This document shows positions 1 to 64,000 of a DNA stretch of 64,000 nt, piece by piece. The DNA comes from Myxococcus sp. RHSTA-1-4 (GTDB taxonomy: Bacteria > Myxococcota > Myxococcia > Myxococcales > Myxococcaceae): NCBI RefSeq assembly GCF_020037125.1, contig NZ_JAIQDG010000026.1, forward strand, positions 62,001 through 126,000, read 5' to 3'. The position numbers and the translations under genes were made by a program. Numbering within the stretch: the stretch's first letter is position 1; each line of letters starts with the position of its first letter. The notes under the pieces are model-generated. The model was not told the origin of the DNA and made no database searches. It saw nothing but the letters and a program-made list of their open reading frames with translations.

Positions 1-305
1 AGCTGCGGCGCCAGGTCATCCGCGAAGCGCTTGAGGGCCTCGGGCTCCGCGCCCATGCCCACCACCACCACGTTGCCCTGGCCACCGAAGCGCTTGCGCA
101 GCTTGTCGATGTCCTGGACGCTCGGGAAGTTCTTCGGCAGGAGGCCCACGAAGTCGGCGTTCAGGGTCAGCGTCCTCGAGAAGAAGACGCCCGCCACCGT
201 CAGCACCAGCGCCAGAACCAGCGCCTGGAAGGGCCGCCGGTGATTCCTCGCGGCCAGGCGACCCATCGCCCCCTCGAACCGCTCCGACCAACGCTTCTCA
301 CCCAT
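1..305 (-). CDS. RND/MMPL-family transporter, N-terminal fragment
   Basis: The gene starts at ATG 305-303 and runs off the left edge, so only about the first 101 residues are visible. After a short basic stretch (AARNHRRP) there is one hydrophobic segment (residues about 27-43), then LTLNADFVGLLPKNFPS, which is the start of the periplasmic loop of hydrophobe/RND transporters. The same layout (HRRP, membrane helix, LNANLVDLLPRSF, RFG) recurs in the divergent gene at 705, so the two are paralogues transcribed away from each other. Substrate cannot be told from the sequence; the family exports lipids, hopanoids or drugs. The paralogy with the neighbour makes the call firm despite truncation. Confidence 0.85.
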   Translation of the reverse strand, partial: MGEKRWSERFEGAMGRLAARNHRRPFQALVLALVLTVAGVFFSRTLTLNADFVGLLPKNFPSVQDIDKLRKRFGGQGNVVVVGMGAEPEALKRFADDLAPQ

Positions 306-704
306 GTTGCGGCACCTGCTGTGTTGATTGGCCGAAATCGTGGCCCACCTTGGGCACGCGCCAACCGGCGAGTCAACGCGTTTATGCCGGAAGGCGGAAA
401 GTAAGGTTACGAACGACCCCGCCTTTTTAATGGGGACACCGCGCGGATGCCCGCCTGTCCGCGGGGCCGTTTCCGCTGGAGGACGAGCCCTTGTAACCCA
501 CCTGAATCACGGCCATGAGCATGGCCCGTGCCGTTCCCCTGGAGGGCGGACGGGCAGGCTTCGGAGCCTGCACCGGCCTCCCGGAGTGGCCACGTTGCCC
601 CGCGACATGGGGTCCGCGCTGGCGGGCACCCGAGGGAGGGGATACCGCGCTGCCCTCCGCGCCATCGGAGGGCCGGTGGGCGTGGGGGCGGGCCACCGCA
701 CGTC
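306..704. other. 399-bp gap between divergent transporter genes
   Basis: No convincing gene. The gap must hold the promoters for the two divergent transporters. A TTGACT hexamer lies on the minus strand (complement of 371-376) but no good -10 follows. A short dyad CGCC-AACC-GGCG sits just before it. An in-frame extension of the plus-strand gene back to 528 is open but has the composition of non-coding DNA. Confidence 0.5.
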
Positions 705-3230
705 ATGGACTCGGACCCGGCGTCGAAGGCGGAACGGATGTGGATGGTGCGTGTGGAGCGCACCCTGGGCGCGGTGGCCGCGCGCAGCCACCGCCGGCCC
801 ACGCTCGCCCTGCTCCTGGCCGTGGTGCTGGCGGCGGTGGGGGGCCTGTTCGCCCGGAACCTCTCCCTCAACGCCAACCTGGTGGACCTGCTGCCGCGCT
901 CGTTCGAGAGCGTGAGGGACTTGCACACGCTGGAGCAACGCTTCGGCGCGCTCGGCTGGGTGGCGGTGGTGGGCGAGGGCGGAGACACCGAGTCGCTGAA
1001 GCGCTTCGCGGACGACCTGGCGCCGAAGCTGGAGGCGCTGCCCGGCATCCGCTTCGTGGAGGCGAAGCGGCCCAACGCCTTCTTCCGCGACAGGGCGCTC
1101 TACTTCCTGTCCGAGGAGGACCTGAGGGAGGTCCACCGCCGGCTGGAGGCGCGCATCGCCTGGGAGCGGAAGCAGGCCAACCCGCTCTACGTGGACCTGG
1201 TGGGCGAGGAGCCCCCATCCCTGGACTTCTCCGACCTGGAGCGGAAATACAGCGGCGGCGCCGGCCATCGGCTGTCCTCCAACGGGGGCGACTACTACCT
1301 GGACCCGATTGCGCGCCGCGTGGTGCTGCTGGCCAAGCCGGACACCACCTCCGCGGACCTGGGCTACTCGCGCCGCCTCATCGACGAGGTGCGCGAGGTG
1401 CTCGACGCGCAGGACCTGTCGAAGTACGGGCCCGGCTTCCAGGTGGACATCACCGGCACCTTCCAGAAGAAGATTGACCAGCAGGCGCAGATTGCCCGCG
1501 ACATCGCGGTGTCGTCCGCGGTGGCGCTGGGGCTGATGCTCCTCTACCTCCTCTTCCACTTCCGCGGCGCGCTGGCGGTGGGGCTGGTGCTGACACCGGT
1601 GGCGGTGGGGCTGGCGTGGACGTACGGGCTGGTGGCGCTGGTGTACGGGCAGGTGAATCTGCTGACGGGCTTCCTGGGCGCCATCCTCGGGGGCCTGGGC
1701 ATCGAACACGGCATCCACCTGCTGGGGCGCTACCTGCACCTGCGCGGCGAGGGCGCTTCCTCCGAGCAGGCCACGCGCGAATCCTTCGTCCACACGGGTG
1801 GCGCGGCGCTGGTCTCCGCGCTGGTGGCGGCCCTCACCTTCTTCGTGCTGGGCACCTCGCGCTTCCGCGCGTTCCGGGAGTTCGGCGTCATCGCCGGCGT
1901 GGGCATGGTGGTGCTCGTCGCCGCGTACGTGCTGGTGCTGCCCGCGCTGCTGGGGCTGACGTCGCGCTGGGGATGGCGGCCCCGGCGCTCGGCCACCACG
2001 CCCCCCCAGGCTCCCATGGGCCACATCCTGGTGCGGCGCCGCATCGTCCTCACCACCGTGTCGGCGGTGCTGCTCTTCGGACTGTTCACCCAGGTGACGC
2101 GGGTGCGCTTCGACTACGACTTCCGCTCGCTGGAGGACCAGGGCCTGCCGTCCTTCGTCCTGGACCGCGAGGTCAACCGCATCATCGGCTACTCGCAGAC
2201 GCCGGTGGTGGTGCTCACCGACACGCCGGAGCAGGAGCGGAAGGTGGCCCACGCGCTCCAGGAGGCCCAGCACGAGCGAGGCGAGGACTCCACCATCGAC
2301 TTCGTGGCCTCGTTGTCCTCGCTCGTTCCGCCGGCGCAGCGGGAGAAGCAGGCCCTGCTCCAGGACCTCGCTCGGCTGCTGGAGACGGTGCCGGAGGGAC
2401 GCCTGTCGCCGGAGCAGCGCGAGCAACTGGCGGAGCTGCGCCGCGAGGTCCGGGCCCGGCCCTTCACCCAGGCGGACCTGCCGCCCAGCGTGCGCCAGCA
2501 GTTCCAGAGCAGGCAGGGGAACCCGGGCGGCTTCGTGATGGTGTACCCGTCGGTGAGCCTGTCGGACGGGCAGGCCGTCCGCGCGCTGGCGCGCGAGGTG
2601 CGCGGCGTGCGGCTTCCGACCGGCGAGCGCGGCGCCGTGGCCGGCGAGGCCCTGGTGCTGGCGGACATCCTGGACATGGTGACGCGGGAGGGGCCGCGCA
2701 TCCTCGGCGGCGCGACGCTGGCGGTGCTGCTGGCCATGTGGGCGACGCTGGGCGGGCTGCGCATGGCGCTCCTGTGCCTGACGCCCACGGTGGTGTCGGT
2801 GCTGGCGCTGCTGGGGTTGATGCCGCTGCTGGGGGTGGAGTTCAACTACCTCAACATCCTCGTCGTCCCCGTGCTCATCGGCACCACGGTGGACGCGGGC
2901 GTGCACCTGCTGACGCGCCTGGCGGCTCCGGGCAGCGACTTCGTCGCGGTGTACTCGGAGACGGGGCGGGCCATCTGCGGCGGCCTGCTGACGAGCGCGG
3001 TGGGCTTCGGCGCGCTCTTCCTGGCGGACCACCCGGGCCTCAACTCCATTGGCGCGCTGGCCAACCTGGGCTTCGCCACCAACCTGCTCATCATGCTGGT
3101 GGCCTTCCCGGCCCTGCTGCTGATGCTGTCCGAGCGCCGGATGCGGCGGCGCCGGGCGCGCCGCACCAAGGAGAAGGCGCCAACGGTGGCGGGGCCTCCG
3201 GGCTCGAAGCCGGCGCCGCACGTGAGCTGA
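705..3230 (+). CDS. RND/MMPL-family membrane transporter
   Basis: An 841-residue inner-membrane exporter of the RND superfamily (MMPL/hopanoid-type). It has the expected two-fold repeat: TM1, then a large periplasmic loop starting LSLNANLVDLLPRSF; a membrane block with five or six helices around residues 265-430; a second TM near residue 450 followed by a second loop (RFDYDFRSLEDQG); and a last membrane block (residues about 660-810), where GTTVDAGVHLLTRL mirrors GLGIEHGIHLLGRYL in the first half. It ends in a basic tail. ATG 705 is chosen; ATG 738 behind GAAGGCGGA is also possible. It likely shares an mRNA with the lipoprotein gene 38 bp downstream. The substrate is unknown; proton coupling is assumed from the family. 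Confidence 0.9.
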   Translation: MDSDPASKAERMWMVRVERTLGAVAARSHRRPTLALLLAVVLAAVGGLFARNLSLNANLVDLLPRSFESVRDLHTLEQRFGALGWVAVVGEGGDTESLKRFADDLAPKLEALPGIRFVEAKRPNAFFRDRALYFLSEEDLREVHRRLEARIAWERKQANPLYVDLVGEEPPSLDFSDLERKYSGGAGHRLSSNGGDYYLDPIARRVVLLAKPDTTSADLGYSRRLIDEVREVLDAQDLSKYGPGFQVDITGTFQKKIDQQAQIARDIAVSSAVALGLMLLYLLFHFRGALAVGLVLTPVAVGLAWTYGLVALVYGQVNLLTGFLGAILGGLGIEHGIHLLGRYLHLRGEGASSEQATRESFVHTGGAALVSALVAALTFFVLGTSRFRAFREFGVIAGVGMVVLVAAYVLVLPALLGLTSRWGWRPRRSATTPPQAPMGHILVRRRIVLTTVSAVLLFGLFTQVTRVRFDYDFRSLEDQGLPSFVLDREVNRIIGYSQTPVVVLTDTPEQERKVAHALQEAQHERGEDSTIDFVASLSSLVPPAQREKQALLQDLARLLETVPEGRLSPEQREQLAELRREVRARPFTQADLPPSVRQQFQSRQGNPGGFVMVYPSVSLSDGQAVRALAREVRGVRLPTGERGAVAGEALVLADILDMVTREGPRILGGATLAVLLAMWATLGGLRMALLCLTPTVVSVLALLGLMPLLGVEFNYLNILVVPVLIGTTVDAGVHLLTRLAAPGSDFVAVYSETGRAICGGLLTSAVGFGALFLADHPGLNSIGALANLGFATNLLIMLVAFPALLLMLSERRMRRRRARRTKEKAPTVAGPPGSKPAPHVS

Positions 3231-3268
3231 ACGACTTGCAGTACGCACACCCAGGAAGGGAGGCAGCG

Positions 3269-3754
3269 ATGGCGAAGCACATGAAGGGGACTTGGTTGTG
3301 GGCGGGTGCGGTGGCGGGAACCCTGGCGCTGGGGACGGCGTGCAGCTCGACGGAGGCACCGGTGACGCTGGCGCAGGCGACGCCGAGCACGGGGCAGCCG
3401 AGCACAGGCCAGCCGAGCACGGGGACGGGAGGCACGGGCACCTCGACACCTGACACCACGGTGCCGGGCACCCCCACGACGACGCCGGGCACCGGGACGG
3501 GGACCACCGCGGCGCCGGGCACCGGGACGGGGACCACCGCGGCGCCGGGCACGGTCACCACGACTCCCGGGTACACCACGCCGCCGGGCACCACCACCGC
3601 GGCTCCGGGAACGGAGCTGTACGGCTCGGACGCGGGCGTGGGCGGCTCCGGCATTGGGACGACGCCCGGGCTGAGCCCGAATCCCAGCGGCTCGTCCAGC
3701 ACGTTCCAGCCGCCCGCCGGCACCTCCGTGCTCGACGGCGGCACCGGCTTCTAG
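3269..3754 (+). CDS. Thr/Pro/Gly-rich repeat lipoprotein
   Basis: A 161-residue predicted lipoprotein of unknown function. A basic N-terminus and hydrophobic stretch lead to LALGTAC, with Cys26 the probable lipidated residue. The mature part is almost all Thr, Pro, Gly and Ala in short repeats (STGQP three times; GTGTGTTAAP twice) and lacks any enzyme motif, so it looks like a stalk or spacer on the cell surface. The ribosome site GGAAGGGAGG lies just before ATG 3269. It follows the transporter gene by 38 bp and probably shares its transcript, ending at the hairpin at 3787. A second protein of similar style lies at 4888. Confidence 0.8.
   Translation: MAKHMKGTWLWAGAVAGTLALGTACSSTEAPVTLAQATPSTGQPSTGQPSTGTGGTGTSTPDTTVPGTPTTTPGTGTGTTAAPGTGTGTTAAPGTVTTTPGYTTPPGTTTAAPGTELYGSDAGVGGSGIGTTPGLSPNPSGSSSTFQPPAGTSVLDGGTGF
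3491..3550 (+). repeat. Exact 30-bp tandem repeat, two copies
   Basis: Two identical adjacent 30-bp units (3491-3520 and 3521-3550) inside the lipoprotein gene encode the duplicated GTGTGTTAAPG stretch. The perfect DNA identity points to a recent slippage event. Confidence 0.9.
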
Positions 3755-3786
3755 GCCACCGGGCAAGGCACGGCACAGACGCCCCC

Positions 3787-3817
3787 GCGGCGAGCACGTC
3801 ACGCGCGTGCTCGCCGC
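3787..3817 (+). terminator. Terminator hairpin after the lipoprotein gene
   Basis: A perfect 12-bp stem, GCGGCGAGCACG pairing with CGTGCTCGCCGC around a 7-nt loop, followed by CTTCTTC. It would end the transporter-lipoprotein transcript. Confidence 0.75.
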
Positions 3818-4020
3818 TTCTTCATCGGTGAAGCGGCGGGCCCGGGACGGATGCCGTGCATGTCATCATCGGCGCTGATGGGCGCGCCCCGGCGTGTTCT
3901 CCCCATGGCGCTGCTGTCCGGCCCACGCGCCGCGACTCACCGCGAGTGAGCGCGCGCGCGCCCGGGTCTCATGCGCCGCCGCTGGACAGCAAGCCCCGCG
4001 CCTGCTTTGTCCCGCGGGCG

Positions 4021-4734
4021 ATGAGCACCACCGCGTCCCGAATCCTCTCGCTGCGCGTGGGCCTGCCCCGCGAGCTGGGCACTGCCGGCGCCGCCCACCC
4101 CATGGAGCGGCCGTGGACGAGCGCCATCTTCAAGGAGCCGATATCCGGGCCGGTGTGGCTGTCCCGCACGGGCTTCGCGGGAGACGGCCAGGCGGACCTC
4201 AAGGTGCACGGCGGCGTGGAGAAGGCCGTGCTCGCGTACGCCGCCGCGCACTACGACTTCTGGCGCCAGCGCCTGGAGCGCGCCGACGTGGGCCCGGGGG
4301 CCTTCGGGGAGAACCTCGTCCTCTCCGGCGGCGCGGAGGACAGCGCCTGCATCGGCGACGTGCTCCGCCTCGGAGGCGCGCGCGTGCAGGTGTCCCAGCC
4401 TCGCCAGCCCTGCTGGAAACCGGCGCGCCGCTGGGGACACAAGGACCTGTCGCTGCTCATCCAGGAGACGGGGCGCACCGGCTGGTACTACCGCGTGCTG
4501 GAGGAAGGCTCCGTGCGCGAGGGTGACGCGGTGGAGTTGCTCGAGCGTCCCTTCCCCGCCTTCACCGTCGCCTTCGCCAACCACGCCATGCACGGGCACG
4601 ACCCCGACGCGGCGGCCGCGCTGGCGGAGTGCCCGCTGCTGTCACCGGGCTGGCGAGAGTCGCTGCGCCGCCGCGCGCGGGGCACCCGGGGCGACGACCG
4701 CCCCCGTCTGGAAGGGCCCAACTCCGCCGGCTGA
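4021..4734 (+). CDS. MOSC-domain protein (YiiM-like)
   Basis: A 237-residue protein of the MOSC family (molybdenum cofactor sulfurase C-terminal domain), closest in layout to YiiM, which reduces N-hydroxylated bases using molybdenum cofactor. The MOSC domain covers residues about 30-170: DGQADLKVHGGVEKAVLAY, GAFGENLVLSG, and SQPRQPCWKPARRWG holding the conserved Cys that would bind the cofactor. A short YiiM-like C-terminal domain follows. The ATG at 4021 is chosen because the protein from here matches family length; the ribosome site is weak. It stands alone between two terminators. Function is inferred from the family. Confidence 0.85.
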   Translation: MSTTASRILSLRVGLPRELGTAGAAHPMERPWTSAIFKEPISGPVWLSRTGFAGDGQADLKVHGGVEKAVLAYAAAHYDFWRQRLERADVGPGAFGENLVLSGGAEDSACIGDVLRLGGARVQVSQPRQPCWKPARRWGHKDLSLLIQETGRTGWYYRVLEEGSVREGDAVELLERPFPAFTVAFANHAMHGHDPDAAAALAECPLLSPGWRESLRRRARGTRGDDRPRLEGPNSAG

Positions 4735-4780
4735 AGGACACGCCCGGCCCGACAAGTTGTCCCCAGGTCCTGTTCCCGGC

Positions 4781-4801
4781 GCCGCCCGAAGAGCGGGCGG
4801 C
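4781..4801 (+). terminator. Terminator-like hairpin after the MOSC gene
   Basis: An 8-bp stem, GCCGCCCG with CGGGCGGC around AAGAG, 46 bp past the stop codon. There is no T-run after it. Confidence 0.5.
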
Positions 4802-4887
4802 CGGAGGGGCGCACCCTGCACACCGGATATCGGCTGCTCACGTTCCGGTCGCAGCAGCGAGCAACCCTCAACCCGGGAGTGCAGACC

Positions 4888-5466
4888 ATGAAGAAGTTCC
4901 TCAAGACGAAGCTCGTCGTCGCGTCCCTCACCGCCGGCGTCCTCGCGTTCGGTACCGCCTGTAAGTCGGACTCGGGCGCGACAAAGGAAGAACCCGCCGC
5001 GCCGTCCACCACGGGCGGCGACACCGGAACCACGGGCGGCGACACCGGAACCACGGGCGGCGACACCGGGACCACGCCTCCGGGCACGGGCGGCACGGGC
5101 ACGGAGCCTGGCATGGAGCCGGTGGAGCCGGGCACGGAGCCCGGCATGGAGCCGGGCACGGGCGGCACGGGCACTGAGCCTGGCATGGAGCCGGTGGAGC
5201 CTGGCATGGAGCCGGTGGAGCCCGGCATGGAGCCGGTGGAGCCCGGCATGGAGCCGGTGGAGCCGGGCACGGGCGGCACGGGCACGGATGAACCGGCCAC
5301 CGGCAGAGACGTGGACACGGGCGACATGGGTCCGGGCACGGGCAGGGGCGACGTGGGTACCGGCGCGGGTGACACGGGCACCAGCGACGACACCTCCATG
5401 GACCCGTCGGGCACGAGCGGCAGCACGGGCACCAGCACCGACCCGGGGACCGGCGGCAGCAAGTAA
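4888..5466 (+). CDS. Gly/Glu/Pro/Thr-rich repeat lipoprotein
   Basis: A 192-residue predicted lipoprotein of unknown function. The signal peptide MKKFLKTKLVVASLTAG leads to AFGTAC with Cys25 as the lipid site. The mature part is low complexity: TTGGDTG repeats, then four perfect 7-residue units GMEPVEP, then Gly/Thr/Asp-rich sequence. It is acidic and probably extended. ATG 4888 is preferred over GTG 4879 because GGGAG lies 8 nt upstream of the ATG. It resembles the lipoprotein at 3269 in signal peptide and style, so the two may be distant paralogues. A strong hairpin follows at 5502. Confidence 0.8.
   Translation: MKKFLKTKLVVASLTAGVLAFGTACKSDSGATKEEPAAPSTTGGDTGTTGGDTGTTGGDTGTTPPGTGGTGTEPGMEPVEPGTEPGMEPGTGGTGTEPGMEPVEPGMEPVEPGMEPVEPGMEPVEPGTGGTGTDEPATGRDVDTGDMGPGTGRGDVGTGAGDTGTSDDTSMDPSGTSGSTGTSTDPGTGGSK
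5182..5265 (+). repeat. 21-bp tandem repeat, four copies
   Basis: Four consecutive 21-bp units starting at 5182, 5203, 5224 and 5245 differ by only a base or so and encode GMEPVEP each time. A further single copy lies upstream near 5111. Copy number is likely to vary between strains. Confidence 0.9.
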
Positions 5467-5501
5467 CCCGGCGCCCGGCCTGACAGCTTGAAGCCGGGGA
5501 A

Positions 5502-5530
5502 GGTGCCCGCGCGTGAACAGCGCGGGCACC
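5502..5530 (+). terminator. Terminator hairpin after the repeat lipoprotein
   Basis: A perfect 11-bp stem, GGTGCCCGCGC with GCGCGGGCACC around a 7-nt loop, followed by GCCATTTC. Confidence 0.75.
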
Positions 5531-5622
5531 GCCATTTCAGGGGCCGTTGAAATCCCGTGGCGGCATGCCCACTCCGAAGGCATACCTCGGCACGCTGCCC
5601 ACACCCCTGCCCCCTCGCCCCC

Positions 5623-7338
5623 ATGAAACAGTACGAGAAGAAGCTCGACGCTCAAGGCCGCCCCTACCTGGAGACGTCCCTGCCGGGGCTGTTGCTCACC
5701 CGCCTGCCACTGCTCAACAAGGTCACCTCCTTCACCTGGGAGGAGCGCGAGGCCTTCGGCCTGATGGGCCTGCTGCCCACGCATGTCTCCTCGCTGGAAG
5801 AACAGGTGGAGCGCTCCTACGACAACTTCAAGAGCTTCCGCACCGACCTGGAGAAGCACGTCTTCCTGCGCGCGCTCCAGGACCGCAGCGAGGTGCTCTT
5901 CTACGCGCTCCTCGACAAGCACATCGAGGAGATGATGCCCATCATCTACACCCCCACGGTGGCGCAGGCGGTGGAGCAGTTCAGCCGCATCTACCGCTAC
6001 CCCCGCGGGCTGGTGGTGAACCCGGAGAACATCGACCGCATCGACTCGCTGCTGGAGAACACGCCCTTCCCGGACGTGCAGCTCATCGTCGCCACCGACA
6101 ACGAGGGCATCCTCGGCATCGGCGACCAGGGCTTCGGCGGGCTGGGCATCTGCATCGGCAAGCTGTCGCTGTACACGGCGGCCGCCGGCATCGACCCGGC
6201 GGTGACGCTGCCGGTGGAGCTGGACGTGGGCACCCACCGGCAGGACCTGCTGGACGACCCGCTCTACCTCGGCGTGCGGATGAGGCGCCTGGAGGGCCAG
6301 GCCTATGACGACTTCATCCACCGCTTCGTCACCGCGCTCCAGCGCCGCTTCCCCCGCGTGCTCCTGCAGTGGGAGGACTTCAGCAAGCAGAAGGCCTTCG
6401 ACGTGCTGGAGCGCTACCAGGACGTGCTGCCGTCGCTCAACGACGACATCCAGGGCACGGGCGCGGTGGTGCTCGCGGGCCTGCTGGCGGCGTCCCGGCG
6501 CAGCCAGCAGCCGCTGGCGCAGCAGACCTTCGTCGTCCACGGCGCGGGCGCGGGCGGCGTGGGCGTGGCGCGGCAGATTGTCCGCGGACTCCAGCTCCAG
6601 GGCCTGAGCCTGGAGGCGGCGCGCGAGCGCATCTTCCTCATCGACTCCAAGGGCCTCATCCTGAAGGACCGCAAGGGGCTGGAGCCGTACAAGCGCGAGC
6701 TGGCACAGGACCCGGCGCGAGTGGCGGGCTGGAAGCTCCAGGGCGCCATCCCCTCGCTGCTGGAGACGGTGCGCGAGGCGAAGGTGACGGTGCTGCTGGG
6801 ACTGTCCGGCCAGCGCGGCGCGTTCGGCGAGGAGGTGGTGCGCGAGGTGGCGCGCCACACGCCGTACCCCATCGTATTCGCGCTGTCGAACCCCACGGCC
6901 AACAGCGAGGCGGCTCCGGAGGACGTCTACCGCTGGACGGCCGGCCGGGCGCTGGTGGCCACGGGCAGCCCCTTCCCCGACGTGGAGTGGGCGGGCACGC
7001 GCCACCCGGTGGGCCAGGGCAACAACGCGTTCATCTTCCCGGGCCTGGGGCTGGGCGTGCTCACCTGCCGCGCGCGGAAGGTGACGGACGGCATGCTCAC
7101 CGCCGCGTCGCTGGAGCTCAGCGGGTACGTGGATGCGCAGCGGCTGGCGCAGGGTGGCCTCTACCCGCGCATGGACCGCATCCGCACCGCCAGCAAGCGG
7201 GTGGCGCTGGCCGTCATCCACCAGGCCGTGAAGGACGGCGTCTGCGAAGAGCAACTCCCCGAGGACCTGGAGACCCACCTGGAGAAGCAGATGTGGAGGC
7301 CGGTGTTCCTCCCCATCCGCCCGGCACGGGGCGGCTGA
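5623..7338 (+). CDS. maeA: NAD-dependent malic enzyme
   Basis: A 571-residue oxaloacetate-decarboxylating malate dehydrogenase that converts malate to pyruvate and CO2 with NAD, close to the usual 565 residues of MaeA. Conserved features: IYTPTVAQAVEQF (Tyr109 as proton donor), ATDNEGILGIGDQG, GKLSLYTAAAG (Lys180, catalytic), QWEDFSKQKAF (Glu251/Asp252, metal), LNDDIQGTG (Asp275) and the dinucleotide site VHGAGAGGVGVA at about 305-316. ATG 5623 is chosen because the protein then starts like its family; upstream in-frame codons look non-coding. It stands alone. The long form and the Rossmann loop suggest NAD rather than NADP, which is not proven here. Confidence 0.93.
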   Translation: MKQYEKKLDAQGRPYLETSLPGLLLTRLPLLNKVTSFTWEEREAFGLMGLLPTHVSSLEEQVERSYDNFKSFRTDLEKHVFLRALQDRSEVLFYALLDKHIEEMMPIIYTPTVAQAVEQFSRIYRYPRGLVVNPENIDRIDSLLENTPFPDVQLIVATDNEGILGIGDQGFGGLGICIGKLSLYTAAAGIDPAVTLPVELDVGTHRQDLLDDPLYLGVRMRRLEGQAYDDFIHRFVTALQRRFPRVLLQWEDFSKQKAFDVLERYQDVLPSLNDDIQGTGAVVLAGLLAASRRSQQPLAQQTFVVHGAGAGGVGVARQIVRGLQLQGLSLEAARERIFLIDSKGLILKDRKGLEPYKRELAQDPARVAGWKLQGAIPSLLETVREAKVTVLLGLSGQRGAFGEEVVREVARHTPYPIVFALSNPTANSEAAPEDVYRWTAGRALVATGSPFPDVEWAGTRHPVGQGNNAFIFPGLGLGVLTCRARKVTDGMLTAASLELSGYVDAQRLAQGGLYPRMDRIRTASKRVALAVIHQAVKDGVCEEQLPEDLETHLEKQMWRPVFLPIRPARGG

Positions 7339-7640
7339 GGCCTCGAGGCAACTCCGCCTCACGGGCTTCGCTCACGTCACGCTGACGCCTGGATGGCGCT
7401 CGGGCCGGTCCCCGGACACCCGTCGTCCCGGGGCCTGCTTGAGCGGCCGCCCAGGCCCTGGCAGCGTTGCCCCATGACCCCGGACAGGGAGCAGCCGGGC
7501 AGGCAGGCCCACGCCGCTCCGGCGGCGCTTCCGAGCGACGTGGAGCCTGGGCGGCCGGCACTGCGCGTCGGTGGCACCTTCGAGGCCGGACAGACACGCT
7601 ATCGCCGAGGGGTACGAGGTTTGAAAACGGGTGGGGACCG
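7339..7640. other. 302-bp gap without a recognisable gene
   Basis: Open frames here have no coding character. The stretch probably carries the leader of the gene at 7641. A GAGGGGTACGAGG-like purine stretch and GGTGGGG lie just before that start. No clear terminator for the malic enzyme gene was seen. Confidence 0.4.
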
Positions 7641-8912
7641 ATGAGTGTGAAGCTGCTGCTGGCCGGCCGGCGAGGAGGGGGCGAGTCCCTCTTCTCGCCC
7701 CCCGAGGAGGCACAGTCCTGGCTGCGGCGCGTGGAGGGCTGGTTCCACGAGCACACCGGCGAACTGCTGGAAGGCCTCCACCGCGGCACCGGCCCCCTGG
7801 GCGCCCCCATGCTCCGGCTGCGCCTGCACCCCGCCGCGAGCGAAATCTCCCTCGTCGCGGCCAGCGGCGGCCGGCTCGTCGTCTCCGCGGAGACGTCCGC
7901 GGTGGGCCCCGGCTACCACGTCTTCCTGTGTGACACGCTGAAGGTGATGGGCGAGGCGCTCGGGGTGACGTGGGCGGACGCGAACGAGGCCGCGAGCATG
8001 GGCGACCCGACGGGCTACTTCCACACGGGCGAAGCGGGCCCGGTGGAGGTGTACATGCTGGCGTCCATCCAGGAGTCCGTCGCCCGGGTGCTGCGCATGC
8101 GCCGCCTGGGAGAGTCCGGCTTCGGGCTCTCCATGCGCTTCGGCCACACCTTCGAGCACCCGGGCGCGCTGCTGACACCGCTGGGGCCTCGCGACGAACG
8201 GTGGCTGCGCAACGTGTACGACGACCCGCGCCTGGGCATCGACGTGTTCCCCTGGTGGAAGCCCGGCATCCACGCACGCACGCGGCTGAACCGCGCGCTG
8301 TGCCGCCTGTGGACGGACGTGGTGTGGCGCCCGCCCCTGCTGGACGAGGAGCGCGGGCGGCTGCGCGACGTGGCCCGCCTGCTGGAGCTGGCGTGGCGCG
8401 AGGACCCGGCGCTGCCCTACCCCTGGCGCGAGTGGCAGGAGGTGCTCGGCTACCTGGGCGTGGGCGGCACGCTGGCGGAAGAGGTCCGCCGCCGCGCGGC
8501 CCAGGCCCGGGGAGGCCCGCCCATGGGCTACCGGCGCGGCGCCGTGCAGGTGGCGCTTCCGGAGGGCTGGGAGATTCGCATCCCCGGCTCGCTCGCGGAG
8601 GCGCACCTCCAGGACGGCACGTGGGTGGCGAGGGACCACCGGCGCAGCGTGCGCTTCGTTCCACTGGAGGACGGAGCGGAGGACAGCCTCGCGCCCACCA
8701 GCGCCGAGCGCCGCGCGCTGGAACTGGAACACCACGGCAAGCGGGTGAGTGGCCGCGCCTCGCTGCACGTCGAGCCGGGCGAGTGCCGCCTGACGGCACT
8801 GTGCAGCTCCGGCAGGCGCCGGGCCCTCTGCGTGGTGAGCTTCGACGACCCGGACGAGCAGGACTGGGCGCTGGGAACCTGGCGCTCACTGGACCATGCC
8901 GCCGCCGCCTGA
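7641..8912 (+). CDS. Protein of unknown function, 423 residues
   Basis: I do not recognise this protein. It is soluble (no signal peptide or membrane helix) and seems to have two parts: residues 1-about 300, rich in Trp and Arg (SWLRRVEGWFHEHTGELLEG; ERWLRNVYDDPRLGIDVFPWW), and a C-terminal part with a beta-strand pattern (QVALPEGWEIRIPGSLAEAH; RRSVRFVPLEDG), which resembles the ligand-free sandwich seen at the end of some stress proteins. ATG 7641 follows GGTGGGGACCG. The next gene begins 84 bp downstream in the same direction and could share a promoter. Confidence 0.7.
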   Translation: MSVKLLLAGRRGGGESLFSPPEEAQSWLRRVEGWFHEHTGELLEGLHRGTGPLGAPMLRLRLHPAASEISLVAASGGRLVVSAETSAVGPGYHVFLCDTLKVMGEALGVTWADANEAASMGDPTGYFHTGEAGPVEVYMLASIQESVARVLRMRRLGESGFGLSMRFGHTFEHPGALLTPLGPRDERWLRNVYDDPRLGIDVFPWWKPGIHARTRLNRALCRLWTDVVWRPPLLDEERGRLRDVARLLELAWREDPALPYPWREWQEVLGYLGVGGTLAEEVRRRAAQARGGPPMGYRRGAVQVALPEGWEIRIPGSLAEAHLQDGTWVARDHRRSVRFVPLEDGAEDSLAPTSAERRALELEHHGKRVSGRASLHVEPGECRLTALCSSGRRRALCVVSFDDPDEQDWALGTWRSLDHAAAA

Positions 8913-8996
8913 CCGGTGTTCCACCAGCTCCGGGGCTGAGAGCCACCGTGTGTCCGTGCTAGCGTGAGCCCCGAGTCCTCAGGGGGCACGCGCGGC

Positions 8997-9635
8997 ATGT
9001 CGATGATTCAGTTCACCCGGAACTACACGGACCGTTCGAACGACTACGGCTTCCAGTTCGAGTTCTTCTGCGACAAGTGCGGCAACGGGCACATGTCGCC
9101 GTTCATCGCGAGCAAGGTGGGCGTGGCCACGGGCCTCCTGCGCGCGGCGGGCTCCTTCTTCGGCGGCACGATTGGCCGGGCGGCGCACGCGGGCACGCAC
9201 CTGAAGGACGCGCTGCGCGGCCAGGGCTGGGATGACGCCTACGCCGAGGCGGTAGGCGAGGGGAAGAAGCACTTCAAGAACTGCACGCGGTGCGGGAAGT
9301 GGGTGTGCCCCCAGTCGTGCTGGAACGAGACGCGCGGCATGTGCGAGGCCTGCGCGCCGGACCTCGGCGAGGAAGCGGCCTCCATCCAGGCCCACGTGGC
9401 GGTGGAGCAGGCGCGGGAGAAGGCACGCAAGGTGGACCAGGTGGCGTCGCTCGACATGAAGGCGACACGCGTGGCGGCGTGCCCGCACTGCAACGCGAGG
9501 GTGGATGGAGGGAAGTTCTGCGGCGAGTGCGGCAAGCCGCTCACCGCGCAGAAGGTGGGCTGCGGCAAGTGCGGCCAGGAGATTCCGGAGCGCGCGAAGT
9601 TCTGCCCGGAGTGCGGCACGCCCCGGAGCGGGTGA
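8997..9635 (+). CDS. Double zinc-ribbon protein
   Basis: A 212-residue cytosolic protein with several metal-binding Cys pairs: CDKCGNGH near residue 23, CTRCGKWVC and CEAC near 100-118, and two C-terminal zinc ribbons, CPHCNARVDGGKFCGECG and CGKCGQEIPERAKFCPECG. An amphipathic helix lies between the two halves (about 125-155), and a Gly-rich segment at 45-60 could lie in a membrane groove. Zinc-ribbon tails of this kind usually bind nucleic acid or a protein partner. ATG 8997 is chosen; ATG 9003 is equally possible. The gene sits 84 bp after the unknown protein at 7641, so the two may work together, but nothing in the sequence names the role. Confidence 0.75.
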   Translation: MSMIQFTRNYTDRSNDYGFQFEFFCDKCGNGHMSPFIASKVGVATGLLRAAGSFFGGTIGRAAHAGTHLKDALRGQGWDDAYAEAVGEGKKHFKNCTRCGKWVCPQSCWNETRGMCEACAPDLGEEAASIQAHVAVEQAREKARKVDQVASLDMKATRVAACPHCNARVDGGKFCGECGKPLTAQKVGCGKCGQEIPERAKFCPECGTPRSG

Positions 9636-9752
9636 GAGGCACGCGCGCCGGGGAACTTGCAGTGGGTGCATGGAATCGCCCGCCAGAGCTGCCGCGAACC
9701 TGCGGACATGGCTCTCGAAGATAGGCGGCGTGGCACGTAGGCTCCAGGCACC

Positions 9753-10403
9753 ATGTCCCGGGACACGCAGGAAGACGGAGTGCGGCAAGTGTACGGGGAG
9801 ATTGCCCCGGCCTACGAGGCGCTCTTCCCGGTGTTGCACCGGTACGAGGACCGGGTGGAGCGCTTCCTCGCGGAGGCGGTGACACCCGGGTGCCGCGTGC
9901 TGGACGTGGGCTGTGGGCCGGGACTGCACACGCGAGGCCTGGAAGCGTCCGTCGCTGTGGTGGGCACGGACCTGTCCCCGGAGATGCTGGAGCTGGCGCG
10001 GCGCGCTCGGCCCGAGGGGGCGTGGCACCTGCACAGCTACCACCAGCCGATTCCCCCGGAGTGGGGGCGCTTCCACGTGGCGCTGGCGATTGGCTGCCTC
10101 GACTTCTGCGAGGATCTGCCGCGGGTGCTCGGTCATCTCTCCGCGGCGCTGGAGCCGGGTGGACGGCTGCTCTTCACGGTGCTGGAGCGGCGGCCCGGGC
10201 TCGAAGGCCATGAGTCCCCCACGCGAGAGGTGCAGACGGCAGGCCCGGCCGTGACACTGCACCTGTACTCCTTCGAGGAGACGGCCCGCGCGGTGACGGG
10301 CGCGGGCCTGCTGCCCCGTGCGTATGTGCACGCGCCCGGCTGGGTCCACCTCACGGAGCAGCGGACCATGTGGTTCGGCTGGTGGGACGTGGAGCGGCGG
10401 TAG
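9753..10403 (+). CDS. Class I SAM-dependent methyltransferase
   Basis: A 216-residue methyltransferase of the Rossmann type. Motif I is VLDVGCGPGLHTRGLE (residues about 49-64), which binds S-adenosylmethionine; the acidic residue of motif II is in VVGTDLSPEMLELARRA. The body continues with LEPGGRLLFTVLERR (motif of the fifth strand). The N-terminus VRQVYGEIAPAYEALFP resembles UbiE/tellurite-type small methyltransferases (YDxIAxxYD). The substrate cannot be told. It is a single gene, 117 bp after the zinc-ribbon gene and 122 bp before the propeller lipoprotein. Confidence 0.85.
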   Translation: MSRDTQEDGVRQVYGEIAPAYEALFPVLHRYEDRVERFLAEAVTPGCRVLDVGCGPGLHTRGLEASVAVVGTDLSPEMLELARRARPEGAWHLHSYHQPIPPEWGRFHVALAIGCLDFCEDLPRVLGHLSAALEPGGRLLFTVLERRPGLEGHESPTREVQTAGPAVTLHLYSFEETARAVTGAGLLPRAYVHAPGWVHLTEQRTMWFGWWDVERR

Positions 10404-10525
10404 GCCCCGGCTCGCGCCAGAAATTCCAGTTCCCATTTTCCGCCCCTTCGCCGGTCTCACTCACAGACACTTCCGGAAGCGCGGCCCGCAAGGCCCTCGC
10501 CAGCGGATGAACAGGAGTCAGGGAC

Positions 10526-11845
10526 ATGGGGACGAAGGAACGACAACGCCGGGGAAGCAGCACCGCGGCGCTGCTGCTGGGGCTCGTGGCCTGTGGTGCG
10601 CCGCCGCCACCAGATACCGCGAACGGATGCACCGTACCGGAGTGGGAGGTCCTCCAGCTGGGCACGCCCGGGGAGGACGAGGCCGCCGCGCTCGCGGTGG
10701 ACGAAGCATGCCATGTCTTCTTCGCGGCCACCTCGAATGGGGCCTGGGGAACGGAGGGCACCGCCGGGAGCTCGGATGCCCTGCTCGGCCGGCTGGAGCC
10801 GGATGGGCGCCTCGCGTGGACGGCCGCGCTCGGCTCGCCCGCGTGGGATGGAGCGAATGACCTGGCTTTGACGCCTGATGGAGACTTGCTGCTGCTGGGC
10901 ACCACCCAGGGCGCGATGCCGGGCGCGGCGCACCTCGGAGAGACGGACCTCTTCGTCGCCCGCTACGGAGTGGATGGCACACGGCGCTGGATGAAGCAGC
11001 GGGGCTCCGCGGAGCCGGAGATGGCGAGCCGCCTCGCGCTCACCCCGGAAGGAGTCTGGACGGTGGGCAGCACGCAGGAGGCGCCCGAGCGCGGCTGGGA
11101 GGTAATGATTGAGCGGCTGTCCCTGGAGGACGGCCAGGTCCGGCGGCGCCACACCTTCGGCGCGGACGGAGAGCGCTACGACGGTGAGGTGGGCCACGCG
11201 GCCGCGCGCGCCCCGGACGGTGGGCTGTACGTCGTGGGCACCACGCTGGGGCCGCTCGCCGGCACGCCACAAGGAGGCTTCGACCTCTTCCTCGTGCGGC
11301 TCGGCCCCGAGGGAGAACGCCGGTGGGCGCGACAACGAGGCACGCCCGACACGGATGCCGTCTTCGACGTGGCCGTGGACAGCCATGGAGACGTGGTGGT
11401 GCTCGCCATGTCCTACTCGGACCTCATCACGGGGAGCTTGGAGAATGACGGGCGGCAGTCTCCCTTCCTCCTGAAGTTCGACGCGGACGGAGCGCTGAAG
11501 TGGATGCGGCGGCTCGGTGCGGCGGAGGACTTCAGCCGCGCACGGAGCATGACGCTGGACGCGGAGGGCCACGTGTACGTGGCGGGCGTCACCACCGCGG
11601 CGCTGGACGGGCCCGGCCAGGGAGGGCGTGATGCATTCGTTGCGCGCTACACGCCGGACGGAGAGCGCGTGTGGGTGCGCCAGCTCGGCTCGCCCGCGGA
11701 CGATGAGGTGCAAGACGTGGCGCTGTCTCCGCGCGGCGACGTGCTGGTGATGGGAACGACCCACGGCGAAATACCGGGTGGAGGCGGGGCGCACGGAGGG
11801 CGGGACCTCTTCCTCGCGCGGTGGCGCGCGGATGGGAGCCGCTGA
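10526..11845 (+). CDS. SBBP-repeat beta-propeller lipoprotein
   Basis: A 439-residue predicted lipoprotein. The signal peptide ends LLGLVACGAPP with the lipid Cys near residue 23. The rest is about seven repeats of the SBBP/beta-propeller type, each with a DxxxALAxxxxGDLLLLGTT-like strand, a small Gly-rich turn and DLFVARYxxDGxRRW. Such proteins form propellers of unknown ligand and are common on myxobacterial surfaces. A ribosome site (CAGGAGTCAGGGAC) precedes ATG 10526. No partner gene is evident. Confidence in the fold is good; the role is unknown. Confidence 0.85.
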   Translation: MGTKERQRRGSSTAALLLGLVACGAPPPPDTANGCTVPEWEVLQLGTPGEDEAAALAVDEACHVFFAATSNGAWGTEGTAGSSDALLGRLEPDGRLAWTAALGSPAWDGANDLALTPDGDLLLLGTTQGAMPGAAHLGETDLFVARYGVDGTRRWMKQRGSAEPEMASRLALTPEGVWTVGSTQEAPERGWEVMIERLSLEDGQVRRRHTFGADGERYDGEVGHAAARAPDGGLYVVGTTLGPLAGTPQGGFDLFLVRLGPEGERRWARQRGTPDTDAVFDVAVDSHGDVVVLAMSYSDLITGSLENDGRQSPFLLKFDADGALKWMRRLGAAEDFSRARSMTLDAEGHVYVAGVTTAALDGPGQGGRDAFVARYTPDGERVWVRQLGSPADDEVQDVALSPRGDVLVMGTTHGEIPGGGGAHGGRDLFLARWRADGSR

Positions 11846-11958
11846 GTGGCGAGCAGCCCGGCCCCCGAGGTGTCAGCGCCTCGAATGTGAGTCTTTCATG
11901 CCGGCTCCATGATGACTCCATGAAGATGTGCTGGCGTTGCGCTGGATAGCGTGGCGCC

Positions 11959-14160
11959 ATGCTCCTCTTCGGACTCGGAGTGGTGGCGACGAGCCTCGTC
12001 CACGCCACCACGGAAGCGCCCATCACCGCCGTCACCGTCTACAGCGACCGGGCCCGCGTGGTGCGGACCGCCACCCTCGGCGTCTCCGGCACCCAGCGCG
12101 TGGAACTGCCCCGGCTGCCGGACTTCGTGGACCCGGAGTCCATCCGCGTCGAGGCCCAGGGCGCCGAGGTCGCCTCCGTGGACGTGCGCCCCGCCAGCGC
12201 CCCACCCTTCCCCCAGCAGGAGGCGCGAAAGCTGCTCGACACGCTGGACCGGCTGGATGACACCATCACCCGCGTGGGCGCGGAGCGCGCGGCCCATGAG
12301 GCCCAGCTCGCCGCGCTTCGCCGGGTGCAGCCGGTGGTGCCGCGAGGTGACGACGACCTCGCCTCTCGGGTGCCGGCGATGGCGCCCCTCGCCCCCGCGA
12401 CGTGGGGCACCTCCGCGGCCTTCCTCGTCGACACCGCCGCGAAGCTGGAGGCGCGCATCCGCGCGCTGGCGGACCAGTCCGAATCCCTGCGGACGGAGCG
12501 CTCGAAGCGCCTCGAAGAGGCGGGCCAGCTCGGAGCGCGGCCCCGGAAGCCCGGCATCGAGGTGGCCGTCACCCTCGCCGGCACCGGGCAGGCGAAGGTG
12601 CAGCTCTCCTATCTCGTTCCCCAGCACGTCCGCTGGTACCCGCGCTACGAGCTCCAGCTCATCCCGGAGCAGCAGCGCGTGCAGGTGGCCTTCTCCGGCC
12701 GCGTCAGCCAGGAAACGGGCGAGGACTGGGAGGGCGCGAAGCTCACGCTCAGCACCGCCCTGCCCTCCACCGCCACCGCGCTGCCCCGGCTCGCCACGTG
12801 GAAGATTGGCACCACCGAGCGCTTCATCCCCACGCCCAAGGCACGGGAGGAGACCGCCAGCCCGCCCCCGCCCCTGCCGAATCGTATTCCCGAGCCGGAC
12901 CTGGAGCTCGAGCTGCGAAGGCAGCTCCTGGCCCGCGCGGGCAGGCCCGATGAAGAGCCGGAGACGGTGGCCGCCAGCCCTCCGGCCCCCGCCCAGGCAC
13001 CGGCCGACCTGCCCAACGCTCCGGGCAACATCATCGGCACCGTCATCGACGCCCAGAGCCGGCAGGTCGCGCCCGATGTCGTCGTCACGGCAACGTCCCC
13101 CTCGTACAGTGGAGAGCACGTCGTCGTCACGGATGAGCAAGGCAACTACCGCATCCCCAACCTCCCCTCCGGCGTCTACACCCTGAGGTTCGAGAAGGAG
13201 GAGTTCAGGCCCTACGCCCGCGCCGACGTCCGGCTTCGCGCCAACCGCACCATCCGGGTGAACGTGGAGCTGCTCCCCGAGAGCCTCGGTGAGGTCATCG
13301 AAATCACGGGGCGTGCGCCCACCCTCGACGTCGGCTCCACCACCACGGGGGTGCCCGTCGACCAGGAGTTCACCCGGAGAATCGCCGTCTCCCGGCCCGG
13401 TGCCAGGGGCGGCTCGAGCACGAGCTTCGAAAGCGGGACCCTGCCCTCGGGCGCCCTGGAGGTGCAGACCTCCGTGGGCCTGGCGCCGCCCGCGGGCTGG
13501 AGCCCTCCGAGACTGGACCCGCGCTCGCCGGCCGCGCTCGCCGGAGGCTACGACCTGGCCTTCACCGCGCCGCGTCCGGAGACGGTGCGCAGCGGCCAGG
13601 GCGAGCGCACCATTCCCCTGCGCATCGAGTCCTGGCCCGTGCAGGTCGAGCGTCAGGTCTTCCCCGCCCTCGCGCCGGACGCCTACCTCGTCGCCCAGCT
13701 CAAGAGCCCCTCTCGAAGCGTGCTGCCCGGCGGCGAGGCCTCCCTCTTCGTCGGCGCCGACCCCGCCGGCTCCGCCGCGTTGGAGCTCGTCGTCCCCGGC
13801 GAGCCCTTCACCCTGCCGCTCGGCGTGGACCGCTCCGTGCGCGCCGCCCGCAACATCCGGCTCGTGCAGTCCAGGGAGGGCCTCCTCTCCAAGGACGACG
13901 TCAACACGTACGAAGTCACGCTGGAGGTGCCCAACCCGTACAACTTCCCCCTGCCGGTGCGCGTGGTGGACCAGTGGCCCCTCAACAAGGACGGCAAGGT
14001 GGAGGTGAAGCTGGTGCGCACCACGCCCGCCGCTCGCCAGGACGAGAAGACCGGCGAGCTGAGCTGGGACCTGGTGGTGCCGCCCTCCAGCAAGAAGACC
14101 GTCTCCTTCGAATACACCCTGCGCCGTCCCCTGGACTGGCGCCTGTACCAGAGCCCGTGA
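11959..14160 (+). CDS. MuiA-family (DUF4139) protein with a grafted TonB-receptor-like N-terminal module
   Basis: A 733-residue exported protein of the mucoidy-inhibitor MuiA family. Residues about 1-20 are a signal peptide. The DUF4140-type N-terminal domain follows (ITAVTVYSDRARVVRTATL), then a coiled-coil helix pair, then the DUF4139 beta domain (QVAFSGRVSQETGEDWEGAKL). The domain is interrupted at residues about 352-495 by a carboxypeptidase-regulatory-like module (GTVIDAQSRQVAPDVVV; GNYRIPNLPSGVYTLRF), followed by ITGRAPTLDVGSTTTGVPVDQEFTRR-like sequence, the start of an Oar-type TonB-dependent receptor plug. DUF4139 then resumes to the end. It lies 10 bp before a second MuiA-type gene, so the two are co-expressed. 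The role of the family is unclear. Confidence 0.85.
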   Translation: MLLFGLGVVATSLVHATTEAPITAVTVYSDRARVVRTATLGVSGTQRVELPRLPDFVDPESIRVEAQGAEVASVDVRPASAPPFPQQEARKLLDTLDRLDDTITRVGAERAAHEAQLAALRRVQPVVPRGDDDLASRVPAMAPLAPATWGTSAAFLVDTAAKLEARIRALADQSESLRTERSKRLEEAGQLGARPRKPGIEVAVTLAGTGQAKVQLSYLVPQHVRWYPRYELQLIPEQQRVQVAFSGRVSQETGEDWEGAKLTLSTALPSTATALPRLATWKIGTTERFIPTPKAREETASPPPPLPNRIPEPDLELELRRQLLARAGRPDEEPETVAASPPAPAQAPADLPNAPGNIIGTVIDAQSRQVAPDVVVTATSPSYSGEHVVVTDEQGNYRIPNLPSGVYTLRFEKEEFRPYARADVRLRANRTIRVNVELLPESLGEVIEITGRAPTLDVGSTTTGVPVDQEFTRRIAVSRPGARGGSSTSFESGTLPSGALEVQTSVGLAPPAGWSPPRLDPRSPAALAGGYDLAFTAPRPETVRSGQGERTIPLRIESWPVQVERQVFPALAPDAYLVAQLKSPSRSVLPGGEASLFVGADPAGSAALELVVPGEPFTLPLGVDRSVRAARNIRLVQSREGLLSKDDVNTYEVTLEVPNPYNFPLPVRVVDQWPLNKDGKVEVKLVRTTPAARQDEKTGELSWDLVVPPSSKKTVSFEYTLRRPLDWRLYQSP

Positions 14161-14170
14161 GGACGCTCCC

Positions 14171-15736
14171 ATGTACCTGCTCCCGCTGACCCTCGTGGCG
14201 CTCGCCACCACGTCCCAGGTCTCCTCCGTCGTCATCTACCCGGACCGCGCGCAGGTGACTCGCGCGCGGACGGTGACGTGCACCCACGCCACCACCGCCG
14301 TCTTCGAGCACCTGCCCCCGGCCGCGTCCCGGGAGAGCTTCCGCGCCCGCGCCACCGGCGCCACTCTGGAGGGCCTCACCGCGGAGACCCGGACGCGCGA
14401 GCAGGAACTGGCGCCCGAGCTCGCGAAGTGGGAAGCGCGTGCCGTCGAGCTGGACCGCGAGCTGGTCACCCTGGACGCCGCGGCCCGGCAGGCGAAGGAC
14501 CTGGACCGGCTGTCGCAGGGCTTCACCGAGGTGGCCGTGGCCCGCGTCACCCACGAGCTCACCGCGTCGAAGGCGGACACGCGCACCTGGGCCTCGGCCT
14601 TCGACTCGGCGCTGGCGGTGCGCCTGCGCGCGGTGAAGGAGGCGCGGGATGTCGCGGAGAAGCAGCGCGCGGTGGAGCAGCGACAGGCCGAGGCGGAAGC
14701 GGAGCTGGCGCGCCTGAAGACGCTCGCCGCGCGAAGCGAGCAGCACGTGGAGGTACGCCTGTCCTGCCCCGAGGGCTCGCAGGTCCGCGTGGAGCTGACG
14801 TACCTGGTGGGCGGCACGTCCTGGGTGCCGCTCTACGAGGCGCGGGAGGAGGAAGCCTCGGGCGTCGTGGAGCTGACGACCCTGGCCACGGTGCGCCAGG
14901 AGACGGGCGAGGACTGGGCGGGGGCGAAGCTATTCCTCTCCACCGCGCAGCCTCGGCAGGACGCCACGCCGCCCGAGGTGACGCCGCTCCATGTCTCCGC
15001 CGTGCAGAAGCCGAAGGAGCGCAAGGTGCTGGTGCGGCGCGAGGAGCAGCACGCGCACGCCGAGGCCGGCGCCGGGGCGGAGGACGCGGAGGGCCAGGGC
15101 CTGCGCGTCTCGGCCCAGGGGCTGTCCGTGCAGTGGGAGGCCCAGGAGGCGACGCGGGTGCCTGGGGACGGCAGCGCGGTGCGGGTGCGCCTGGGCCGCC
15201 ACCGCCTCAAGGCGAACCTCTCCTGGCGCACGGTGCCCAAGCTGCACCCGGTGGTCTTCCGCGTGGCGCGCCTGGCCAACACCACGCCCTTCCCGCTGCT
15301 GCCGGGCCCGGTCAGCCTCTTCCGGGACACGGGCTTCCTGGGGCACCAGCAACTGGGACGCGTGGCGAAGGGTGCGCCCTTCGAGCTCACCTTCGGGCTG
15401 GAGGAGGGGCTGCGCGTGAAGCGCACCGTGGTGGAGGAGGTGCAGCGTCCCAAGGGACTCTTCGGCGGCAAGCAGCGCTTCCGCTACGCCTACCGCTTCC
15501 AGCTCACCAACCTCCGCGAGCGTCCCGAGACGGTGGAGCTGTCCGAGCACATCCCCGTCTCCGAGCTGGAGGACGTGAAGGTGGAGCTGGAGCCGGAGTC
15601 CACGGCCGGGTACACGCTCGCGGCGGAGGACGGCATCGCCACGTGGAAGGTGAAGCTGGCTCCGGGGCAGGAGCGCACCGTGGACCTCCTCTTCCACGTG
15701 GACGCGCCCTCCAGCTACGACACCGGCGGGCTGTAG
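14171..15736 (+). CDS. MuiA-family (DUF4139) protein
   Basis: A 521-residue exported protein, the second of a tandem pair. Signal peptide about 1-16; DUF4140-like start SSVVIYPDRAQVTRARTV; a long charged coiled-coil region (residues about 75-185); then the DUF4139 beta domain with VRVELTYLVGGTSWVPLYEAR and TVRQETGEDWAGAKLFLSTA, the latter matching the same block in the upstream gene. Unlike its neighbour it has no inserted module and is of ordinary family length. The start codon is 10 bp past the upstream stop, so the two are one operon, ended by the hairpin at 15747. The pair may form a hetero-oligomer; that is inference. Confidence 0.87.
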   Translation: MYLLPLTLVALATTSQVSSVVIYPDRAQVTRARTVTCTHATTAVFEHLPPAASRESFRARATGATLEGLTAETRTREQELAPELAKWEARAVELDRELVTLDAAARQAKDLDRLSQGFTEVAVARVTHELTASKADTRTWASAFDSALAVRLRAVKEARDVAEKQRAVEQRQAEAEAELARLKTLAARSEQHVEVRLSCPEGSQVRVELTYLVGGTSWVPLYEAREEEASGVVELTTLATVRQETGEDWAGAKLFLSTAQPRQDATPPEVTPLHVSAVQKPKERKVLVRREEQHAHAEAGAGAEDAEGQGLRVSAQGLSVQWEAQEATRVPGDGSAVRVRLGRHRLKANLSWRTVPKLHPVVFRVARLANTTPFPLLPGPVSLFRDTGFLGHQQLGRVAKGAPFELTFGLEEGLRVKRTVVEEVQRPKGLFGGKQRFRYAYRFQLTNLRERPETVELSEHIPVSELEDVKVELEPESTAGYTLAAEDGIATWKVKLAPGQERTVDLLFHVDAPSSYDTGGL

Positions 15737-15746
15737 GTGCGTGGTG

Positions 15747-15775
15747 CCTCGGAGCCACGGGGTGTGGCTCCGAGG
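15747..15775 (+). terminator. Terminator hairpin after the MuiA pair
   Basis: A perfect 12-bp stem, CCTCGGAGCCAC with GTGGCTCCGAGG around GGGGT, 10 bp past the stop. No T-run follows. Confidence 0.65.
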
Positions 15776-15900
15776 CCACGCCGGGTGGCTGCGCTCACGG
15801 CGACGCCCGGCCTTGCATGATGGGCCTGAGCGCGCATGTGGCTTGCATCCGGGCGCGCTCTCAACGAGACGCGCGCTTGCGCCCCCAACCAAGGCCCCCA

Positions 15901-16644
15901 ATGAACATCCCATCCCTCCGCCTCTGCATCGTGCTCCTGCTCGGCACCGCGTGTGCTTCCACTCCGGAGCGCGCCGCGCTGGACGACGGCCCGAGCGAGT
16001 ACACGGTGGCGGAAGACATCCACGTGCGCCGGCTCGCGCCCGGCGTCTGGCTCCACACGACGTTGGCGGGAGAGGACTTTGACCGCTACCCCGCCAATGG
16101 GCTGCTCATCGAGGACGGCGGGGAGACGCTGCTCGTGGACACGGGGTGGAATGCGCGGCACGCGGAGCAGTTGGTGGCGTGGGCCCGGGACACCCTGCAC
16201 CGCCCGGTGCGCGCGGCCGTGGTGACACATTTCCATGAGGACCGGACCGGCGGCGTGCCCGCGCTCGTGGCGAAGGGACTTCCTGTGTACGGGCTGGAGG
16301 ACACCGCGAGGCTCGCGAAGGAGCGAGGCCTGCCCGTGCCTCCGCGCACCTTCTCCCAGGAGCAGGCGTTGGGGCCCCTGGAGCTCTTCTTCCCCGGCGC
16401 GGGCCACGCGAGAGACAACATCGTGGTGTTCCACCCGGGGAGCGGCGTGCTCTTCGGTGGCTGCTTCGTGAAGGATGGCGCCGCGAAGGACCTGGGCAAC
16501 GTGGCGGACGCGGCCGTGTCGGCCTGGCCCGCCAGCCTGGAGCGCACGCGAGAGCGCTTCCCGGGCCTCCAGGTGGTGGTGCCCGGCCACGGTGCGCCCG
16601 GCGGTCCGGAGCTCCTCGGCCACACCGAGGAATTGCTTCGCTGA
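15901..16644 (+). CDS. Subclass B1 metallo-beta-lactamase, predicted lipoprotein
   Basis: A 247-residue member of the metallo-beta-lactamase fold with the full zinc-ligand set of subclass B1: His110, His112 and Asp114 in THFHEDRTGG; His169 in GAGHARDN; Cys188 in GGCFVKD; His230 in VPGHG. Lys191 and the Asn200 of LGN match the substrate-binding residues of B1 enzymes, so hydrolysis of penicillins, cephalosporins and carbapenems is likely. The N-terminus ends LLLGTAC with Cys18 as a possible lipid site, which would anchor the enzyme to the outer membrane as in NDM-type enzymes. It is a single gene with its own leader. A non-lactamase hydrolase role cannot be excluded, but Cys188 makes B1 the best call. 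Confidence 0.88.
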   Translation: MNIPSLRLCIVLLLGTACASTPERAALDDGPSEYTVAEDIHVRRLAPGVWLHTTLAGEDFDRYPANGLLIEDGGETLLVDTGWNARHAEQLVAWARDTLHRPVRAAVVTHFHEDRTGGVPALVAKGLPVYGLEDTARLAKERGLPVPPRTFSQEQALGPLELFFPGAGHARDNIVVFHPGSGVLFGGCFVKDGAAKDLGNVADAAVSAWPASLERTRERFPGLQVVVPGHGAPGGPELLGHTEELLR

Positions 16645-16977
16645 AGTCCTCCACGAGTTCTCCACCGTGGGTGCCCGGCGCGTCTCACTTCCGCGCCGGG
16701 TCGTCACCCGTGGAAACGTGGACGCAGGGGGAGCGCAACCGCGTGGCCATGGCGTGGAAGCACGGGTCTCGTGCGCCGCGTGGGCAGCGGCGAGCGTTGA
16801 GCAGCGCACGCGAGATGGGCCGCTCCGTGCTCGCCTGTCTGCCCTCTTCCGTCTGCCCATGGACATCCCGGACCTCCCGCGCGGCCCGGTTGAATGGGCT
16901 GCCCATTCCATCGTTCCTACCCTGCGCGCACGGAGCGCGGGCCGGACGACGGCCATGGTTGGGGATGGAGGGGAGAC
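16645..16977. other. 333-bp gap: terminator hairpin and leader
   Basis: No gene seen. The stretch holds the hairpin at 16674-16700 and the leader of the lipoprotein gene at 16978, whose ribosome site GGAGGGGAGAC is strong. Confidence 0.5.
16674..16700 (+). terminator. Terminator-like hairpin after the metallo-beta-lactamase gene
   Basis: A 9-bp stem, CCCGGCGCG with CGCGCCGGG around a 9-nt loop, 29 bp past the stop. No T-run. Confidence 0.55.
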
Positions 16978-17970
16978 ATGAAGCGGATGGCGGCGGTGGT
17001 GGTGCTCGCGATGACGGTGAGCGGTTGCACGGCGTCGAGGATGGAGCAGCGGAACGGCTGCTGGGTGCGGCAGGTCCGCAGCTTCCCATCCAAGCTCAAG
17101 GAGGAGATTGGTCCCTGTGCACGGCCGACGCCGGTCTGGTCCGAGGACCGGCTGACGCGGCTGGTGCAGGAGTGCGTGATGCACGCGGACTACCGCTGGC
17201 AGAGCAGCGCGCTGGTGGCGTGGAACCGGGGTGACCCGCTGCCGGAGCGCGAGCCGGAGGAGAAGGTGCTCGCGGCGTGCATGGCGCGGGCGGAGACGGT
17301 GCTGAACGCGGAGAAGAGCGCGGTGGAGCAGCGCCTGAGCGAGGTCTCCCAGGAGCGGGACACGCTCAAGGCCCACCTGGAGAAGGAGCGCGGCGCGTAT
17401 CAGGCGAGCATCGAGAAGGTGCGCGCCCAGCACGATGCCAGCATGGAGCAGGCGCAAGCGCGGCATGACGCGCACATGTCGCGGGCGCGGGACCAGATGC
17501 ACGAGAGCAACAACCGCCTGACGGAGGTGCTGGGCGAGGCGGCGAAGAAGCCTGCGCCCGCGGCCATCGCGACGGCGACCTCTTCGTCCACGAGTGAGGG
17601 CAAGGCGAACACGCAGAGCGACTCGCTGGCTCGGGGCGACTCGACGTCGCGAGGAGATTCGACGTCGCGAGGGGATTCCTCGTCGCGGAGGGACTCGACG
17701 TCCCGGGGTCCACGCGTGGCGAAGCCGACGTCCGGCGAGCCGCTGCCCATGTGCCCGCCTCGTCTGGCGGCGAAGCAGGTGCGGGTGGACCTGAGCCAGA
17801 AGGAGCCGGCCAGCACGGAGGAGCCCACGGCGTGCAAGCCGCCCGAGCCCTCCGAGTCGTTCCAGCCGGACCCGGCTGTGCAGCCCGTCCTCACGACGCC
17901 GCCCGAGCAGACCGCGAAGGCGCCGACGCCGCTCGAGCCCGAGGGCGAACAGCCCGACGCGGCGAAGTAG
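16978..17970 (+). CDS. Coiled-coil lipoprotein with Ser/Arg/Gly/Asp repeats
   Basis: A 330-residue predicted lipoprotein. MKRMAAVVVLAMTVSGC puts the lipid Cys at residue 17. A globular part with several Cys follows (to about residue 100), then a charged coiled coil (EKSAVEQRLSEVSQERDTLK and on, about 105-190), then repeats of DSTSRG (five imperfect copies, about 215-240), and a Pro/Glu-rich tail. The layout is that of a periplasmic tether. ATG 16978 is set by GGAGGGGAGAC. Function is unknown; no partner gene adjoins it, and the next genes are convergent. Confidence 0.78.
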   Translation: MKRMAAVVVLAMTVSGCTASRMEQRNGCWVRQVRSFPSKLKEEIGPCARPTPVWSEDRLTRLVQECVMHADYRWQSSALVAWNRGDPLPEREPEEKVLAACMARAETVLNAEKSAVEQRLSEVSQERDTLKAHLEKERGAYQASIEKVRAQHDASMEQAQARHDAHMSRARDQMHESNNRLTEVLGEAAKKPAPAAIATATSSSTSEGKANTQSDSLARGDSTSRGDSTSRGDSSSRRDSTSRGPRVAKPTSGEPLPMCPPRLAAKQVRVDLSQKEPASTEEPTACKPPEPSESFQPDPAVQPVLTTPPEQTAKAPTPLEPEGEQPDAAK

Positions 17971-18004
17971 GCACAGGCGATACGGACTCACGTGAGAAGA
18001 CAGC

Positions 18005-18031
18005 CCTCCTCATCGAACGTGGGTGAGGAGG
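18005..18031. terminator. Hairpin between convergent genes
   Basis: An 8-bp stem, CCTCCTCA with TGAGGAGG around 11 nt, placed between the convergent lipoprotein gene and the immunity-like gene. It could serve both directions. Confidence 0.5.
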
Positions 18032-18057
18032 ACCACGCGCGTGTGGCGCCGCGCACT

Positions 18058-18900
18058 TCAGACCAGGTGGGCGACCTCCAGGATGAAGCCCTTGGCGTTC
18101 ATTCCTTCCAGCACTTCACGGAGCTTCGGGGAGATGAGCAGCCGGCGCTCCGGCCTCAGCTCACCGCGCCTGCAGCCGAAGTACTTGTCGGTGATGCACA
18201 GGTCGCTGCCATCATGGCTGGCGCGCTTCAGGTACAGCTCGGAGATCTGGTTGAGCCCCGCCATGTGCCTCTTCGGACAGCGGAACTCACCGCGCTCGTC
18301 CAGGTCGAAGGGGTTGTTGCCCGCCACCGTCTTCGCATCCAGCTTCAGGGGCTTCGAGGTGAAAACGGGGCGGTACCACTCGGAGGGCTGGGGGCCCTTG
18401 CGGCCGTTGTGGAAGACGGGACGGAACTCCGCGCCGCGCAGCCCATGCTCCTTGAAGGCCGCCACGAACCGGGAGGACACCACCACCTCTCCCGCGATGC
18501 TCTGGGCGATGTCCTTGCTTTTGGGAATGCGCTTCGTGTTGAGGATGAGTTCGGTCTTCAGCGGAGCGTCCGCGCCGCAGTGCTTGCACGCGGCCGCGTC
18601 GTCGTACTCGGTGCCGCACATGGAGCCCGGCGGCTCGAAGTACGCGCGGATGATGAGGTCCAGCAACTCTGCAGACTGGAGTTCTTCCGCCGTGTACTTG
18701 CGATGGATGTGCCAGTAGGTGAAGAAGAGTTCGCCCTTCTTCCTCTGAGCACGCTGGATGTCTCCAATCTCCTGGACGCGGGGGTCATCGCCTGGAAGCA
18801 CCACCTTCCGCAAAATGTCGCTCAGGGGAACTCCCAGGTCGGGAGCAAGGAACCTCCGGGCCCTGTCTTCAGCGATTCTGAATTCGAAGGTCTCGCGCAT
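18058..18900 (-). CDS. CxxCG-motif protein, likely immunity protein
   Basis: A 280-residue cytosolic protein without signal peptide. It has CKHCG at residues 105-109 with Cys95 nearby, and a second group of Cys at 208, 235 and 243, the pattern of the Myxococcus paralogous double-CxxCG family, which probably binds zinc. Its ATG (18900-18898) lies 2 bp after the stop of the lipoprotein toxin gene, a spacing typical of toxin-immunity pairs. By context it would bind and block the toxin's C-terminal domain in the cytoplasm. The link to that family is from memory of its motif; a closer look is needed to name it. Confidence 0.7.
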   Translation of the reverse strand: MRETFEFRIAEDRARRFLAPDLGVPLSDILRKVVLPGDDPRVQEIGDIQRAQRKKGELFFTYWHIHRKYTAEELQSAELLDLIIRAYFEPPGSMCGTEYDDAAACKHCGADAPLKTELILNTKRIPKSKDIAQSIAGEVVVSSRFVAAFKEHGLRGAEFRPVFHNGRKGPQPSEWYRPVFTSKPLKLDAKTVAGNNPFDLDERGEFRCPKRHMAGLNQISELYLKRASHDGSDLCITDKYFGCRRGELRPERRLLISPKLREVLEGMNAKGFILEVAHLV

Positions 18901-18902
18901 GT

Positions 18903-19547
18903 TCAAGGGGTGATGCCGATGAGCTGGGGAATCGGGTACTTGGCGTAGACTTGTACGAGAATGTCCGTCAGTTCCTGTGGATTGGGTCTTCTTTGACCGT
19001 ACCTCCACTCCTGGCGAAACGCCTGAGTAATGGCTTTGTGGTACGCGATCGGCAGCCGGTACGTCTGCCCGTTCTTCGGGCCTCCCAGGTACATGGGTAT
19101 CAGGTGGTGGTTCTCGTACCCTGAGCTGTTCGGGTACGTCGCCTGTGCCTCCTTGAGCCGCTGGTAATAGGTCTGCCGTGCCTGGAGCACCACCGCATGG
19201 TTCGCGGTGCGTTGCGCGCGAACCTGGACCTGCAGAGGCGTCGGCCGTGGAGTCGCAAGCAGTGGAGGCTGACGCACGGCCCTCGCGCCGCCACCGCGCC
19301 GCACCGGTGGCCGCAGGGCAACGGCGCCATCGAGCGGGTCCGTGCCCCAGACGAGGTGCTCCCAATCGTCAGGAAGGAAGGCACCAGGCGGGCCTCCATC
19401 CCCCTCCTCCGTGGCCCCTTCCACGAAGACGCTTCCCTCCACTGGAGCCACTTCACCAGCGGAGTCCTCCCTCACCGCCTCCGCCCCACCCGCACACGCG
19501 AGCAGCAGCAGGACCACACAAGCCAAAACGAACTTCAATCGACGCAT
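18903..19547 (-). CDS. Lipoprotein toxin with His-rich nuclease-like C-terminus (DUF2380-like)
   Basis: A 214-residue predicted lipoprotein. MRRLKFVLAC-VVLLLLAC gives a canonical lipobox with Cys18. A variable, acidic then Arg/Pro-rich linker (residues 20-115) joins a helical stretch to a C-terminal domain with GYENHHLIPMYLGGPKNG (His147, His148) and PIAYHKAIT (His170), which looks like an HNH-type nuclease core. Lipoproteins with such tails form a Myxococcus paralogous family (DUF2380-like) and include toxins passed between cells by outer-membrane exchange (the SitA model). The gene is followed at 2 bp by a CxxCG protein. ATG 19547 is chosen as it gives a proper signal peptide. The toxin role is inferred from design and context. 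Confidence 0.72.
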   Translation of the reverse strand: MRRLKFVLACVVLLLLACAGGAEAVREDSAGEVAPVEGSVFVEGATEEGDGGPPGAFLPDDWEHLVWGTDPLDGAVALRPPVRRGGGARAVRQPPLLATPRPTPLQVQVRAQRTANHAVVLQARQTYYQRLKEAQATYPNSSGYENHHLIPMYLGGPKNGQTYRLPIAYHKAITQAFRQEWRYGQRRPNPQELTDILVQVYAKYPIPQLIGITP

Positions 19548-19909
19548 CGGAACCGCTCCATCGAAGGAGTGACACGGACTGCCGCGGCGCTCGTGTTCCA
19601 ACTCCAGTCCCGATGCAGTGCGCCGACCCGGGCATTCCAGCACGCACCCCGTCCGAGCAACACCACGAGTCCGCGCGTGCCCCGCTGTCAGGCCCCGCCC
19701 CACCTCCACGTCCCTGCGAAGCGACGGAATCCAGAGGTGCCACGGGGCTGTCCCCGGGCTCCCGTGTCTGGCCGTGGGCGCCCTGCGCTCACGCACCGGA
19801 CAGGGTGTCCCCGGGTCCATTGCTCGCGGTGGCTCCCTCACATCGGGCCGTCCGGCGACGGGCCACCGCAAGGTCCACCAACGGAGCTGACTCCACACGT
19901 GGGGTCATC
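19548..19909. other. 362-bp gap upstream of the toxin gene
   Basis: No gene seen; open frames here lack coding character. It should hold the promoter of the minus-strand toxin-immunity operon. The degenerate tRNA-like sequence begins at its right edge. Confidence 0.4.
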
Positions 19910-19983
19910 TCAGAACTAGCTCAACTGGTAAGAGCACAAGACACTGAATCTTGGGGTTGGAGGTTCGAATCCTCCGTTCATCC
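19910..19983 (+). tRNA. Degenerate tRNA-Gln(CTG)-like sequence
   Basis: The D arm (GCTC-loop-GAGC, 19919-19935, with the GG pair), anticodon stem (CAAGA/TCTTG, 19937-19953), variable loop and T arm (GGAGG-TTCGAAT-CCTCC, 19959-19975) are all well formed, and the anticodon would be CTG at 19944-19946. Two defects stand out: position 33, nearly always T, is A (19943), and only four of seven acceptor pairs form (GAAC with GTTC; the outer three do not pair). No CCA is encoded. I read it as a tRNA pseudogene or a tRNA damaged at its 5' end, not a normal tRNA. Confidence 0.6.
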
Positions 19984-20297
19984 AGAGAGTCCTGCCTGGA
20001 GCTGATGCGGACGCTGGCCCTCCACTTCCACCCTCCCCCGCGGTGATGCCCGGCCGTCCGCCAGGGCGACAGGTCCACCCCGAGCCGTCAGCGGGAGCAC
20101 CTGCCGCCGTCCGTGGACGCAGCCCGGCCCACAGGCGCGGGAAGGCGGGAAGCGGTCAGGGCACGCAGCCGGCGCTTCACATCCGTGAAGGGTGGGGCTC
20201 TCACTTTTTCGGAAGTACCCGGGACTCCCGCGCGATGCCGCGCACTCACAGGTCCCGGTCTCGAAGCTCCCCGAAGCGGGGAGAAGGGAGGTGCGCG
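19984..20297. other. 314-bp gap between the tRNA-like sequence and the SPFH gene
   Basis: No gene seen. A less GC-rich patch near 20195-20215 (CTCACTTTTTCGGAAG) may be part of the promoter of the gene at 20298, whose ribosome site GGGAGGTGCGCG is good. Confidence 0.4.
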
Positions 20298-21422
20298 ATG
20301 AGCATCATGCGTGTGGATGTCGGGCAGAACGAGCGGGCTTTCGTCCTGGTGGACGAGCAGCCGTCGCGCTACCTCGTGCCCGGCCGGTACTGGCTGGTCT
20401 ACCCCTTCCGCAAGGTGCGGCTGGTGCGCGTGAGCACCGAGCAGCCCCTCGCCAACCTCGACACCGCCCTGCTCGGCCTCGTGCCCGAGGCGGACCTCCA
20501 GGTGGTGGAGCTCGGCGCCGACGAGCGCGCCGTCCTCTTCCACAAGGGCCGCCCCGTGAAGTGGCTCGGCCGCGGCCAGCACCAGGTGTGGACGGTGGAG
20601 CGCATCCCCGGCCGCGCCCTCGTGCCCGCCGCGCCGTCCGTGCGCGTGGAGCGCGTGGACACCTCCGGCATCGCCACGGCGCCGCTGCGCGACGACGTGC
20701 GCGCCCTGGTGCCCGCCAGTGACTACGTCGAGGCCACCGCCGCGGAGGGCAGTGTCGTGCTGCGCTACGTGGACGGCACCCTGGACGCGGTGCTCCCCGC
20801 CGGCCGTCACGCGGCGTGGACGGTGGCGCGCAAGGTGCAGCTCGCCCTCATCGACCTGCGCGAGCGCCTGCTCCACGTCACCGGCCAGGAGGTGATGACG
20901 AAGGACCGCGTCACGCTGCGCCTCAACCTCTCCGCGGCCTTCCGCGTGGCGGACGCGCGCCGGCTCGCGGTGGTGGCCCGCTCTCCGGATGACGTCCTCT
21001 ACCTCGCCATGCAGCTGGCGGCGCGCGAGGCCGTGGCGGAGCGCACGCTGGACGAGCTGCTCGCGTCCCGCGAGGCGGTGGCCGAGGGCCTCTACGCCGA
21101 CGTGAAGGGCCGCGCCGACACGGTGGGCCTGGAGCTCTTGCGCTTCGGCATCAAGGACGTCGTGCTGCCGGGCGAGATGAAGGAGCTGCTCAACCGCGTC
21201 ATCCAGGCGCAGAAGGAGGCGGAGGCCAACGTCATCCTGCGGCGCGAGGAGACGGCCGCCACGCGCTCCATGGCGCAGACGGCGAAGGTGCTGGCGGAGA
21301 ACCCGCTGCTGGTGCGCCTCAAGGAGCTCGAGGCGTACAAGGACCTGGCGTCCAAGGTCGGCCAGGTGCACCTGGTGCTCGGCGAGGGCGCCGTGCCCAC
21401 GCTGCAGCTCAAGGGCTCCTGA
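20298..21422 (+). CDS. SPFH/band-7 domain protein (slipin-like)
   Basis: A 374-residue protein with an SPFH domain. Residues about 1-95 repeat the VxENERAxxxxxGR pattern twice (VDVGQNERAFVLVDEQPSRYLVPGRYW; VELGADERAVLFHKGRPVKWLGRGQHQVW). The SPFH core follows: QEVMTKDRVTLRLNLSAAFRV, DVLYLAMQLAAREAVAERTLDELL, and GLELLRFGIKDVVLPGEMKELL. A C-terminal helix with REETAATRSMAQTAKVLAENPLL would mediate oligomerisation. SPFH proteins form membrane-bound scaffolds; no membrane helix is seen here, so it may attach through its N-terminal domain. ATG 20298 is set by the ribosome site. The strong hairpin at 21449 ends the gene. Confidence 0.88.
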   Translation: MSIMRVDVGQNERAFVLVDEQPSRYLVPGRYWLVYPFRKVRLVRVSTEQPLANLDTALLGLVPEADLQVVELGADERAVLFHKGRPVKWLGRGQHQVWTVERIPGRALVPAAPSVRVERVDTSGIATAPLRDDVRALVPASDYVEATAAEGSVVLRYVDGTLDAVLPAGRHAAWTVARKVQLALIDLRERLLHVTGQEVMTKDRVTLRLNLSAAFRVADARRLAVVARSPDDVLYLAMQLAAREAVAERTLDELLASREAVAEGLYADVKGRADTVGLELLRFGIKDVVLPGEMKELLNRVIQAQKEAEANVILRREETAATRSMAQTAKVLAENPLLVRLKELEAYKDLASKVGQVHLVLGEGAVPTLQLKGS

Positions 21423-21448
21423 GACTGGCGTGACAGGCTGAAATACGG

Positions 21449-21480
21449 AGGGCCTCCGGGGAACACACCCCGGAGGCCCT
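21449..21480. terminator. Bidirectional terminator
   Basis: A perfect 13-bp stem, AGGGCCTCCGGGG with CCCCGGAGGCCCT around AACACA, between the convergent SPFH gene and the secreted-protein gene. Confidence 0.8.
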
Positions 21481-21510
21481 TCGTGCTTTCAAGCCAGCGC
21501 TACGCGAGGC

Positions 21511-22128
21511 TCACGGGTCCAGGCGGGCCTGGAAGTCCATCCAGCTTCCCCAGATGGGCTTGTACGCGCAGCTCGTCGGCCGGGCGGCCCAGGACAGGAT
21601 GGCGCGCATCCGGATGGTCCGGCCGCTGTTCCACGCGCACGTGGTCGGCGCGTTCGTCGCCAGCGCGTTGGCCGAGTGGTACCAGGACGGGCCCTGCGGC
21701 GAGATGTTGTTCGTCACGTGGACGCCGCCCATCGTGGCGTACTCGAAGGTGCCGTTGAGGTCGCAGTCGAAGCAGAAGAGCACGTACTCGTTGCTGCCCG
21801 TGGGGAACGCGCCGTAGCCGAAGTTCTGGCGGATCTCCACGTCACAGGCGGCGCGCCGTTGCTGCGGGTGCAGGCCGCAGCCATTCATCTTCTCGTACCA
21901 GCTGTTGAAGTTGTAGATGGTCGCCGTCACGCCCTGCGTCGTCGACTCGCGACACCGGCCGAACTGCGCCTCCAGCTCCGCCTCCGAGGCACCGGCGTCC
22001 ACCGCGCTCTGGTACGCCGCACGCGCGTTGTCGTCACACACCTGCGTCTGCGCCGCGGCCGTCAGCGGAAAGCCCGCGCACACCGCGGCCAACAACCCCA
22101 ACGAACGGAAGACAGAACGATGCGTCAT
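21511..22128 (-). CDS. Secreted Cys-rich protein of unknown function
   Basis: A 205-residue protein with a clear signal peptide (MTHRSVFRSLGLLAAVCAGF, cleaved after TAAAQ or nearby). The mature part has at least seven Cys, including CGLHPQQRRAACDVEI and CFDCD, consistent with disulfides, and an aromatic-rich C-terminus (WNSGRTIRMRAILSWAARP). I do not recognise the family. Its start faces the acyl-CoA dehydrogenase gene across a 192-bp AT-richer gap with two palindromes, so both genes could respond to one regulator. Confidence 0.72.
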   Translation of the reverse strand: MTHRSVFRSLGLLAAVCAGFPLTAAAQTQVCDDNARAAYQSAVDAGASEAELEAQFGRCRESTTQGVTATIYNFNSWYEKMNGCGLHPQQRRAACDVEIRQNFGYGAFPTGSNEYVLFCFDCDLNGTFEYATMGGVHVTNNISPQGPSWYHSANALATNAPTTCAWNSGRTIRMRAILSWAARPTSCAYKPIWGSWMDFQARLDP

Positions 22129-22193
22129 GAGTGGCCCCCAGGGCTCGGAAACCGAGCCGGTCTAGCCGTCGCGAATGACGGCTTTTAGACGTT

Positions 22194-22203
22194 AAACATG
22201 TTT
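22194..22203. promoter_or_regulatory. Palindrome AAACATGTTT
   Basis: A perfect 10-bp palindrome in the AT-rich gap between two divergent genes. It is a candidate operator for a dimeric repressor. Confidence 0.4.
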
Positions 22204-22221
22204 CACTCATATTTCCATCAA

Positions 22222-22240
22222 TATTCACCATGGGTGAATA
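22222..22240. promoter_or_regulatory. Inverted repeat TATTCACC-ATG-GGTGAATA
   Basis: A perfect 8-bp inverted repeat with a 3-bp spacer, 81 bp before the dehydrogenase start and 94 bp before the divergent gene's start. Its size and place fit a regulator binding site, for instance of a TetR- or FadR-type fatty-acid regulator; the regulator itself is not in the window. Confidence 0.5.
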
Positions 22241-22320
22241 CACACCCCCATTGAGGACTGACTCGCGAATCAACCTCGACTAGCTTCACCGCTCCCGCAC
22301 CGACTGAAGAGGAGCCCGCG

Positions 22321-24135
22321 ATGACGTCTCCGAGCCACTACGTCCCCAACCTGCGCGACATCGAGTTCAACCTCTTCGAGTTCCTCGACATCGGCCGCAC
22401 GTCGCTCGGCCGCGCGCCCTTCGGCGACCTGGACGAGACGGCCGCGCGGCAGATGCTCCAGACCTTCGCCCAGCTCTGCACGGGCGAGCTGGCCGCCTCC
22501 TTCGACGAGGCCGAGCACAACCCTCCGAAGCTGGAGGGCGGGAAGGTGACGCTGCCGCCGGGCCTGAAGGGCGCGATGGGGGCCTTCTACGACGCGGGCA
22601 TGCACCTGCTGGAGCAGCCGCCACACCTGGGAGGCCTGGGCGCGCCGCCGTCGCTGGGCTGGGCCGCGTTCGAGTTGCTGGCGGGCGCCAACGCGTCGCT
22701 GGCCTTCTACACGCTGGGAAACCTGCTCGCGCGCATCATCGACCGGCTGGGCACGGACGCGCAGAAGCGCCGCTTCCTGCCGCACATGGTGGAGCGCCGC
22801 TGGAGCGGCTCCATGGTGCTGACCGAGCCGGACGCCGGCAGCGACGTGGGCGCCGCGCGCACGAAGGCGCGCCACGTGGGCGGCGAGGTCTGGGAGATTG
22901 AGGGCGTCAAGCGCTTCATCACCAACGGCGAGTCGGACATGGCCGAGAACATCGTCCACATGGTGCTGGCGCGGCCGGAGGGCGCGGGACCGGGCACCAA
23001 GGGCCTGTCACTCTTCGTGGTGCCCAAGTACTGGGTGGAGGAGGACGGCAGCCTCGGCGAGCTCAACGGCGTGGTGTGCACCAAGCTGGAGAAGAAGATG
23101 GGGCTGAAGGGCTCCGTCACCTGCGAGCTGACGTTCGGCGACGGGAAGCCGGCGCGGGGCCTCCTGCTGGGCGAGGTGCACGACGGCATGCGGCAGATGT
23201 TCTACGTCATCGAGCAGGCGCGCATGGCGGTGGGCGTGAAGTCCATGGCCACGCTGTCCGCCGGCTACGAGCGCGCGCTGGCCTTCGCGAAGGACCGCCT
23301 CCAGGGCGCGGACCTCCTGCAGGCGCGCGACAAGACGGCGCCGCGCGTGCCCATCTTCCGCCACCCGGACGTGCGCCGCATGCTGATGGCGCAGAAGGCC
23401 CACGCGGAGGGCATGCGCGCGCTGTGTCTCTACACCGCCTCCGTCCAGGACGGCGTGGAGCTGAAGGGCGGCCACCGCGCCACCGAGGCCGGCGAGCTGG
23501 ACACGCTCAACGACATGCTGCTGCCGCTGGTGAAGGGCTACTGCTCGGAGAAGGCGTACGAGCTGCTGGCGCTGTCGCTCCAGGTGCACGGCGGCTCGGG
23601 CTACCTGACGGACTACCCGGTGGAGCAGTACATCCGGGACCAGAAAATCGACACGCTCTACGAGGGCACCACGCACATCCAGGCGCTGGACTTGCTGATG
23701 CGCAAGGTGGCGCGCGACGGCGGGGCGACGCTCCAGGGACTGCTGGCCCAGGTGCGCCAGACGGCCGAGGGTGACGGCGGCGGCAAGGAGCTGGAAGCCG
23801 AGCGCGCCGCGCTGGGCCGGGCGCTGGGAGACGTGGAGACGATGCTCGGCACGCTGATGGGCAAGCTGGGCGAGTCCGTCTACCACGTGGGCCTGCAAGG
23901 CAACCGCGTGCTGATGTCGGTGGCGGAGCTGGTCATCGGCTGGCTGCTGGTGCGCCATGCGCAGGTGGCCCTGGAGCGGATGAAGGAGAACCCCGGCGAC
24001 AAGGCCTTCTACGTGGGCAAGCTCGCCAGCGCCCGGTGGTACTGCCACGAGGTGCTCCCCGGCCTCGCCCACGCCGCCCGCATGGTGGAGGCGGGCAACC
24101 TGGACCTGATGGAGGTGCCGGAAGAGTCGTTCTGA
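22321..24135 (+). CDS. Acyl-CoA dehydrogenase (large, FadE-like)
   Basis: A 604-residue FAD enzyme that makes trans-2-enoyl-CoA in fatty-acid beta-oxidation. Landmarks: SGSMVLTEPDAGSDVG (flavin contact), GVKRFITNGE, the middle beta domain ending GLKGSVTCELTFGD, EQARMAVGVKSMATLSAGYERALAFAKDR, and LQVHGGSGYLTDYPVEQYIRD followed by LYEGTTHIQALDLL, where Glu448 is the likely catalytic base. A 130-residue C-terminal helical extension puts it in the long bacterial class rather than the 380-residue mammalian class. It is a single gene with palindromes in its promoter region. A degraded copy of its own last 27 codons lies just downstream. Confidence 0.92.
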   Translation: MTSPSHYVPNLRDIEFNLFEFLDIGRTSLGRAPFGDLDETAARQMLQTFAQLCTGELAASFDEAEHNPPKLEGGKVTLPPGLKGAMGAFYDAGMHLLEQPPHLGGLGAPPSLGWAAFELLAGANASLAFYTLGNLLARIIDRLGTDAQKRRFLPHMVERRWSGSMVLTEPDAGSDVGAARTKARHVGGEVWEIEGVKRFITNGESDMAENIVHMVLARPEGAGPGTKGLSLFVVPKYWVEEDGSLGELNGVVCTKLEKKMGLKGSVTCELTFGDGKPARGLLLGEVHDGMRQMFYVIEQARMAVGVKSMATLSAGYERALAFAKDRLQGADLLQARDKTAPRVPIFRHPDVRRMLMAQKAHAEGMRALCLYTASVQDGVELKGGHRATEAGELDTLNDMLLPLVKGYCSEKAYELLALSLQVHGGSGYLTDYPVEQYIRDQKIDTLYEGTTHIQALDLLMRKVARDGGATLQGLLAQVRQTAEGDGGGKELEAERAALGRALGDVETMLGTLMGKLGESVYHVGLQGNRVLMSVAELVIGWLLVRHAQVALERMKENPGDKAFYVGKLASARWYCHEVLPGLAHAARMVEAGNLDLMEVPEESF

Positions 24136-24143
24136 CATCGCCG

Positions 24144-24219
24144 CGAGGTGCTCCCCGGCTTCGCCCACCTGGTGGAGGCGGGCGGCCCGGGCCGGATGTC
24201 GGTGCCGGAGGAGCCGTTC
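24144..24219 (+). pseudogene. Remnant of a second acyl-CoA dehydrogenase gene, 3' end only
   Basis: Bases 24144-24219 match 24048-24133, the 3' end of the intact gene. In translation VLPGFAHLVEAGGPGRMSVPEEPF aligns with VLPGLAHAARMVEAGNLDLM-EVPEESF with a 3-residue gap. It has lost the stop codon and any upstream part. The simplest reading is two tandem dehydrogenase genes that recombined and left this scar. Confidence 0.7.
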
Positions 24220-24348
24220 CGGCGCGGTGACGTGTTGTCCCCCGGCCGCACCCGTGGCCGAGGGGAGACGCCTGGGAGTCCCACTGTGGTGACAGGGCCC
24301 GCATCCCCGCGTCCTCTTGGGGGCCTGAGCACTGGCCCGGGGTTCGCA

Positions 24349-24939
24349 ATGGGTGCGGGTGTCATGCTCTCCGCACTGTCCATCGCCGCCGCCCTCGCCC
24401 TCTCCTCTCCGGCCACGCAGGAAGGGGCCGTGTACGAGCTGGCGCCCTTCGCGGGCCACCTCGTCGCCTGCACCTCGGAGGGCCTGGAGGTGCTCACCTC
24501 CGGCGGCCAGCCGGTGCGGGTGCTGGGCACGGAGGAGGGGCTGCCGGGCACCTCGTGCCTCGCGCTGGAGGTTGCCGGAGAGCGGCTCTTCGCGGCCACC
24601 GACGCGGGCATCGTCTCCGTCGACGCAGCCTTCGAGCTGGAGCCCGTGCTCGACGTGGGCTGGCACACGCTGCCGGCCGCCGAGGACGCGAGCACCGCCG
24701 AGTACGTGGAGCGCCTGGACCTGCTCGCGAAGGTGCTGCCTGCGGACGCCACGTACACGGTGCTGACCTCGCGCTACGCGGGCACGATGGAGGGACGCGT
24801 GCTGGAGCTGGGCACGGAGCGCGCGTGGACCGTCGACGGGCCCGTGTGGCGCATCGAGGAGGAGCCGCACGGCGTGCAGGTCGCCGCGGGCGAGGGCGCG
24901 TTCTTCATCGACACCCAGGGCCGGCTGGCGTCTCGCTGA
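24349..24939 (+). CDS. Small exported protein with two propeller-like blades
   Basis: A 196-residue protein starting at ATG 24349 (or ATG 24364) with a hydrophobic signal sequence (MLSALSIAAALALSS). The mature part shows two repeats of a regulator-propeller type blade: GHLVACTSEGLEVLTSGGQPVRVL, and ERLFAATDAGIVSVDAAF. Full propellers have six or more blades, so this looks like the front of a longer protein that ends early at 24939. Two gene remnants flank it, so a truncation by deletion is plausible. Function unknown. Confidence 0.6.
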   Translation: MGAGVMLSALSIAAALALSSPATQEGAVYELAPFAGHLVACTSEGLEVLTSGGQPVRVLGTEEGLPGTSCLALEVAGERLFAATDAGIVSVDAAFELEPVLDVGWHTLPAAEDASTAEYVERLDLLAKVLPADATYTVLTSRYAGTMEGRVLELGTERAWTVDGPVWRIEEEPHGVQVAAGEGAFFIDTQGRLASR

Positions 24940-24940
24940 G

Positions 24941-25117
24941 CACCGGGTGCGCGTCGCCCCGGCTCACGAGCGGCTGGTGCTGGAGGTGCTCGACGACGGC
25001 CCCGGGCTCGCTCCCGGCTGGGAGGCCGCCTCTGGCTGCATCGGCGTGGCCAACGTCCGCGCGCGGATGAGCAACTCGAATCCAACACCGGCGTTCGACC
25101 GCGAGGTCACCTTGTAG
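24941..25117 (+). pseudogene. Remnant of a histidine-kinase ATPase domain
   Basis: Read in the frame starting at 24941 the sequence gives LVLEVLDDGPGLAPGWEA, then GCIGVANVRAR, then a stop at 25115. This is the G1 box (DDGPGL) and the end of the G2 region (GxGxxNVRARL) of a LytS/NarX-type histidine kinase, with the N box and everything upstream missing. The final Gly-rich turn has Cys-Ile in place of the usual Gly-Leu order. It is antisense to the 3' end of the gene at 24964. Confidence 0.6.
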
Positions 25118-25323
25118 GCTCGGCCGACCTCTTTCGTGCGCTCGATGGAGACGAAGTCGTCGTAGGCCACGAAGCGGGCGATGCGCCACATCTCTCCCAT
25201 GAAGTCACGGTCGTCGGGACCGGTGACGACCAGCGCTCCTGCGTCCCTGCGTAGCTCCCAGCCCGCCTTGAGGATGGCGTTGACCTCGATGGAGATGGCC
25301 TGAGAGACGTCTTCCTTCGTCAC
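24964..25323 (-). CDS. Small protein of unknown function with an antisense-derived tail
   Basis: A 119-residue protein that starts at GTG 25323. Residues 1-about 88 look like a normal small alpha/beta protein: TKEDVSQAISIEVNAILKAG, LRRDAGALVVTGPDDRDFMG, RIARFVAYDDFVSIERTKEV. From about residue 89 the sequence is Ser/Pro-rich (QPEAASQPGASPGPSSSTSS) and is encoded by the antisense strand of the histidine-kinase remnant. The real C-terminus was therefore probably lost and replaced by read-through. No family was recognised. Confidence 0.6.
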   Translation of the reverse strand: MTKEDVSQAISIEVNAILKAGWELRRDAGALVVTGPDDRDFMGEMWRIARFVAYDDFVSIERTKEVGRAYKVTSRSNAGVGFELLIRARTLATPMQPEAASQPGASPGPSSSTSSTSRS

Positions 25324-25485
25324 GCACGGCTCCTGGCGCCCTCGATGAGCGGGCCGGTGACATAGCATCGCGACAGCCTGATGGCGTCGTATCGTTCGCC
25401 CGGCCCGCCAGCCAGGAAACGGGGCTCGCTCCGTATACCCCTCCAGGGGCAAGGGGGCCGGTCCCCTCCCGGGAACGAGCGAGCG

Positions 25486-26676
25486 ATGCGCGGATGGCAC
25501 GTGGTACTGGCGGTGATGTGGGCGGGACTGGCGGCGTGTGGCGGGAGCGACGGTGGCGGGGGCGTCGTGGAGGAGACCGTCCCCGTGGAGCGGGCGGACT
25601 TCAATGCGAAGGCCGCCGAGGCCCTGTGCGAGCGGTACGCGCGCTGTGGGCTCATCGAGGACCGGGAGCGCTGTCAGGCGCAGGAGTTGTCCTCGGGCTT
25701 CGTGAGGCAGGTCGGGCTGGGCACGCGGCACGACGCCGCGCTCACGGACGGACGCGTGCGCTACGACGCGGACGTGGCCAGGCAGTGCGTGGAACACCTC
25801 CGCGGTGGGAGCTGTGAGGACACCCCGGTCAGCCTGCCCATGCGGAACCGGGGCATCGAGTACGACACGCAGTGCCGCTTCCTCCTGGGACAGGTCGAGG
25901 ACGGAGGGACGTGCCAGTGGAGCACCGAGTGCCGCGACGGCGCGTATTGCGACGCGCTCCCCTGGACCTGCGGAGGTGCGTGCCGGCGGGAGCCGCTACC
26001 GGAGTTCATCCTCGCGACCGACGCGTGCCCGCCGGGCACCGTCCTCATCGGCGGCAGGTGCCTCACGCCCGGAGGCGAGGGAGCGCGCTGCGGAGCCGAG
26101 GATGGCATTCCGGTGGGCGTCTGCGACCAGGGTACGTGGTGTGACCAGGCCAGTCGAACGCACGGAACCTGTCAGCCCATGAGCCGCGAGGGCGAGGCAT
26201 GCGACGACTACGAGGGCGCGCGGTGTGGTTGGTCCCTGTTCTGCCGGGACGGCCGCTGCCAGAAGCCCCGGGGCGAGGGCGAGTCCTGTACGGCCCCGGG
26301 CCTCGGCCGCTTTGGAACGCAGGAGTGCCGTGACGAGCTGTTCTGCGATGGCGACAGCCGCCAGCCCGGCACCTGCCGCCCCAGGCGCGGAGCGGGCGCC
26401 GCCTGCCGCGGTCCCTTCGAGTGCGAGACCGGCATGGACTGCCCCGGCGCGAAGTCCGACGGGAGCGCGTGGGGTACGTGCCGGCCGGCGCCGCGCCAGG
26501 GTGAGTCCTGCGCGGACGCGCTCTGCGGCCCGGGGCTGGTCTGCGCCTCCGCGACACAGACCTGCGTGCCCACCGTTCGCCTGGGGGAGCCGTGCGAGGT
26601 CGAAGAGAACTGCTACCTCTCCGGCACCTGCGTGGACGGTGTCTGCCGTCCCATCGGCGCGCAGTCCTGCAAGTGA
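25486..26676 (+). CDS. Cys-rich lipoprotein
   Basis: A 396-residue predicted lipoprotein. The signal peptide ends MWAGLAACGGSDGG with lipid Cys at about 18. After a helical part the protein carries repeated Cys modules of the form G..C....EC..G..C, e.g. GGTCQWSTECRDGAYCD, GGRCLTPGGEGARC, GACRREP and CEVEENCYLSGTCVDGVC. Over 30 Cys imply many disulfides, so it is a rigid surface protein; such Dickkopf-like modules are common in myxobacteria and their role is unknown. ATG 25486 is chosen because it opens directly on the signal peptide. The strong hairpin at 26683 follows. Confidence 0.8.
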   Translation: MRGWHVVLAVMWAGLAACGGSDGGGGVVEETVPVERADFNAKAAEALCERYARCGLIEDRERCQAQELSSGFVRQVGLGTRHDAALTDGRVRYDADVARQCVEHLRGGSCEDTPVSLPMRNRGIEYDTQCRFLLGQVEDGGTCQWSTECRDGAYCDALPWTCGGACRREPLPEFILATDACPPGTVLIGGRCLTPGGEGARCGAEDGIPVGVCDQGTWCDQASRTHGTCQPMSREGEACDDYEGARCGWSLFCRDGRCQKPRGEGESCTAPGLGRFGTQECRDELFCDGDSRQPGTCRPRRGAGAACRGPFECETGMDCPGAKSDGSAWGTCRPAPRQGESCADALCGPGLVCASATQTCVPTVRLGEPCEVEENCYLSGTCVDGVCRPIGAQSCK

Positions 26677-26682
26677 CGCACG

Positions 26683-26715
26683 GCGAGGGGAACGGTGACG
26701 CGCCGTTCCCCTCGC
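26683..26715. terminator. Bidirectional terminator
   Basis: A perfect 13-bp stem, GCGAGGGGAACGG with CCGTTCCCCTCGC around TGACGCG, between the convergent lipoprotein and ornithine cyclodeaminase genes. Confidence 0.8.
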
Positions 26716-26721
26716 GTGTCC

Positions 26722-27828
26722 TCAGACGCCCTTCGGGGCCTTGCCCCGCGCCGCCAGCTCACGCTCCACGTACAGCCGCAGGATGTGCATGAAGTCCTGC
26801 GCGTTCGTCACCACGCCGAAGGCCTGGTGCGTGCCGCGGTCCTTCAGCTTGCTCACCACGAACTCGGACGAGTCCACGCAGATGGTGGGCAGCTCGCGCA
26901 GGCTGCCGTCCTTCTCCGTGACGAACGACGGCAGCATGTTGCCGGTGGCGATGGAGTGCAGCGCGGTGGCAATCATCACCACCATGGAGGCCTTCACCGC
27001 GTGACGGCGCATGGCGTCCTGCGCGGACAGGTTGTCGGTGATGACGTCCGGCAGCGGCCCGTCGTCGCGGATGGAGCCCGTCAGCACGAAGGGCACCTTG
27101 TGCACCACACACGCGTGCATGATGCCATTGGTAATCACCCCCGCCTCCACCGCCTTCGAGATGGAGCCCGCCGCGCGCACCTTGTTGATGGCGCGCATGT
27201 GCAGGCCGTGGCCGCCCGAGGTGGCCTCACCCGAGCCGCTCATCCCCAGCGTGGTGTTGAAGATGGACGCCTCGATGTCGTGCACCGCCACCGCGTTGCC
27301 CGCCAGCAGCGCTCCCACGAAGCCGTTGGCGATGAACCACGTCATGTCCACGCGCGCCCGCGAGTGCACCAGCGCCGGCCCCGTCACCCACACCGGGTAG
27401 CCGCCCCGCTCGCGCTCATCCACCAGCAGCCGCGCCATGTGCGCGTAGTCGATGGGCTTCTCGCGCGACACCTCGCTCGTCATGAACTTGAACTCACCCT
27501 CCCCGCCCTCGGAGAGCCAGGCCAGGTTCACGTACACGCCCTCGCTGCCGTCCTCGGCGTGGCCCACCACCACGCGCTCGCCCGCGCGCACGCGCCGGCC
27601 CTCGCGCGCCCACAGCTCGCCCTGCGCGTCCAGCACCAGCGCGCAGTCCATGCGGGGCTCGCGGGGCATGCGCCAGACGCCGTCCACGCGCACGTAGGTG
27701 GGGAGGTTGGTGGTGGAGAAGAAGCCCTCCGGCAGGACGCCGTCCGCGGGAGCAGGCTGGAAGCGCGCGTCCGGGCACTGGGCGAACCGCGCGGCCTTGA
27801 AGTCGGGGTGTGGAATGAGGGTGCTCAC
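26722..27828 (-). CDS. Alternative ornithine cyclodeaminase (TIGR00300/LOR-SDH type)
   Basis: A 368-residue NAD-binding enzyme of the family known in archaea as the alternative ornithine cyclodeaminase and in cyanobacteria as the C-terminal half of AgrE/ArgZ; it makes proline and ammonia from ornithine. The diagnostic stretch is GNAVAVHDIEASIFNTTLG, then INKVRAAGSISKAVEAGVIT, FVLTGSIRDDGPLPDVITD, and ALHSIATGNMLPS. A short N-terminal part (residues 1-100) has the VYVNL and EFKFMTSEVSREKPIDY blocks. No arginine dihydrolase domain is attached. The start at GTG 27828 is uncertain since no good ribosome site is visible. It is a single gene; the next minus-strand gene is 127 bp upstream. Confidence 0.75.
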   Translation of the reverse strand: MSTLIPHPDFKAARFAQCPDARFQPAPADGVLPEGFFSTTNLPTYVRVDGVWRMPREPRMDCALVLDAQGELWAREGRRVRAGERVVVGHAEDGSEGVYVNLAWLSEGGEGEFKFMTSEVSREKPIDYAHMARLLVDERERGGYPVWVTGPALVHSRARVDMTWFIANGFVGALLAGNAVAVHDIEASIFNTTLGMSGSGEATSGGHGLHMRAINKVRAAGSISKAVEAGVITNGIMHACVVHKVPFVLTGSIRDDGPLPDVITDNLSAQDAMRRHAVKASMVVMIATALHSIATGNMLPSFVTEKDGSLRELPTICVDSSEFVVSKLKDRGTHQAFGVVTNAQDFMHILRLYVERELAARGKAPKGV

Positions 27829-27955
27829 GCTGGCACCATGCGCGGCCCACCCGTCCGGTTCAAGCCTCTTGGCGCCGGCACTGGCTTCTCCCGTCTTGCA
27901 GCGGCCATGTCGCGGCTCCGGGCTCGGTGACGCGCCCCGGCATGTGGGCCCGCGC

Positions 27956-29758
27956 TCAGCGTGCCCTGACACTCGCGGAGAAGGCCGCCAGCTCGCTCCG
28001 CAGCAGCGCCGCGTAGCGGTCCGCCGCCCGGCGCAGGCGCGCGGCCTCGTCCGGCGCGCGGGTGTCATAGGACGCCGCCGCCAGCGCATGGTGGCCGAGC
28101 TGGAAGGCGAGGTACGCGTGCCGGTGGAAGCGCAGCACGCCGGGCGATGGCACATGGCCCTTGTGGCACTCCACCGCCGTGCACAGCGCGCCCAGTGCGT
28201 CCGCGTCCAGCGACAGCTCCACCGCCGCTCCCGCCAGGTCCCACGCCAGGTCCTGACACCCCACCAGGTCATGCCCCCGGTGGTGGTCCACTCCGTCCGC
28301 CTTCAGCACACGCCCCCCTGGCAGCACCAGCCATTCCCACGCGTGCATCCGGTTGTCCGTCACCGTCCGGCGGATTTCGCGCGCCAGTCCGTCCAGCCGT
28401 GGCTCCCATGCCTCCAGCGCGGATGCCACCTCGCGCCCCAGCGCGGCTTCCGTGTTGTAGCGCGCCATCTCCCACAACTCGCGCGGTGATGCCCCGCACT
28501 CGTCACCCACCGGGCCGAAGTGGTGGGAGCGGAAGCCGAGATACGCCCCCACGCGCTCCACCAGCGCCTGGCGCTCCACGCCGCTCGAGGCCATGCTCAG
28601 CGGCCGTGCCTCCTCCAGCCAGGGCTGCACCAGGAAGCCGTGCCGCAGCCCCGCCACCGGCACGCCGAAGCCCGCCTCCGCCAGCGCGCGCGCATGGAGG
28701 CATGCGCGTGCACCATGAGCCCCCAGCCCCGCGAACTTCAGCAGCCAGCGCCGTCCGCCCGCTCGCGACACGTACTTGCGCCGCTCCTGCCACAGGTGCA
28801 CCGGCGGCCACTCCGCTTCCGGCAGCAGCAACCGCCGCCAGCCTCCGCCCCCCACGTCCTCCAGCGGAGCCTCCGCCTGTCCGGTGAGGTCCTCCACCCA
28901 GCGGGCCAGCGCGTGCGACGGCTCGGCCAGACGCAGCAGCAGCGGCTCGAAGTCCACCACGCACTTGCCGGCTCGGGCCCAGCGCTCGCGGTGCCGTGCC
29001 TGTGCCTGGGGCCCCAGGTCCCCCGCGTGACTCGGGAAGAAGGTCACCGACTCCGGCGCCGCACCATGTGACTCCAGGAAGTCCGCCACCGCGCCGAACG
29101 AGGAGCCCGACAGGCCCGGCCCCTCGTCCACCACCGCGAAGCGCCAGCCCGCGCGCGCCTCCTCCGCCAGCCGCGCGGCCCGCTCCGGTGACAGCGACAG
29201 CGTGCGCTCGAAGGGGTGCCCTCCCGGGCGGACGGTGCACAGCACCTCCGTGCCCAACCCCGCGGCCACCACGCCCGCCAGCCCCGTGCCGATGCCGCGG
29301 ATGCCGATGACGCGCCAGGGACGTCCGTCCGCCGGCACCGCCCTCGCCGCTTCCAGATACGCCTCCGGGTAGAGCGCGTAGAAGGCATAACCCTCCGGCA
29401 CCTTGCACCGCACGGGCTCGCGCGGCGCCAGCCCTTCGAGCACCTCCAGCAGCGGCCCCAGCGTCTCCAGGTCCGCGCGGAAGCCGTCCGACCAGGATGC
29501 GGCCACCGCGTGTCCCAGCGCCAGCAGCGCGGCCTCGCACGCACGAGCCAGCGGCGTGTCCCCGTCACCGCCGCGCCGCTGATGCTCGGCGTCCAGCACG
29601 CCCTGCGCCCACTCGCCCACGCGGATGAGCAGCGACACCAGCGCGGCGTGACGGGACAGGCCCGGCGGCAGCGCCCGCACCTCCGCCCTCGTGGTGACGA
29701 GCGCCCGCGCCTCCGCCACGGCGTCCACCTCTCGCGGGTGGTCTCCGTACACCAACAT
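27956..29758 (-). CDS. Phosphoribosyltransferase-like and kinase-like fusion protein
   Basis: A 600-residue cytosolic protein that I cannot place in a named family. Residues about 148-235 look like a phosphoribosyltransferase: WRVIGIRGIGTGLAGVVAA, then FAVVDEGPGLSGSSFGAVADFL, which has the place and shape of the PRPP loop. Residues about 300-530 resemble a small-molecule kinase of the aminoglycoside-phosphotransferase type: KYVSRAGGRRWLLKFAGLG (Lys), then MHAWEWLVLPGGRVLKADGVDHH and DLVGCQDLAWDLAGAAVEL, which matches the metal-binding Asp motif. Its ATG is 12 bp past the stop of the phosphatase gene, so the two are one operon and perhaps act on one phosphorylated metabolite or protein. Confidence 0.65.
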   Translation of the reverse strand: MLVYGDHPREVDAVAEARALVTTRAEVRALPPGLSRHAALVSLLIRVGEWAQGVLDAEHQRRGGDGDTPLARACEAALLALGHAVAASWSDGFRADLETLGPLLEVLEGLAPREPVRCKVPEGYAFYALYPEAYLEAARAVPADGRPWRVIGIRGIGTGLAGVVAAGLGTEVLCTVRPGGHPFERTLSLSPERAARLAEEARAGWRFAVVDEGPGLSGSSFGAVADFLESHGAAPESVTFFPSHAGDLGPQAQARHRERWARAGKCVVDFEPLLLRLAEPSHALARWVEDLTGQAEAPLEDVGGGGWRRLLLPEAEWPPVHLWQERRKYVSRAGGRRWLLKFAGLGAHGARACLHARALAEAGFGVPVAGLRHGFLVQPWLEEARPLSMASSGVERQALVERVGAYLGFRSHHFGPVGDECGASPRELWEMARYNTEAALGREVASALEAWEPRLDGLAREIRRTVTDNRMHAWEWLVLPGGRVLKADGVDHHRGHDLVGCQDLAWDLAGAAVELSLDADALGALCTAVECHKGHVPSPGVLRFHRHAYLAFQLGHHALAAASYDTRAPDEAARLRRAADRYAALLRSELAAFSASVRAR

Positions 29759-29770
29759 GACGCTCCGGAA

Positions 29771-30334
29771 TCAGTCGTGGTTGTCGGCGCCGGCGGGCGG
29801 CGGATTGCGCAGGTGGCTGTAGGCGAGGTCGGCCAACTCGTTGAAGGTGGGCATGCTCCACGTCAGCCCGTGCCGCGCACGCCAGGCCTCCGTCCAGTCC
29901 ATGAAGGTCCGGAGCTGCTCCGGGCTGGGCGACACCTGCCAGCGCTGCCGCTTGGCCAGTGCCAGCGCCTCCAGCGGCGGGTGCCCCAGCGCCACCATGC
30001 AGCACAGCGCCAGCAGCGCGCTGCGCCCCACCCCGTGCTCACAGTGGATGTAGACCTTGTGGCCGTGGCCAATCTGCTCCGTCACCCACGCGACACCGTC
30101 GTCAATCATGTCGCGGCGGATGGCGCGCATGTCCTCCGTGGGCAGGTGCAGCAGGGTGATGCCGTGCTCGCGCAGCACGTGCTCGTCGTCGCGCTCCTCC
30201 ACGCGAACGTCCACCACGTAGCGGATGCCGAGCTTCCGGGCGAGGTGCTCCGCCGCCTCGATGGGGAAGCGGCCTCCCACCGCCAGCGAGGGCAGCACCC
30301 AGTCCAGGTTGAGCCTGCGGAATGACTCGCTCAT
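29771..30334 (-). CDS. Dual-specificity protein phosphatase
   Basis: A 187-residue phosphatase of the DSPc/PTP superfamily. The P-loop is HCEHGVGRS with nucleophile Cys98 and Arg104; the general-acid Asp is likely Asp68 in LHLPTEDM. The N-terminus LDWVLPSLAVGGRF and IRYVVDVRVEE are typical of cysteine phosphatases. Substrates can be phospho-Ser/Thr/Tyr or phosphoinositides and are unknown here. ATG 30334 gives the best match to the family. It is the first gene of a two-gene operon with the phosphoribosyltransferase-like protein. Cysteine phosphatases are uncommon partners of such proteins, which makes the operon notable. Confidence 0.85.
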   Translation of the reverse strand: MSESFRRLNLDWVLPSLAVGGRFPIEAAEHLARKLGIRYVVDVRVEERDDEHVLREHGITLLHLPTEDMRAIRRDMIDDGVAWVTEQIGHGHKVYIHCEHGVGRSALLALCCMVALGHPPLEALALAKRQRWQVSPSPEQLRTFMDWTEAWRARHGLTWSMPTFNELADLAYSHLRNPPPAGADNHD

Positions 30335-30603
30335 ACGCCGCAGGGTAGGGACTCCGGCCCCCTCCCGGGAGGGGCCTCCGGTTCCCCGGCTGCTTCCGGA
30401 CACGGCGGGTGGCCCCCCCCACTGTCCGGAATCCCTGCCCAAAGGCCCCGAAACTCCCGAGGGAGGGACTCCACACTGAGGCTGCTCCCCTTGGCTGTAG
30501 GTAAAAAACGCAGAGGGTGCGCAACTTCAATTCACAGGCTTCGAGAATGGTTGCAGGTCCCACCCGTGACGCCCCCGCGTCCCCTGCCTCCTCGGAGCCC
30601 CCC

Positions 30604-31284
30604 ATGAGCTACCGCATCAAGTCCGGTGACACGCTGTCCGGCATCGCCAAGCGGTACGGCACCACCGTCGGCGCGCTGATGAAGGCCAACCCGCAGATCA
30701 AGAACGCGAACCTCATCTACGCCGGCAAGTCGCTGAGCATCCCGGGCGCCACCGACGGGTTCGACCCGCCGAAGGGCACGAAGCCCTCCTCCGGCTCGCG
30801 TCCGCAGGGCACGAGCGGCACCACCGGAACGAACGGCGGCAACGCCCCCACCGGCAGCGCCTTCGACATCGCGAAGTCGCACCTGGGCAAGAACGCGGGC
30901 TCGCTCAAGCTGGAGAAGAGCGGCGTGGGCAAGAACATGGAGGACTGGGTCCCCAACAACGTCAACTGCGCCAACTTCGTCTCCGCGTGCCTGGAGCAGG
31001 CGGGGCTCATCACCGACAAGCAGCACGACAACAGCGTGATGGGCCTGATGAAGAAGCTGGACAACGACCCGGACTTCAAGCGCGTGTCCCTGAAGGACGC
31101 GAAGCCCGGTGACGTGGTGTCCATGAAGACGCCGGGCGGCCAGCACGTGGTGATGTTCGCGGGCTGGAAGGACGGCAAGCCCCAGTTCATCGGCTCCAAC
31201 AACGTCAACGCGGATGGCTCGCAGCGCGTCACCATCCGCTCGATGAACTACCCCATCATGGCCATCCACCAGCACCGCGGCTGA
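30604..31284 (+). CDS. LysM-domain protein with CHAP/NlpC-like peptidase domain
   Basis: A 226-residue protein. Residues 2-47 are a LysM domain that binds peptidoglycan ([19 protein letters not shown] ... GKSLSIPG). A Gly/Thr/Ser linker (residues 55-85) joins it to a C-terminal domain with Cys122 in [23 protein letters not shown], and His181 in [10 protein letters not shown], the Cys-His pair of a CHAP/NlpC-P60 amidase-endopeptidase. There is no signal peptide: the LysM starts at residue 2, so it needs another route to the wall. ATG 30604 is chosen over an upstream in-frame ATG (30517) because the added residues look non-coding. Single gene. Confidence 0.82.
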
Positions 31285-31303
31285 GCTTTCCGCGCGCAGG
31301 TTA

Positions 31304-31322
31304 TGGAGTCCCCGCGGGGCTC
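31304..31322. terminator. Weak hairpin between convergent genes
   Basis: GGAG-T-CCC, CGCG loop, GGG-CTCC: seven pairs with one bulge, between the LysM gene and the LysR gene. Confidence 0.35.
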
Positions 31323-31374
31323 CGGGTCCGTCCTTCCGGGCGGGCGCGGGGCCCCGTCGGCGTTCCGGGCGCGG

Positions 31375-32250
31375 CTACGGCTTCGGCGCGAGCGCCAGCG
31401 CGGCCTGGAGGATGGGGCTGCGGGTCGCGGACTTCCGCCACGCGGCGTGGATGGTGCCGGTGGGAGTGCCAGGCAGGGGACGAGCCACCACGCCCGCCTC
31501 GCGGGGGCCTCCGGGCAGCAGCGAGGCCAGCAGCGAATAGCCCAGCCCCGCCGCCACGAAGCCGAGGATGGTCTCCGACGAGTCCGCCGCGTGCAGCCGC
31601 TTCGGCTTCACGCCCACGCGCGCCAATTCCGCGAGCTGCAATTCCCGCAGGTGCCGGTCCGTGCTGTAGGCGATGAAGGCGTCGTCGCGCAGCTCCGCCA
31701 GCCGCACCTGCCGGCTCTTCGCCTGGGGATGGTGCGAGGGCAGCACGAGGAACGGGTACGTCCGCCCCACCTCGCGCGCCTCCACATCGTCCGGCACCTC
31801 CGGCAGGTGGTCCACCACCAGGTCCGTGTCACCGGAGCGCAGCACGTCCAGCGCGGGCACCTTGGACTCGAAGAGGGCCACCTCGATGTCCGGCCGCTTC
31901 GCCTGGAGCCGTCGCAGCCATGCCGGCAGCAGGTGGCGCAGCACGTGGCCGGAGGCGTGGACTCGCAGCGTGCCGCCCACCTCGCCCTTGCGCAGCGACT
32001 GCACCACGGCGTCCAGCCCTTCGAGGAAGGGCGCCACGTGCGCGTACAGCGCGCGGCCCTCCGGCGTGAGCACCACGCGGTCCTTGCCCACGCGCTCGAA
32101 GAGGGGCACGCCCACTTCGTCCTCCAGCCGTTTCACCTGCTGGTGCACCCCCGGCTGCGTTATCGGATAGGGGAATGAGCGCGCCGCGCGTGCGTACCCT
32201 TCCGCGCGCGCCACCCGGTAGAAGCCCTCGAGCCGCTGGAGCTGAATCAT
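31375..32250 (-). CDS. LysR-family transcriptional regulator
   Basis: A 291-residue regulator. The N-terminal winged helix-turn-helix is at residues about 1-60 (LQRLEGFYRVARAEGYARAA; GVHQQVKRLEDEVGVPLFER), although the first recognition part departs from the usual consensus (AARSFPYPITQPG). The C-terminal periplasmic-binding-like domain senses a small molecule (GTLRVHASGHVLRHLLPAWL; DLVVDHLPEV). The gene faces the YiaA-like gene across 108 bp with a dyad at 32266, so it probably controls that gene and itself. The inducer is unknown. Confidence 0.88.
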   Translation of the reverse strand: MIQLQRLEGFYRVARAEGYARAARSFPYPITQPGVHQQVKRLEDEVGVPLFERVGKDRVVLTPEGRALYAHVAPFLEGLDAVVQSLRKGEVGGTLRVHASGHVLRHLLPAWLRRLQAKRPDIEVALFESKVPALDVLRSGDTDLVVDHLPEVPDDVEAREVGRTYPFLVLPSHHPQAKSRQVRLAELRDDAFIAYSTDRHLRELQLAELARVGVKPKRLHAADSSETILGFVAAGLGYSLLASLLPGGPREAGVVARPLPGTPTGTIHAAWRKSATRSPILQAALALAPKP

Positions 32251-32265
32251 TCACTCCAGGTTATC

Positions 32266-32280
32266 AATCCGCGCTGGATT
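32266..32280. promoter_or_regulatory. Dyad AATCC-N5-GGATT, possible LysR operator
   Basis: A perfect 5-bp inverted repeat with a 5-bp spacer, 16 bp from the LysR start, in the gap between divergent genes. Size and place fit a LysR recognition site, though the exact T-N11-A spacing is not met. Confidence 0.4.
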
Positions 32281-32358
32281 CGTTCCATGCGCTTTACGAG
32301 CGGAAGGTGCATGGTTCTCCCATCAGCGAGCACGGCTCGCTCCGAGGAGGAAGCACGC

Positions 32359-32658
32359 ATGTCCCGCGCCACGCCGAAGGTCGTCGTCCCCCACAGCTCC
32401 GCCTGGGTCGCCCAGACCTGGCTGTCCTTCGTCCTGTCCGTCGGAGTGACGGCGGTGGGCATCTGGAACCTGCCGGTGGACATCTGGGTGAAGTCCTTCC
32501 TGGGCATGGGGCTGCTCTTCACGGTGGGCTCCACCTTCAGCCTGTCCAAGACGGTTCGCGACCAGCACGAGATGGAGCAGCTCGGCACGCGCATCGACGA
32601 GGCCCGCGTGGCCCGGCTCCTCTCCGAGCACGACCCGGTGGCGCCGCCGAAGCTGTGA
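32359..32658 (+). CDS. YiaA/YiaB-type small inner-membrane protein
   Basis: A 99-residue protein with two membrane helices (AQTWLSFVLSVGVTAVGIW and VKSFLGMGLLFTVGSTFSL) joined by the short loop NLPVDIWV, the layout of the YiaAB two-helix domain. The charged C-terminus (VRDQHEMEQLGTRIDEARVA) is cytosolic. ATG 32359 follows GAGGAGGAAGC. Role unknown even in E. coli. It is divergent from a LysR gene that may control it. Confidence 0.8.
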   Translation: MSRATPKVVVPHSSAWVAQTWLSFVLSVGVTAVGIWNLPVDIWVKSFLGMGLLFTVGSTFSLSKTVRDQHEMEQLGTRIDEARVARLLSEHDPVAPPKL

Positions 32659-32673
32659 GGCCGGACCTGACGC

Positions 32674-33444
32674 TCAGGGCGCGCCGCGGCCGGTGTGCAG
32701 ACAGATGAGTGCCTCGTCCAGCAGCGGCAACGCCGCCTCCGTCCACCCCTTCAGCCGCGCACGCGGCGGGAGCGGCACGATGGGCGGAATCAGGCCCGAC
32801 AGGGCGGCGTCCTCGATGAGCTGCGCCTGTTGCTCCGGGTTGAGCTCCGCCCAGCGCAGGTGGCGGCTCACCGCCTTGCGCCAGTCGTAGCCGTCCCCCC
32901 ACCACTGCGCGGCGAGCGCGGCGCCGAGGTACGCGGTGCCGCCGTGCTGGTGCTGCCACACGTGCGTCAGCTCGTGCACCAGCAGCCCGAACTCCACCGT
33001 GTCCCGCCCCGGCACGAAGAGGGTGTTGCCGTGCGCGAAGGCCCGCCCCGTCAGCCCCAGCAACCCCAACCGCCCCGCCTTCACCCGCACCCGCCCGTAG
33101 TCGAGGCTCTCCCCGAAGATGGCGTGAAGCCGCGTCACCTCCTCATCCGTGAGGCGGCGGCCCGGCACCTCCACCCCGGCCAGCACCTGCACCGCGCTGA
33201 GCACGCGCCCGGCCAGCATCAGCACCGTGTCCGACGGGAGCTGCACCACGCGCGTCAGCCCACGTCCCAGCCGGGACAGCCCCTCGCGCGGACGGCCACG
33301 GACACACTGCGACGCGCCTCCGGCGAGCGACGCCAGCACCACACCCACGCTCCGCGCCACGCCCAGCGATGCGCTCGCCACTCCCGTCAGCAGGCCATGG
33401 CCCGCATCCACCAACCGGTCCGGAAGCGAGGGCACGCGGCTCAC
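32674..33444 (-). CDS. Zinc metallopeptidase-like protein (DUF4157-like)
   Basis: A 256-residue protein with HELTHVWQH at about residue 157, the HExxH zinc site as found in DUF4157 (eCIS-core) proteins, and TDEEVTRLHAIFGESLDYGRVRV, the DUF4157 opening motif. An N-terminal stretch of about 65 residues is rich in Ala, Gly and Val and may be membrane-associated. Whether it cleaves peptides is not known; DUF4157 proteins often sit with contractile injection systems, but no such genes are in this window. It starts 10 bp after the receiver-like gene, so the two share an operon. Confidence 0.7.
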   Translation of the reverse strand: MSRVPSLPDRLVDAGHGLLTGVASASLGVARSVGVVLASLAGGASQCVRGRPREGLSRLGRGLTRVVQLPSDTVLMLAGRVLSAVQVLAGVEVPGRRLTDEEVTRLHAIFGESLDYGRVRVKAGRLGLLGLTGRAFAHGNTLFVPGRDTVEFGLLVHELTHVWQHQHGGTAYLGAALAAQWWGDGYDWRKAVSRHLRWAELNPEQQAQLIEDAALSGLIPPIVPLPPRARLKGWTEAALPLLDEALICLHTGRGAP

Positions 33445-33454
33445 CGCGAGGACC

Positions 33455-33997
33455 TCAGGCGCCGCCCATGGCGGCGCGTGAGCCGTTCACCCCCAGCACC
33501 GTCTCCACGAGCGCGCGGAGCGCACCGGGATGCCACGGACGCGCCAGCGCGAAGTGGGTGAGGCAGGAAGCGCTGTAGGACGCCGCCAGCTCCGGACGGA
33601 AGTGCGCCGACACGAGGATGCGCGGCCCCGTGAAGCCCCGCTCCACCAGCCGGACGAGGAAGGCCGGCACGGCGGAGCGCTCGGAGGTGTCCAGGTCGAT
33701 GACGAGCGCGTCCGGAAGCGTGCCGGCATCCAGCCGCCGATCCGCCGACGCGGTGCCCAGCGCATGCGCCAGCTCGAAGCCCGACGCCAGCTCCCGGCCA
33801 ATGGCCAGCCTCAGCAGCGGCGCTTCCGACACCAGCATGACGCGAGGCGCCCCGGAAGGCGGTGCGCCATGGCGCACCCGGCCAGGCGCCTCACCCGAAG
33901 CCAGCGGCAGACGCAGTGCGCCAACCTCCGTCAGGCCGTGGACGGGGAGGGACTCCAGACGACTCGAACAAGGGGCGAGGGCGCGGGACACACCCAC
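33455..33997 (-). CDS. Receiver-like protein (CheY fold)
   Basis: A 180-residue protein. After a 50-residue Pro/Gly-rich lead, residues about 52-165 look like a response-regulator receiver: PRVMLVSEAPLLRLAIGREL, DALVIDLDTSERSAVPAFLV (the phospho-acceptor Asp would be in IDLDT), GPRILVSAHF, and LARPWHPGALRALVETVLG. The usual acidic pair after strand 1 is SEAP (one Glu) and the usual Lys in KPF is Arg (ARPW), so phosphorylation may be impaired. The start codon GTG 33997 is uncertain. It is followed at 10 bp by the metallopeptidase-like gene. It has no output domain. Confidence 0.6.
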   Translation of the reverse strand: MGVSRALAPCSSRLESLPVHGLTEVGALRLPLASGEAPGRVRHGAPPSGAPRVMLVSEAPLLRLAIGRELASGFELAHALGTASADRRLDAGTLPDALVIDLDTSERSAVPAFLVRLVERGFTGPRILVSAHFRPELAASYSASCLTHFALARPWHPGALRALVETVLGVNGSRAAMGGA

Positions 33998-34125
33998 AGA
34001 GTAACCAGCGATAGCGGAAATATCAAACTTTGCTTCAATTCGTGCGCAAACGGCCGAGGAGACCCCGCTCCCCCGAGGTCGGCCACACCGATGGTACCTC
34101 CGTCCATTGAAAACCCGTTCAGCGA

Positions 34126-34137
34126 GTCAAAATTGAC
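34126..34137. promoter_or_regulatory. Dyad GTCAA-AA-TTGAC
   Basis: A 12-bp dyad in the AT-richer gap 33998-34218 between two minus-strand genes. TTGACT read on the minus strand could be a -35 element for the receiver-like gene; the -10 is unclear. Confidence 0.3.
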
Positions 34138-34218
34138 CACTGACCGCCTGGACTGGAGCGTAATGGACCCACCCTGCCCTTCACACCTCCATGGCACCGG
34201 GAGGCAGGGCGCGAAGGC

Positions 34219-35310
34219 TCACTCGAACTCGAGCGCGCGCTGGAAGTCGGCCGGGTTGGTGGCCGCGCTCTGCGCCGTCTCCAGGGTGATGATGCCCTCG
34301 CGGTAGAGCTGGGTCAGGTGCTGGTCGAAGGACTGCATGCCGAACATGTCGCGGCCCTTCTCGATGACGTCCTTCAGCTCGTTGGCGCGGTCCTCGCGGA
34401 TGTACTGCTCCACGGACTTCGTCTGGACCATGATTTCCAGCGCGACGGTGCGGCCCTTGCCGGTGGCGCGGGGCAGGAGCCGCTGGGAGATGGTGGCCTT
34501 GAGGCAGTCCGCCAGGCGCATGCGCACCATGGCCTGCTCCTCGGCGGGGAACACCGAAATCAGCCGGTTGATGGTGCGGGACGCGTCCGTCGTGTGCACC
34601 GTGGACAGCACCAGGTGGCCCGTCTCGGACGCCTTGAGCGCGATGTCGATGGTCTCCGTGTCGCGCATCTCGCCCACCAGAATCACGTCCGGGTCCTGCC
34701 GCAGCGCCGAGCGCAGCGCGCGGGCGAAGCTCTCCGTGTCCGGGCCAATCTCCCGCTGGGAGATGGAGGACTTGATGTTCTTGTAGACGAACTCGATGGG
34801 GTCCTCGATGGTGAGGATGTGCAGGCTCTCGTTGCGGTTGATGTGGTCAATCATCGCCGCGAGCGTGGAGCTCTTGCCGGAGCCCGTGGCGCCCGTCACC
34901 AGCACCAGCCCGCGGTCGTTGCTCGCAATCTTCTTGAGGACCTGCGGCAGCCCCAGCGTGTCGATGTTGGGAATCTCGTCGGGGATGATGCGCAGGATGC
35001 ACGCCAGTGAGCCCCGCTGCCGGTAGATGTTCACCCGGAAGCGCGCCACGCCCTGCACGCTGTAGGACGTGTCGTACTCCTGCAAGGAGTCAATCTGCGC
35101 CTTCATCAACTGGTCGCTGATGATGTGCATGGCCACCTGCTTCGTGTGGTCCGCATGCAGCTTCTCCATCTTCAGGGGCCGCAGCACCCCGTTGACGCGG
35201 TAGATGGGCGGGTCTCCCGGCCGGAAGTGGATGTCCGAGGCGCCATTCTGCACGCCCACCGAGAGCAGCTTGTTCAACGTCGTCTGGTCCACCGGGTGAA
35301 GCCCTCTCAT
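34219..35310 (-). CDS. PilT-family type IV pilus retraction ATPase
   Basis: A 363-residue hexameric ATPase of the PilT/PilU group. Motifs: LRPLKMEKLHADHT of the N-terminal domain; Walker A GATGSGKSS (140-148); Asp box LTIEDPIEF (about 166-173); Walker B DPDVILVGEMRD (about 206-217); His box GHLVLSTVHTTDA (231-243). AIRNLIRE, the usual C-terminal PilT motif, is not present; the end is DQHLTQLYREGIITLETAQ, closer to the PilU/PilT2 group. ATG 35310 opens MRGLHPVDQTTLNKLLSVGV, a normal start. It is not next to pilB or pilC, so it may be an accessory paralogue. Single gene. Confidence 0.87.
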   Translation of the reverse strand: MRGLHPVDQTTLNKLLSVGVQNGASDIHFRPGDPPIYRVNGVLRPLKMEKLHADHTKQVAMHIISDQLMKAQIDSLQEYDTSYSVQGVARFRVNIYRQRGSLACILRIIPDEIPNIDTLGLPQVLKKIASNDRGLVLVTGATGSGKSSTLAAMIDHINRNESLHILTIEDPIEFVYKNIKSSISQREIGPDTESFARALRSALRQDPDVILVGEMRDTETIDIALKASETGHLVLSTVHTTDASRTINRLISVFPAEEQAMVRMRLADCLKATISQRLLPRATGKGRTVALEIMVQTKSVEQYIREDRANELKDVIEKGRDMFGMQSFDQHLTQLYREGIITLETAQSAATNPADFQRALEFE

Positions 35311-35429
35311 CGGCTACAGAGGTCGCGGATTCTAGGTGAAAGCTCCGGAAGGGCCAGGGGCATGGAGAGGGCCCGGGCAGGCGTCGGGTCGCCGCGCCCG
35401 GCTGCTGGTTGGAACGGAGTTGCGTTTGA

Positions 35430-35459
35430 GCACCCGGTGACCGGAAGGCCACCGGGTGC
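35430..35459 (-). terminator. Terminator hairpin after the metallophosphoesterase gene
   Basis: A perfect 10-bp stem, GCACCCGGTG with CACCGGGTGC around 10 nt, directly after the minus-strand stop at 35463. Confidence 0.7.
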
Positions 35460-35462
35460 CCG

Positions 35463-36683
35463 TCACCCCGCCATGACGAGCGTCAGCTCCGCGATTTCGG
35501 GCGCGGGCCCCAGGCGCAGCGGCGGGCCCCAGTAGCCGGTGCCCCGGTGGGTGTAGACGCGCACCCCGGCGATGGTGGCCAGCCCGCGCACCACCGGCTG
35601 CTGCAGCTTCACGAAGAACATGAAGGGGAACACCTGCCCGCCGTGCGTGTGCCCGGAGAGCTGGAGGTCCACCTCCACGCCCGCCCTGGCCACGTGGAGC
35701 GCCGTGCGGGGCTGGTGCGCCAGCAGCAGGCGCGGCACGCCCCGGGGTGCCCCGGCGAGCGCCACGTCCGGACGGCTCGCGTGCGCGGGGTGGATGTGCC
35801 CCGCGTCGTGGTCCGTCACCCCCGCCACGGTGAGCCGGGCGCCGTCGCGCTCCACCACGCGGTGCTCGTTCTGCAGGACGGTGAGCCCCAGCCGCGCCAC
35901 CTCCGCCGCCCAGGCGGGGCCCCCGTGGTAGTACTCGTGGTTGCCCGTCACGTAGAAGACGCCGAGCGAGGCGCGCAACTCCGCCAGCGGCGTCACCTCG
36001 TCACGCAGCGCCTCCACGTGGCCGTCCACCAGGTCGCCCGTCACCGCCACCACGTCCGGCTGGAGCGCGTTCACCTGCGCCACCACACGCCGCAGCCAGT
36101 GCCTGTCCAGCGTGGGGCCCACGTGGATGTCTGAAATCTGCACCACCTTCAGCCCGTGCAGCCCCGGCTCCAGCCCGGCCATGGGCACCGTCAGCCGCTC
36201 CACCCGCGCCCGGCCACGCGCGGTGACGAACGCGTACACCACCGCCGGCAGCGCCAGGCCCACCACCGCCAGCGCCTTGCCCCGCGCCAGCACGAGCGCG
36301 TCCTCCACCACACCCGTCCACTTCAGCACCAGGCCCACGAGGTCCGCCGCCACCACCGCGCTGAGGAAGATGCCGAAGGCCCCCAGCCACACGAAGGCCG
36401 TCCACTGGAGCGCCCGCGTCCACACCGTGGGCTCGCGCCGGGACACCGCCATGCCCAGCGGAAGCGACACGAAGAGGAGCGCCACCAGCAGCGGGCCCAC
36501 CACGGGCCAGGGCGCGGGCAGCTCCGGACTGATGAACAGCCGCACGGCGATGTACGCGTGCAGCCCGCCGAAGACGGCGAGGATGCCGCCCAGCGACATC
36601 AGCCACCGCAGCAGCAATCCCAGGGCCACGCGTGGCCTCGACCTGCGCTCCTCCATGCCTTGGGACGGCTCCGCCACGGACAC
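35463..36683 (-). CDS. Membrane-bound metallophosphoesterase (YkuE-like)
   Basis: A 406-residue protein. The first half has four membrane helices (residues about 22-160). The second half is a calcineurin-like phosphoesterase with all metal motifs: [28 protein letters not shown] and [12 protein letters not shown]. In YkuE-like proteins the catalytic part faces the cytosol or periplasm and acts on UDP-sugar lipids or phospholipids; the target here is unknown. The ATG at 36683 may be replaced by the ATG nine codons in. It is a single gene with a terminator. Confidence 0.85.
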
Positions 36684-36870
36684 AGGACCTCCATCAGGGA
36701 CTCACAGCCGCGAAGACGCGGAAGATAACGGCCGGTTCCGTCACCCGCCCGGCAACCCGCCTGTCTGCCCGTCAACCCAGTACGGAACCGGCAGGTCCGC
36801 CCCATCTCGCGGGTTGAGCCATGCGACGGGACGGTTATGGTGCGCCGTCCTTTTACGACGGAGCGTGTCC

Positions 36871-37668
36871 ATGGCGCAGATGCACGAGGTGGACTTCCAC
36901 ATCTACGGCGAAGACCTGCAGTTCGTCGAGGTGGAGCTGGACCCGAACGAGGCGGCGGTGGCCGAGGCCGGCACCCTCATGTACATGGAGGACGGCATCG
37001 AGATGGAGACCATCTTCGGTGACGGCTCGGAGAAGAAGAGCGGCTTCCTCGGCTCGCTGCTCGGCGCGGGCAAGCGGCTCTTGACGGGCGAGTCCCTCTT
37101 CACCACCGTGTTCCTCAACCGGGGCGGCGGCAAGCGCAAGGTGGCCTTCGCCGCGCCCTACCCCGGCAAAATCATCCCGGTGGACCTGGCGAAGCTCGGC
37201 GGCGAGCTGATTGCGCAGAAGGACAGCTTCCTCGCGGCGGCCAAGGGTGTGTCGCTGGGCATCGCCTTCCAGAAGAAGCTGGGCACCGGCCTGTTCGGCG
37301 GCGAGGGCTTCATCATGCAGCGGCTCCAGGGTGACGGCCTCGCCTTCATCCACGCGGGCGGCACGCTGCACGAGCGCACGCTGGGCCCCGGCGAGACGCT
37401 GCGCGTGGACACCGGCTGCATCGTCGCCTTCCAGCCCACCGTGGACTACGACATCCAGATGGTGAGCGGCATCAAGACCGCCTTCTTCGGCGGCGAGGGC
37501 CTCTTCTTCGCCACCCTGCGAGGGCCGGGCAAGGTGTGGCTCCAGTCGCTCCCGTTCAGCCGGCTCGCGGGCCGCATCCTCTCCGCCGCGCGTCCCGGCG
37601 GCTCGCGCGACGAAGGCAGCGTCCTGGGCGGCGTCGGCCTGGGCGCCCTGCTCGGCGGCGACGAGTAG
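36871..37668 (+). CDS. AIM24/TIGR00266-family protein
   Basis: A 265-residue protein of the AIM24 family (beta-prism-like repeat). Landmarks: [76 protein letters not shown] and [19 protein letters not shown]. The C-terminus is Gly-rich ([15 protein letters not shown]). Members bind membranes or act in mitochondrial/bacterial envelope shape; no enzyme role is known. The insert [20 protein letters not shown] (about 50-70) is typical of the bacterial group. Single gene. Confidence 0.87.
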
Positions 37669-37783
37669 CGCGTCCCGCGCCAGGGGCCGGCGCCTGCCGA
37701 CAGATGAGGGAGCCGGTCCGCGCCGCGACGCCGCGGCGTGTACACATGCGGAGGAGCCCGCATCATGGGGCGAGCCCAGCCGT

Positions 37784-40129
37784 CTACCTCCTCCGCCTCC
37801 TCACCGCGGCCGCGAGTCCGGCGAGCAGGGCCCAGGCCCCCGCCACGTTCGCGGGAGACGCGCCGCACCCGCAGCCCACGTCGAGCGCCGCGGGGCCGCG
37901 CACCTCGAAGCCGGTGGCCTCGGAGCGGGGCCCCGCCGTCCCCGTGGCGCTGACGAGCGCGTACGCCGTGACGCTGTGGGCTCCCACCGCCAGCGCCTGC
38001 GCGGAGGGCACCGGATGCCGGAAGGCGCCCGTCCCGTCAGCGGTCACCCGGGCCACCTCCGCGCCATCCACCTCGATGGACACGGAGGCCCCGGGCGCGG
38101 CGACGCCGGCGAACAGCGGCGTGGAGTCCACGACCTCGCCCTCGGCGGGCACCACCAGCACCGGAACCTCGAAAGTCCCCCCGTCCGCGCCCGGGGTGCC
38201 CGAGTCCGGCCCACCCGTGCCCGCATCCCGCGTTCCGGCGTCCCCGTCCACCGACTCGAAGCGGGTGGTCGGCGAATACGGCCCGGTGGCGCCCGCCTCG
38301 TTGTGCGCGTGGAGGACGACGAAGTGCGGGCCCGGCGGCAGAGGGTTGTCGGCGGATACCTGGTAGCGGAAGCGGCCGAACGCATCCACGGGGACGGTGA
38401 TTTCCGCCCCGTTGTCCACCTCGATGCCCACCGTCACGCCGTGGGGTGCCACGCCCGCGAACAGCGGCGTGGGGCCGACGACGTCGCCCTCCGCGGGCAC
38501 CACGAGGATGGGCGGCTCCACCACGCCACCATCCGCCACCGTGACGACCACGTTGAACGCCACCTCCGCGGAACGCAGGCTGTAGGCGCCCAGGGAATCC
38601 GCCACGACCGCCACCCGGTGCTCGCCCGCGGGCAGGGGCTCGCGCAGCGCGGGGTAGTTCGCGGTGAACACGCCGTCCGCGGCGGAGGAGACCTGGATGA
38701 CCTCCACGCCATCCACGTACACGATGACGCGCAGGCCCGGGTCCGTCACTCCCTCGAAGCGGGGGCGGGATGGCACGCCCACCGCACCCGCCGCCGGAGT
38801 GGTGACCACGGGTGTCGTCGGCCGGCGGTAGGCGACCATGAGCTCCTTGCCGATGCCCACCCCACCATCCGCCGCGCCGTAGGTGGAGCCGTCGAACGCC
38901 GTCTGCCCAGCGGGCCCACCCGCCACGATGGCCGGGCAGTTCAACGCCGTGCCCTGCACGAGCGTGTAGCCGCCCCCGCCTCCGCCGCCCGGGCCCAGCG
39001 GGACGCTCGCCTCGCTCACGCGGCCACCACCGCCACCAGTCGCCATCACGGCGCCGCAGCTGGCCTGCCCGGCCACGCGCAGGATGACGGCGCCACCCGC
39101 GCCTCCGCCCCCCGCGCCGTCGTGCCCCGACGTGACGGCGGCCCCCTGGCCATTGGCCATGTAGACGCCCGTGCCGCTCAGCACTCCCGCGCGGATGAGT
39201 ACCACGCCACCGCCCGCCCCACCGCTGGAGCCTGCGTCGTCGTTCCCCTCGCCGGCGCCACCGCCACCGCCGAAGAGGAACTGGTCCAGGAGGGAGTAGC
39301 TCATGAATGCGCCCCCGAGCCCGCCCTCGTCCCTGGGGGGGGAGCTCCCGGTGCGACCGCCGAGCCCTCCCACGCCTCCGTGTCCGCCCCCGCCGCCTCC
39401 CGAGTTGCTGCAGTTGCCGCCACCGCCACCGTTGACCAGGTTGCCGCGCCCGGAGGCCGTGCCGAAACGGCTCACCACCACGCCCTCGCCCTTGAAGGAG
39501 CCTCCCTGCTCGGGCGTCAGGTCCAGCCCGGTGCAGAGCTGGAGGCTGGCGTGGTTGGCGAAGACGCCCCCTCGGAAGCCCGCGCCGTCCGCGGAGATGA
39601 GGCCCCCGTTCGTCACCGTGCCCGTGGCGAGGAAGGCGAGGATGCCGCCACTGCGGCCATCCCACGGCGGCGCCACGAGCGAGCCGGTGGGGGCGACGTC
39701 GACGTTGGTGAACTCGGGCACGAGGACGGCCTGCGCGCCCGGCACGGTGTAGCTGTTCACCAGGGGCGCGGTGAGGCGCACCTCGGGCGGCTCGGCGCTC
39801 ACCGACTCCACGCGGGCCAGCTCCCAGCGCCCCACCGCTCCCGGGGCGACGGAGGTCGTGCCGCCGGACGGCGTGGTGGCCGGAACGCCGATGCTCTGGT
39901 GGATGAGCACCAACGCACCGACGACCTGATTGGTGGTGCTCTGCAGCTGCAGCACGGTGCTCCCGGCCGGAGCGCTGGCCACCAGCGGTCCGTGCGGGTT
40001 GATGACCCGGCCCAGCGTCGACACGGTGAGGGCACCGTCGCGGCCCGTCCCCTGTCCGAAGGAGTCCAGCTCCGCCAGCGCGGGGGCCGCCGTGAGGAGT
40101 ACGAGCACGAAGAGGGGGACGAAGCGCAT
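37784..40129 (-). CDS. Secreted Gly-rich and Ig-repeat protein with MYXO-CTERM-like tail (AgmC-like)
   Basis: A 781-residue secreted protein. Signal peptide MRFVPLFVLVLLTAAPALA. The N-terminal half (about 20-470) is a beta-helix-like Gly/Ala/Ser-rich region with many GGGGGG runs. Then come about four Ig-like domains with repeated starts (PVVTTPAAGAVGVPSRPRF; PILVVPAEGDVVGPTPLFAGV; PVLVVPAEGEVVDSTPLFAGV). The end LDVGCGCGASPANVAGAWALL plus a Arg-run is a MYXO-CTERM-like sorting tail (Cys motif, helix, basic end). This layout matches proteins annotated as adventurous-motility AgmC in myxobacteria; I have not verified the link. ATG 40129 opens the signal peptide. Probably surface-bound. Confidence 0.8.
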   Translation of the reverse strand: MRFVPLFVLVLLTAAPALAELDSFGQGTGRDGALTVSTLGRVINPHGPLVASAPAGSTVLQLQSTTNQVVGALVLIHQSIGVPATTPSGGTTSVAPGAVGRWELARVESVSAEPPEVRLTAPLVNSYTVPGAQAVLVPEFTNVDVAPTGSLVAPPWDGRSGGILAFLATGTVTNGGLISADGAGFRGGVFANHASLQLCTGLDLTPEQGGSFKGEGVVVSRFGTASGRGNLVNGGGGGNCSNSGGGGGGHGGVGGLGGRTGSSPPRDEGGLGGAFMSYSLLDQFLFGGGGGAGEGNDDAGSSGGAGGGVVLIRAGVLSGTGVYMANGQGAAVTSGHDGAGGGGAGGAVILRVAGQASCGAVMATGGGGGRVSEASVPLGPGGGGGGGYTLVQGTALNCPAIVAGGPAGQTAFDGSTYGAADGGVGIGKELMVAYRRPTTPVVTTPAAGAVGVPSRPRFEGVTDPGLRVIVYVDGVEVIQVSSAADGVFTANYPALREPLPAGEHRVAVVADSLGAYSLRSAEVAFNVVVTVADGGVVEPPILVVPAEGDVVGPTPLFAGVAPHGVTVGIEVDNGAEITVPVDAFGRFRYQVSADNPLPPGPHFVVLHAHNEAGATGPYSPTTRFESVDGDAGTRDAGTGGPDSGTPGADGGTFEVPVLVVPAEGEVVDSTPLFAGVAAPGASVSIEVDGAEVARVTADGTGAFRHPVPSAQALAVGAHSVTAYALVSATGTAGPRSEATGFEVRGPAALDVGCGCGASPANVAGAWALLAGLAAAVRRRRR

Positions 40130-40200
40130 GGGGCCCCATGGTGCCCCAGAACTCCGGCGCGTGGGAGGCCGGGGGCGCCGGAGCGGACCGGCCCGGGCCG

Positions 40201-40479
40201 TCAGGGGAGCTGGCCCACCTCCAGTTCGCAGGTGGGCGCGCCCTGGTGCATGCACCGGCGCTCCCGCGCCACCACGTCCTGGCCCAGGTGCCGCGCCAGC
40301 CCGCGGATGGTGCCAAGACCCAGGCCACACAGCTTCCCGGGCGAGCAGCAGGACACCCGCACCAGGTCCCGCTGGACGCGCTGGCAGACCCGCCCCGCCA
40401 GTGGACGCGAAACCGTCCACCGCGCCTGCCCCCACCCTCCAGGGGGATTGCCCCGGAGCGGAGGGCGTCCGCTGAACAT
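40201..40479 (-). CDS. Small protein like the C-terminal part of a V4R/haem-NO-binding domain
   Basis: A 92-residue protein. Its ATG (40479-40477) overlaps the stop of the upstream gene as TGATG, so it is translationally coupled. Residues about 30-92 read LVRVSCCSPGKLCGLGLG, TIRGLARHLGQDVVARERRC and MHQGAPTCELEV, the pattern of the last strand-helix-strand of V4R or HNOB domains (G.L.GL....G, then C...G...C.F.V). A whole V4R domain is about 180 residues, so this is either a mini-protein or a truncated gene. The first 28 residues are Pro/Gly-rich. The codon-level overlap argues that it is used. Confidence 0.6.
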   Translation of the reverse strand: MFSGRPPLRGNPPGGWGQARWTVSRPLAGRVCQRVQRDLVRVSCCSPGKLCGLGLGTIRGLARHLGQDVVARERRCMHQGAPTCELEVGQLP

Positions 40480-40976
40480 CACCTGCCGCCGGAAGGCGTG
40501 AGCGCGCGGACGTTGCGGGGGGCGAAGAAGGGCTGGCGCAGCAGGCGCGGCAGGGTGCGCTTGTCCACGCACCAGAGCTGGAGCGCGTCCTCCCACTCGC
40601 CGAGCTCGGCCACCGCGCGCACGTCGGGCGCGTCGCGGTAGAGGCTGTTGAGGTTGTGGACGAGCGCGGAGAGGTCCTCCACCTCCCAGCGCTCGGAGAC
40701 GTCGCCGGCCAGCACGTGCAGCTCCAGCACGGGGCGCTCACGCACGTCCACCACCTTGAAGCGGCGGGCCGGGCCGCCCATGGCGGTGGTGAGGGGGCCC
40801 ACCAGCTCGTCGGGGCGCACGCCGTACCCCACGGAGAGGCCTCCCTCCAGCAGCCCCGCGTCGCACAGGCGCAGCAGTGACACGTGCGGGGGCTCACCAC
40901 GACGCACCACCTCGGCGGCGGCGTCGCGGTCCTTGAGGAGTCGCTCCTGGGTGAGGGTGTCGAGCAGGGAGGCCAT
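40479..40976 (-). CDS. Protein of unknown function, 165 residues
   Basis: I do not recognise this soluble protein. It starts MASLLDTLTQERLLKDRDAA, with LCDAGLLEGGLSVGYGVRP, a beta-hairpin like ARRFKVVDVRERPVLELHVL, and a C-terminal helix EWEDALQLWCVDKRTLPRLL. There is no signal peptide or membrane helix. Its stop overlaps the ATG of the V4R-like mini-gene by one base (TGATG), so the products are made together and probably interact. No ribosome site is evident before ATG 40976. Confidence 0.65.
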   Translation of the reverse strand: MASLLDTLTQERLLKDRDAAAEVVRRGEPPHVSLLRLCDAGLLEGGLSVGYGVRPDELVGPLTTAMGGPARRFKVVDVRERPVLELHVLAGDVSERWEVEDLSALVHNLNSLYRDAPDVRAVAELGEWEDALQLWCVDKRTLPRLLRQPFFAPRNVRALTPSGGR

Positions 40977-41095
40977 GCGGCCGGAAGCTTAAGCCCGGAC
41001 GGGCCGACGCGGGGACGTGGGCCTCATGCGCCTGTCAACTCAACTCCGCTGCGGCTCGACTCAGCCCTGGAAAGAAGCGAGCCCTATCGCCACGT

Positions 41096-41347
41096 TCACG
41101 AAGAGAATGCCGCTTCCATCTTCCGGGACTTCGCGGGAGCCGCGACATGGAAGTGCAACCGCCCCTCCGCATCTTCGGTGAGCCACTGGTTCCGACGTGC
41201 CAACTCCAGCAACTCCGTCACGTCGAAGTCGGAGGGCAGGTCCGCGAGGAACCGAACTCGCACTTCCGCGACTGCCCGCAACAAGTCGCGCACCTCGATG
41301 AAGGAGCGGCCATTCAGTGGCTCGAAGAAGCGATATGCGTCGAACAC
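41096..41347 (-). CDS. Small protein of unknown function in a lower-GC segment
   Basis: An 83-residue protein (GTG 41347, with GGGAG 7 nt upstream; TTG 41353 is an alternative). The sequence FDAYRFFEPLNGRSFIEVRD, LPSDFDVTELLELARRNQWL, then TEDAEGRLHFHV, suggests a small wHTH-like or adaptor fold. It lies downstream of the HD phosphohydrolase gene on the same strand, 141 bp away, and shares its weaker GC bias. Function unknown. Confidence 0.55.
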   Translation of the reverse strand: MFDAYRFFEPLNGRSFIEVRDLLRAVAEVRVRFLADLPSDFDVTELLELARRNQWLTEDAEGRLHFHVAAPAKSRKMEAAFSS

Positions 41348-41488
41348 GAGCAATCTCCCGAGGTCGCGAACAAATCAACGGTAGTGCCTCTCATCCGTCG
41401 CGTCTAGCGGCGCTGGAGGGATTCCGTACACTGGCTGGCGCTGCGGCTTCTCGCTGCCGAAAGACCTGTAGCACAGCGGTCAGGAACT

Positions 41489-43141
41489 TTACTCGCGGAG
41501 GAACTCGTCCAGCACACCCTCCGCATCAAGGCCGCGGGAGTTCGCGAGCACGAACGCGTGCAGGTGTGGCTCTTCCTTCCAGGCTTCACGCAGGCCACGA
41601 ATGATGGACGAGAGGCTTGCGGCCGGCTGCAGCCCTCGCTCCGTCCGGATGAGGACGAGGCTGTCGTCATCGGGGTGGATACCATCAGGTCGAGTCTCAC
41701 GCTTGAAGGTCTTGAACGGGGTGAACTTGTGGCGCAGGACCAGCACGCCACGCTCGGCAAGCCTGTTCATGGTGGCGCTGACCCGCTCCTTCGCATTCGG
41801 GTCATCCAGCAACTGATTGAGCCGCGCGACCTTGTCGCGTGCGACGTTGCCCTTCCTTTTCCACAGACTCCGCAGAGTGGCCGAGCGATTGAGTACCAAC
41901 TCGAGGCAGGCGACCAGCAGGGGCTCGCTCGCTGACGGGCGAAGCTCCCGTAGCGCCTGCCACCAGAAGGCATCATCAAAGGTAGCGAACCGGTTGAGCG
42001 CGGTACGGACCTTGGCATCGTCCTTGACCCGGACGGCGAAGATTTCACCAATGGCCTCTACCAGTGCCAGGCCCGCTGGCTCCTTGAAGACGCGCAGGGA
42101 GGCGTAACGAAAGGCGGCACCCGCCTGTGCGTTCTTGTGATGGCGCACCATCGCCAGATTGCTCCGGCTTCGGGAGAGGAAGAACGTTTCGAGTGCGCTC
42201 AGGCCCGCCTCACGTACCGCCGTCATGAACCCCATGGCGGGGTCTTTGACGAGCACGAGGTTGCCGACCAGCCTCTCCAGGTCGTAGGCCGCGAACTCGA
42301 AGCCCAGTGCCCTCCCATCTCGCAGCAGATAGTCGCCCCTGTCCGCGTCCACCTCCCCATCAACGAGTGAATGGAGCCAGTGAAGCACGTTGGCCTTGGG
42401 CACCGCCTTCTGCTCATACGGAGGCTGCAGGTCGAGGATATCGTAGGCGAGCTGGTACACCGCGCGGACGCCCGTGGAGGTTTCCGTCTCGACGAGGTTG
42501 TCCATCACGAGCTTCGCGAGTTGGTGGCCTATGGCCTCGTGTGCGGGAAGACCACTCTCCAGCAGGGCCTGGAGTCCGTTGGGAAGCGCGGAACCGGGCG
42601 CCGCCTGCTTGCGCGCATTCTGCGCGTGGGTGTCCAGCGCGAACTCCAGGTCATGACTGAAGGGCAGGTGGCCGAGGTCGTGAAACAAGGCAGCCAGCCG
42701 GAGCCCCGCTTCCGCGAACGCAAGCAGACGGCGGCGGCGGCGCTCTTCCTCGGGGGAATGGTGGCCCGGAAAGGTCGCACGGGACGCAAGGAGCCCGCCC
42801 TCGCCCGAGGCAGGCGACAGGAGCGCATCCATGTCAGCGTGCTTCAGCGGCCGGAAGGCCCCAAGGCTCTCGACCTCGTCGAAGAATGCATCCGCGACCA
42901 CGGGCTCCGCGTTCTCGAGGCTGGCAACGAGGAAGCGTGAAGCCAGGTGCATCGCCCCCAGGCTGTGCACGAACCGAGAGGTCCTGGCCTCGGGAAAAAC
43001 CAGGTGCGCGAGACCTGTCTGGAGAACGTGGCGCAGCCTCTGCGTGATGGGATGGTCCACGATGACGCGCTCGTGGGACGCGATGCGGACGTAACCGTGA
43101 ATGGGGTCGCGAATCACGAACGACTTTGCTGCGCCAGACAT
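41489..43141 (-). CDS. SAMHD1-like HD-domain dNTPase/phosphohydrolase
   Basis: A 550-residue HD-superfamily enzyme. KSFVIRDPIHGYVRIASHER (residues 6-25), ITQRLRHVLQTGLAHLVFPE, and FVHSLGAMHLASRF (His59) open the HD core; the His-Asp pair is ALFHDLGHLPFSH (His154/Asp155); DADRGDYLLRD (about 290) supplies the last Asp. The order matches SAMHD1-like dNTP triphosphohydrolases, with an added charged insert at about 75-135. ATG 43141 follows GAGGGGG. Such enzymes deplete dNTPs or act in phage defence. Base composition is visibly less GC-biased than in the flanks, which suggests transfer. Confidence 0.82.
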   Translation of the reverse strand: MSGAAKSFVIRDPIHGYVRIASHERVIVDHPITQRLRHVLQTGLAHLVFPEARTSRFVHSLGAMHLASRFLVASLENAEPVVADAFFDEVESLGAFRPLKHADMDALLSPASGEGGLLASRATFPGHHSPEEERRRRRLLAFAEAGLRLAALFHDLGHLPFSHDLEFALDTHAQNARKQAAPGSALPNGLQALLESGLPAHEAIGHQLAKLVMDNLVETETSTGVRAVYQLAYDILDLQPPYEQKAVPKANVLHWLHSLVDGEVDADRGDYLLRDGRALGFEFAAYDLERLVGNLVLVKDPAMGFMTAVREAGLSALETFFLSRSRSNLAMVRHHKNAQAGAAFRYASLRVFKEPAGLALVEAIGEIFAVRVKDDAKVRTALNRFATFDDAFWWQALRELRPSASEPLLVACLELVLNRSATLRSLWKRKGNVARDKVARLNQLLDDPNAKERVSATMNRLAERGVLVLRHKFTPFKTFKRETRPDGIHPDDDSLVLIRTERGLQPAASLSSIIRGLREAWKEEPHLHAFVLANSRGLDAEGVLDEFLRE

Positions 43142-43260
43142 CAGGTGTCCCCCTCGTTGCGGGCAGCAGAGGTTAGAACACCCTGGGTAGGACACAACAG
43201 CCCCAACCTCCAGCTTCCAGCAACCCGGAGCCGGAACGGGAATCCACGCCACTCCGCGGA

Positions 43261-43764
43261 CTACCGCTCCTCGCCACTCCAGTAGTCCACCTCGGCGGAC
43301 AGGGGCAGCGTGGTGAACAGGGTGCGCGCGGCCTTGTCGCCGCCCGGCGCGGAGCCCGCGGAGATGACCACCTTCCGCGAGTCCGGGTACACCATGACGT
43401 CGGGCTCCACCATGGTGGAGAAGGCGAGGTAGCGCAGGGGCTCGGTGCCATCGTTGAGGAGCTGGTGCGCACCCTCGGGGCCAATGGGCAGCGCCACGTA
43501 GTCACCGGCCTTCACCGCGAGGGTGTCCTCGCCCAGGCGCAGCCGGCCGGTGCCGGAGAGGATGTAGTAGGCCTCCTCGTTGGCCAGGTGGTAGTGGCGC
43601 GGCCAGGCGTGCTTGCCGGGAGGCAGCTCCATCAGGCTGCACCCCAGCTTGCGGCCCTTCGCGGCGGCGCCGAGCTGCTTGCGGCGGTACGCCACCTTCG
43701 GGCCCTGCGTGACTTCGCTCCAGGGGACGTCCGGCTCGTGGATGACGTGGGGGTGGGAGGACAT
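43261..43764 (-). CDS. Cupin-domain protein
   Basis: A 167-residue single-domain cupin. The two cupin motifs are GKHAWPRHYHLANEEAYYIL (His and Glu metal ligands; G(X)5HXH(X)3-4E type) and GDYVALPIGPEGAHQLLNDG (motif 2). Cupins of this size bind metal and act as dioxygenases, isomerases or sugar-binding proteins; no substrate is evident. ATG 43764 follows AGGAAGGAG. It is 29 bp downstream of the methyltransferase gene on the same strand, so the two are likely one operon. Confidence 0.83.
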   Translation of the reverse strand: MSSHPHVIHEPDVPWSEVTQGPKVAYRRKQLGAAAKGRKLGCSLMELPPGKHAWPRHYHLANEEAYYILSGTGRLRLGEDTLAVKAGDYVALPIGPEGAHQLLNDGTEPLRYLAFSTMVEPDVMVYPDSRKVVISAGSAPGGDKAARTLFTTLPLSAEVDYWSGEER

Positions 43765-43793
43765 GGCGTGTGCTCCTTCCTGTGTGACGGGGT

Positions 43794-44570
43794 TCAAGGC
43801 CGCGCCGCCAGGAGGGCGAAGACGCGGTGGGGGATGGCGAGCGGGTCGTGTGGGAAGCGCTCGGCGAGCACGGCCGCGAGCGCGGTGTCGAAGCGGGACA
43901 CGGTGTCCGGCGGAAGGGAGGCGCCCACCTTCGCGTTGGCGCGGACGCGGCCCCTCCACGCCTCGTGGGTGTAGGGCGTGGGCACGTCGAAGGTGAAGGA
44001 CTCCAGACCGGTGAAGCCCGCCTCCGCGGTGTCGCGGAACCACTGCGGGTACAGGCCGGTGCCGTGGCTGAAGACGTCGGGCGCCGACGGGCCGGGGTTG
44101 AAGGCCTGGATGAGGGACTCGGTGGCCTCCACCACGTTGCCGGGCAGGGCCATCCAGTCGAAGTGGGCGATGACGAGCCGCCCACCGGGAGCGAGCAACC
44201 GCGCGGCCTCGCGAGCGGCGGCGGGCCGGTCGAACCAGTGCCAGCACTGTCCGGCGACGACGAGGTCGAACGCGCCCGAGGGCAGGCCGGTGTGCTCGGC
44301 GGGAGCCTGGTGGAAGTCGATGCTCAGTCCGGCCTCGGTGGCGAGCCGCCGCGCGGCCTCCAGCATGGGGGCGGACACGTCGAGCGCGTGCACTGTGCAG
44401 CCGTGCCGCGCGAGCCCCCGGGCCACGGTGCCGGTACCCGTGCCCAGGTCCACCGCGCGCACGCCGGGCCGGAGGAGTCCCTCCCGGGCGAGCCGCTCGA
44501 AGAAGGCATCCGGGAAGCCGGCGCGGTGCTTCGCGTAGTCAGAAGACGTGCGTCCGAAGTCCACCTGCAT
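43794..44570 (-). CDS. SAM-dependent methyltransferase
   Basis: A 258-residue class I methyltransferase. Motif I is VRAVDLGTGTGTVARGLARHG; motif II VHALDVSAPMLEAARRLA; motif IV FDLVVAGQCWHWFDRPAA; then LLAPGGRLVIAHFD. The CWHWFD block and SSDYAKHRAGFPDAFFERLA start match the family of small methyltransferases acting on unknown metabolites. ATG 44570 is chosen over ATG 44585 because AAGGAG lies 7 nt before it. It is divergent from the HTH-citrate synthase gene (69 bp apart) and leads into the cupin gene. Confidence 0.85.
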   Translation of the reverse strand: MQVDFGRTSSDYAKHRAGFPDAFFERLAREGLLRPGVRAVDLGTGTGTVARGLARHGCTVHALDVSAPMLEAARRLATEAGLSIDFHQAPAEHTGLPSGAFDLVVAGQCWHWFDRPAAAREAARLLAPGGRLVIAHFDWMALPGNVVEATESLIQAFNPGPSAPDVFSHGTGLYPQWFRDTAEAGFTGLESFTFDVPTPYTHEAWRGRVRANAKVGASLPPDTVSRFDTALAAVLAERFPHDPLAIPHRVFALLAARP

Positions 44571-44639
44571 GACGGGCTCCTTCATATCGACATGGCATCG
44601 AGTCGAGTCGACAATGTGCCTCGGGGAGGCGCGTGAGAC
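44571..44639. promoter_or_regulatory. Divergent promoter region with TCGACA repeats
   Basis: The 69-bp gap between two divergent genes carries TCGACA twice (about 44587 and 44605) around TCGAGTCGAG, a short repeat array that may bind the HTH protein encoded next to it. Confidence 0.35.
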
Positions 44640-45950
44640 ATGAGTAGGCGCAAGGGCGGTCGCTCTCAATCTCGATTCGACCATCAACGTGAGGAGGAGC
44701 TGGTGCCGGCGGCGGAGGCCGCGGCGCTGCTGGGGGTGAAGCGGGCGACGCTCTACACGTACGTGAGCCGGGGGCTCGTGCGCTGCGTGCCCGAGCCGGG
44801 GACGAAGGAGAACCGCTATGTGCGCTCGGACCTGGAGCGGTTGAAGGCCCGGCATGACGCGCGGGCGGGACATGCGGCGGTGGCCTCGGGGGCGCTGCGG
44901 TGGGGCGAGCCGGTCATCGACTCCTCGGTGTCACGGGTGGGCGCGGAGGGGCTGGCGTACCGGGGGCAGCCGGCGGTGGCGCTCGCGGTGGAGGGGCGCG
45001 GCTTCGAGGACGTGGCGGAGCTGCTGTGGACGGGGACGCTTCCGCCGGAGGCGGTGCTGTGGCCGGCGCCGGAGCCGTCCTTCCCTCCCTCGGAGCTGGC
45101 GCGGCTGCTGCCACGGGGGACGCCTCCGGTGGCGGCGCTGTCGGCGCTGGTGACGCTGCTGGGCGCGAGGGACCCGGTGCGCTTCGCGGCGCCTCCCGAG
45201 AGCGAGAAGGCACGAGCGCGGCGGTTGCTGCGGCACCTGGCGGCCTGGGTGTGCGTGGCCCAGGCGCCGGGGCGGGTGGTGCGGGCGCTGAAGGAGGACA
45301 CGGTGGCGGCGTCGCTGGCGTGCGCGTGGGGCACGGGGGTGAAGCGGGCGCCGGCGCTGCTGAACCGGGCGCTGGTGCTGTGCGCGGACCACGAGCTGAA
45401 CGTGTCCACCTTCGCGGCGCGGGTGACGGCGTCCTCGGGGGCGGACCTCTACGCGTGTGTGAGCGCTGCGCTGGCGGCGCTGTCCGGGCCGAAGCACGGC
45501 GGGTCCTGTGACAGGGTGGAGGCGCTGCTGGCGGAGGTGGGCCGGCCGGAGCGCGCGACGGAGGTGGTGTACGAGCGCCTGCGGCGGGGCGAGTCGGTGC
45601 CCGGCTTCGGCCACCCACTGTACCCCGACGGAGACCCGAGGACGCCCCCGCTGGTGGAGGCGGCACAGTCGGTGCGGCCGGAGGCAATGGGCGTCCGTGT
45701 CGCGCGCTCGGTGCTGGAGGTGATGCGGAAGGCGGGGCACCCGCCGCCGTCGGTGGACTTCGGGCTGGTCATGCTCGCGGAGGCACTGGGGCTGCCACCG
45801 GGCGCGGGGGCCACGCTGTTCGCCGTGGGCCGCGCGGCGGGCTGGGTGGCGCACGTGCTGGAGCAGCGCGAGCAGGGCCACCTCCTGCGCCCGCGTGCCC
45901 GCTATGTGGAGCCCGCCCTGCCCTCTTCCCCCGGAAGAGTCGTGCCCTGA
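44640..45950 (+). CDS. Citrate synthase-family protein with N-terminal helix-turn-helix
   Basis: A 436-residue protein. Residues about 20-70 are a MerR/excisionase-like helix-turn-helix (VPAAEAAALLGVKRATLYTY; YVRSDLERLKARH). The rest is a citrate synthase fold with ALLNRALVLCADHELNVSTF (catalytic His), SGPKHGGSCDRVEALL, VPGFGHPLYPDGDPR (His-Pro loop), and FGLVMLAEALGLPPGAG. The third catalytic residue, an Asp, lies in VDFGLVM. HTH-citrate synthases may be real enzymes (2-methylcitrate or citrate) or metabolite-sensing regulators. It faces the methyltransferase gene, which it could control. Single gene, ended by the hairpin at 45957. Confidence 0.85.
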   Translation: MSRRKGGRSQSRFDHQREEELVPAAEAAALLGVKRATLYTYVSRGLVRCVPEPGTKENRYVRSDLERLKARHDARAGHAAVASGALRWGEPVIDSSVSRVGAEGLAYRGQPAVALAVEGRGFEDVAELLWTGTLPPEAVLWPAPEPSFPPSELARLLPRGTPPVAALSALVTLLGARDPVRFAAPPESEKARARRLLRHLAAWVCVAQAPGRVVRALKEDTVAASLACAWGTGVKRAPALLNRALVLCADHELNVSTFAARVTASSGADLYACVSAALAALSGPKHGGSCDRVEALLAEVGRPERATEVVYERLRRGESVPGFGHPLYPDGDPRTPPLVEAAQSVRPEAMGVRVARSVLEVMRKAGHPPPSVDFGLVMLAEALGLPPGAGATLFAVGRAAGWVAHVLEQREQGHLLRPRARYVEPALPSSPGRVVP

Positions 45951-45956
45951 AAACAC

Positions 45957-46000
45957 CCGGGCCCCACCCAGGTGGCGAGTGCCACCCGAGCAGGGCCCGG
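45957..46000. terminator. Two-part terminator between convergent genes
   Basis: An 8-bp outer stem, CCGGGCCC with GGGCCCGG, encloses a perfect 6-bp hairpin GGTGGC-GAGT-GCCACC. It lies between the HTH-citrate synthase gene and the end of the cohesin-like gene. Confidence 0.65.
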
Positions 46001-46048
46001 AAGCTGGACTCACCGGTGGGACTCGGGCCCCACCGGTGAAGCCCTCAA

Positions 46049-49000
46049 CTACCGCTGAGCGGTCTGCTGGAAGCCAGGGTCGGCGGTAATCTCCAGGCGG
46101 CCGATGCCGAAGTCGTTGCTGCCGACCACGTCATCGCCCAGCTTGTTCCGGAGCAGGCCCTTGAAGCGGCTGCCCAGGCTGGCACCGTCGAACACCACGC
46201 CCGGCTCGGCGCCCGGAGCCAGCTCGAGGGTGAGCTGATACAGGACGCTGCCCGTGGGAATGGCGGTGTCCGCCGCCACCGAGCCCGAGCCGCCGGCCTT
46301 CTGGCTGATACCGCTGGTCAGCACCCCTGCCAGCGGGCCGGAAGCCGGCAGCGCCACCGCGGCGGCCGGCACCGAGGCGCCCGCCGACAGGATGGCACCC
46401 GCCGTCAGCGCCCCCGCCGTGGGCAGCCGCACCTTCGTGGCGTCCAGCGGGAGGTTGAAGCCCACGCCGTAGCCGCTCAGGTCCTCGGCCGCCACCACGT
46501 CCAGCACCAGCCGCGTGGCCGTGGAGGACGGGTTGCGCATCACCCGGATGCGGCCGGCCGCCGGGTCCGTGTACGCCAGCGTCGCGCCGTACACGTCGAA
46601 CGCGGCGGACTCGGCGCCCACCAGCGGGCCCGAGGACGCCGCCAGGGTGTAGCCCTGGCCGTTACGGTCCACCGTCAGGTCACCGAAGCGCGCCACGCCG
46701 GCCTGCGCGGCCACCTGCACCGTGCCGCCGAGCACCGCGCCGTTCGCGTTGCCCAGCGCCAGGGCAACCTCGCTGGCCGACGTCGCCGTGTTGCCGAACG
46801 CGTCCACCAGACGCACCGCCACCTCGTTCAGCGGCAGCCCGTTGGGCGTCGAGCGCGGCTGCGCGGCGAACTCCAGGCGGGTGGGCTCCGCGCCGATGAT
46901 GGCGAACGGAGCGCTCGTCGCCGGGGTCAGCCCCGTCTGGCTGGCCTTCAGCGTGTAGCCCCGGCCGGCCTTCTCCAGCACCAGGTCCGCGAAGGTCGCC
47001 ACGCCATTCGACACCGGCTGCGTCAGCGTGCCGCGCAGCGTGTCGCCACCCGGGTTGGCGCCCAGGGACAGCGTCACGTTCCCGCTGCCGCTCGTCGCGT
47101 TGCCGAAGCGGTCCGTCACCTGCACCTGGACCGCCGGGCCAATCGCCGAGCCCGCCTGCGTCTCCGCCGCCACCGGGCGGAACGCCATGGCCGACGCCGC
47201 GGCGGCGGTGATGTTCACCGCCCGCGAGTAGCCGACGTACAGCTCGGTGAAGGCCGCGTTGTAGCCCACGAACACGAGCTGCGTCGCGCCCACCTTGTCC
47301 AGGGCCAGCCCCTCGAAGGTGACCACGCCGTTGACGGCCGCCACCTCGCGCGCGCCCGCCACCACCGAGGCGCCCGCCGGGTTGGCGTCGGGGTCCACCG
47401 CGACGGCCACCAGCTCACCGTAGCTCGGCACCAGGTTGCCGAACGCGTCCCGAGCCTCCACGGTGATGGTGCCCAGGGACTCACCGGCCACCGCCGTCTC
47501 GGGCGGCTCCGTCGCCACCACCAGCGTGTCGACGCCAGCGGGGGCGATGTTGAACGTGTTGCTCGTCACCTCGGAGAGCCCGTCGGAGGTAGCGCGCAGC
47601 GAGTACCCGCTGCCCGCCTTCTCCAGCCGCAGCGCGCCGAAGGTGGCCACGCCCGCGTCGGCCGACACCGTCAGCGTGCCCAGCAGCGTGCCGTTGGCCG
47701 GGTTGGCCGCCAGCGCCACCGTGACGCTCGCCGTGGAGGCCGTCTGGTTGTCGAACGCGTCCAGGATGGACACGCGCACCCCCGGAGTCAGGGCCACGCC
47801 CGCCGTGCCGTTGGCCGGCTGCTGCGAGATGACCAGCTTCGCCGCGGATGCCGCCGAGATGTCGAACGTGTTGCTCGTCACCTCGGTGAGCCCGTCGGAG
47901 GTGGCGCGCAGCGAGTACCCGCTGCCCGCCTTCTCCAGCCGCAGGGTGTCGAAGGTGGCCACGCCCGCGTCAGCCGACACCGTCAGCGTGCCCAGCAGCG
48001 TGCCGTTGGCCGGGTTGGCCGCCAGCGCCACCGTGACGCTCGCCGTGGAGGCCGTCTGGTTGTCGAACGCGTCCAGGATGGACACGCGCACCCCCGGAGC
48101 CAGGGCCACGCCCGCCGTGCCGTTGGCCGGCTGCTGTGAGACGGCCAGCTTCGCCGCGTCCGCCGCGGAGATGGAGAACGCGCTGCTCGTCGCCTCGGTG
48201 AGCCCGTCGGAGGTGGCGCGCAGCGTGTAGTCCGCCGCCGCCTTCCGGAGGTGGACCGCGGAGAAGCGAGCCACGCCCGCCGCCGCGGCCTCCTCCACGT
48301 CACCCCCCAGCGTATCGCCGCCCGGGTTGGCGCCCAGCGCCAGCGTGATGGTGGCGGTGGAGTCCGCCATGTTGCCGTACGCGTCGTGCACCTCGACCTC
48401 GAAGGCCGCCAGGTCCTGCCCCGCGATACCGTTCGCGGGCTGGGTGCGGAAGGCCAGCGCCGCCGCGGACGCCGCGGCGATGTCGAACGTGTTGCTCGTC
48501 ACCTCGGTGAGCCCGTCGGAGGTAGCGCGCAGCGAGTACCCGCTGCCCGCCTTCTCCAGCCGCAGCGCGCCGAAGGTGGCCACGCCCGCGTCGGCCGACA
48601 CCGTCAGCGTGCCCAGCAGCGTGCCGTTGGCCGGGTTGGCCGCCAGCGCCACCGTGACGCTCGCCGTGGAGGCCGTCTGGTTGTCGAACGCATCCAGGAT
48701 GGACACGCGCATCCCCGGGTTCAGGGCCACGCCCGCCGTGCCGTTGGCCGGCTGCTGCGAGATGACCAGCTTCGCCGCGTCCGCCGCGGAGATGGAGAAC
48801 GCGCTGCTCGTCGCCTCCGCCAGCGAGCCCGAGCTGGCACGCAGCGTGTAGCCCGCACCGGCCCGCTGGACGTTGACCGCGGAGAAGCGGGCAACGCCAT
48901 TCTCGGCCGCCACGGTGGTGGTGCCGTTCAGCACCACGCCCGCGCCGCCTTGCAGCGCCAGCGTCACCTGCTCCGTGGAGGGCACCGTGTTGCCGAACGC

Positions 49001-50470
49001 GTCACGGATGGTGACCTCGACGGCCGGGGCCAGCGCCGCGCCCGCGGTGCCGTTGGCCGGCTGCGCGGTGAAGGCCAGCGCCGCCGCCGCCGCGGGGGCG
49101 ATGTCGAACGTGCCGCTCGTCGCGGACTCCAGCAACCCCGACGTGGCCCGGAGGGTGTACCCCTGGGCCGCCACGTTGATGGACAGGTTGGCGAACGTCG
49201 CCACGCCACCCTCCGCGGACACCGAGGCCGTACCGTTGAGCGTCGCGCTGCCCGGGTTGGCGTCGAGCGCCACCGCCACCGTCGCGTTGGAGGCGGTCCG
49301 GTTGCCGTAGGTGTCCAGCAGCTCCACCTGCACCGCCGGGCTGAAGGCCACGCCCGCGGTGGCCGCGCCGGGCGCCGCCACGTAGGCCAGCCGCGCCGCC
49401 GCCGCCGGGGTGATGGCGAACGCCGACGAGTCCGCCGCCGTCAGGGAGCCGAAGCTGGCGCGCAGCGTGTAGCCCGCGCCCGCCTTCTGGACGCTCAGCG
49501 CGTCGAAGGTGGCCACGCCGTTGGCCACCGCCACCGAGGCCGTCCCCGCCAGCGTGGCGCCGTTGCCGGACACCAGCTCCACGGTGACGTTTCCCTGGGC
49601 GCGCTTCGCCACACGGCCATGCGAGTCCAGCACCGTCACCCGCACCGGCGCCAGGGTGGCACCCGCCACCGCGGACTCCGCCGGCTGCGTGGTGAAGCTC
49701 AGGCTGGCCGGCTGGCCGGGACGCACGGTGAACGGAGCGGACTTCACCACGGGCAGCGAGCCCGAGGAGAAGGCCAGCACGTAGCCCGTGCCATCCTCGT
49801 CGACGGTCAGCTCATTGAAGGTGGCCACGCCATTCACCGCCTCCGCGGTGGTGTTGCCGCCCAGCGTGGCTCCCGTGGCGCCGCCCTCGAGCGCCACCGT
49901 CACGGTGGCCGCGTCGTCCGCGGTGTTGCCGAAGGCATCCTGCACGTTGATGACCACCGGGGAGAGCACCGTATGCACGTCCACGTCCGTGGGGCCGGTG
50001 GTGAGCGCCATGCGAGCCGGAGCGGCCGCGCGCACGGAGAACGCCGAGCTGCTCGCGGTCTGCGTGCCGACCTGGGCCGACAGCTTCATGTTGGCGCCGA
50101 CCTTCGCCACGGTGAGGTCGGTGAAGCGGGCCACGCCGTAGAGGAGCGCGGTCCGGGTGGAGCCCCCGAGCCGTGCGTCGGCGGGGGCATCCGTCAGCGT
50201 GAGCTGCACCGTCCCGCCGCGCTCGACGACGACGTTGCCGTTGGCGTCGACGAGGGCCACTTCGACGGCCCCGAGCCGCTCACCCGCCCGGACCGAGCCG
50301 GGCTGGGTGCGGAAGACCAGGGTGGCCTCCGCGGGCTGGGGCTTGGGGTCGTCACCGCACGCGGTGGCGAACAGCGCCGCGAGCAGCGTGAGACCGACAG
50401 CAATTCGCTGGGTCACGATGTTGCGCTCCATGAGGAACGAATGAGGGGAAGAGGACGCGCGCATGTTCAC
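46049..50470 (-). CDS. Large Ig-repeat lipoprotein with cohesin-like C-terminal domain
   Basis: A 1473-residue predicted lipoprotein. The start GTG 50470 overlaps the upstream stop (GTGA) and has GGAGG 6 nt before it; ATG 50431 is an alternative. The signal peptide ends LLAALFATACGDD. Then come about twelve Ig-like repeats of roughly 100 residues, each with FxTQPxxxxAG..L..V.V...D..GN and GVATF..L...K.G.GYTLRA. The final domain (about 1310-1465) has TRLVLDVVAAEDLSGYGVGF, TGSVLYQLTLELAPGAEPGVV and FGIGRLEI, resembling a cohesin. The partner gene upstream ends in dockerin-like repeats. Probably an outer-membrane scaffold. Confidence 0.78.
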   Translation of the reverse strand: MNMRASSSPHSFLMERNIVTQRIAVGLTLLAALFATACGDDPKPQPAEATLVFRTQPGSVRAGERLGAVEVALVDANGNVVVERGGTVQLTLTDAPADARLGGSTRTALLYGVARFTDLTVAKVGANMKLSAQVGTQTASSSAFSVRAAAPARMALTTGPTDVDVHTVLSPVVINVQDAFGNTADDAATVTVALEGGATGATLGGNTTAEAVNGVATFNELTVDEDGTGYVLAFSSGSLPVVKSAPFTVRPGQPASLSFTTQPAESAVAGATLAPVRVTVLDSHGRVAKRAQGNVTVELVSGNGATLAGTASVAVANGVATFDALSVQKAGAGYTLRASFGSLTAADSSAFAITPAAAARLAYVAAPGAATAGVAFSPAVQVELLDTYGNRTASNATVAVALDANPGSATLNGTASVSAEGGVATFANLSINVAAQGYTLRATSGLLESATSGTFDIAPAAAAALAFTAQPANGTAGAALAPAVEVTIRDAFGNTVPSTEQVTLALQGGAGVVLNGTTTVAAENGVARFSAVNVQRAGAGYTLRASSGSLAEATSSAFSISAADAAKLVISQQPANGTAGVALNPGMRVSILDAFDNQTASTASVTVALAANPANGTLLGTLTVSADAGVATFGALRLEKAGSGYSLRATSDGLTEVTSNTFDIAAASAAALAFRTQPANGIAGQDLAAFEVEVHDAYGNMADSTATITLALGANPGGDTLGGDVEEAAAAGVARFSAVHLRKAAADYTLRATSDGLTEATSSAFSISAADAAKLAVSQQPANGTAGVALAPGVRVSILDAFDNQTASTASVTVALAANPANGTLLGTLTVSADAGVATFDTLRLEKAGSGYSLRATSDGLTEVTSNTFDISAASAAKLVISQQPANGTAGVALTPGVRVSILDAFDNQTASTASVTVALAANPANGTLLGTLTVSADAGVATFGALRLEKAGSGYSLRATSDGLSEVTSNTFNIAPAGVDTLVVATEPPETAVAGESLGTITVEARDAFGNLVPSYGELVAVAVDPDANPAGASVVAGAREVAAVNGVVTFEGLALDKVGATQLVFVGYNAAFTELYVGYSRAVNITAAAASAMAFRPVAAETQAGSAIGPAVQVQVTDRFGNATSGSGNVTLSLGANPGGDTLRGTLTQPVSNGVATFADLVLEKAGRGYTLKASQTGLTPATSAPFAIIGAEPTRLEFAAQPRSTPNGLPLNEVAVRLVDAFGNTATSASEVALALGNANGAVLGGTVQVAAQAGVARFGDLTVDRNGQGYTLAASSGPLVGAESAAFDVYGATLAYTDPAAGRIRVMRNPSSTATRLVLDVVAAEDLSGYGVGFNLPLDATKVRLPTAGALTAGAILSAGASVPAAAVALPASGPLAGVLTSGISQKAGGSGSVAADTAIPTGSVLYQLTLELAPGAEPGVVFDGASLGSRFKGLLRNKLGDDVVGSNDFGIGRLEITADPGFQQTAQR
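47552..48753 (-). repeat. Three nearly identical 269-bp repeats
   Basis: Copies at 47552-47820, 47864-48132 and 48485-48753 differ at only a handful of bases and align without gaps. Each encodes one Ig-like repeat with the identical core ILDAFDNQTASTASVTVALA. Other repeats of the same gene are far more diverged, so these three were copied or homogenised recently. Confidence 0.85.
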
Positions 50471-53400
50471 GGCCGCCCTCCGTAACGGGTCAGGAGCTGC
50501 GCCAGGTCGTCGTCATCCACCGCGTTCACGGGGCCCACGAGGTCCTGGTTCCAGTCGTAGTAGGGCTTCTCCGCCGTCGCCGGGGTGGTGCCCAGGCGGT
50601 TGGCCGTGGACAGCAGGTCCACGAAGTCGAGCTGCCCGTTGCGGTCATAGTCGCCGTTGCCGGCCACGCCGCGCTCGGCGGTGGCGGACGGGTAGATTTC
50701 CCACATGCCGCGGCCGAAGGTGGCGACACGCAGCAGGCCACCGGTGCGGCCCACGAACATGTCCGTCACCCGCACCAGCGGCAGGCCCACGCCGTAGCGC
50801 TCCCAGGTGGCACCCTGGTTGGTGCTCCGGTAGACGCCCAGGTCCGTGCCGGCGAACAGCGTCTGGTTGGTGTCGTCGGACGGGTCGAAGCGCACCACGT
50901 TGACGGGCACGTTCGGCAGGTTGCTGGAGATGTTCTGCCACGTCTGGCCGCGGTTGGTCGTGAGGTACACGCGGCCGAGGCCCGGCGGCAGGACGGAGGC
51001 CAGCGCCGCGCTGGACACCACGAACATGTCGCCCGGGTTGATGCCGGTGTGGTTCGGCGGGAAGTCGATGCTGCTGGTGAAGGTGGGCGTCTCGTTGGAG
51101 TCGATGGTGCCGCTGCCGTTGAGGTCCGTGCCCATGCGGTTGGTCACCGTCCACGCGCACTGCGAGGCCGGCGTGTCCAGCGTGCAGCCGGACATCACGC
51201 GGAAGCGCCCGCCGCTGCCGGCGATGCCGTACAGGCCGTCCACGGTGGAGGACACGCCCAGCGCGCGCACGGCGACGGAGTAGTCGCACGCGCCCAGGAG
51301 CTGCCACTGGCGGCGGTCCGTGCTGGTCGGCGTCCCAATCAGGCGGAACACGCCATAGGTGGTGCCGGTGATGGCCGCCGGACGGTTGCCGGTGTTGACG
51401 GCCATGACCTTGGTGAGGAACGTGGTGGTGTCACCGGAGGCGCAACCGCCCGAGGCCGCGGTGGTGGGAGGCACCAGCGTCCGCCACGTCCCGCCCACGC
51501 CCTGGTTGCAGCCACGGTTCGCCGGGACGTCCGGGTCGCAGTAGCGGGTGGAGCTGTACTGCACCGAGCCCCAGTAGATGCTGTCCTCGCCCACGCGGGA
51601 CGCGGCCACGCCGATACCGTCGCCGCCGATGACCTGGTTGAAGGTGGTGGGGGCGCCCTCGGTGTCGCGGAAGCGCGTGCCGTTGTCCTGGAGGCCCGCG
51701 AACGCGATGAACTGGTTGCCCGTGGCCGGGTCACCCGACGCGACGTTGTACATCAGGTGCGTCGCCAGGCCTCGGTTGGGGAAGCGCCACTGCACCGTCT
51801 CCTGGTTGATGGGCCCCGGCTCGAACACGTTGGTGGACGTGAACAGACCACCGTCGCAGCCCACCATCGTCATGTAGCCGGTGGGCGTGCGCACCACGAG
51901 CGTGCGGTGCCAGTCGGCATGCACGTACGGCAGCACGCCGTCGGACGTCAGCGCGGACTCCGAGTAGGCGGGCAGCCAGTGCGACACCACCTCCCAGGTG
52001 GGCTGGTCCGCCAGGCCGTTGACGGTGCGCAGGCCGCAGAGCGTACCGCCGAGGATGACGCGGTTCTCGTCCCCCGGGTCCACCGCGATGGTGGAGTTGT
52101 ACCAGGCCTGGGCGTTGTGGACGTTGACGCTGACGCACTGAGAGGTGTCCAGGAACGTCATGTTGCGCGGCGTGCCGTCGCCCTGGCCGCCGGACACGTC
52201 CTGCCACGTATTGCCCGCGTCGGTGGAGCGCCAGATGCCGGCGCCGGTGGACACATCGCTGCGCAGGCTGGTGAGCGCGTACAGCACCGTCCGGGTCGGG
52301 TCCTCCGGCGGCGAGCCCGCCGCGAGGGAGATGCGGCCGACGTCCGTGGGGGTGGCCGCGTCGTTGTCGTAGTCCGGCAGCCCGTTGACGGCCAGGCGCG
52401 AGGTCCAGGTCTGGCCCGCGTCCGTGCTCACCCAGATGTCACCCTGGAGGGAGGTGGAGGCGGTGGGCGAGGCCGCCGTGGGGGTGGCGTAGTTCGTGCC
52501 GCTGATGGCCCAGCGGCTCTGGCCGTTCACCTGGCCGGTATAGGCGATGGTCCACACCTGCTCCGGCACCTGCGTGCCCACGTTGGGCAGGTCCACGAGC
52601 TGGAAGGAGGCGCCCGAGTCGGCGGAGCGGAAGAGGCCCACCTCGGTGCCCACGAGGATGATGTTCGGCGCGCTCGGGTCCACCTTGATGGCGCGCACGC
52701 GCAGCGCCTGCACGGCGCGGTTGCCCACGCTGGCGGGATACGTGCCGGCCAGCGCCACCGGCGCCTCCCAGCTCCCACCGCCGTTGGTGGTCTTCACCAC
52801 CTGGCCACCGACCGCGTCCACGAAGTCACCCAGGCCCAGGTACAGCGTGTCCGGGTTCTGGGGGTCCATGGCCATGTCGCCCACGGCCATGTTGCCCAGC
52901 ATCTCCCCGACCGGGTGCCAGGTGGGGTCCGGCGAGAGCAGGTCGAACGTCTTCCACACGCCGCCACCGGAGGTGGAGAGGTAGGCGATGTTCTGGTCCT
53001 TCGGGTGCACGGCCATGCCACTGATGCGGCCGGAGTCCACCTGCAGGTAGGGCCTGCCGTTGAACTGGAAGCGCGCGTCGGTGGGGCCCAGGTTCACCCA
53101 GGAGTTGGCGTCCGTGCCCAGGCCCTTGTTGATGGCGGCCTGGCCGGGAGCCCGGGGCATCAGGTGCGGCCAGCGCTGGGACTCGGCGCGGGCCTCGTCC
53201 AGCAGGATGGCGGAGTCCTCCGCCGTGGGCACGCCCCAGTGGGCCTTGTGCGCCATCCACCGGGAGAACGCGTCATCGATTTCGCGCTCGACGTAGGTGT
53301 TCTCGAACAGCTCCTCCTCGACGGCGGCATGGAGCTGGGGGGGCACGTCCTCGCCGGGCTGCTGCATGAAGTCCTCGAAGCGCAGGCGGCGCTGCTCCTC

Positions 53401-53499
53401 GGCCCACACGCGGTAGGCACGAACGGAAGCAGGCGCGGCCAACGACAGGACACCAGCACCAACAGCCAGGGAGACGACGACTCGTCTTCGCAGGTGCAA
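50467..53499 (-). CDS. Sortilin/BNR-like propeller protein with C-terminal dockerin-like repeats
   Basis: A 1010-residue secreted protein. The best start is TTG 53499 with GGAG 8 nt upstream, which opens on the signal peptide LHLRRRVVVSLAVGAGVLSL. The body is a sortilin/BNR-type beta propeller with repeated Asp-box-like turns (STDAGQTW, STDAGNTW, TNRGQTW, TNQGATW). Asp-box propellers bind or hydrolyse glycans. The last 65 residues hold two calcium-loop repeats: GDYDRNGQLDFVDLLSTANRL and YYDWNQDLVGPVNAVDDDDL, the dockerin type (D.D.NG..D..D). The stop overlaps the GTG of the cohesin-like gene. A secreted, surface-anchored complex is inferred. Confidence 0.8.
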   Translation of the reverse strand: MHLRRRVVVSLAVGAGVLSLAAPASVRAYRVWAEEQRRLRFEDFMQQPGEDVPPQLHAAVEEELFENTYVEREIDDAFSRWMAHKAHWGVPTAEDSAILLDEARAESQRWPHLMPRAPGQAAINKGLGTDANSWVNLGPTDARFQFNGRPYLQVDSGRISGMAVHPKDQNIAYLSTSGGGVWKTFDLLSPDPTWHPVGEMLGNMAVGDMAMDPQNPDTLYLGLGDFVDAVGGQVVKTTNGGGSWEAPVALAGTYPASVGNRAVQALRVRAIKVDPSAPNIILVGTEVGLFRSADSGASFQLVDLPNVGTQVPEQVWTIAYTGQVNGQSRWAISGTNYATPTAASPTASTSLQGDIWVSTDAGQTWTSRLAVNGLPDYDNDAATPTDVGRISLAAGSPPEDPTRTVLYALTSLRSDVSTGAGIWRSTDAGNTWQDVSGGQGDGTPRNMTFLDTSQCVSVNVHNAQAWYNSTIAVDPGDENRVILGGTLCGLRTVNGLADQPTWEVVSHWLPAYSESALTSDGVLPYVHADWHRTLVVRTPTGYMTMVGCDGGLFTSTNVFEPGPINQETVQWRFPNRGLATHLMYNVASGDPATGNQFIAFAGLQDNGTRFRDTEGAPTTFNQVIGGDGIGVAASRVGEDSIYWGSVQYSSTRYCDPDVPANRGCNQGVGGTWRTLVPPTTAASGGCASGDTTTFLTKVMAVNTGNRPAAITGTTYGVFRLIGTPTSTDRRQWQLLGACDYSVAVRALGVSSTVDGLYGIAGSGGRFRVMSGCTLDTPASQCAWTVTNRMGTDLNGSGTIDSNETPTFTSSIDFPPNHTGINPGDMFVVSSAALASVLPPGLGRVYLTTNRGQTWQNISSNLPNVPVNVVRFDPSDDTNQTLFAGTDLGVYRSTNQGATWERYGVGLPLVRVTDMFVGRTGGLLRVATFGRGMWEIYPSATAERGVAGNGDYDRNGQLDFVDLLSTANRLGTTPATAEKPYYDWNQDLVGPVNAVDDDDLAQLLTRYGGRP

Positions 53500-53755
53500 G
53501 CGGGTTTCTCCAGAGACTGGGTTACGGGAAGTGCGCGGGGGGATGGGTACGAAGGGTAGTGGTAGACTCACCCCTAGAGTCAAATCGCGGATACTCCGAC
53601 TGGCTGGCGAATAAGCGAATTGACAGACTTACCCGTCCCGCCGCGGGCGCTCTTGACGGGAGGCTGGCGGAGCCGCTCGGGGTGCTGTCACCTGCCGGGC
53701 ACCGCGCGCACTCGGACGTTGGAGGCGGAGCCAGGGCCGGGGAGACTCCGGCGCC

Positions 53756-54049
53756 GTGGACCCTCGACGCTCGCACCCGCGCCTCGCCCTCGTGTCGCTG
53801 CTGGGCAACCTCTCCCTCATCGCCTCCTGGGCGGTGCTGCTGACGCGCCCCGCGGGCTGGAGGGTGGTGGGGCCGGTGCTGCTGCTGGGCTTCCTCGTCC
53901 TGCGCGTGGGCGGCGCGTGGTTCTACGCCTCGCGCGGGGAGGGAGACCCGCGCATCATGCGCCGCACCGCCATCTTCACCTCGGTGCTGGCGCTGCTGGC
54001 CGTGGGCCTCTGGCTCTTCACGCTGCTGCGCGGGCCCGTCTCGCTTTGA
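53756..54049 (+). CDS. Small membrane protein
   Basis: A 97-residue protein starting at GTG 53756 with three membrane helices ([40 protein letters not shown] and [18 protein letters not shown]). No family recognised; it is basic between helices 2 and 3 ([12 protein letters not shown]). No good ribosome site is visible. It lies between divergent gene 53499 and convergent ychF. Confidence 0.6.
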
Positions 54050-54137
54050 GCCCCAAACGCCTCGCGGGCGCCCCCGCCGGACCTCATGGCCCGTGGGAAG
54101 CGCCCGCACGCGCAACCGCCAGACTTCGCCGTACGGC

Positions 54138-55247
54138 TTACACGTTGAAGCGGAAGTGCATGCAGTCGCCGTCCTGGACGACGTACTCCTTGCCCTCCAC
54201 GCGCAGCAGGCCCTTCTCCTTCACGGCGGACTCGCTGCCCAGCTTCACCAGGTCCTCCCAGCGCATGACCTCGGCCTTGATGAAGCCGCGCTCGAAGTCC
54301 GAGTGGATGACGCCGGCCGCCTGAGGGGCCTTGTAGCCCTTGTGGATGGTCCACGCGCGGCACTCCTGCTCGCCCACGGTGAAGTACGTCCACAGGCCCA
54401 GGAGCTTGTAGCCCTCGCGAGCCACCTTGTGCAGGCCCGGCTCCTTCAGGCCCGCGCTCTCCAGGAAGCCCGCGCGCTCCTCCTCGGGGAGCTGCTGGAT
54501 TTCGGACTCCATGGCCGCGGCGAGCACCACCACCTCGGCGCCCTCCTTCGCGGCCATCTCCCGCACGGCCTTCACGTGCGGGTTGGCGTCCTCCTTGCCA
54601 ATCTCCGACTCGCCGATGTTGGCCACGTACAGCACCGGCTTGTCGGTGAGCAGGAAGAGGTCGCGGATGACGGCGCGCTCCTCTTCATTGAGCTTCTGCG
54701 CGCGCACGGTGACGCCGGCGTCCAGGCCCGCCTTGATGCGGTCCAGCAGCGCGAGCTCGGCCTTGGCCTCGTCGCCCACCTTGCCGCCGACCTTGGTGTT
54801 CTTCTGGGTGCGCTCGCGGCGCTTCTCCACCGTCTCCAGGTCCTTGAGGCACAGCTCCGTGTCGACGACATCCCTGTCCCTGACAGGGTTCACCCCGCCC
54901 TCAACGTGGGTGACGTTGTCGTCCTCGAAGCAGCGCAGCACGTGCAGCACCGCGTCCACCTGGCGGATGTTGCCGAGGAACTGGTTGCCCAGACCCTCGC
55001 CCTTGGACGCGCCGCGCACCAGGCCGGCGATGTCCACGAACTCGAGCGAGGTGGGCACCTTCTTCAGCGGCTTGATGAGGGCGGACAGCTTGTCCAGCCG
55101 CTCATCCGGCACGGGCACCACGCCCACGTTGGGCTCGATGGTGCAGAAGGGGTAGTTGGCCGCCTGCGCGCCCGCGGCCGACAGCGCGTTGAACAGGGTG
55201 GACTTGCCGACGTTGGGCAGCCCGACGATACCGATGGAGAGAGCCAT
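54138..55247 (-). CDS. ychF: Redox-regulated ATPase YchF
   Basis: A 369-residue P-loop protein of the Obg-HflX superfamily that hydrolyses ATP rather than GTP and links to ribosomes and oxidative stress. Motifs: G1 GLPNVGKST (about 9-17), switch [16 protein letters not shown]3 [14 protein letters not shown], the altered G4 (NIGESEIG in place of NKxD, the YchF signature), a coiled-coil arm (about 130-200), and the C-terminal TGS-like domain ([20 protein letters not shown]). Length is normal. It starts 46 bp past the stop of atpF on the same strand, so it may be read from the ATP synthase transcript. Confidence 0.97.
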
Positions 55248-55292
55248 GCTGATTCCCTGGAACGCGCGCGCCGGAGGGCGCGCTTCCCCGAA

Positions 55293-55838
55293 CTAGGCGC
55301 TACGACGCGCGGTGGCCGAGCCGCCCACCGGCAGGCCCTGCACGAACTGGTCTGCCAGGGCGCGGTGCTTGCTGTCGTCCATGCGCTCGTTGATGAGCTT
55401 GCCGGCCACTTCGATGGACAGGTCCACCGCCATGGCGCGGACCTCGGCGATGGCCTTCGCCTTCTGCTCGTCGATTTCGCGGCGGGCGGAGGCCTTGAAC
55501 TCGTCCGCGTCCTTGCGGCTCTTGGCCATCATCTCGTCGCGGAACGCCGTCATCTCCGCCTGATTCTTGCGGACCGTCTCGGCGGCCTCCTGGCGGGCCT
55601 TGGCGATGGCCTCCTTGGCCTCCGCCATCTTCTGCTCCGCCTCGACGAGCATCTTCTTGGCGCTCTCGACGGAGTTGGAAATCTGCGTCTCGCGCTCCTG
55701 CACCAGCTGGAGGATGGGCCCCCACGCCTTCCAGCGCAGGACGACCATGACGAGGACGAAGGTGACGATGGTCCAGAAGATGAGGCCCGGACGGACCTCC
55801 ACGAAGCTGCTGGCGGCGAGGACGGAAGGCAGGAACAT
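55293..55838 (-). CDS. atpF: ATP synthase F0 subunit b
   Basis: A 181-residue stalk subunit. One N-terminal membrane helix (GLIFWTIVTFVLVMVVLRWKAWGPIL) is followed by a long charged right-handed coiled coil (QERETQISNSVESAKKMLVE and on). The Gly-Pro after the helix and the Arg-rich start are typical. It is the last F0 gene here; atpH (delta) does not follow as it does in E. coli. It lies 112 bp after atpE, behind a strong hairpin, so it may be made less than subunit c. Confidence 0.95.
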   Translation of the reverse strand: MFLPSVLAASSFVEVRPGLIFWTIVTFVLVMVVLRWKAWGPILQLVQERETQISNSVESAKKMLVEAEQKMAEAKEAIAKARQEAAETVRKNQAEMTAFRDEMMAKSRKDADEFKASARREIDEQKAKAIAEVRAMAVDLSIEVAGKLINERMDDSKHRALADQFVQGLPVGGSATARRSA

Positions 55839-55903
55839 GGCGTGTCCCGTACGTGAAGGTGAGAGGGCTCGAAACCGAGGGGTACTACGGGGTACAGCGA
55901 AGC

Positions 55904-55935
55904 CGGCGCCCGCGGAAGGACTCCCGCGAGCGCCG
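55904..55935 (-). terminator. Hairpin between atpE and atpF
   Basis: A 12-bp stem with a single mismatch, CGGCGCCCGCGG with CCGCGAGCGCCG around an 8-nt loop, inside the F0 operon. Such hairpins cause partial termination or protect the 3' end of atpE mRNA, helping to make the 8-15 c subunits per complex. Confidence 0.6.
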
Positions 55936-55950
55936 ACGTCCTGCCGGCTA

Positions 55951-56181
55951 TCAGGCCTTGACGGCGAGCAGGATGCAGACCACCAGCGCGAACAGCGTGG
56001 CGCCTTCGATGAGGGCCGCGGCGATGATCATCGTGGTGCGGATGTCGCCACCGGCGGCAGGCTGACGGCCCGTCGCGTCCATGGCGGCGGCGGCGAGCTT
56101 ACCGATGCCGAGCGCGGCACCGATGATGGAGAGGCCGGCGCCGATACCGGCGGCGAGGAAGGCAAGAGCGAGGTTGGTCAT
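55951..56181 (-). CDS. atpE: ATP synthase F0 subunit c
   Basis: A 76-residue two-helix proteolipid that forms the rotor ring. Helix 1 (NLALAFLAAGIGAGLSIIGA) has the GxGxGxGx-like packing motif; the loop is DATGRQPAAG (R-Q-P hallmark); helix 2 carries the ion-binding Glu in AALIEGATLFALVVCIL (Glu59). The residue after the Glu is Gly, not the Ser of sodium-type rings, so a proton-driven enzyme is more likely. It has the expected length. Confidence 0.97.
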   Translation of the reverse strand: MTNLALAFLAAGIGAGLSIIGAALGIGKLAAAAMDATGRQPAAGGDIRTTMIIAAALIEGATLFALVVCILLAVKA

Positions 56182-56253
56182 GGAAGCACTTCTTCTTTCG
56201 TAGGCGATGACCCGCTTGTGGGGGGGTCGGTTTCAGTCCCTTTAGGACTACCT

Positions 56254-56276
56254 CCGGCGACCTTTCGAATCGCCGG
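56254..56276 (-). terminator. Hairpin between atpB and atpE
   Basis: A 7-bp stem, CCGGCGA with TCGCCGG around 9 nt, in the 157-bp gap before atpE; a second 5-bp hairpin (56235-56249) follows. They may be processing sites or attenuators rather than full terminators. Confidence 0.4.
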
Positions 56277-56338
56277 GTCTTCAACCGGGGCGCCATACCG
56301 CGCGCCCCGTCAACTCGAGTGGGAGACGGCGCGGGGCC

Positions 56339-57364
56339 TCAGGCGTGGGCCTTGCCGTGGTCGTGGCTGGGACCCGTCTCCTTGTGGCCGTGGCCGTGCT
56401 CCTCGTGGGCGTGATGGCCCATGGCCACGCCCATGCCGATGAACAGCGCCGACAGCATGGTGAACACGTAGGCCTGCACGAAGGCCACGAACAGCTCCAG
56501 CAGGTAGATGCCGAAGGCGAACGGCACGCTGACCATCGCCACCGCCGGGTGCTGGAGGATGAAGATGAGGCCCAGCAGGAAGAAGATGACGATGTGGCCC
56601 GCCAGCATGTTGGCGAAGAGACGGACGGTGAGCGCGAAGGGCTTGGTGAACAGGCCCAGGAACTCCACCGGAATCATGATGGGCCACAGCAGGGGGTGCA
56701 CGCCGCCCGTCAGGTGCGCCAGGTAGCCGCCGAGGCCCGCCGCGCGGATGCCGGCAATCTGGGTGACGATGAAGGTGCACACCGCGAGGCCGCAGGTGAC
56801 GGCGAGGTTGCCCGTGGCGCTCGCCATCCAGGGGAACAGGCCCAGCAGGTTCATGAAGAGGATGAAGAAGAACGCGGTGAGCAGGTAGGGCACGTAGCGC
56901 GGGCCCTCCTCCTTGCCGATGTTCTTGATGGCCAGCTCGTCACGGACGAAGAGGACCAGCATCTCGAAGAGGTTGGCCCCGGTGCCGCGCGGCACCAGCT
57001 TCGTCTTGTCGCGGTTGCTCCAGATGAGGATGGAGCCGATGAGCAGCACCGCCGCCAGCCACATCATCACCGTGTGCTTGGTGATGGAGATGTCCAGGCA
57101 GCCCGCCAAGATGCCCGGAATCACCTCGCCGTGGTCCGTCATCCGCGGCTCGCAGGCGCCCGCCTTGAAGGGGATGAGAATCTGCGGCAGGTGGATGGTG
57201 ACGTGGTCGTGGCTGAGCGGGATTTCAATCTCCAGCTCATGGGCGTCGGCGACGTGGTGGAGGATGTAGCCGGCCACGTCCTCCTTCTCGCCCTCGGCCG
57301 CCCCGGACGAGCCCCACGCCACAGCCGCGAACAGACTGGCGAACAGCACCATTGCCTTGCGCAT
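56339..57364 (-). CDS. atpB: ATP synthase F0 subunit a
   Basis: A 341-residue channel subunit. The N-terminus has a signal-like helix (MRKAMVLFASLFAAVAWG) and a long periplasmic part to about residue 105, as in other delta-type proteobacteria. Membrane helices follow, with the conserved stator Arg in KPFALTVRLFANMLAGHIV and ELFVAFVQAYVFTMLSALFI. The C-terminus is unusually His-rich (GHHAHEEHGHGHKETG, then SHDHGKAHA). The ATG at 57364 overlaps the atpI stop as TGATG; GTG 57367 is the alternative. Confidence 0.96.
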   Translation of the reverse strand: MRKAMVLFASLFAAVAWGSSGAAEGEKEDVAGYILHHVADAHELEIEIPLSHDHVTIHLPQILIPFKAGACEPRMTDHGEVIPGILAGCLDISITKHTVMMWLAAVLLIGSILIWSNRDKTKLVPRGTGANLFEMLVLFVRDELAIKNIGKEEGPRYVPYLLTAFFFILFMNLLGLFPWMASATGNLAVTCGLAVCTFIVTQIAGIRAAGLGGYLAHLTGGVHPLLWPIMIPVEFLGLFTKPFALTVRLFANMLAGHIVIFFLLGLIFILQHPAVAMVSVPFAFGIYLLELFVAFVQAYVFTMLSALFIGMGVAMGHHAHEEHGHGHKETGPSHDHGKAHA

Positions 57365-57774
57365 CACTCGTCTCCGCCCGCCGCGCCCTTGGACGCGGCC
57401 ATCACGTAGCTCACTTCAATCCACTGCAGCGCGAAGTAGACGCCGAAGAACCCCGCCACGAACGGCACCGCCGCGAGGCCCCTCGACACCACCCCCAGCA
57501 GCCCCACCAACACGCCCAGGGCCCGAAGGCCGAACACGATTCCCACCACCTTCAGCGCGGACTTGAGGTCCCGCTGCACCGCCCGCCGCTTCAGCACCAA
57601 CGCCACCACGCCCGTCACCGCCGCCAGTCCCACGCCCCAACACGCCGACACCCGGTCTTCCGCCACCTTCGGAAGCAGGGCCGCCACCGCCGCCCCCACC
57701 GCCATCACCCCCGCCGCCATCGCCGCGTGTGAGCGGAAGGGGTCCTCCGCGCCGCCACCGCCCCGCGCCTTCAC
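57364..57774 (-). CDS. atpI: ATP synthase subunit I-like membrane protein
   Basis: A 136-residue protein with four predicted membrane helices (AAGVMAVGAAVAALLPKV; VGLAAVTGVVALVLKRR; LKVVGIVFGLRALGVLVGLL; LAAVPFVAGFFGVYFALQW), the AtpI layout. It helps assemble the c ring. Its GTG (57774-57772) overlaps the upstream stop by the GTGA pattern and its stop overlaps atpB, so translation is coupled on both sides. Sequence similarity to classic AtpI is weak; the place in the operon is the main ground. Confidence 0.8.
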   Translation of the reverse strand: MKARGGGGAEDPFRSHAAMAAGVMAVGAAVAALLPKVAEDRVSACWGVGLAAVTGVVALVLKRRAVQRDLKSALKVVGIVFGLRALGVLVGLLGVVSRGLAAVPFVAGFFGVYFALQWIEVSYVMAASKGAAGGDE

Positions 57775-58037
57775 TTCCGCTTCCCCAGTCGGGCCATCTC
57801 CCGGAGGAATCCGTAGAAACCCACGCTGATACCCGCCAGGCTCAGCCCCACCAGCAACCAGGGCGCCGTTCCCAACCACTTGTCCAGCCAGTACCCACCC
57901 AGCACCCCCACCACCGCCCCGCCCACCAGCTTCCACACCGCCGAGATGTAGGGCTCCGCCGCCCTCATCTGGCGCGCCGCCGGACCCAGCTCGCTGCCGT
58001 CCGAACCACCTGGCTCCCGGGGCTCCTTCTCCGCCAT
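57771..58037 (-). CDS. AtpZ/AtpI-family protein
   Basis: An 88-residue protein with two membrane helices (ISAVWKLVGGAVVGVLGGYW and APWLLVGLSLAGISVGFYGF) and the family's YWLDKWLGTAPW motif between them. AtpZ-type proteins precede F0 genes and have been proposed to take up Mg or aid assembly. It is the first gene of the F0 operon; ATG 58037 is chosen for the short polar start. The 445-bp gap upstream should hold the operon promoter. Confidence 0.85.
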   Translation of the reverse strand: MAEKEPREPGGSDGSELGPAARQMRAAEPYISAVWKLVGGAVVGVLGGYWLDKWLGTAPWLLVGLSLAGISVGFYGFLREMARLGKRK

Positions 58038-58482
58038 TCGGACGCCTCCCCAAACCCCGGGAAAACCTCGGGTTTCCAGCACCACCCGAACCTGCCCCAT
58101 CACGCGCGGGCGCCGCTTAGCATCGAATGCTCGGCACACGCAACCGCTACCATCCGGCCCCGGACACCGCCCCACAGCCGGGGTTGCGGCACCCTCAAGC
58201 TCAGCTATCGCGATCTGCCCCGGCAGGGCGAAAAACCCCCGCCGCGCCCCGGGCCCCCGGGTGGGAGACGGGCCGGAAGCACCCCGCCCTCCTGGCCCTC
58301 CCCCGGGCACGGTGGAGTCGTTGCGCCTCATATAAAGGTGGGACCGCGCCGGGATGTGGGTGAGCCCGCTCCGCTCCCCAGGCACCCGCCAGTCCAGCGG
58401 CGGCTCGGCCGCTCCTCGTCGCCCGGGGGCGCGCGTCGCCAGCTTGCTTCAAGGACCCAAGACCGCATCACCGGAGGACTCC
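58038..58482. other. 445-bp gap between the divergent F0 operon and the YbhB gene
   Basis: No gene seen; the open frames are shadows of GC bias. It must carry promoters in both directions. TATAAA on the plus strand (58331-58336) is the only clear -10-like element; no matching -35 is obvious. The rest is very GC-rich. Confidence 0.5.
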
Positions 58483-59004
58483 ATGCCGAAGCCCCTCGTG
58501 CTCACGTCCCCCCGCTTCAAGGACGGAGACATCATCCCCATCGCCTACACGGGCGAGGGCGAGGACCTCTCCCCTCCCTTGCACTGGGAGAACATGCCGG
58601 CCGGGACGAAGAGCCTGGCGCTCATCGTGGAGGACCCGGACGCGCCGGACCCGAAGAACCCGCAGATGACCTGGTGCCACTGGATTCTCTACAACATCCC
58701 CCCGAGCGCCCAGCGGCTGCCCGAGGGCGCCAACCCGGACGTCCTGCCCCCCGGCACGCTCCAGGGGCAGAACGACTGGCACCGCGTGGGCTACGGCGGG
58801 CCCATGCCCCCCATCGGCCGCCACCGCTACTTCTTCCGGCTGTACGCGCTGGACACCGTGCTGCCCGACCTGCGCCGGCCCACGCGCAAGGAATTGCTGG
58901 CCGCCATGGAGGACCACATCCTCGGTCAGGCGGAGCTCATCGGCCTGTACGAGAAGGTCCACCACCGCGGCGCGGAGTGGGGCGCGGCCGGCAAGCCCTA
59001 CTGA
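58483..59004 (+). CDS. YbhB/YbcL-type PEBP-family protein
   Basis: A 173-residue phosphatidylethanolamine-binding-like protein. Motifs: TSPRFKDGDIIPIAYTGEG, DLSPPLHWENMPAGTKSLAL, IVEDPDAPDP (the anion pocket DPDAP), TWCHWILYNIPP (His), and GPMPPIGRHRYFFRLYALD (GxHRYxF). Bacterial members are soluble and of unknown ligand. ATG 58483 follows GGAGG 5 nt upstream. Single gene, ended by the hairpin at 59098. Confidence 0.93.
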   Translation: MPKPLVLTSPRFKDGDIIPIAYTGEGEDLSPPLHWENMPAGTKSLALIVEDPDAPDPKNPQMTWCHWILYNIPPSAQRLPEGANPDVLPPGTLQGQNDWHRVGYGGPMPPIGRHRYFFRLYALDTVLPDLRRPTRKELLAAMEDHILGQAELIGLYEKVHHRGAEWGAAGKPY

Positions 59005-59097
59005 CGCGGCGTGGGCAGGAGGCGCCTCGGGGCCCGCGCTCCCGTGCTGAATGGCGCGGGGCGCCGCCGAGGCCTCACGCGCCGGCATGCGAGGCCC

Positions 59098-59118
59098 CGC
59101 GCCGGTCTTCCCGGCGCG
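59098..59118. terminator. Bidirectional terminator
   Basis: A perfect 8-bp stem, CGCGCCGG with CCGGCGCG around TCTTC, between the convergent YbhB and membrane-protein genes. Confidence 0.6.
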
Positions 59119-59175
59119 AGGGGCGTCCTGCTTCGCCCGGCCGCGCCACCGGGCTCCGTGCCCCGGTGTGAGGGC

Positions 59176-61788
59176 TCAGGCCACCGGCGCCGTGGCACCG
59201 GGCGCGCGGCGGCGGCCCAGGAGCACCGCCACCACGCCCAGCAGGCCCAGGAGGCTGAGCGCGCCGGACACCCACTCGACGGAGTCGTGGACGAAGGACA
59301 GCGTCACGTCGCGCCGCTGGGTGAAGGTGAGCTGGAAGGTGGGGAAGGCCAGGTACACGGGCTCGCCCTCGGCGCTGCGCCAGTTGGGGAAGTAGCCCTG
59401 CCTCACCCACAGGGGCACCGGGCGCGAGGGCTCCGCCGACAGCGTCACCGTGGCGGTGTTGCCCTCCACCTTCGAGTCCGTCACGGACGGCGCGTCCTTC
59501 AGCGGCACGCGCACCTTCTCCAGCGCGTCGAAGAGGCCCTTGGCCACCTCGCGCGTGGCCAGCCGCTGCGCGTACAGCAGCGCCTCCTTGTCCGTCATCG
59601 TCGAGTCCGTGAGCTGGAGGTCCCCGGCGATGGCCTTCATCTCCTCCGGGCTGATGGTGGGCACCACGTGCACGGTGCCCCTGTCCCGCGACAGCACCTC
59701 CAGCCGCTCGAACAGCGGGTCCGCGCTGGCCAGCAGCACCACGTGTTTCGTGCGGCTGAAGCGCTCCAGCGCCGCGTAGGCGGCCTCCTCGTCGCGGTAG
59801 CGGTACTCGGTGACGAGCGCCGTCTGGAAGCGCTCCCAGTCCGACTCCGCATCCAGCGCCCCGGCGCGGCTGAGCACCAGCGGCGTGTCCAGGCGCGCGT
59901 CGCGGAAGGCCTCCTCGCCCAGGCGCACGAAGTCGAAGCCGAAGTCCGGCCGCGGCTTCACGCTGAAGGAGGTGAAGGTGAGCACCGGCTCGTACGCGGG
60001 CACCACCGCGGTGCCCGGGGCCGCGTCGCGGAAGGCATACAGCTCCCAGCGGCCCGGCGGGGACACGCGCCGCACCTGGGGCATGGCGGCCAGCCGCGCC
60101 TTGATGCCCTCCGAGTGGGCGGCGAGGTACTGGATGTTGAAGAGGCGCAGGCGCGCCACCTGGGCCTCCAGCGGCGCCGCGTCGAACTCGCCGGCGTGCA
60201 GCTTGCCGTCGATGCCGAAGGTCTCCTGGTGCGTGGAGAAGCTGTTGCGCAGCGGGTTGGCGAAGAAGACGTTGATGGCGGACTCGCGGAACACCGTCGT
60301 CAGCGAGTGCCCGCCGGCGGCGCCCACCAGGACCTGGAGGCCGAAGGGGTCCACCAGTCCCGCCTGCCCCTGCTCCACCAGCACGCGCCCGTCGGTGCGG
60401 CCGCCCAGCGCGTCGATGACCTGCTGGTACTCCGCGGCCAGCTCCGGACCGATGTTGCCGGTGGGCTCGCGCTCCAGCTTGAAGTGCGCGAAGAAGACCA
60501 GCGCGCACGCGGCGCCCACCGCCATGCGCGCGTGAGGCCAGCGCCACACCTCGCCCGCCACGGCGACGAGGTAGCCCACCAGGAAGACCATCAGGAAGGG
60601 GAAGGCCACCACGATGCGGCCCGGCTGAATCGCCAGGGACTGGAGCCCCAGCACCTCCACCGTGGGCAGCAGCGTGAAGACGAGCATCACCCCCAGCGTG
60701 GCCACCAGCGCCAGCGCGCGCCCGTCCCGCTTGAAGAAGGCCGCCAGCGTGCCGAAGAGGAGGTACGCGCCCAGGCGGAGGAAGGCGTAGATGAAGGCCC
60801 CGGGCGGGGGCGTCTCCAGCGCCTGCGTGGGCACGTACTTCAGCTTCAGCAGCATGGGCAGCACCCACACCGCCGACAGCAGCAACGCGCCCAGGCCGAT
60901 GGCGAAGTGCAGCCCCAGCACGCGGGCCCGCGCCGCCCACGAGGGCGCCTGCACCAGCCGCGCCACCACGAGACAGATGAAGAGGAACGCCGCCACCCAC
61001 ACCACGTGCACGTTGGTGAGCGCCACCAGCGCCAGGAACACGGAGGACAGCACCGCGGGCACCCGGCCCCGGTCCGCCTCCAGGAAGGCGGCGTAGAAGG
61101 CCAGCGTGAAGACGTGCGCCAGCAACTGCGTGGACAGGCCCGCGTCGAAGGTGGAGTGAAGCGTGATTCCCAGCCCGCGCACCGGGCTGTTGTTGGCGAG
61201 GAAACCCACCGCCAGCGCGCCGGCCACCAGCCCCGCCACGCGCGCGCCCCCCAGGCGCCGGCCGCACTCGTAGCTGAGCAGCGGCACCGCCGCGCTGGCC
61301 AGCGTCTGCACCGTCCAGAAGGACGCCGTGGTGCTCATCCCCACCTTCGTGCCCAGCGCGACGAGGAAGTAGAAGACGGGCGGGTAGAAGTTGGGGAAGG
61401 GCATGCCCGCGAAGTACTCGGGCATCCACCCGGACACGGCGGGGAAGACGCGCTGCGCGTACAGGTGCGCCACGCCGTAGTGGGCCACGCCGTCCCAGCC
61501 GCCGGGCAGCTCGGACTCGAAGACGCGCCGCAGGTACGGGCCGCACACGGCGGCGAACAGCAGTAGCAGCGCGCCCAGGTCCAGCGCCCGCTCGGCCCGG
61601 ACGCTCGCGGGGAACAGCCAGCGCAGCGGCCCCGGCACATCCGGTGGCGGCGCGGACGGAACGGCATGGGGCGAGGGACGCGCGTCGGTGGACGGCGGGA
61701 CGGGCTGACGGAGAGGCTGGGACACGGCGCGGGCTCGCGGACTCGGAAGACCTGGGACGTGAGGGAGTCCCCCCACGGGCTGCGCCAC
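59176..61788 (-). CDS. Large polytopic membrane protein (PTPS-related/GT-C-like)
   Basis: An 870-residue protein. A Pro-rich cytosolic lead of about 65 residues is followed by about 12 membrane helices (70-430), with the acidic first loop PGGWDGVAHYGVAHLYAQRV, EYFAGMPFPNFYPPVFYFL and FKLEREPTGNIGPELAAEYQ. A soluble domain of about 380 residues and a last helix (GALSLLGLLGVVAVLLGRR) complete it. The layout fits the PTPS-related/YfhO-like group of GT-C-type lipid-linked glycosyltransferases. The catalytic residue would be the Asp in GGWDG. GTG 61788 is a weak start and GTG 61725 (VSQPLRQPV) is as likely. Confidence 0.72.
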   Translation of the reverse strand: MAQPVGGLPHVPGLPSPRARAVSQPLRQPVPPSTDARPSPHAVPSAPPPDVPGPLRWLFPASVRAERALDLGALLLLFAAVCGPYLRRVFESELPGGWDGVAHYGVAHLYAQRVFPAVSGWMPEYFAGMPFPNFYPPVFYFLVALGTKVGMSTTASFWTVQTLASAAVPLLSYECGRRLGGARVAGLVAGALAVGFLANNSPVRGLGITLHSTFDAGLSTQLLAHVFTLAFYAAFLEADRGRVPAVLSSVFLALVALTNVHVVWVAAFLFICLVVARLVQAPSWAARARVLGLHFAIGLGALLLSAVWVLPMLLKLKYVPTQALETPPPGAFIYAFLRLGAYLLFGTLAAFFKRDGRALALVATLGVMLVFTLLPTVEVLGLQSLAIQPGRIVVAFPFLMVFLVGYLVAVAGEVWRWPHARMAVGAACALVFFAHFKLEREPTGNIGPELAAEYQQVIDALGGRTDGRVLVEQGQAGLVDPFGLQVLVGAAGGHSLTTVFRESAINVFFANPLRNSFSTHQETFGIDGKLHAGEFDAAPLEAQVARLRLFNIQYLAAHSEGIKARLAAMPQVRRVSPPGRWELYAFRDAAPGTAVVPAYEPVLTFTSFSVKPRPDFGFDFVRLGEEAFRDARLDTPLVLSRAGALDAESDWERFQTALVTEYRYRDEEAAYAALERFSRTKHVVLLASADPLFERLEVLSRDRGTVHVVPTISPEEMKAIAGDLQLTDSTMTDKEALLYAQRLATREVAKGLFDALEKVRVPLKDAPSVTDSKVEGNTATVTLSAEPSRPVPLWVRQGYFPNWRSAEGEPVYLAFPTFQLTFTQRRDVTLSFVHDSVEWVSGALSLLGLLGVVAVLLGRRRAPGATAPVA

Positions 61789-61849
61789 GCGGCCCGCCAG
61801 GGCAGTGCTCCCGGCGGGCCGCGCGGACGGCTTCTATGTACAGCGGGAC

Positions 61850-61874
61850 GGGGCGGGAACGGGAGTCCCGCCCC
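61850..61874 (-). terminator. Terminator hairpin after the haem-protein gene
   Basis: A perfect 9-bp stem, GGGGCGGGA with TCCCGCCCC around 7 nt, 110 bp past the minus-strand stop at 61984. Confidence 0.55.
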
Positions 61875-61983
61875 CCTGCTCTCCCAGCGGCCGCGCGGAA
61901 GGGTTTCGGCGGGAGTGCCGTCCCTCCGCCCTCCCCTTCAGGCCGCGGGGCCTTGGGGGAGGGACGGACACCGGGAATCCGGC

Positions 61984-63573
61984 TCAGTGCGTGGTGGAAC
62001 CACCCAGCGTGCGGACGCGGGTGGGAGCGGCGACGGACTCCACCCCGTCATCCACGGCGATGGGGCCGGCCAGCGACTCCTCGGGAGCCGAGCTCGGACC
62101 CGCCAGCGACGGGTTCAGCAGGAACGACTCCAGCACCTGCTTGCGGTGGGGCAGGAACACGTTGGTGAGCGCGGGGGAGATGCGGAAGCGGCTGCCGTCG
62201 GGGCCCGCCTCGGTGAACTCCTCCACGTGGGTGAAGCCCAGCGACGACGGCCACGTCAGGCCGCCGCCCAGCGAGGAGGTCATGCCCGGCGCGTGGCAGC
62301 CGATGCACGTCTGCGTCTCCGCGCGGTTGGCGATGTTCGCCGGCGTCAGGCCCTGCGGGTTGCCGTTGGCCACGAGCTGGCTGGAGATGCGGCCGGCGAA
62401 GGTGGCGCCGAGCTGCGAGCTGTAGTTGCTCACCGCCGCGTCCGGGCTGTCCGGGGCGTTGAACGTGTTGTTGATGTCCATGGTGATGGCGTTCACGTTG
62501 GTGGCCTGGAGCCCCGCCACCTGCGTGAGGAAGTGGTCCTGGAAGGCCACCGAGTTGCCATCGTTGAACTGCCGGCCGAACGGGTTGTTCTTCACCGTCT
62601 CCGGGCGCACCAGCAGCTTGCAGGTGGTGGTGCTCGTCTCCTCCACGTCCACGCCGCCCGTGGTGGTGGTGGTGCACACCTTGTCCAGCCGGAAGTCCTT
62701 CAGCGTCCAGGGGAACGAGGTGAACTGGTTGGAGCGGATCTGCCCGCGGCTGTTGGAGTACGTGCCCGCCCCCAGCATGCCGTAGTGCTCCGGGCGAACC
62801 ACCGGCGCGAAGCCCGGCAGGCCGTTGAAGAAGAAGTTGTCCAGCTTGGTGGCGCGCGACGCCGGGCTGGGGTCCGACGACAGCTCCGCCCAGAACTGCG
62901 CCACCGGGCAGCAGCCGGCCAGGCCGGAGCCCTGCGGGTTGGGCAGCACGCCCTCGAAGATGACGAGGTTGCGGCCACCCGTGGTGCCGGAGTTCTTCGC
63001 GAACACGATGCGGTACTCACCGCAGTGCGAGCCGTCCACCGGCGCCAGGTCGAACCGGTTCACCAGGCCGATGGGGATGTACGAGTCCGAGCCCGTGAAG
63101 GGGTTGGTGCTCGCCAGCGCGCCCTCGCTCCGGGGACACTGGTTGAACGGGAAGCCGTTCAGCGTGCCCTGGCCCGCGGTGTTGGTGACGTCGTCACAGT
63201 GCGCGCCGCCGGTGGTGACGCCCGGCTTCTTGTTCTGCGTGTCCCACCACTGCTGGTACACGCTCAGCGACGAGTTCGTCACGCCCGCGCGGCTGGTGAG
63301 GGTGTCCATCACCCGCTGGAAGGTGAAGTTCGTGAGGATGGACTGCTCCGTCACGAACAGCGACTTGCGCGCGTCCACGTTGAACGTGCCGCCGCAGGTG
63401 GCGCCGGAGGCCAGCGCCTCCGCCGTCGAGCCCACGTGCTCGTTCACGAACTCCTCGATGTTCTCTTCGCCCACGCAGCCGTACGCGACCTCCAGCACCG
63501 CCACACCGGCGATGGCCGCATACAGGCCGCGCCGCCCGAACCGGCCGGGCGTGCTGACCTTCTTGTCTTGCAT
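61984..63573 (-). CDS. Secreted protein with one c-type haem motif
   Basis: A 529-residue exported protein. The signal region MQDKKVSTPGRFGRRGLYAA, then IAGVAVLEVAYGCVGEEN, could be a Sec signal or lipoprotein start (Cys33). A single haem-binding motif CIGCH lies at about residue 425 (RAETQTCIGCHAPG). The rest (FVTEQSILTNFTFQRVMDTL; GLVNRFDLAPVDGSHCGEYR; FWAELSSDPSPASRATKLDN) does not match a common domain. Proteins of this size are common in myxobacteria, seemingly redox lipoproteins of unknown role. ATG 63573 is the start; upstream is a 159-bp AT-rich gap with inverted repeats. Confidence 0.75.
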   Translation of the reverse strand: MQDKKVSTPGRFGRRGLYAAIAGVAVLEVAYGCVGEENIEEFVNEHVGSTAEALASGATCGGTFNVDARKSLFVTEQSILTNFTFQRVMDTLTSRAGVTNSSLSVYQQWWDTQNKKPGVTTGGAHCDDVTNTAGQGTLNGFPFNQCPRSEGALASTNPFTGSDSYIPIGLVNRFDLAPVDGSHCGEYRIVFAKNSGTTGGRNLVIFEGVLPNPQGSGLAGCCPVAQFWAELSSDPSPASRATKLDNFFFNGLPGFAPVVRPEHYGMLGAGTYSNSRGQIRSNQFTSFPWTLKDFRLDKVCTTTTTGGVDVEETSTTTCKLLVRPETVKNNPFGRQFNDGNSVAFQDHFLTQVAGLQATNVNAITMDINNTFNAPDSPDAAVSNYSSQLGATFAGRISSQLVANGNPQGLTPANIANRAETQTCIGCHAPGMTSSLGGGLTWPSSLGFTHVEEFTEAGPDGSRFRISPALTNVFLPHRKQVLESFLLNPSLAGPSSAPEESLAGPIAVDDGVESVAAPTRVRTLGGSTTH

Positions 63574-63637
63574 GTGTACTGCCCCCTCTGGACTTGGGCG
63601 TGCCCCTGGCGGAATCCAGGTGCACGTGAAGTAAATA

Positions 63638-63663
63638 TTACCGGTCCGAGCAGACTCCGGTAA
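63638..63663. promoter_or_regulatory. Inverted repeat TTACCGG-N12-CCGGTAA
   Basis: A perfect 7-bp inverted repeat with a 12-bp spacer, 65 bp before the haem-protein start. It could be an operator or a weak terminator of the right-edge gene. Confidence 0.4.
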
Positions 63664-63677
63664 AGCCGGGTAGGCAG

Positions 63678-63762
63678 TTTTACGGGAATTTTACGCTATT
63701 TCCTCCCAGGCAAACATCCCAACTCATTGATTTCATTTGGGAATCAGGGGTTTCCCGTAAAA
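63678..63762. repeat. 11-bp inverted repeat spanning a stop codon
   Basis: TTTTACGGGAA (63678-63688) and TTCCCGTAAAA (63752-63762) are perfect inverted copies 63 bp apart, one of them inside the end of the minus-strand gene. In RNA they could pair across the stop at 63733. Confidence 0.6.
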
Positions 63763-64000
63763 GGCGGTGGGTCCGAAACCGTCCCGGCCCACGGCCAGCA
63801 GGAGGCCGAAACCCTCGGGGCCGGCGCCCAGGGAGGCGGTGGGGACGTCCAGGACGTAGCGGCCCCCGCCCTCGTCGCGGAAGCGGACGCCCGCGGGGGC
63901 TTCCAGGGTGGTGCGCTCGGCGTAGGCCGTGTCGTAGGAGAAGTCGCGGCCGCCGGAGGCTTTGCAGAACATCCGGCGCGGCGAATAGACGGCGCAGTAG
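63733..64000 (-). CDS. C-terminal fragment of an unknown protein
   Basis: At least 88 residues of a gene that starts beyond the right edge. The visible part has YCAVYSPRRMFCKASGGRDF, SYDTAYAERTTLEAPAGVRF and GFGLLLAVGRDGFGPTAFYG, suggesting a beta-rich secreted domain with Cys. No family recognised. The inverted repeat 63678/63752 overlaps its 3' end. Confidence 0.6.
   Translation of the reverse strand, partial: YCAVYSPRRMFCKASGGRDFSYDTAYAERTTLEAPAGVRFRDEGGGRYVLDVPTASLGAGPEGFGLLLAVGRDGFGPTAFYGKPLIPK

Follow-up and report, generated by a model that had tools for sequence, protein, structure and literature searches.

The window, a stretch of 64,000 nucleotides, carries on its minus strand two overlapping genes for predicted surface proteins. 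The upstream gene, P0002 (50467..53499, 1010 amino acids), encodes an Asp-box (BNR/VPS10-like) propeller protein with a C-terminal dockerin-like domain, assigned from Pfam and NCBIfam matches and from family comparison. The downstream gene, P0001 (46049..50470, 1473 amino acids), encodes a lipoprotein with a repeat stalk and a C-terminal domain, here called the CTD, assigned from PF18565 and a lipobox pattern. Read from the sequence, the junction between the two is CCGTGAACATG, with a GTGA at 50467..50470 (minus strand) in which the TGA that ends P0002 and the GTG that starts P0001 share two bases. The first-pass annotation had described both genes and this overlap, and the description holds at these coordinates and on this strand. 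An overlap between stop and start would favour matched amounts of the two proteins. P0001 has an alternative ATG two codons inside its GTG start, and the P0002 start at 53499 is a choice, because the frame stays open upstream as far as a TTG at 53583.

The pair is set apart from its neighbours: a gene named YchF-like by reading lies ∼640 bases upstream, and the gene downstream of P0001, named citrate-synthase-like by reading, is convergent with it. About 50 bases beyond the P0001 stop, a 20-pair hairpin followed by TTTT (45957..46000, minus strand) is terminator-like; sites with such a hairpin and T-run number two (two registers of one hairpin), equal to the shuffle mean of 2.0.

The Asp-box β-propeller region of P0002 spans 50680..53112 (minus strand, about residues 130 to 940), with approximate boundaries taken from Pfam and NCBIfam stretches and from relatives. 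PF15902 matches above its cut-off with an E-value of 3.1e-11, and BNR repeats are found below cut-off. The NCBIfam name "F510_1955 glycosylhydrolase" was considered and the enzyme call rejected, its score of 72.5 bits falling short of the cut-off, 175; the scores for MrtC and choice_anch_C were also far below cut-off. By eye, the N terminus is hydrophobic and signal-peptide-like, and P0002 is probably secreted. A role of the propeller in surface adhesion or sensing is our guess.

In P0001, a pattern test finds the lipobox ATAC, with the lipobox cysteine Cys38 at 50357..50359 (minus strand) and a mature N terminus of CGDDPKPQP. For Myxococcus xanthus lipoproteins, the portion of PMC3222651 that we consulted gives a Lys at +2 as the rule for the inner membrane and an Ala at +7 as the rule for the matrix. 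The P0001 start, CGDDPKP, follows neither of these and would therefore be sorted to the outer membrane by default, which makes P0001 probably an outer-membrane lipoprotein, assuming that the M. xanthus rules carry over to this host. The stalk (46622..50356, minus strand) covers 1246 residues from the lipobox to the CTD, or 12.0 units of 104, a unit being a measure of length (residues divided by 104) and not the product of a repeat-by-repeat alignment. In Pfam, the β-sandwich domain PF18565 scores 43.3 bits, above cut-off, and Big_5 falls below. Cys38, the stalk length of 12 × 104 residues, and PF18565 together bear out the repeat-stalk lipoprotein described earlier from the sequence.

Among ORFs that carry a CTD, the script's pattern test finds a lipobox in 47 of 58 (the window and 46 more), and the 11 without one include ORFs at contig starts. 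The shortest stalk among CTD ORFs measures 0.1 units of 104 residues (G141) and the longest 18.1. Most of the nearer relatives of the window have stalks of nearly whole-number length in these units, with exceptions such as the 4.5 units of L046. Stalk and CTD together resemble a spacer that can vary in reach while its tip stays constant.

The dockerin-like tail and the CTD

Cohesin binds dockerin in cellulosomes, where a scaffoldin carries several cohesins on one chain and gathers several enzymes. Dockerin type I (PF00404) consists of two tandem 12-residue calcium loops with a helix after each, and cohesin (PF00963) has a nine-strand jelly-roll fold.

The C terminus of P0002 reads ...GDYDRNGQLDFVDLL...YYDWNQDLVGPVNAVDDDDLAQLLTRYGGRP, two calcium-loop-like repeats, within a dockerin-like domain of 62 residues (50470..50655, minus strand, residues 949 to 1010). 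PF00404 aligns over residues 949 to 995 and stays below cut-off, with an E-value of 0.19 against the whole of P0002 and of 0.0027 against the tail scanned alone, where the score is 18.3 bits and the Pfam cut-off is 22.9. Across the family, 16 of 20 tails including that of the window match PF00404 at E-values up to 10, the best at 1e-5; the alignment behind these counts holds 20 of 21 tails, with the frame-shifted tail of L059 omitted. Loop 1, DYDRNGQLDFVD (50617..50652, minus strand), is defined by ligand conservation in the family: all 20 tails have Asp at positions 1, 9, and 12 and either Asp or Asn at positions 3 and 5. Loop 2, DWNQDLVGPVNAVD (50515..50556, minus strand), is degenerate in the propeller class by family comparison and, in the window, two residues longer than the canonical loop. 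Its five chosen ligand positions are kept in 15 to 18 of the 20 tails, and the relative L060 has a regular loop, SDTNSDGNLDDTDL, in its place.

A profile of the 20 tails run against the PDB gave as best match 2y3n_B, a 71-residue cellulosomal chain (E-value of 3.8e-4), the remaining matches being dockerins mixed with ordinary EF-hand proteins. In a single-sequence AlphaFold2 model of the tail, both loops are followed by a helix, at a pLDDT of 50 that is too poor for reading a fold. As judged from sequence, the P0002 tail is probably a degenerate dockerin. The dockerin-type tail attributed to the propeller by the first-pass annotation is supported by the family, with the window's own copy below cut-off.

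The CTD (46052..46621, minus strand, about residues 1284 to 1473) contains TRLVLDVVAAEDLSGYGVGF...TGSVLYQLTLELAPG near the C terminus of P0001 and is a candidate dockerin receptor on the strength of co-occurrence and of a family alignment, A3, which comprises 55 CTDs and leaves out the CTD pieces of L164 and L165 and a second copy in L143. It forms the protein end in 57 of 58 ORFs, with one significant match per chain, unlike a scaffoldin with its several cohesins. The same first reading had seen a resemblance to a cohesin in this domain and had proposed a profile search with both families, which we ran. PF00963 matched none of 19 members and none of 55, and no cohesin appeared among the PDB matches of the CTD sequence profile. 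These searches do not identify the CTD as a cohesin.

One CTD member has a weak PF00404 match (E-value of 0.081). NCBIfam returned no family-wide match, only scattered matches of single members, and a search of plasmids for the CTD gave no match. PF00963 itself has no match in the window's own genome at E-values up to 10 and scores above cut-off in 6 of 195 genomes of the phylum. The single-sequence AlphaFold2 model of the CTD has a pLDDT of 40, too poor for reading a fold. The CTD is best read as a putative, undescribed dockerin receptor, possibly a remote cohesin.

Pairing of dockerin and CTD across genomes

In 145 genomes of the window's order, the dockerin profile gave 53 hits. For 49 of these, a same-strand CTD hit lies no more than 8 kb away; it is downstream in 48 pairs and upstream in one (G030). 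Twenty-one of the 53 are the loci known when both profiles were built; outside those loci, 28 of 32 dockerin hits are paired with a CTD. Of the four unpaired hits, two are where a contig stops, and in one of these the truncated start of a lipoprotein follows; the other two (G140 and G160) are different proteins, M1-peptidase-like by eye. The short contig of L146 shows two dockerin genes but a single CTD, which they share. Counted by genome, both domains are present in 31, the CTD only in 15, the dockerin only in 2, and neither in 97, with a Fisher p of 5e-18 that ignores kinship between genomes. These genome-search counts are lower bounds, because only part of the first-look candidates was scored (up to 23 or 41 per genome). 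The dockerin tail and the CTD thus recur jointly at other loci, and what was noticed in the window is more than chance. We regard a predicted operon-encoded surface docking system, nearly one-to-one, as the best reading of this pattern.

Twenty-four CTD hits have no neighbour detected by the dockerin profile. Fifteen of them adjoin an M4 metallopeptidase ORF whose tail is dockerin-like by eye, and four, all in G141, belong to tandem arrays with M4 genes. The remaining five (G147, G066, and G065) are partnerless: two are at contig starts, one runs into a transposase-like frame, and the two overlapping hits of G065, counted within the five, represent one unpaired copy away from a contig end.

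M4 metallopeptidases with dockerin-like tails are a second cargo next to CTDs, unrelated to the propellers. Six genomes contain 61 M4 matches. By coordinates read by eye, 8 of them adjoin a CTD, and for the remaining 53 there is no CTD within 20 kb. A dockerin-like tail was seen by eye in 7 of the 8 CTD-adjacent M4 proteins, the eighth being cut by a contig end; the dockerin profile detects some M4 tails, but not those of G141. The window's CTD matches five M4-class CTDs with E-values of 9.6e-12 to 3.6e-5, and its dockerin matches four M4-class tails weakly, with E-values of 3.5e-4 to 0.12. Stalks and cargo bodies of the window and of the M4 class (five lipoproteins and four M4 proteins) match no better than an E-value of 0.03. 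Since only CTDs and tails are alike, and stalks and bodies are not, the two kinds of operon share plug and socket only, the dockerin weakly. The one M4-class lipoprotein scanned, that of L156, has Big_2 repeats, and in L153 nearly stalkless CTD ORFs (239 and 258 amino acids) stand beside M4 peptidases. We had considered the matrix protease FibA as the M4 cargo and dropped it: FibA is described as a lipoprotein in the consulted part of PMC3222651, whereas the M4 starts of L155 and L156 have a signal sequence and no cysteine.

Propeller loci without a dockerin hit served as controls. None of 10 (L021, L022, L063 to L069, and L071) has a CTD neighbour, although two of these, L067 and L071, extend to the end of their contigs and are uninformative. 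CTD presence tracks the dockerin and not the propeller, and the device is re-used with a second cargo. A dockerin does not imply a CTD, because the window's own genome has a cluster of dockerins at G000:C45 without a CTD nearby. The 55-member profile found the CTD in 46 of 195 genomes of the phylum, all 46 in the window's order. The complex had been called private at first reading; that word fits insofar as a cargo usually comes with a receptor gene of its own, yet it does not fit this spread over genomes or the second cargo class.

A proposed docking pair and its alternatives

We propose that the bicistron would encode a cargo, P0002, together with its own surface receptor, P0001. P0002 would be exported, its C terminus forming a dockerin plug with calcium loops. 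P0001 would be lipidated, probably in the outer membrane, and would project a stalk of variable length, with the CTD at its tip acting as a socket to capture the plug on the protein encoded by the adjacent gene. There would usually be one receptor gene per cargo gene, and in relatives the same plug and socket would hold M4 metallopeptidases. Such a docking pair would keep a secreted protein on the surface of the cell or of vesicles instead of losing it to the medium. We put the probability of a cargo with a dedicated docking receptor, the CTD capturing the dockerin plug at the surface, at roughly three in four. The idea of a two-protein surface complex, already voiced in the first-pass annotation, gains from the pairing of 49 of 53 dockerin hits; direct binding of CTD and dockerin, calcium dependence, and location at the outer surface are what we would predict from it. 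The link to vesicles is a guess; the consulted portion of PMC4158809 lists peptidases and lipoproteins in vesicles, and the word "dockerin" does not occur in that portion.

The CTD could also be a true, very divergent cohesin, which would make the pair a noncellulosomal cohesin-dockerin system of known type and would change its origin only, the mechanism being identical. When a model of all CTDs was run against 5,458 ORFs of the fetched loci, the best nonmember, with a frame-shifted CTD piece of L143 set aside, was a cohesin of L098 (7355-8362; E-value of 0.03), with the alignment covering the initial part of the cohesin domain. The propeller-class model, however, ranks this cohesin fifth among nonmembers (E-value of 0.97), the M4-class model gives it an E-value of 110, and the other five above-cut-off PF00963 cohesins were not found by the CTD models. 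We also aligned the CTD family by hhalign with the six cohesins of the phylum and then with those plus five PDB stretches. The alignment with cohesins, over 138 columns, scores 15.2 and beats 99 of 100 column shuffles (1 of 100 was as high), yet its probability is under 1%, and an Ig-repeat profile reaches 14.9 against the CTD; the match to cohesins is weak and cannot be told apart from that of the Ig profile. Together with the failure of PF00963 on all 55 members and of the PDB sequence search, this leaves a cohesin origin a serious possibility, somewhat short of an even chance. The bolder counterpart, which we hold only tentatively and think rather doubtful as a whole, is that the CTD arose independently of cohesins. 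It would then be a new socket for calcium plugs, belonging to a single bacterial order (the myxobacteria, probably), and a modular anchor for different cargoes (propellers and M4 metallopeptidases), with one receptor gene per cargo and, on cells or vesicles, stalks that are held by lipid and whose length can be adjusted.

Two further explanations concern what the CTD does. The two proteins may share a pathway and be coexpressed while the CTD binds a different partner (peptidoglycan, a glycan, or another lipoprotein); the dockerin tail would then only serve to signal secretion or be a protein end stabilised by calcium. The partnership of CTD and dockerin is drawn from sequence and co-occurrence, loop 2 is degenerate, and other dockerin proteins of the genome have no CTD neighbour, all of which this explanation would accommodate; it is nonetheless unlikely, since the CTD follows the dockerin and not the type of cargo, both when propellers that have a dockerin are set against those that lack one and when propeller cargoes are compared with M4 cargoes. 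Alternatively, the CTD might help to process or export the cargo, as a chaperone or foldase of the lipoprotein type, and not be a permanent anchor. The nearly stalkless forms beside the M4 peptidases of L153 are what a small dedicated helper might look like, but stalks of up to 18 units would suit reach beyond the membrane and not a periplasmic helper, and we consider this role quite improbable.

Known systems and significance

The docking pair resembles the cellulosomal cohesin (PF00963)-dockerin (PF00404) pairs covered in the consulted part of PMC9012536 in having a calcium-loop dockerin tail on the cargo and a receptor on a separate, surface-attached modular protein. It differs in its single receptor domain per stalk, its gene pairs, and its lipoprotein anchor, in the lack of plant-wall enzymes in the pair, and in a receptor undetectable as a cohesin. 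Cohesin and dockerin modules outside cellulosomes are already known: the same part of PMC9012536 reports them in archaea and bacteria, citing Peer et al. 2009, with use beyond cellulose degradation and surface attachment proposed. Those modules were found by standard domain libraries, whereas the CTD matches none of the libraries searched and adjoins its cargo gene.

A closer case in the same phylum, in another order, is L098, where two genes with dockerins adjoin a cohesin gene that PF00963 scores at 29.2 bits. Adjacency of the two modules is common to both systems, but in L098 the cohesin is an ordinary PF00963 domain that follows a TIG domain, and the single cargo that was scanned, an M1 peptidase, has PF00404 at 22.2 bits, just under cut-off. 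TMEM132, as presented in the part of PMC6030884 consulted, likewise joins a cohesin homologue to tandem immunoglobulin (BIG) domains in a surface protein; unlike P0001, it is an animal protein with the cohesin before the BIG domains, and that text describes no detectable dockerin homologue in vertebrates. No paper on such pairs in myxobacteria was among the matches listed in the open-licence literature. What is new is a receptor family unrecognised by the libraries searched, its regular pairing with an adjacent cargo gene, the lipoprotein stalks, and the two classes of cargo.

An encoded plug and socket would explain, in a concrete and testable way, how this group could retain some of its secreted proteins and proteases at the surface of cells or vesicles. 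The 55 CTDs, most of them beside a dockerin, are material for testing specificity, calcium control, and cohesin origin, and the pair may offer a new plug-and-socket for protein display.

PF00963 cohesin genes in the phylum

A genuine PF00963 cohesin gene, which also encodes a TIG domain, was found in another order of the phylum (locus L098, 3738-8362), where it adjoins two genes bearing dockerins; the one of these neighbors that was scanned encodes an M1 peptidase. PF00963 cohesins were also matched at the C-terminal ends of two large ORFs, at L095 (1297-5343, 44 bits) and L096 (1468-4596, 40 bits), both of which adjoin genes that by eye resemble those of pilus or type II secretion systems. 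At two further loci, L099 (2719-5901) and L100 (4003-6075), a cohesin is followed by a dockerin-like repeat in the same chain.

Unusual CTD loci and another ORF of the window

In genome G141, genes for M4 peptidases and CTD lipoproteins, the candidate dockerin receptors, lie in tandem arrays (L153 and L154), and the stalk of these lipoproteins is nearly absent, leaving only a proline-rich linker. Of the 49 pairs, a single one (L054, G030:C27) has its dockerin gene preceded by the CTD gene, which is thus the upstream member. At L164 (G065:C213, 2171-4165), the CTD continues, by eye, into a transposase-like frame. Elsewhere in the window, an ORF on the minus strand (37784-40900) has the C-terminal end GCGCGASPANVAGAWALLAGLAAAVRRRRR, which resembles a MYXO-CTERM sorting tail.

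A second dockerin cluster in the same genome

The genome containing the window harbors a second dockerin cluster (L084, G000:C45:138000-157000), from which the CTD is absent. It encodes a trypsin and a subtilase (PF00404, 26.8 and 23.0 bits, respectively) together with two VWA proteins whose tails look similar by eye, all ending in NYGxGC. Interspersed among these genes are two mutually similar lipoprotein-like ORFs, neither of which had any match in Pfam, and which might serve as receptors for the proteins of the cluster.
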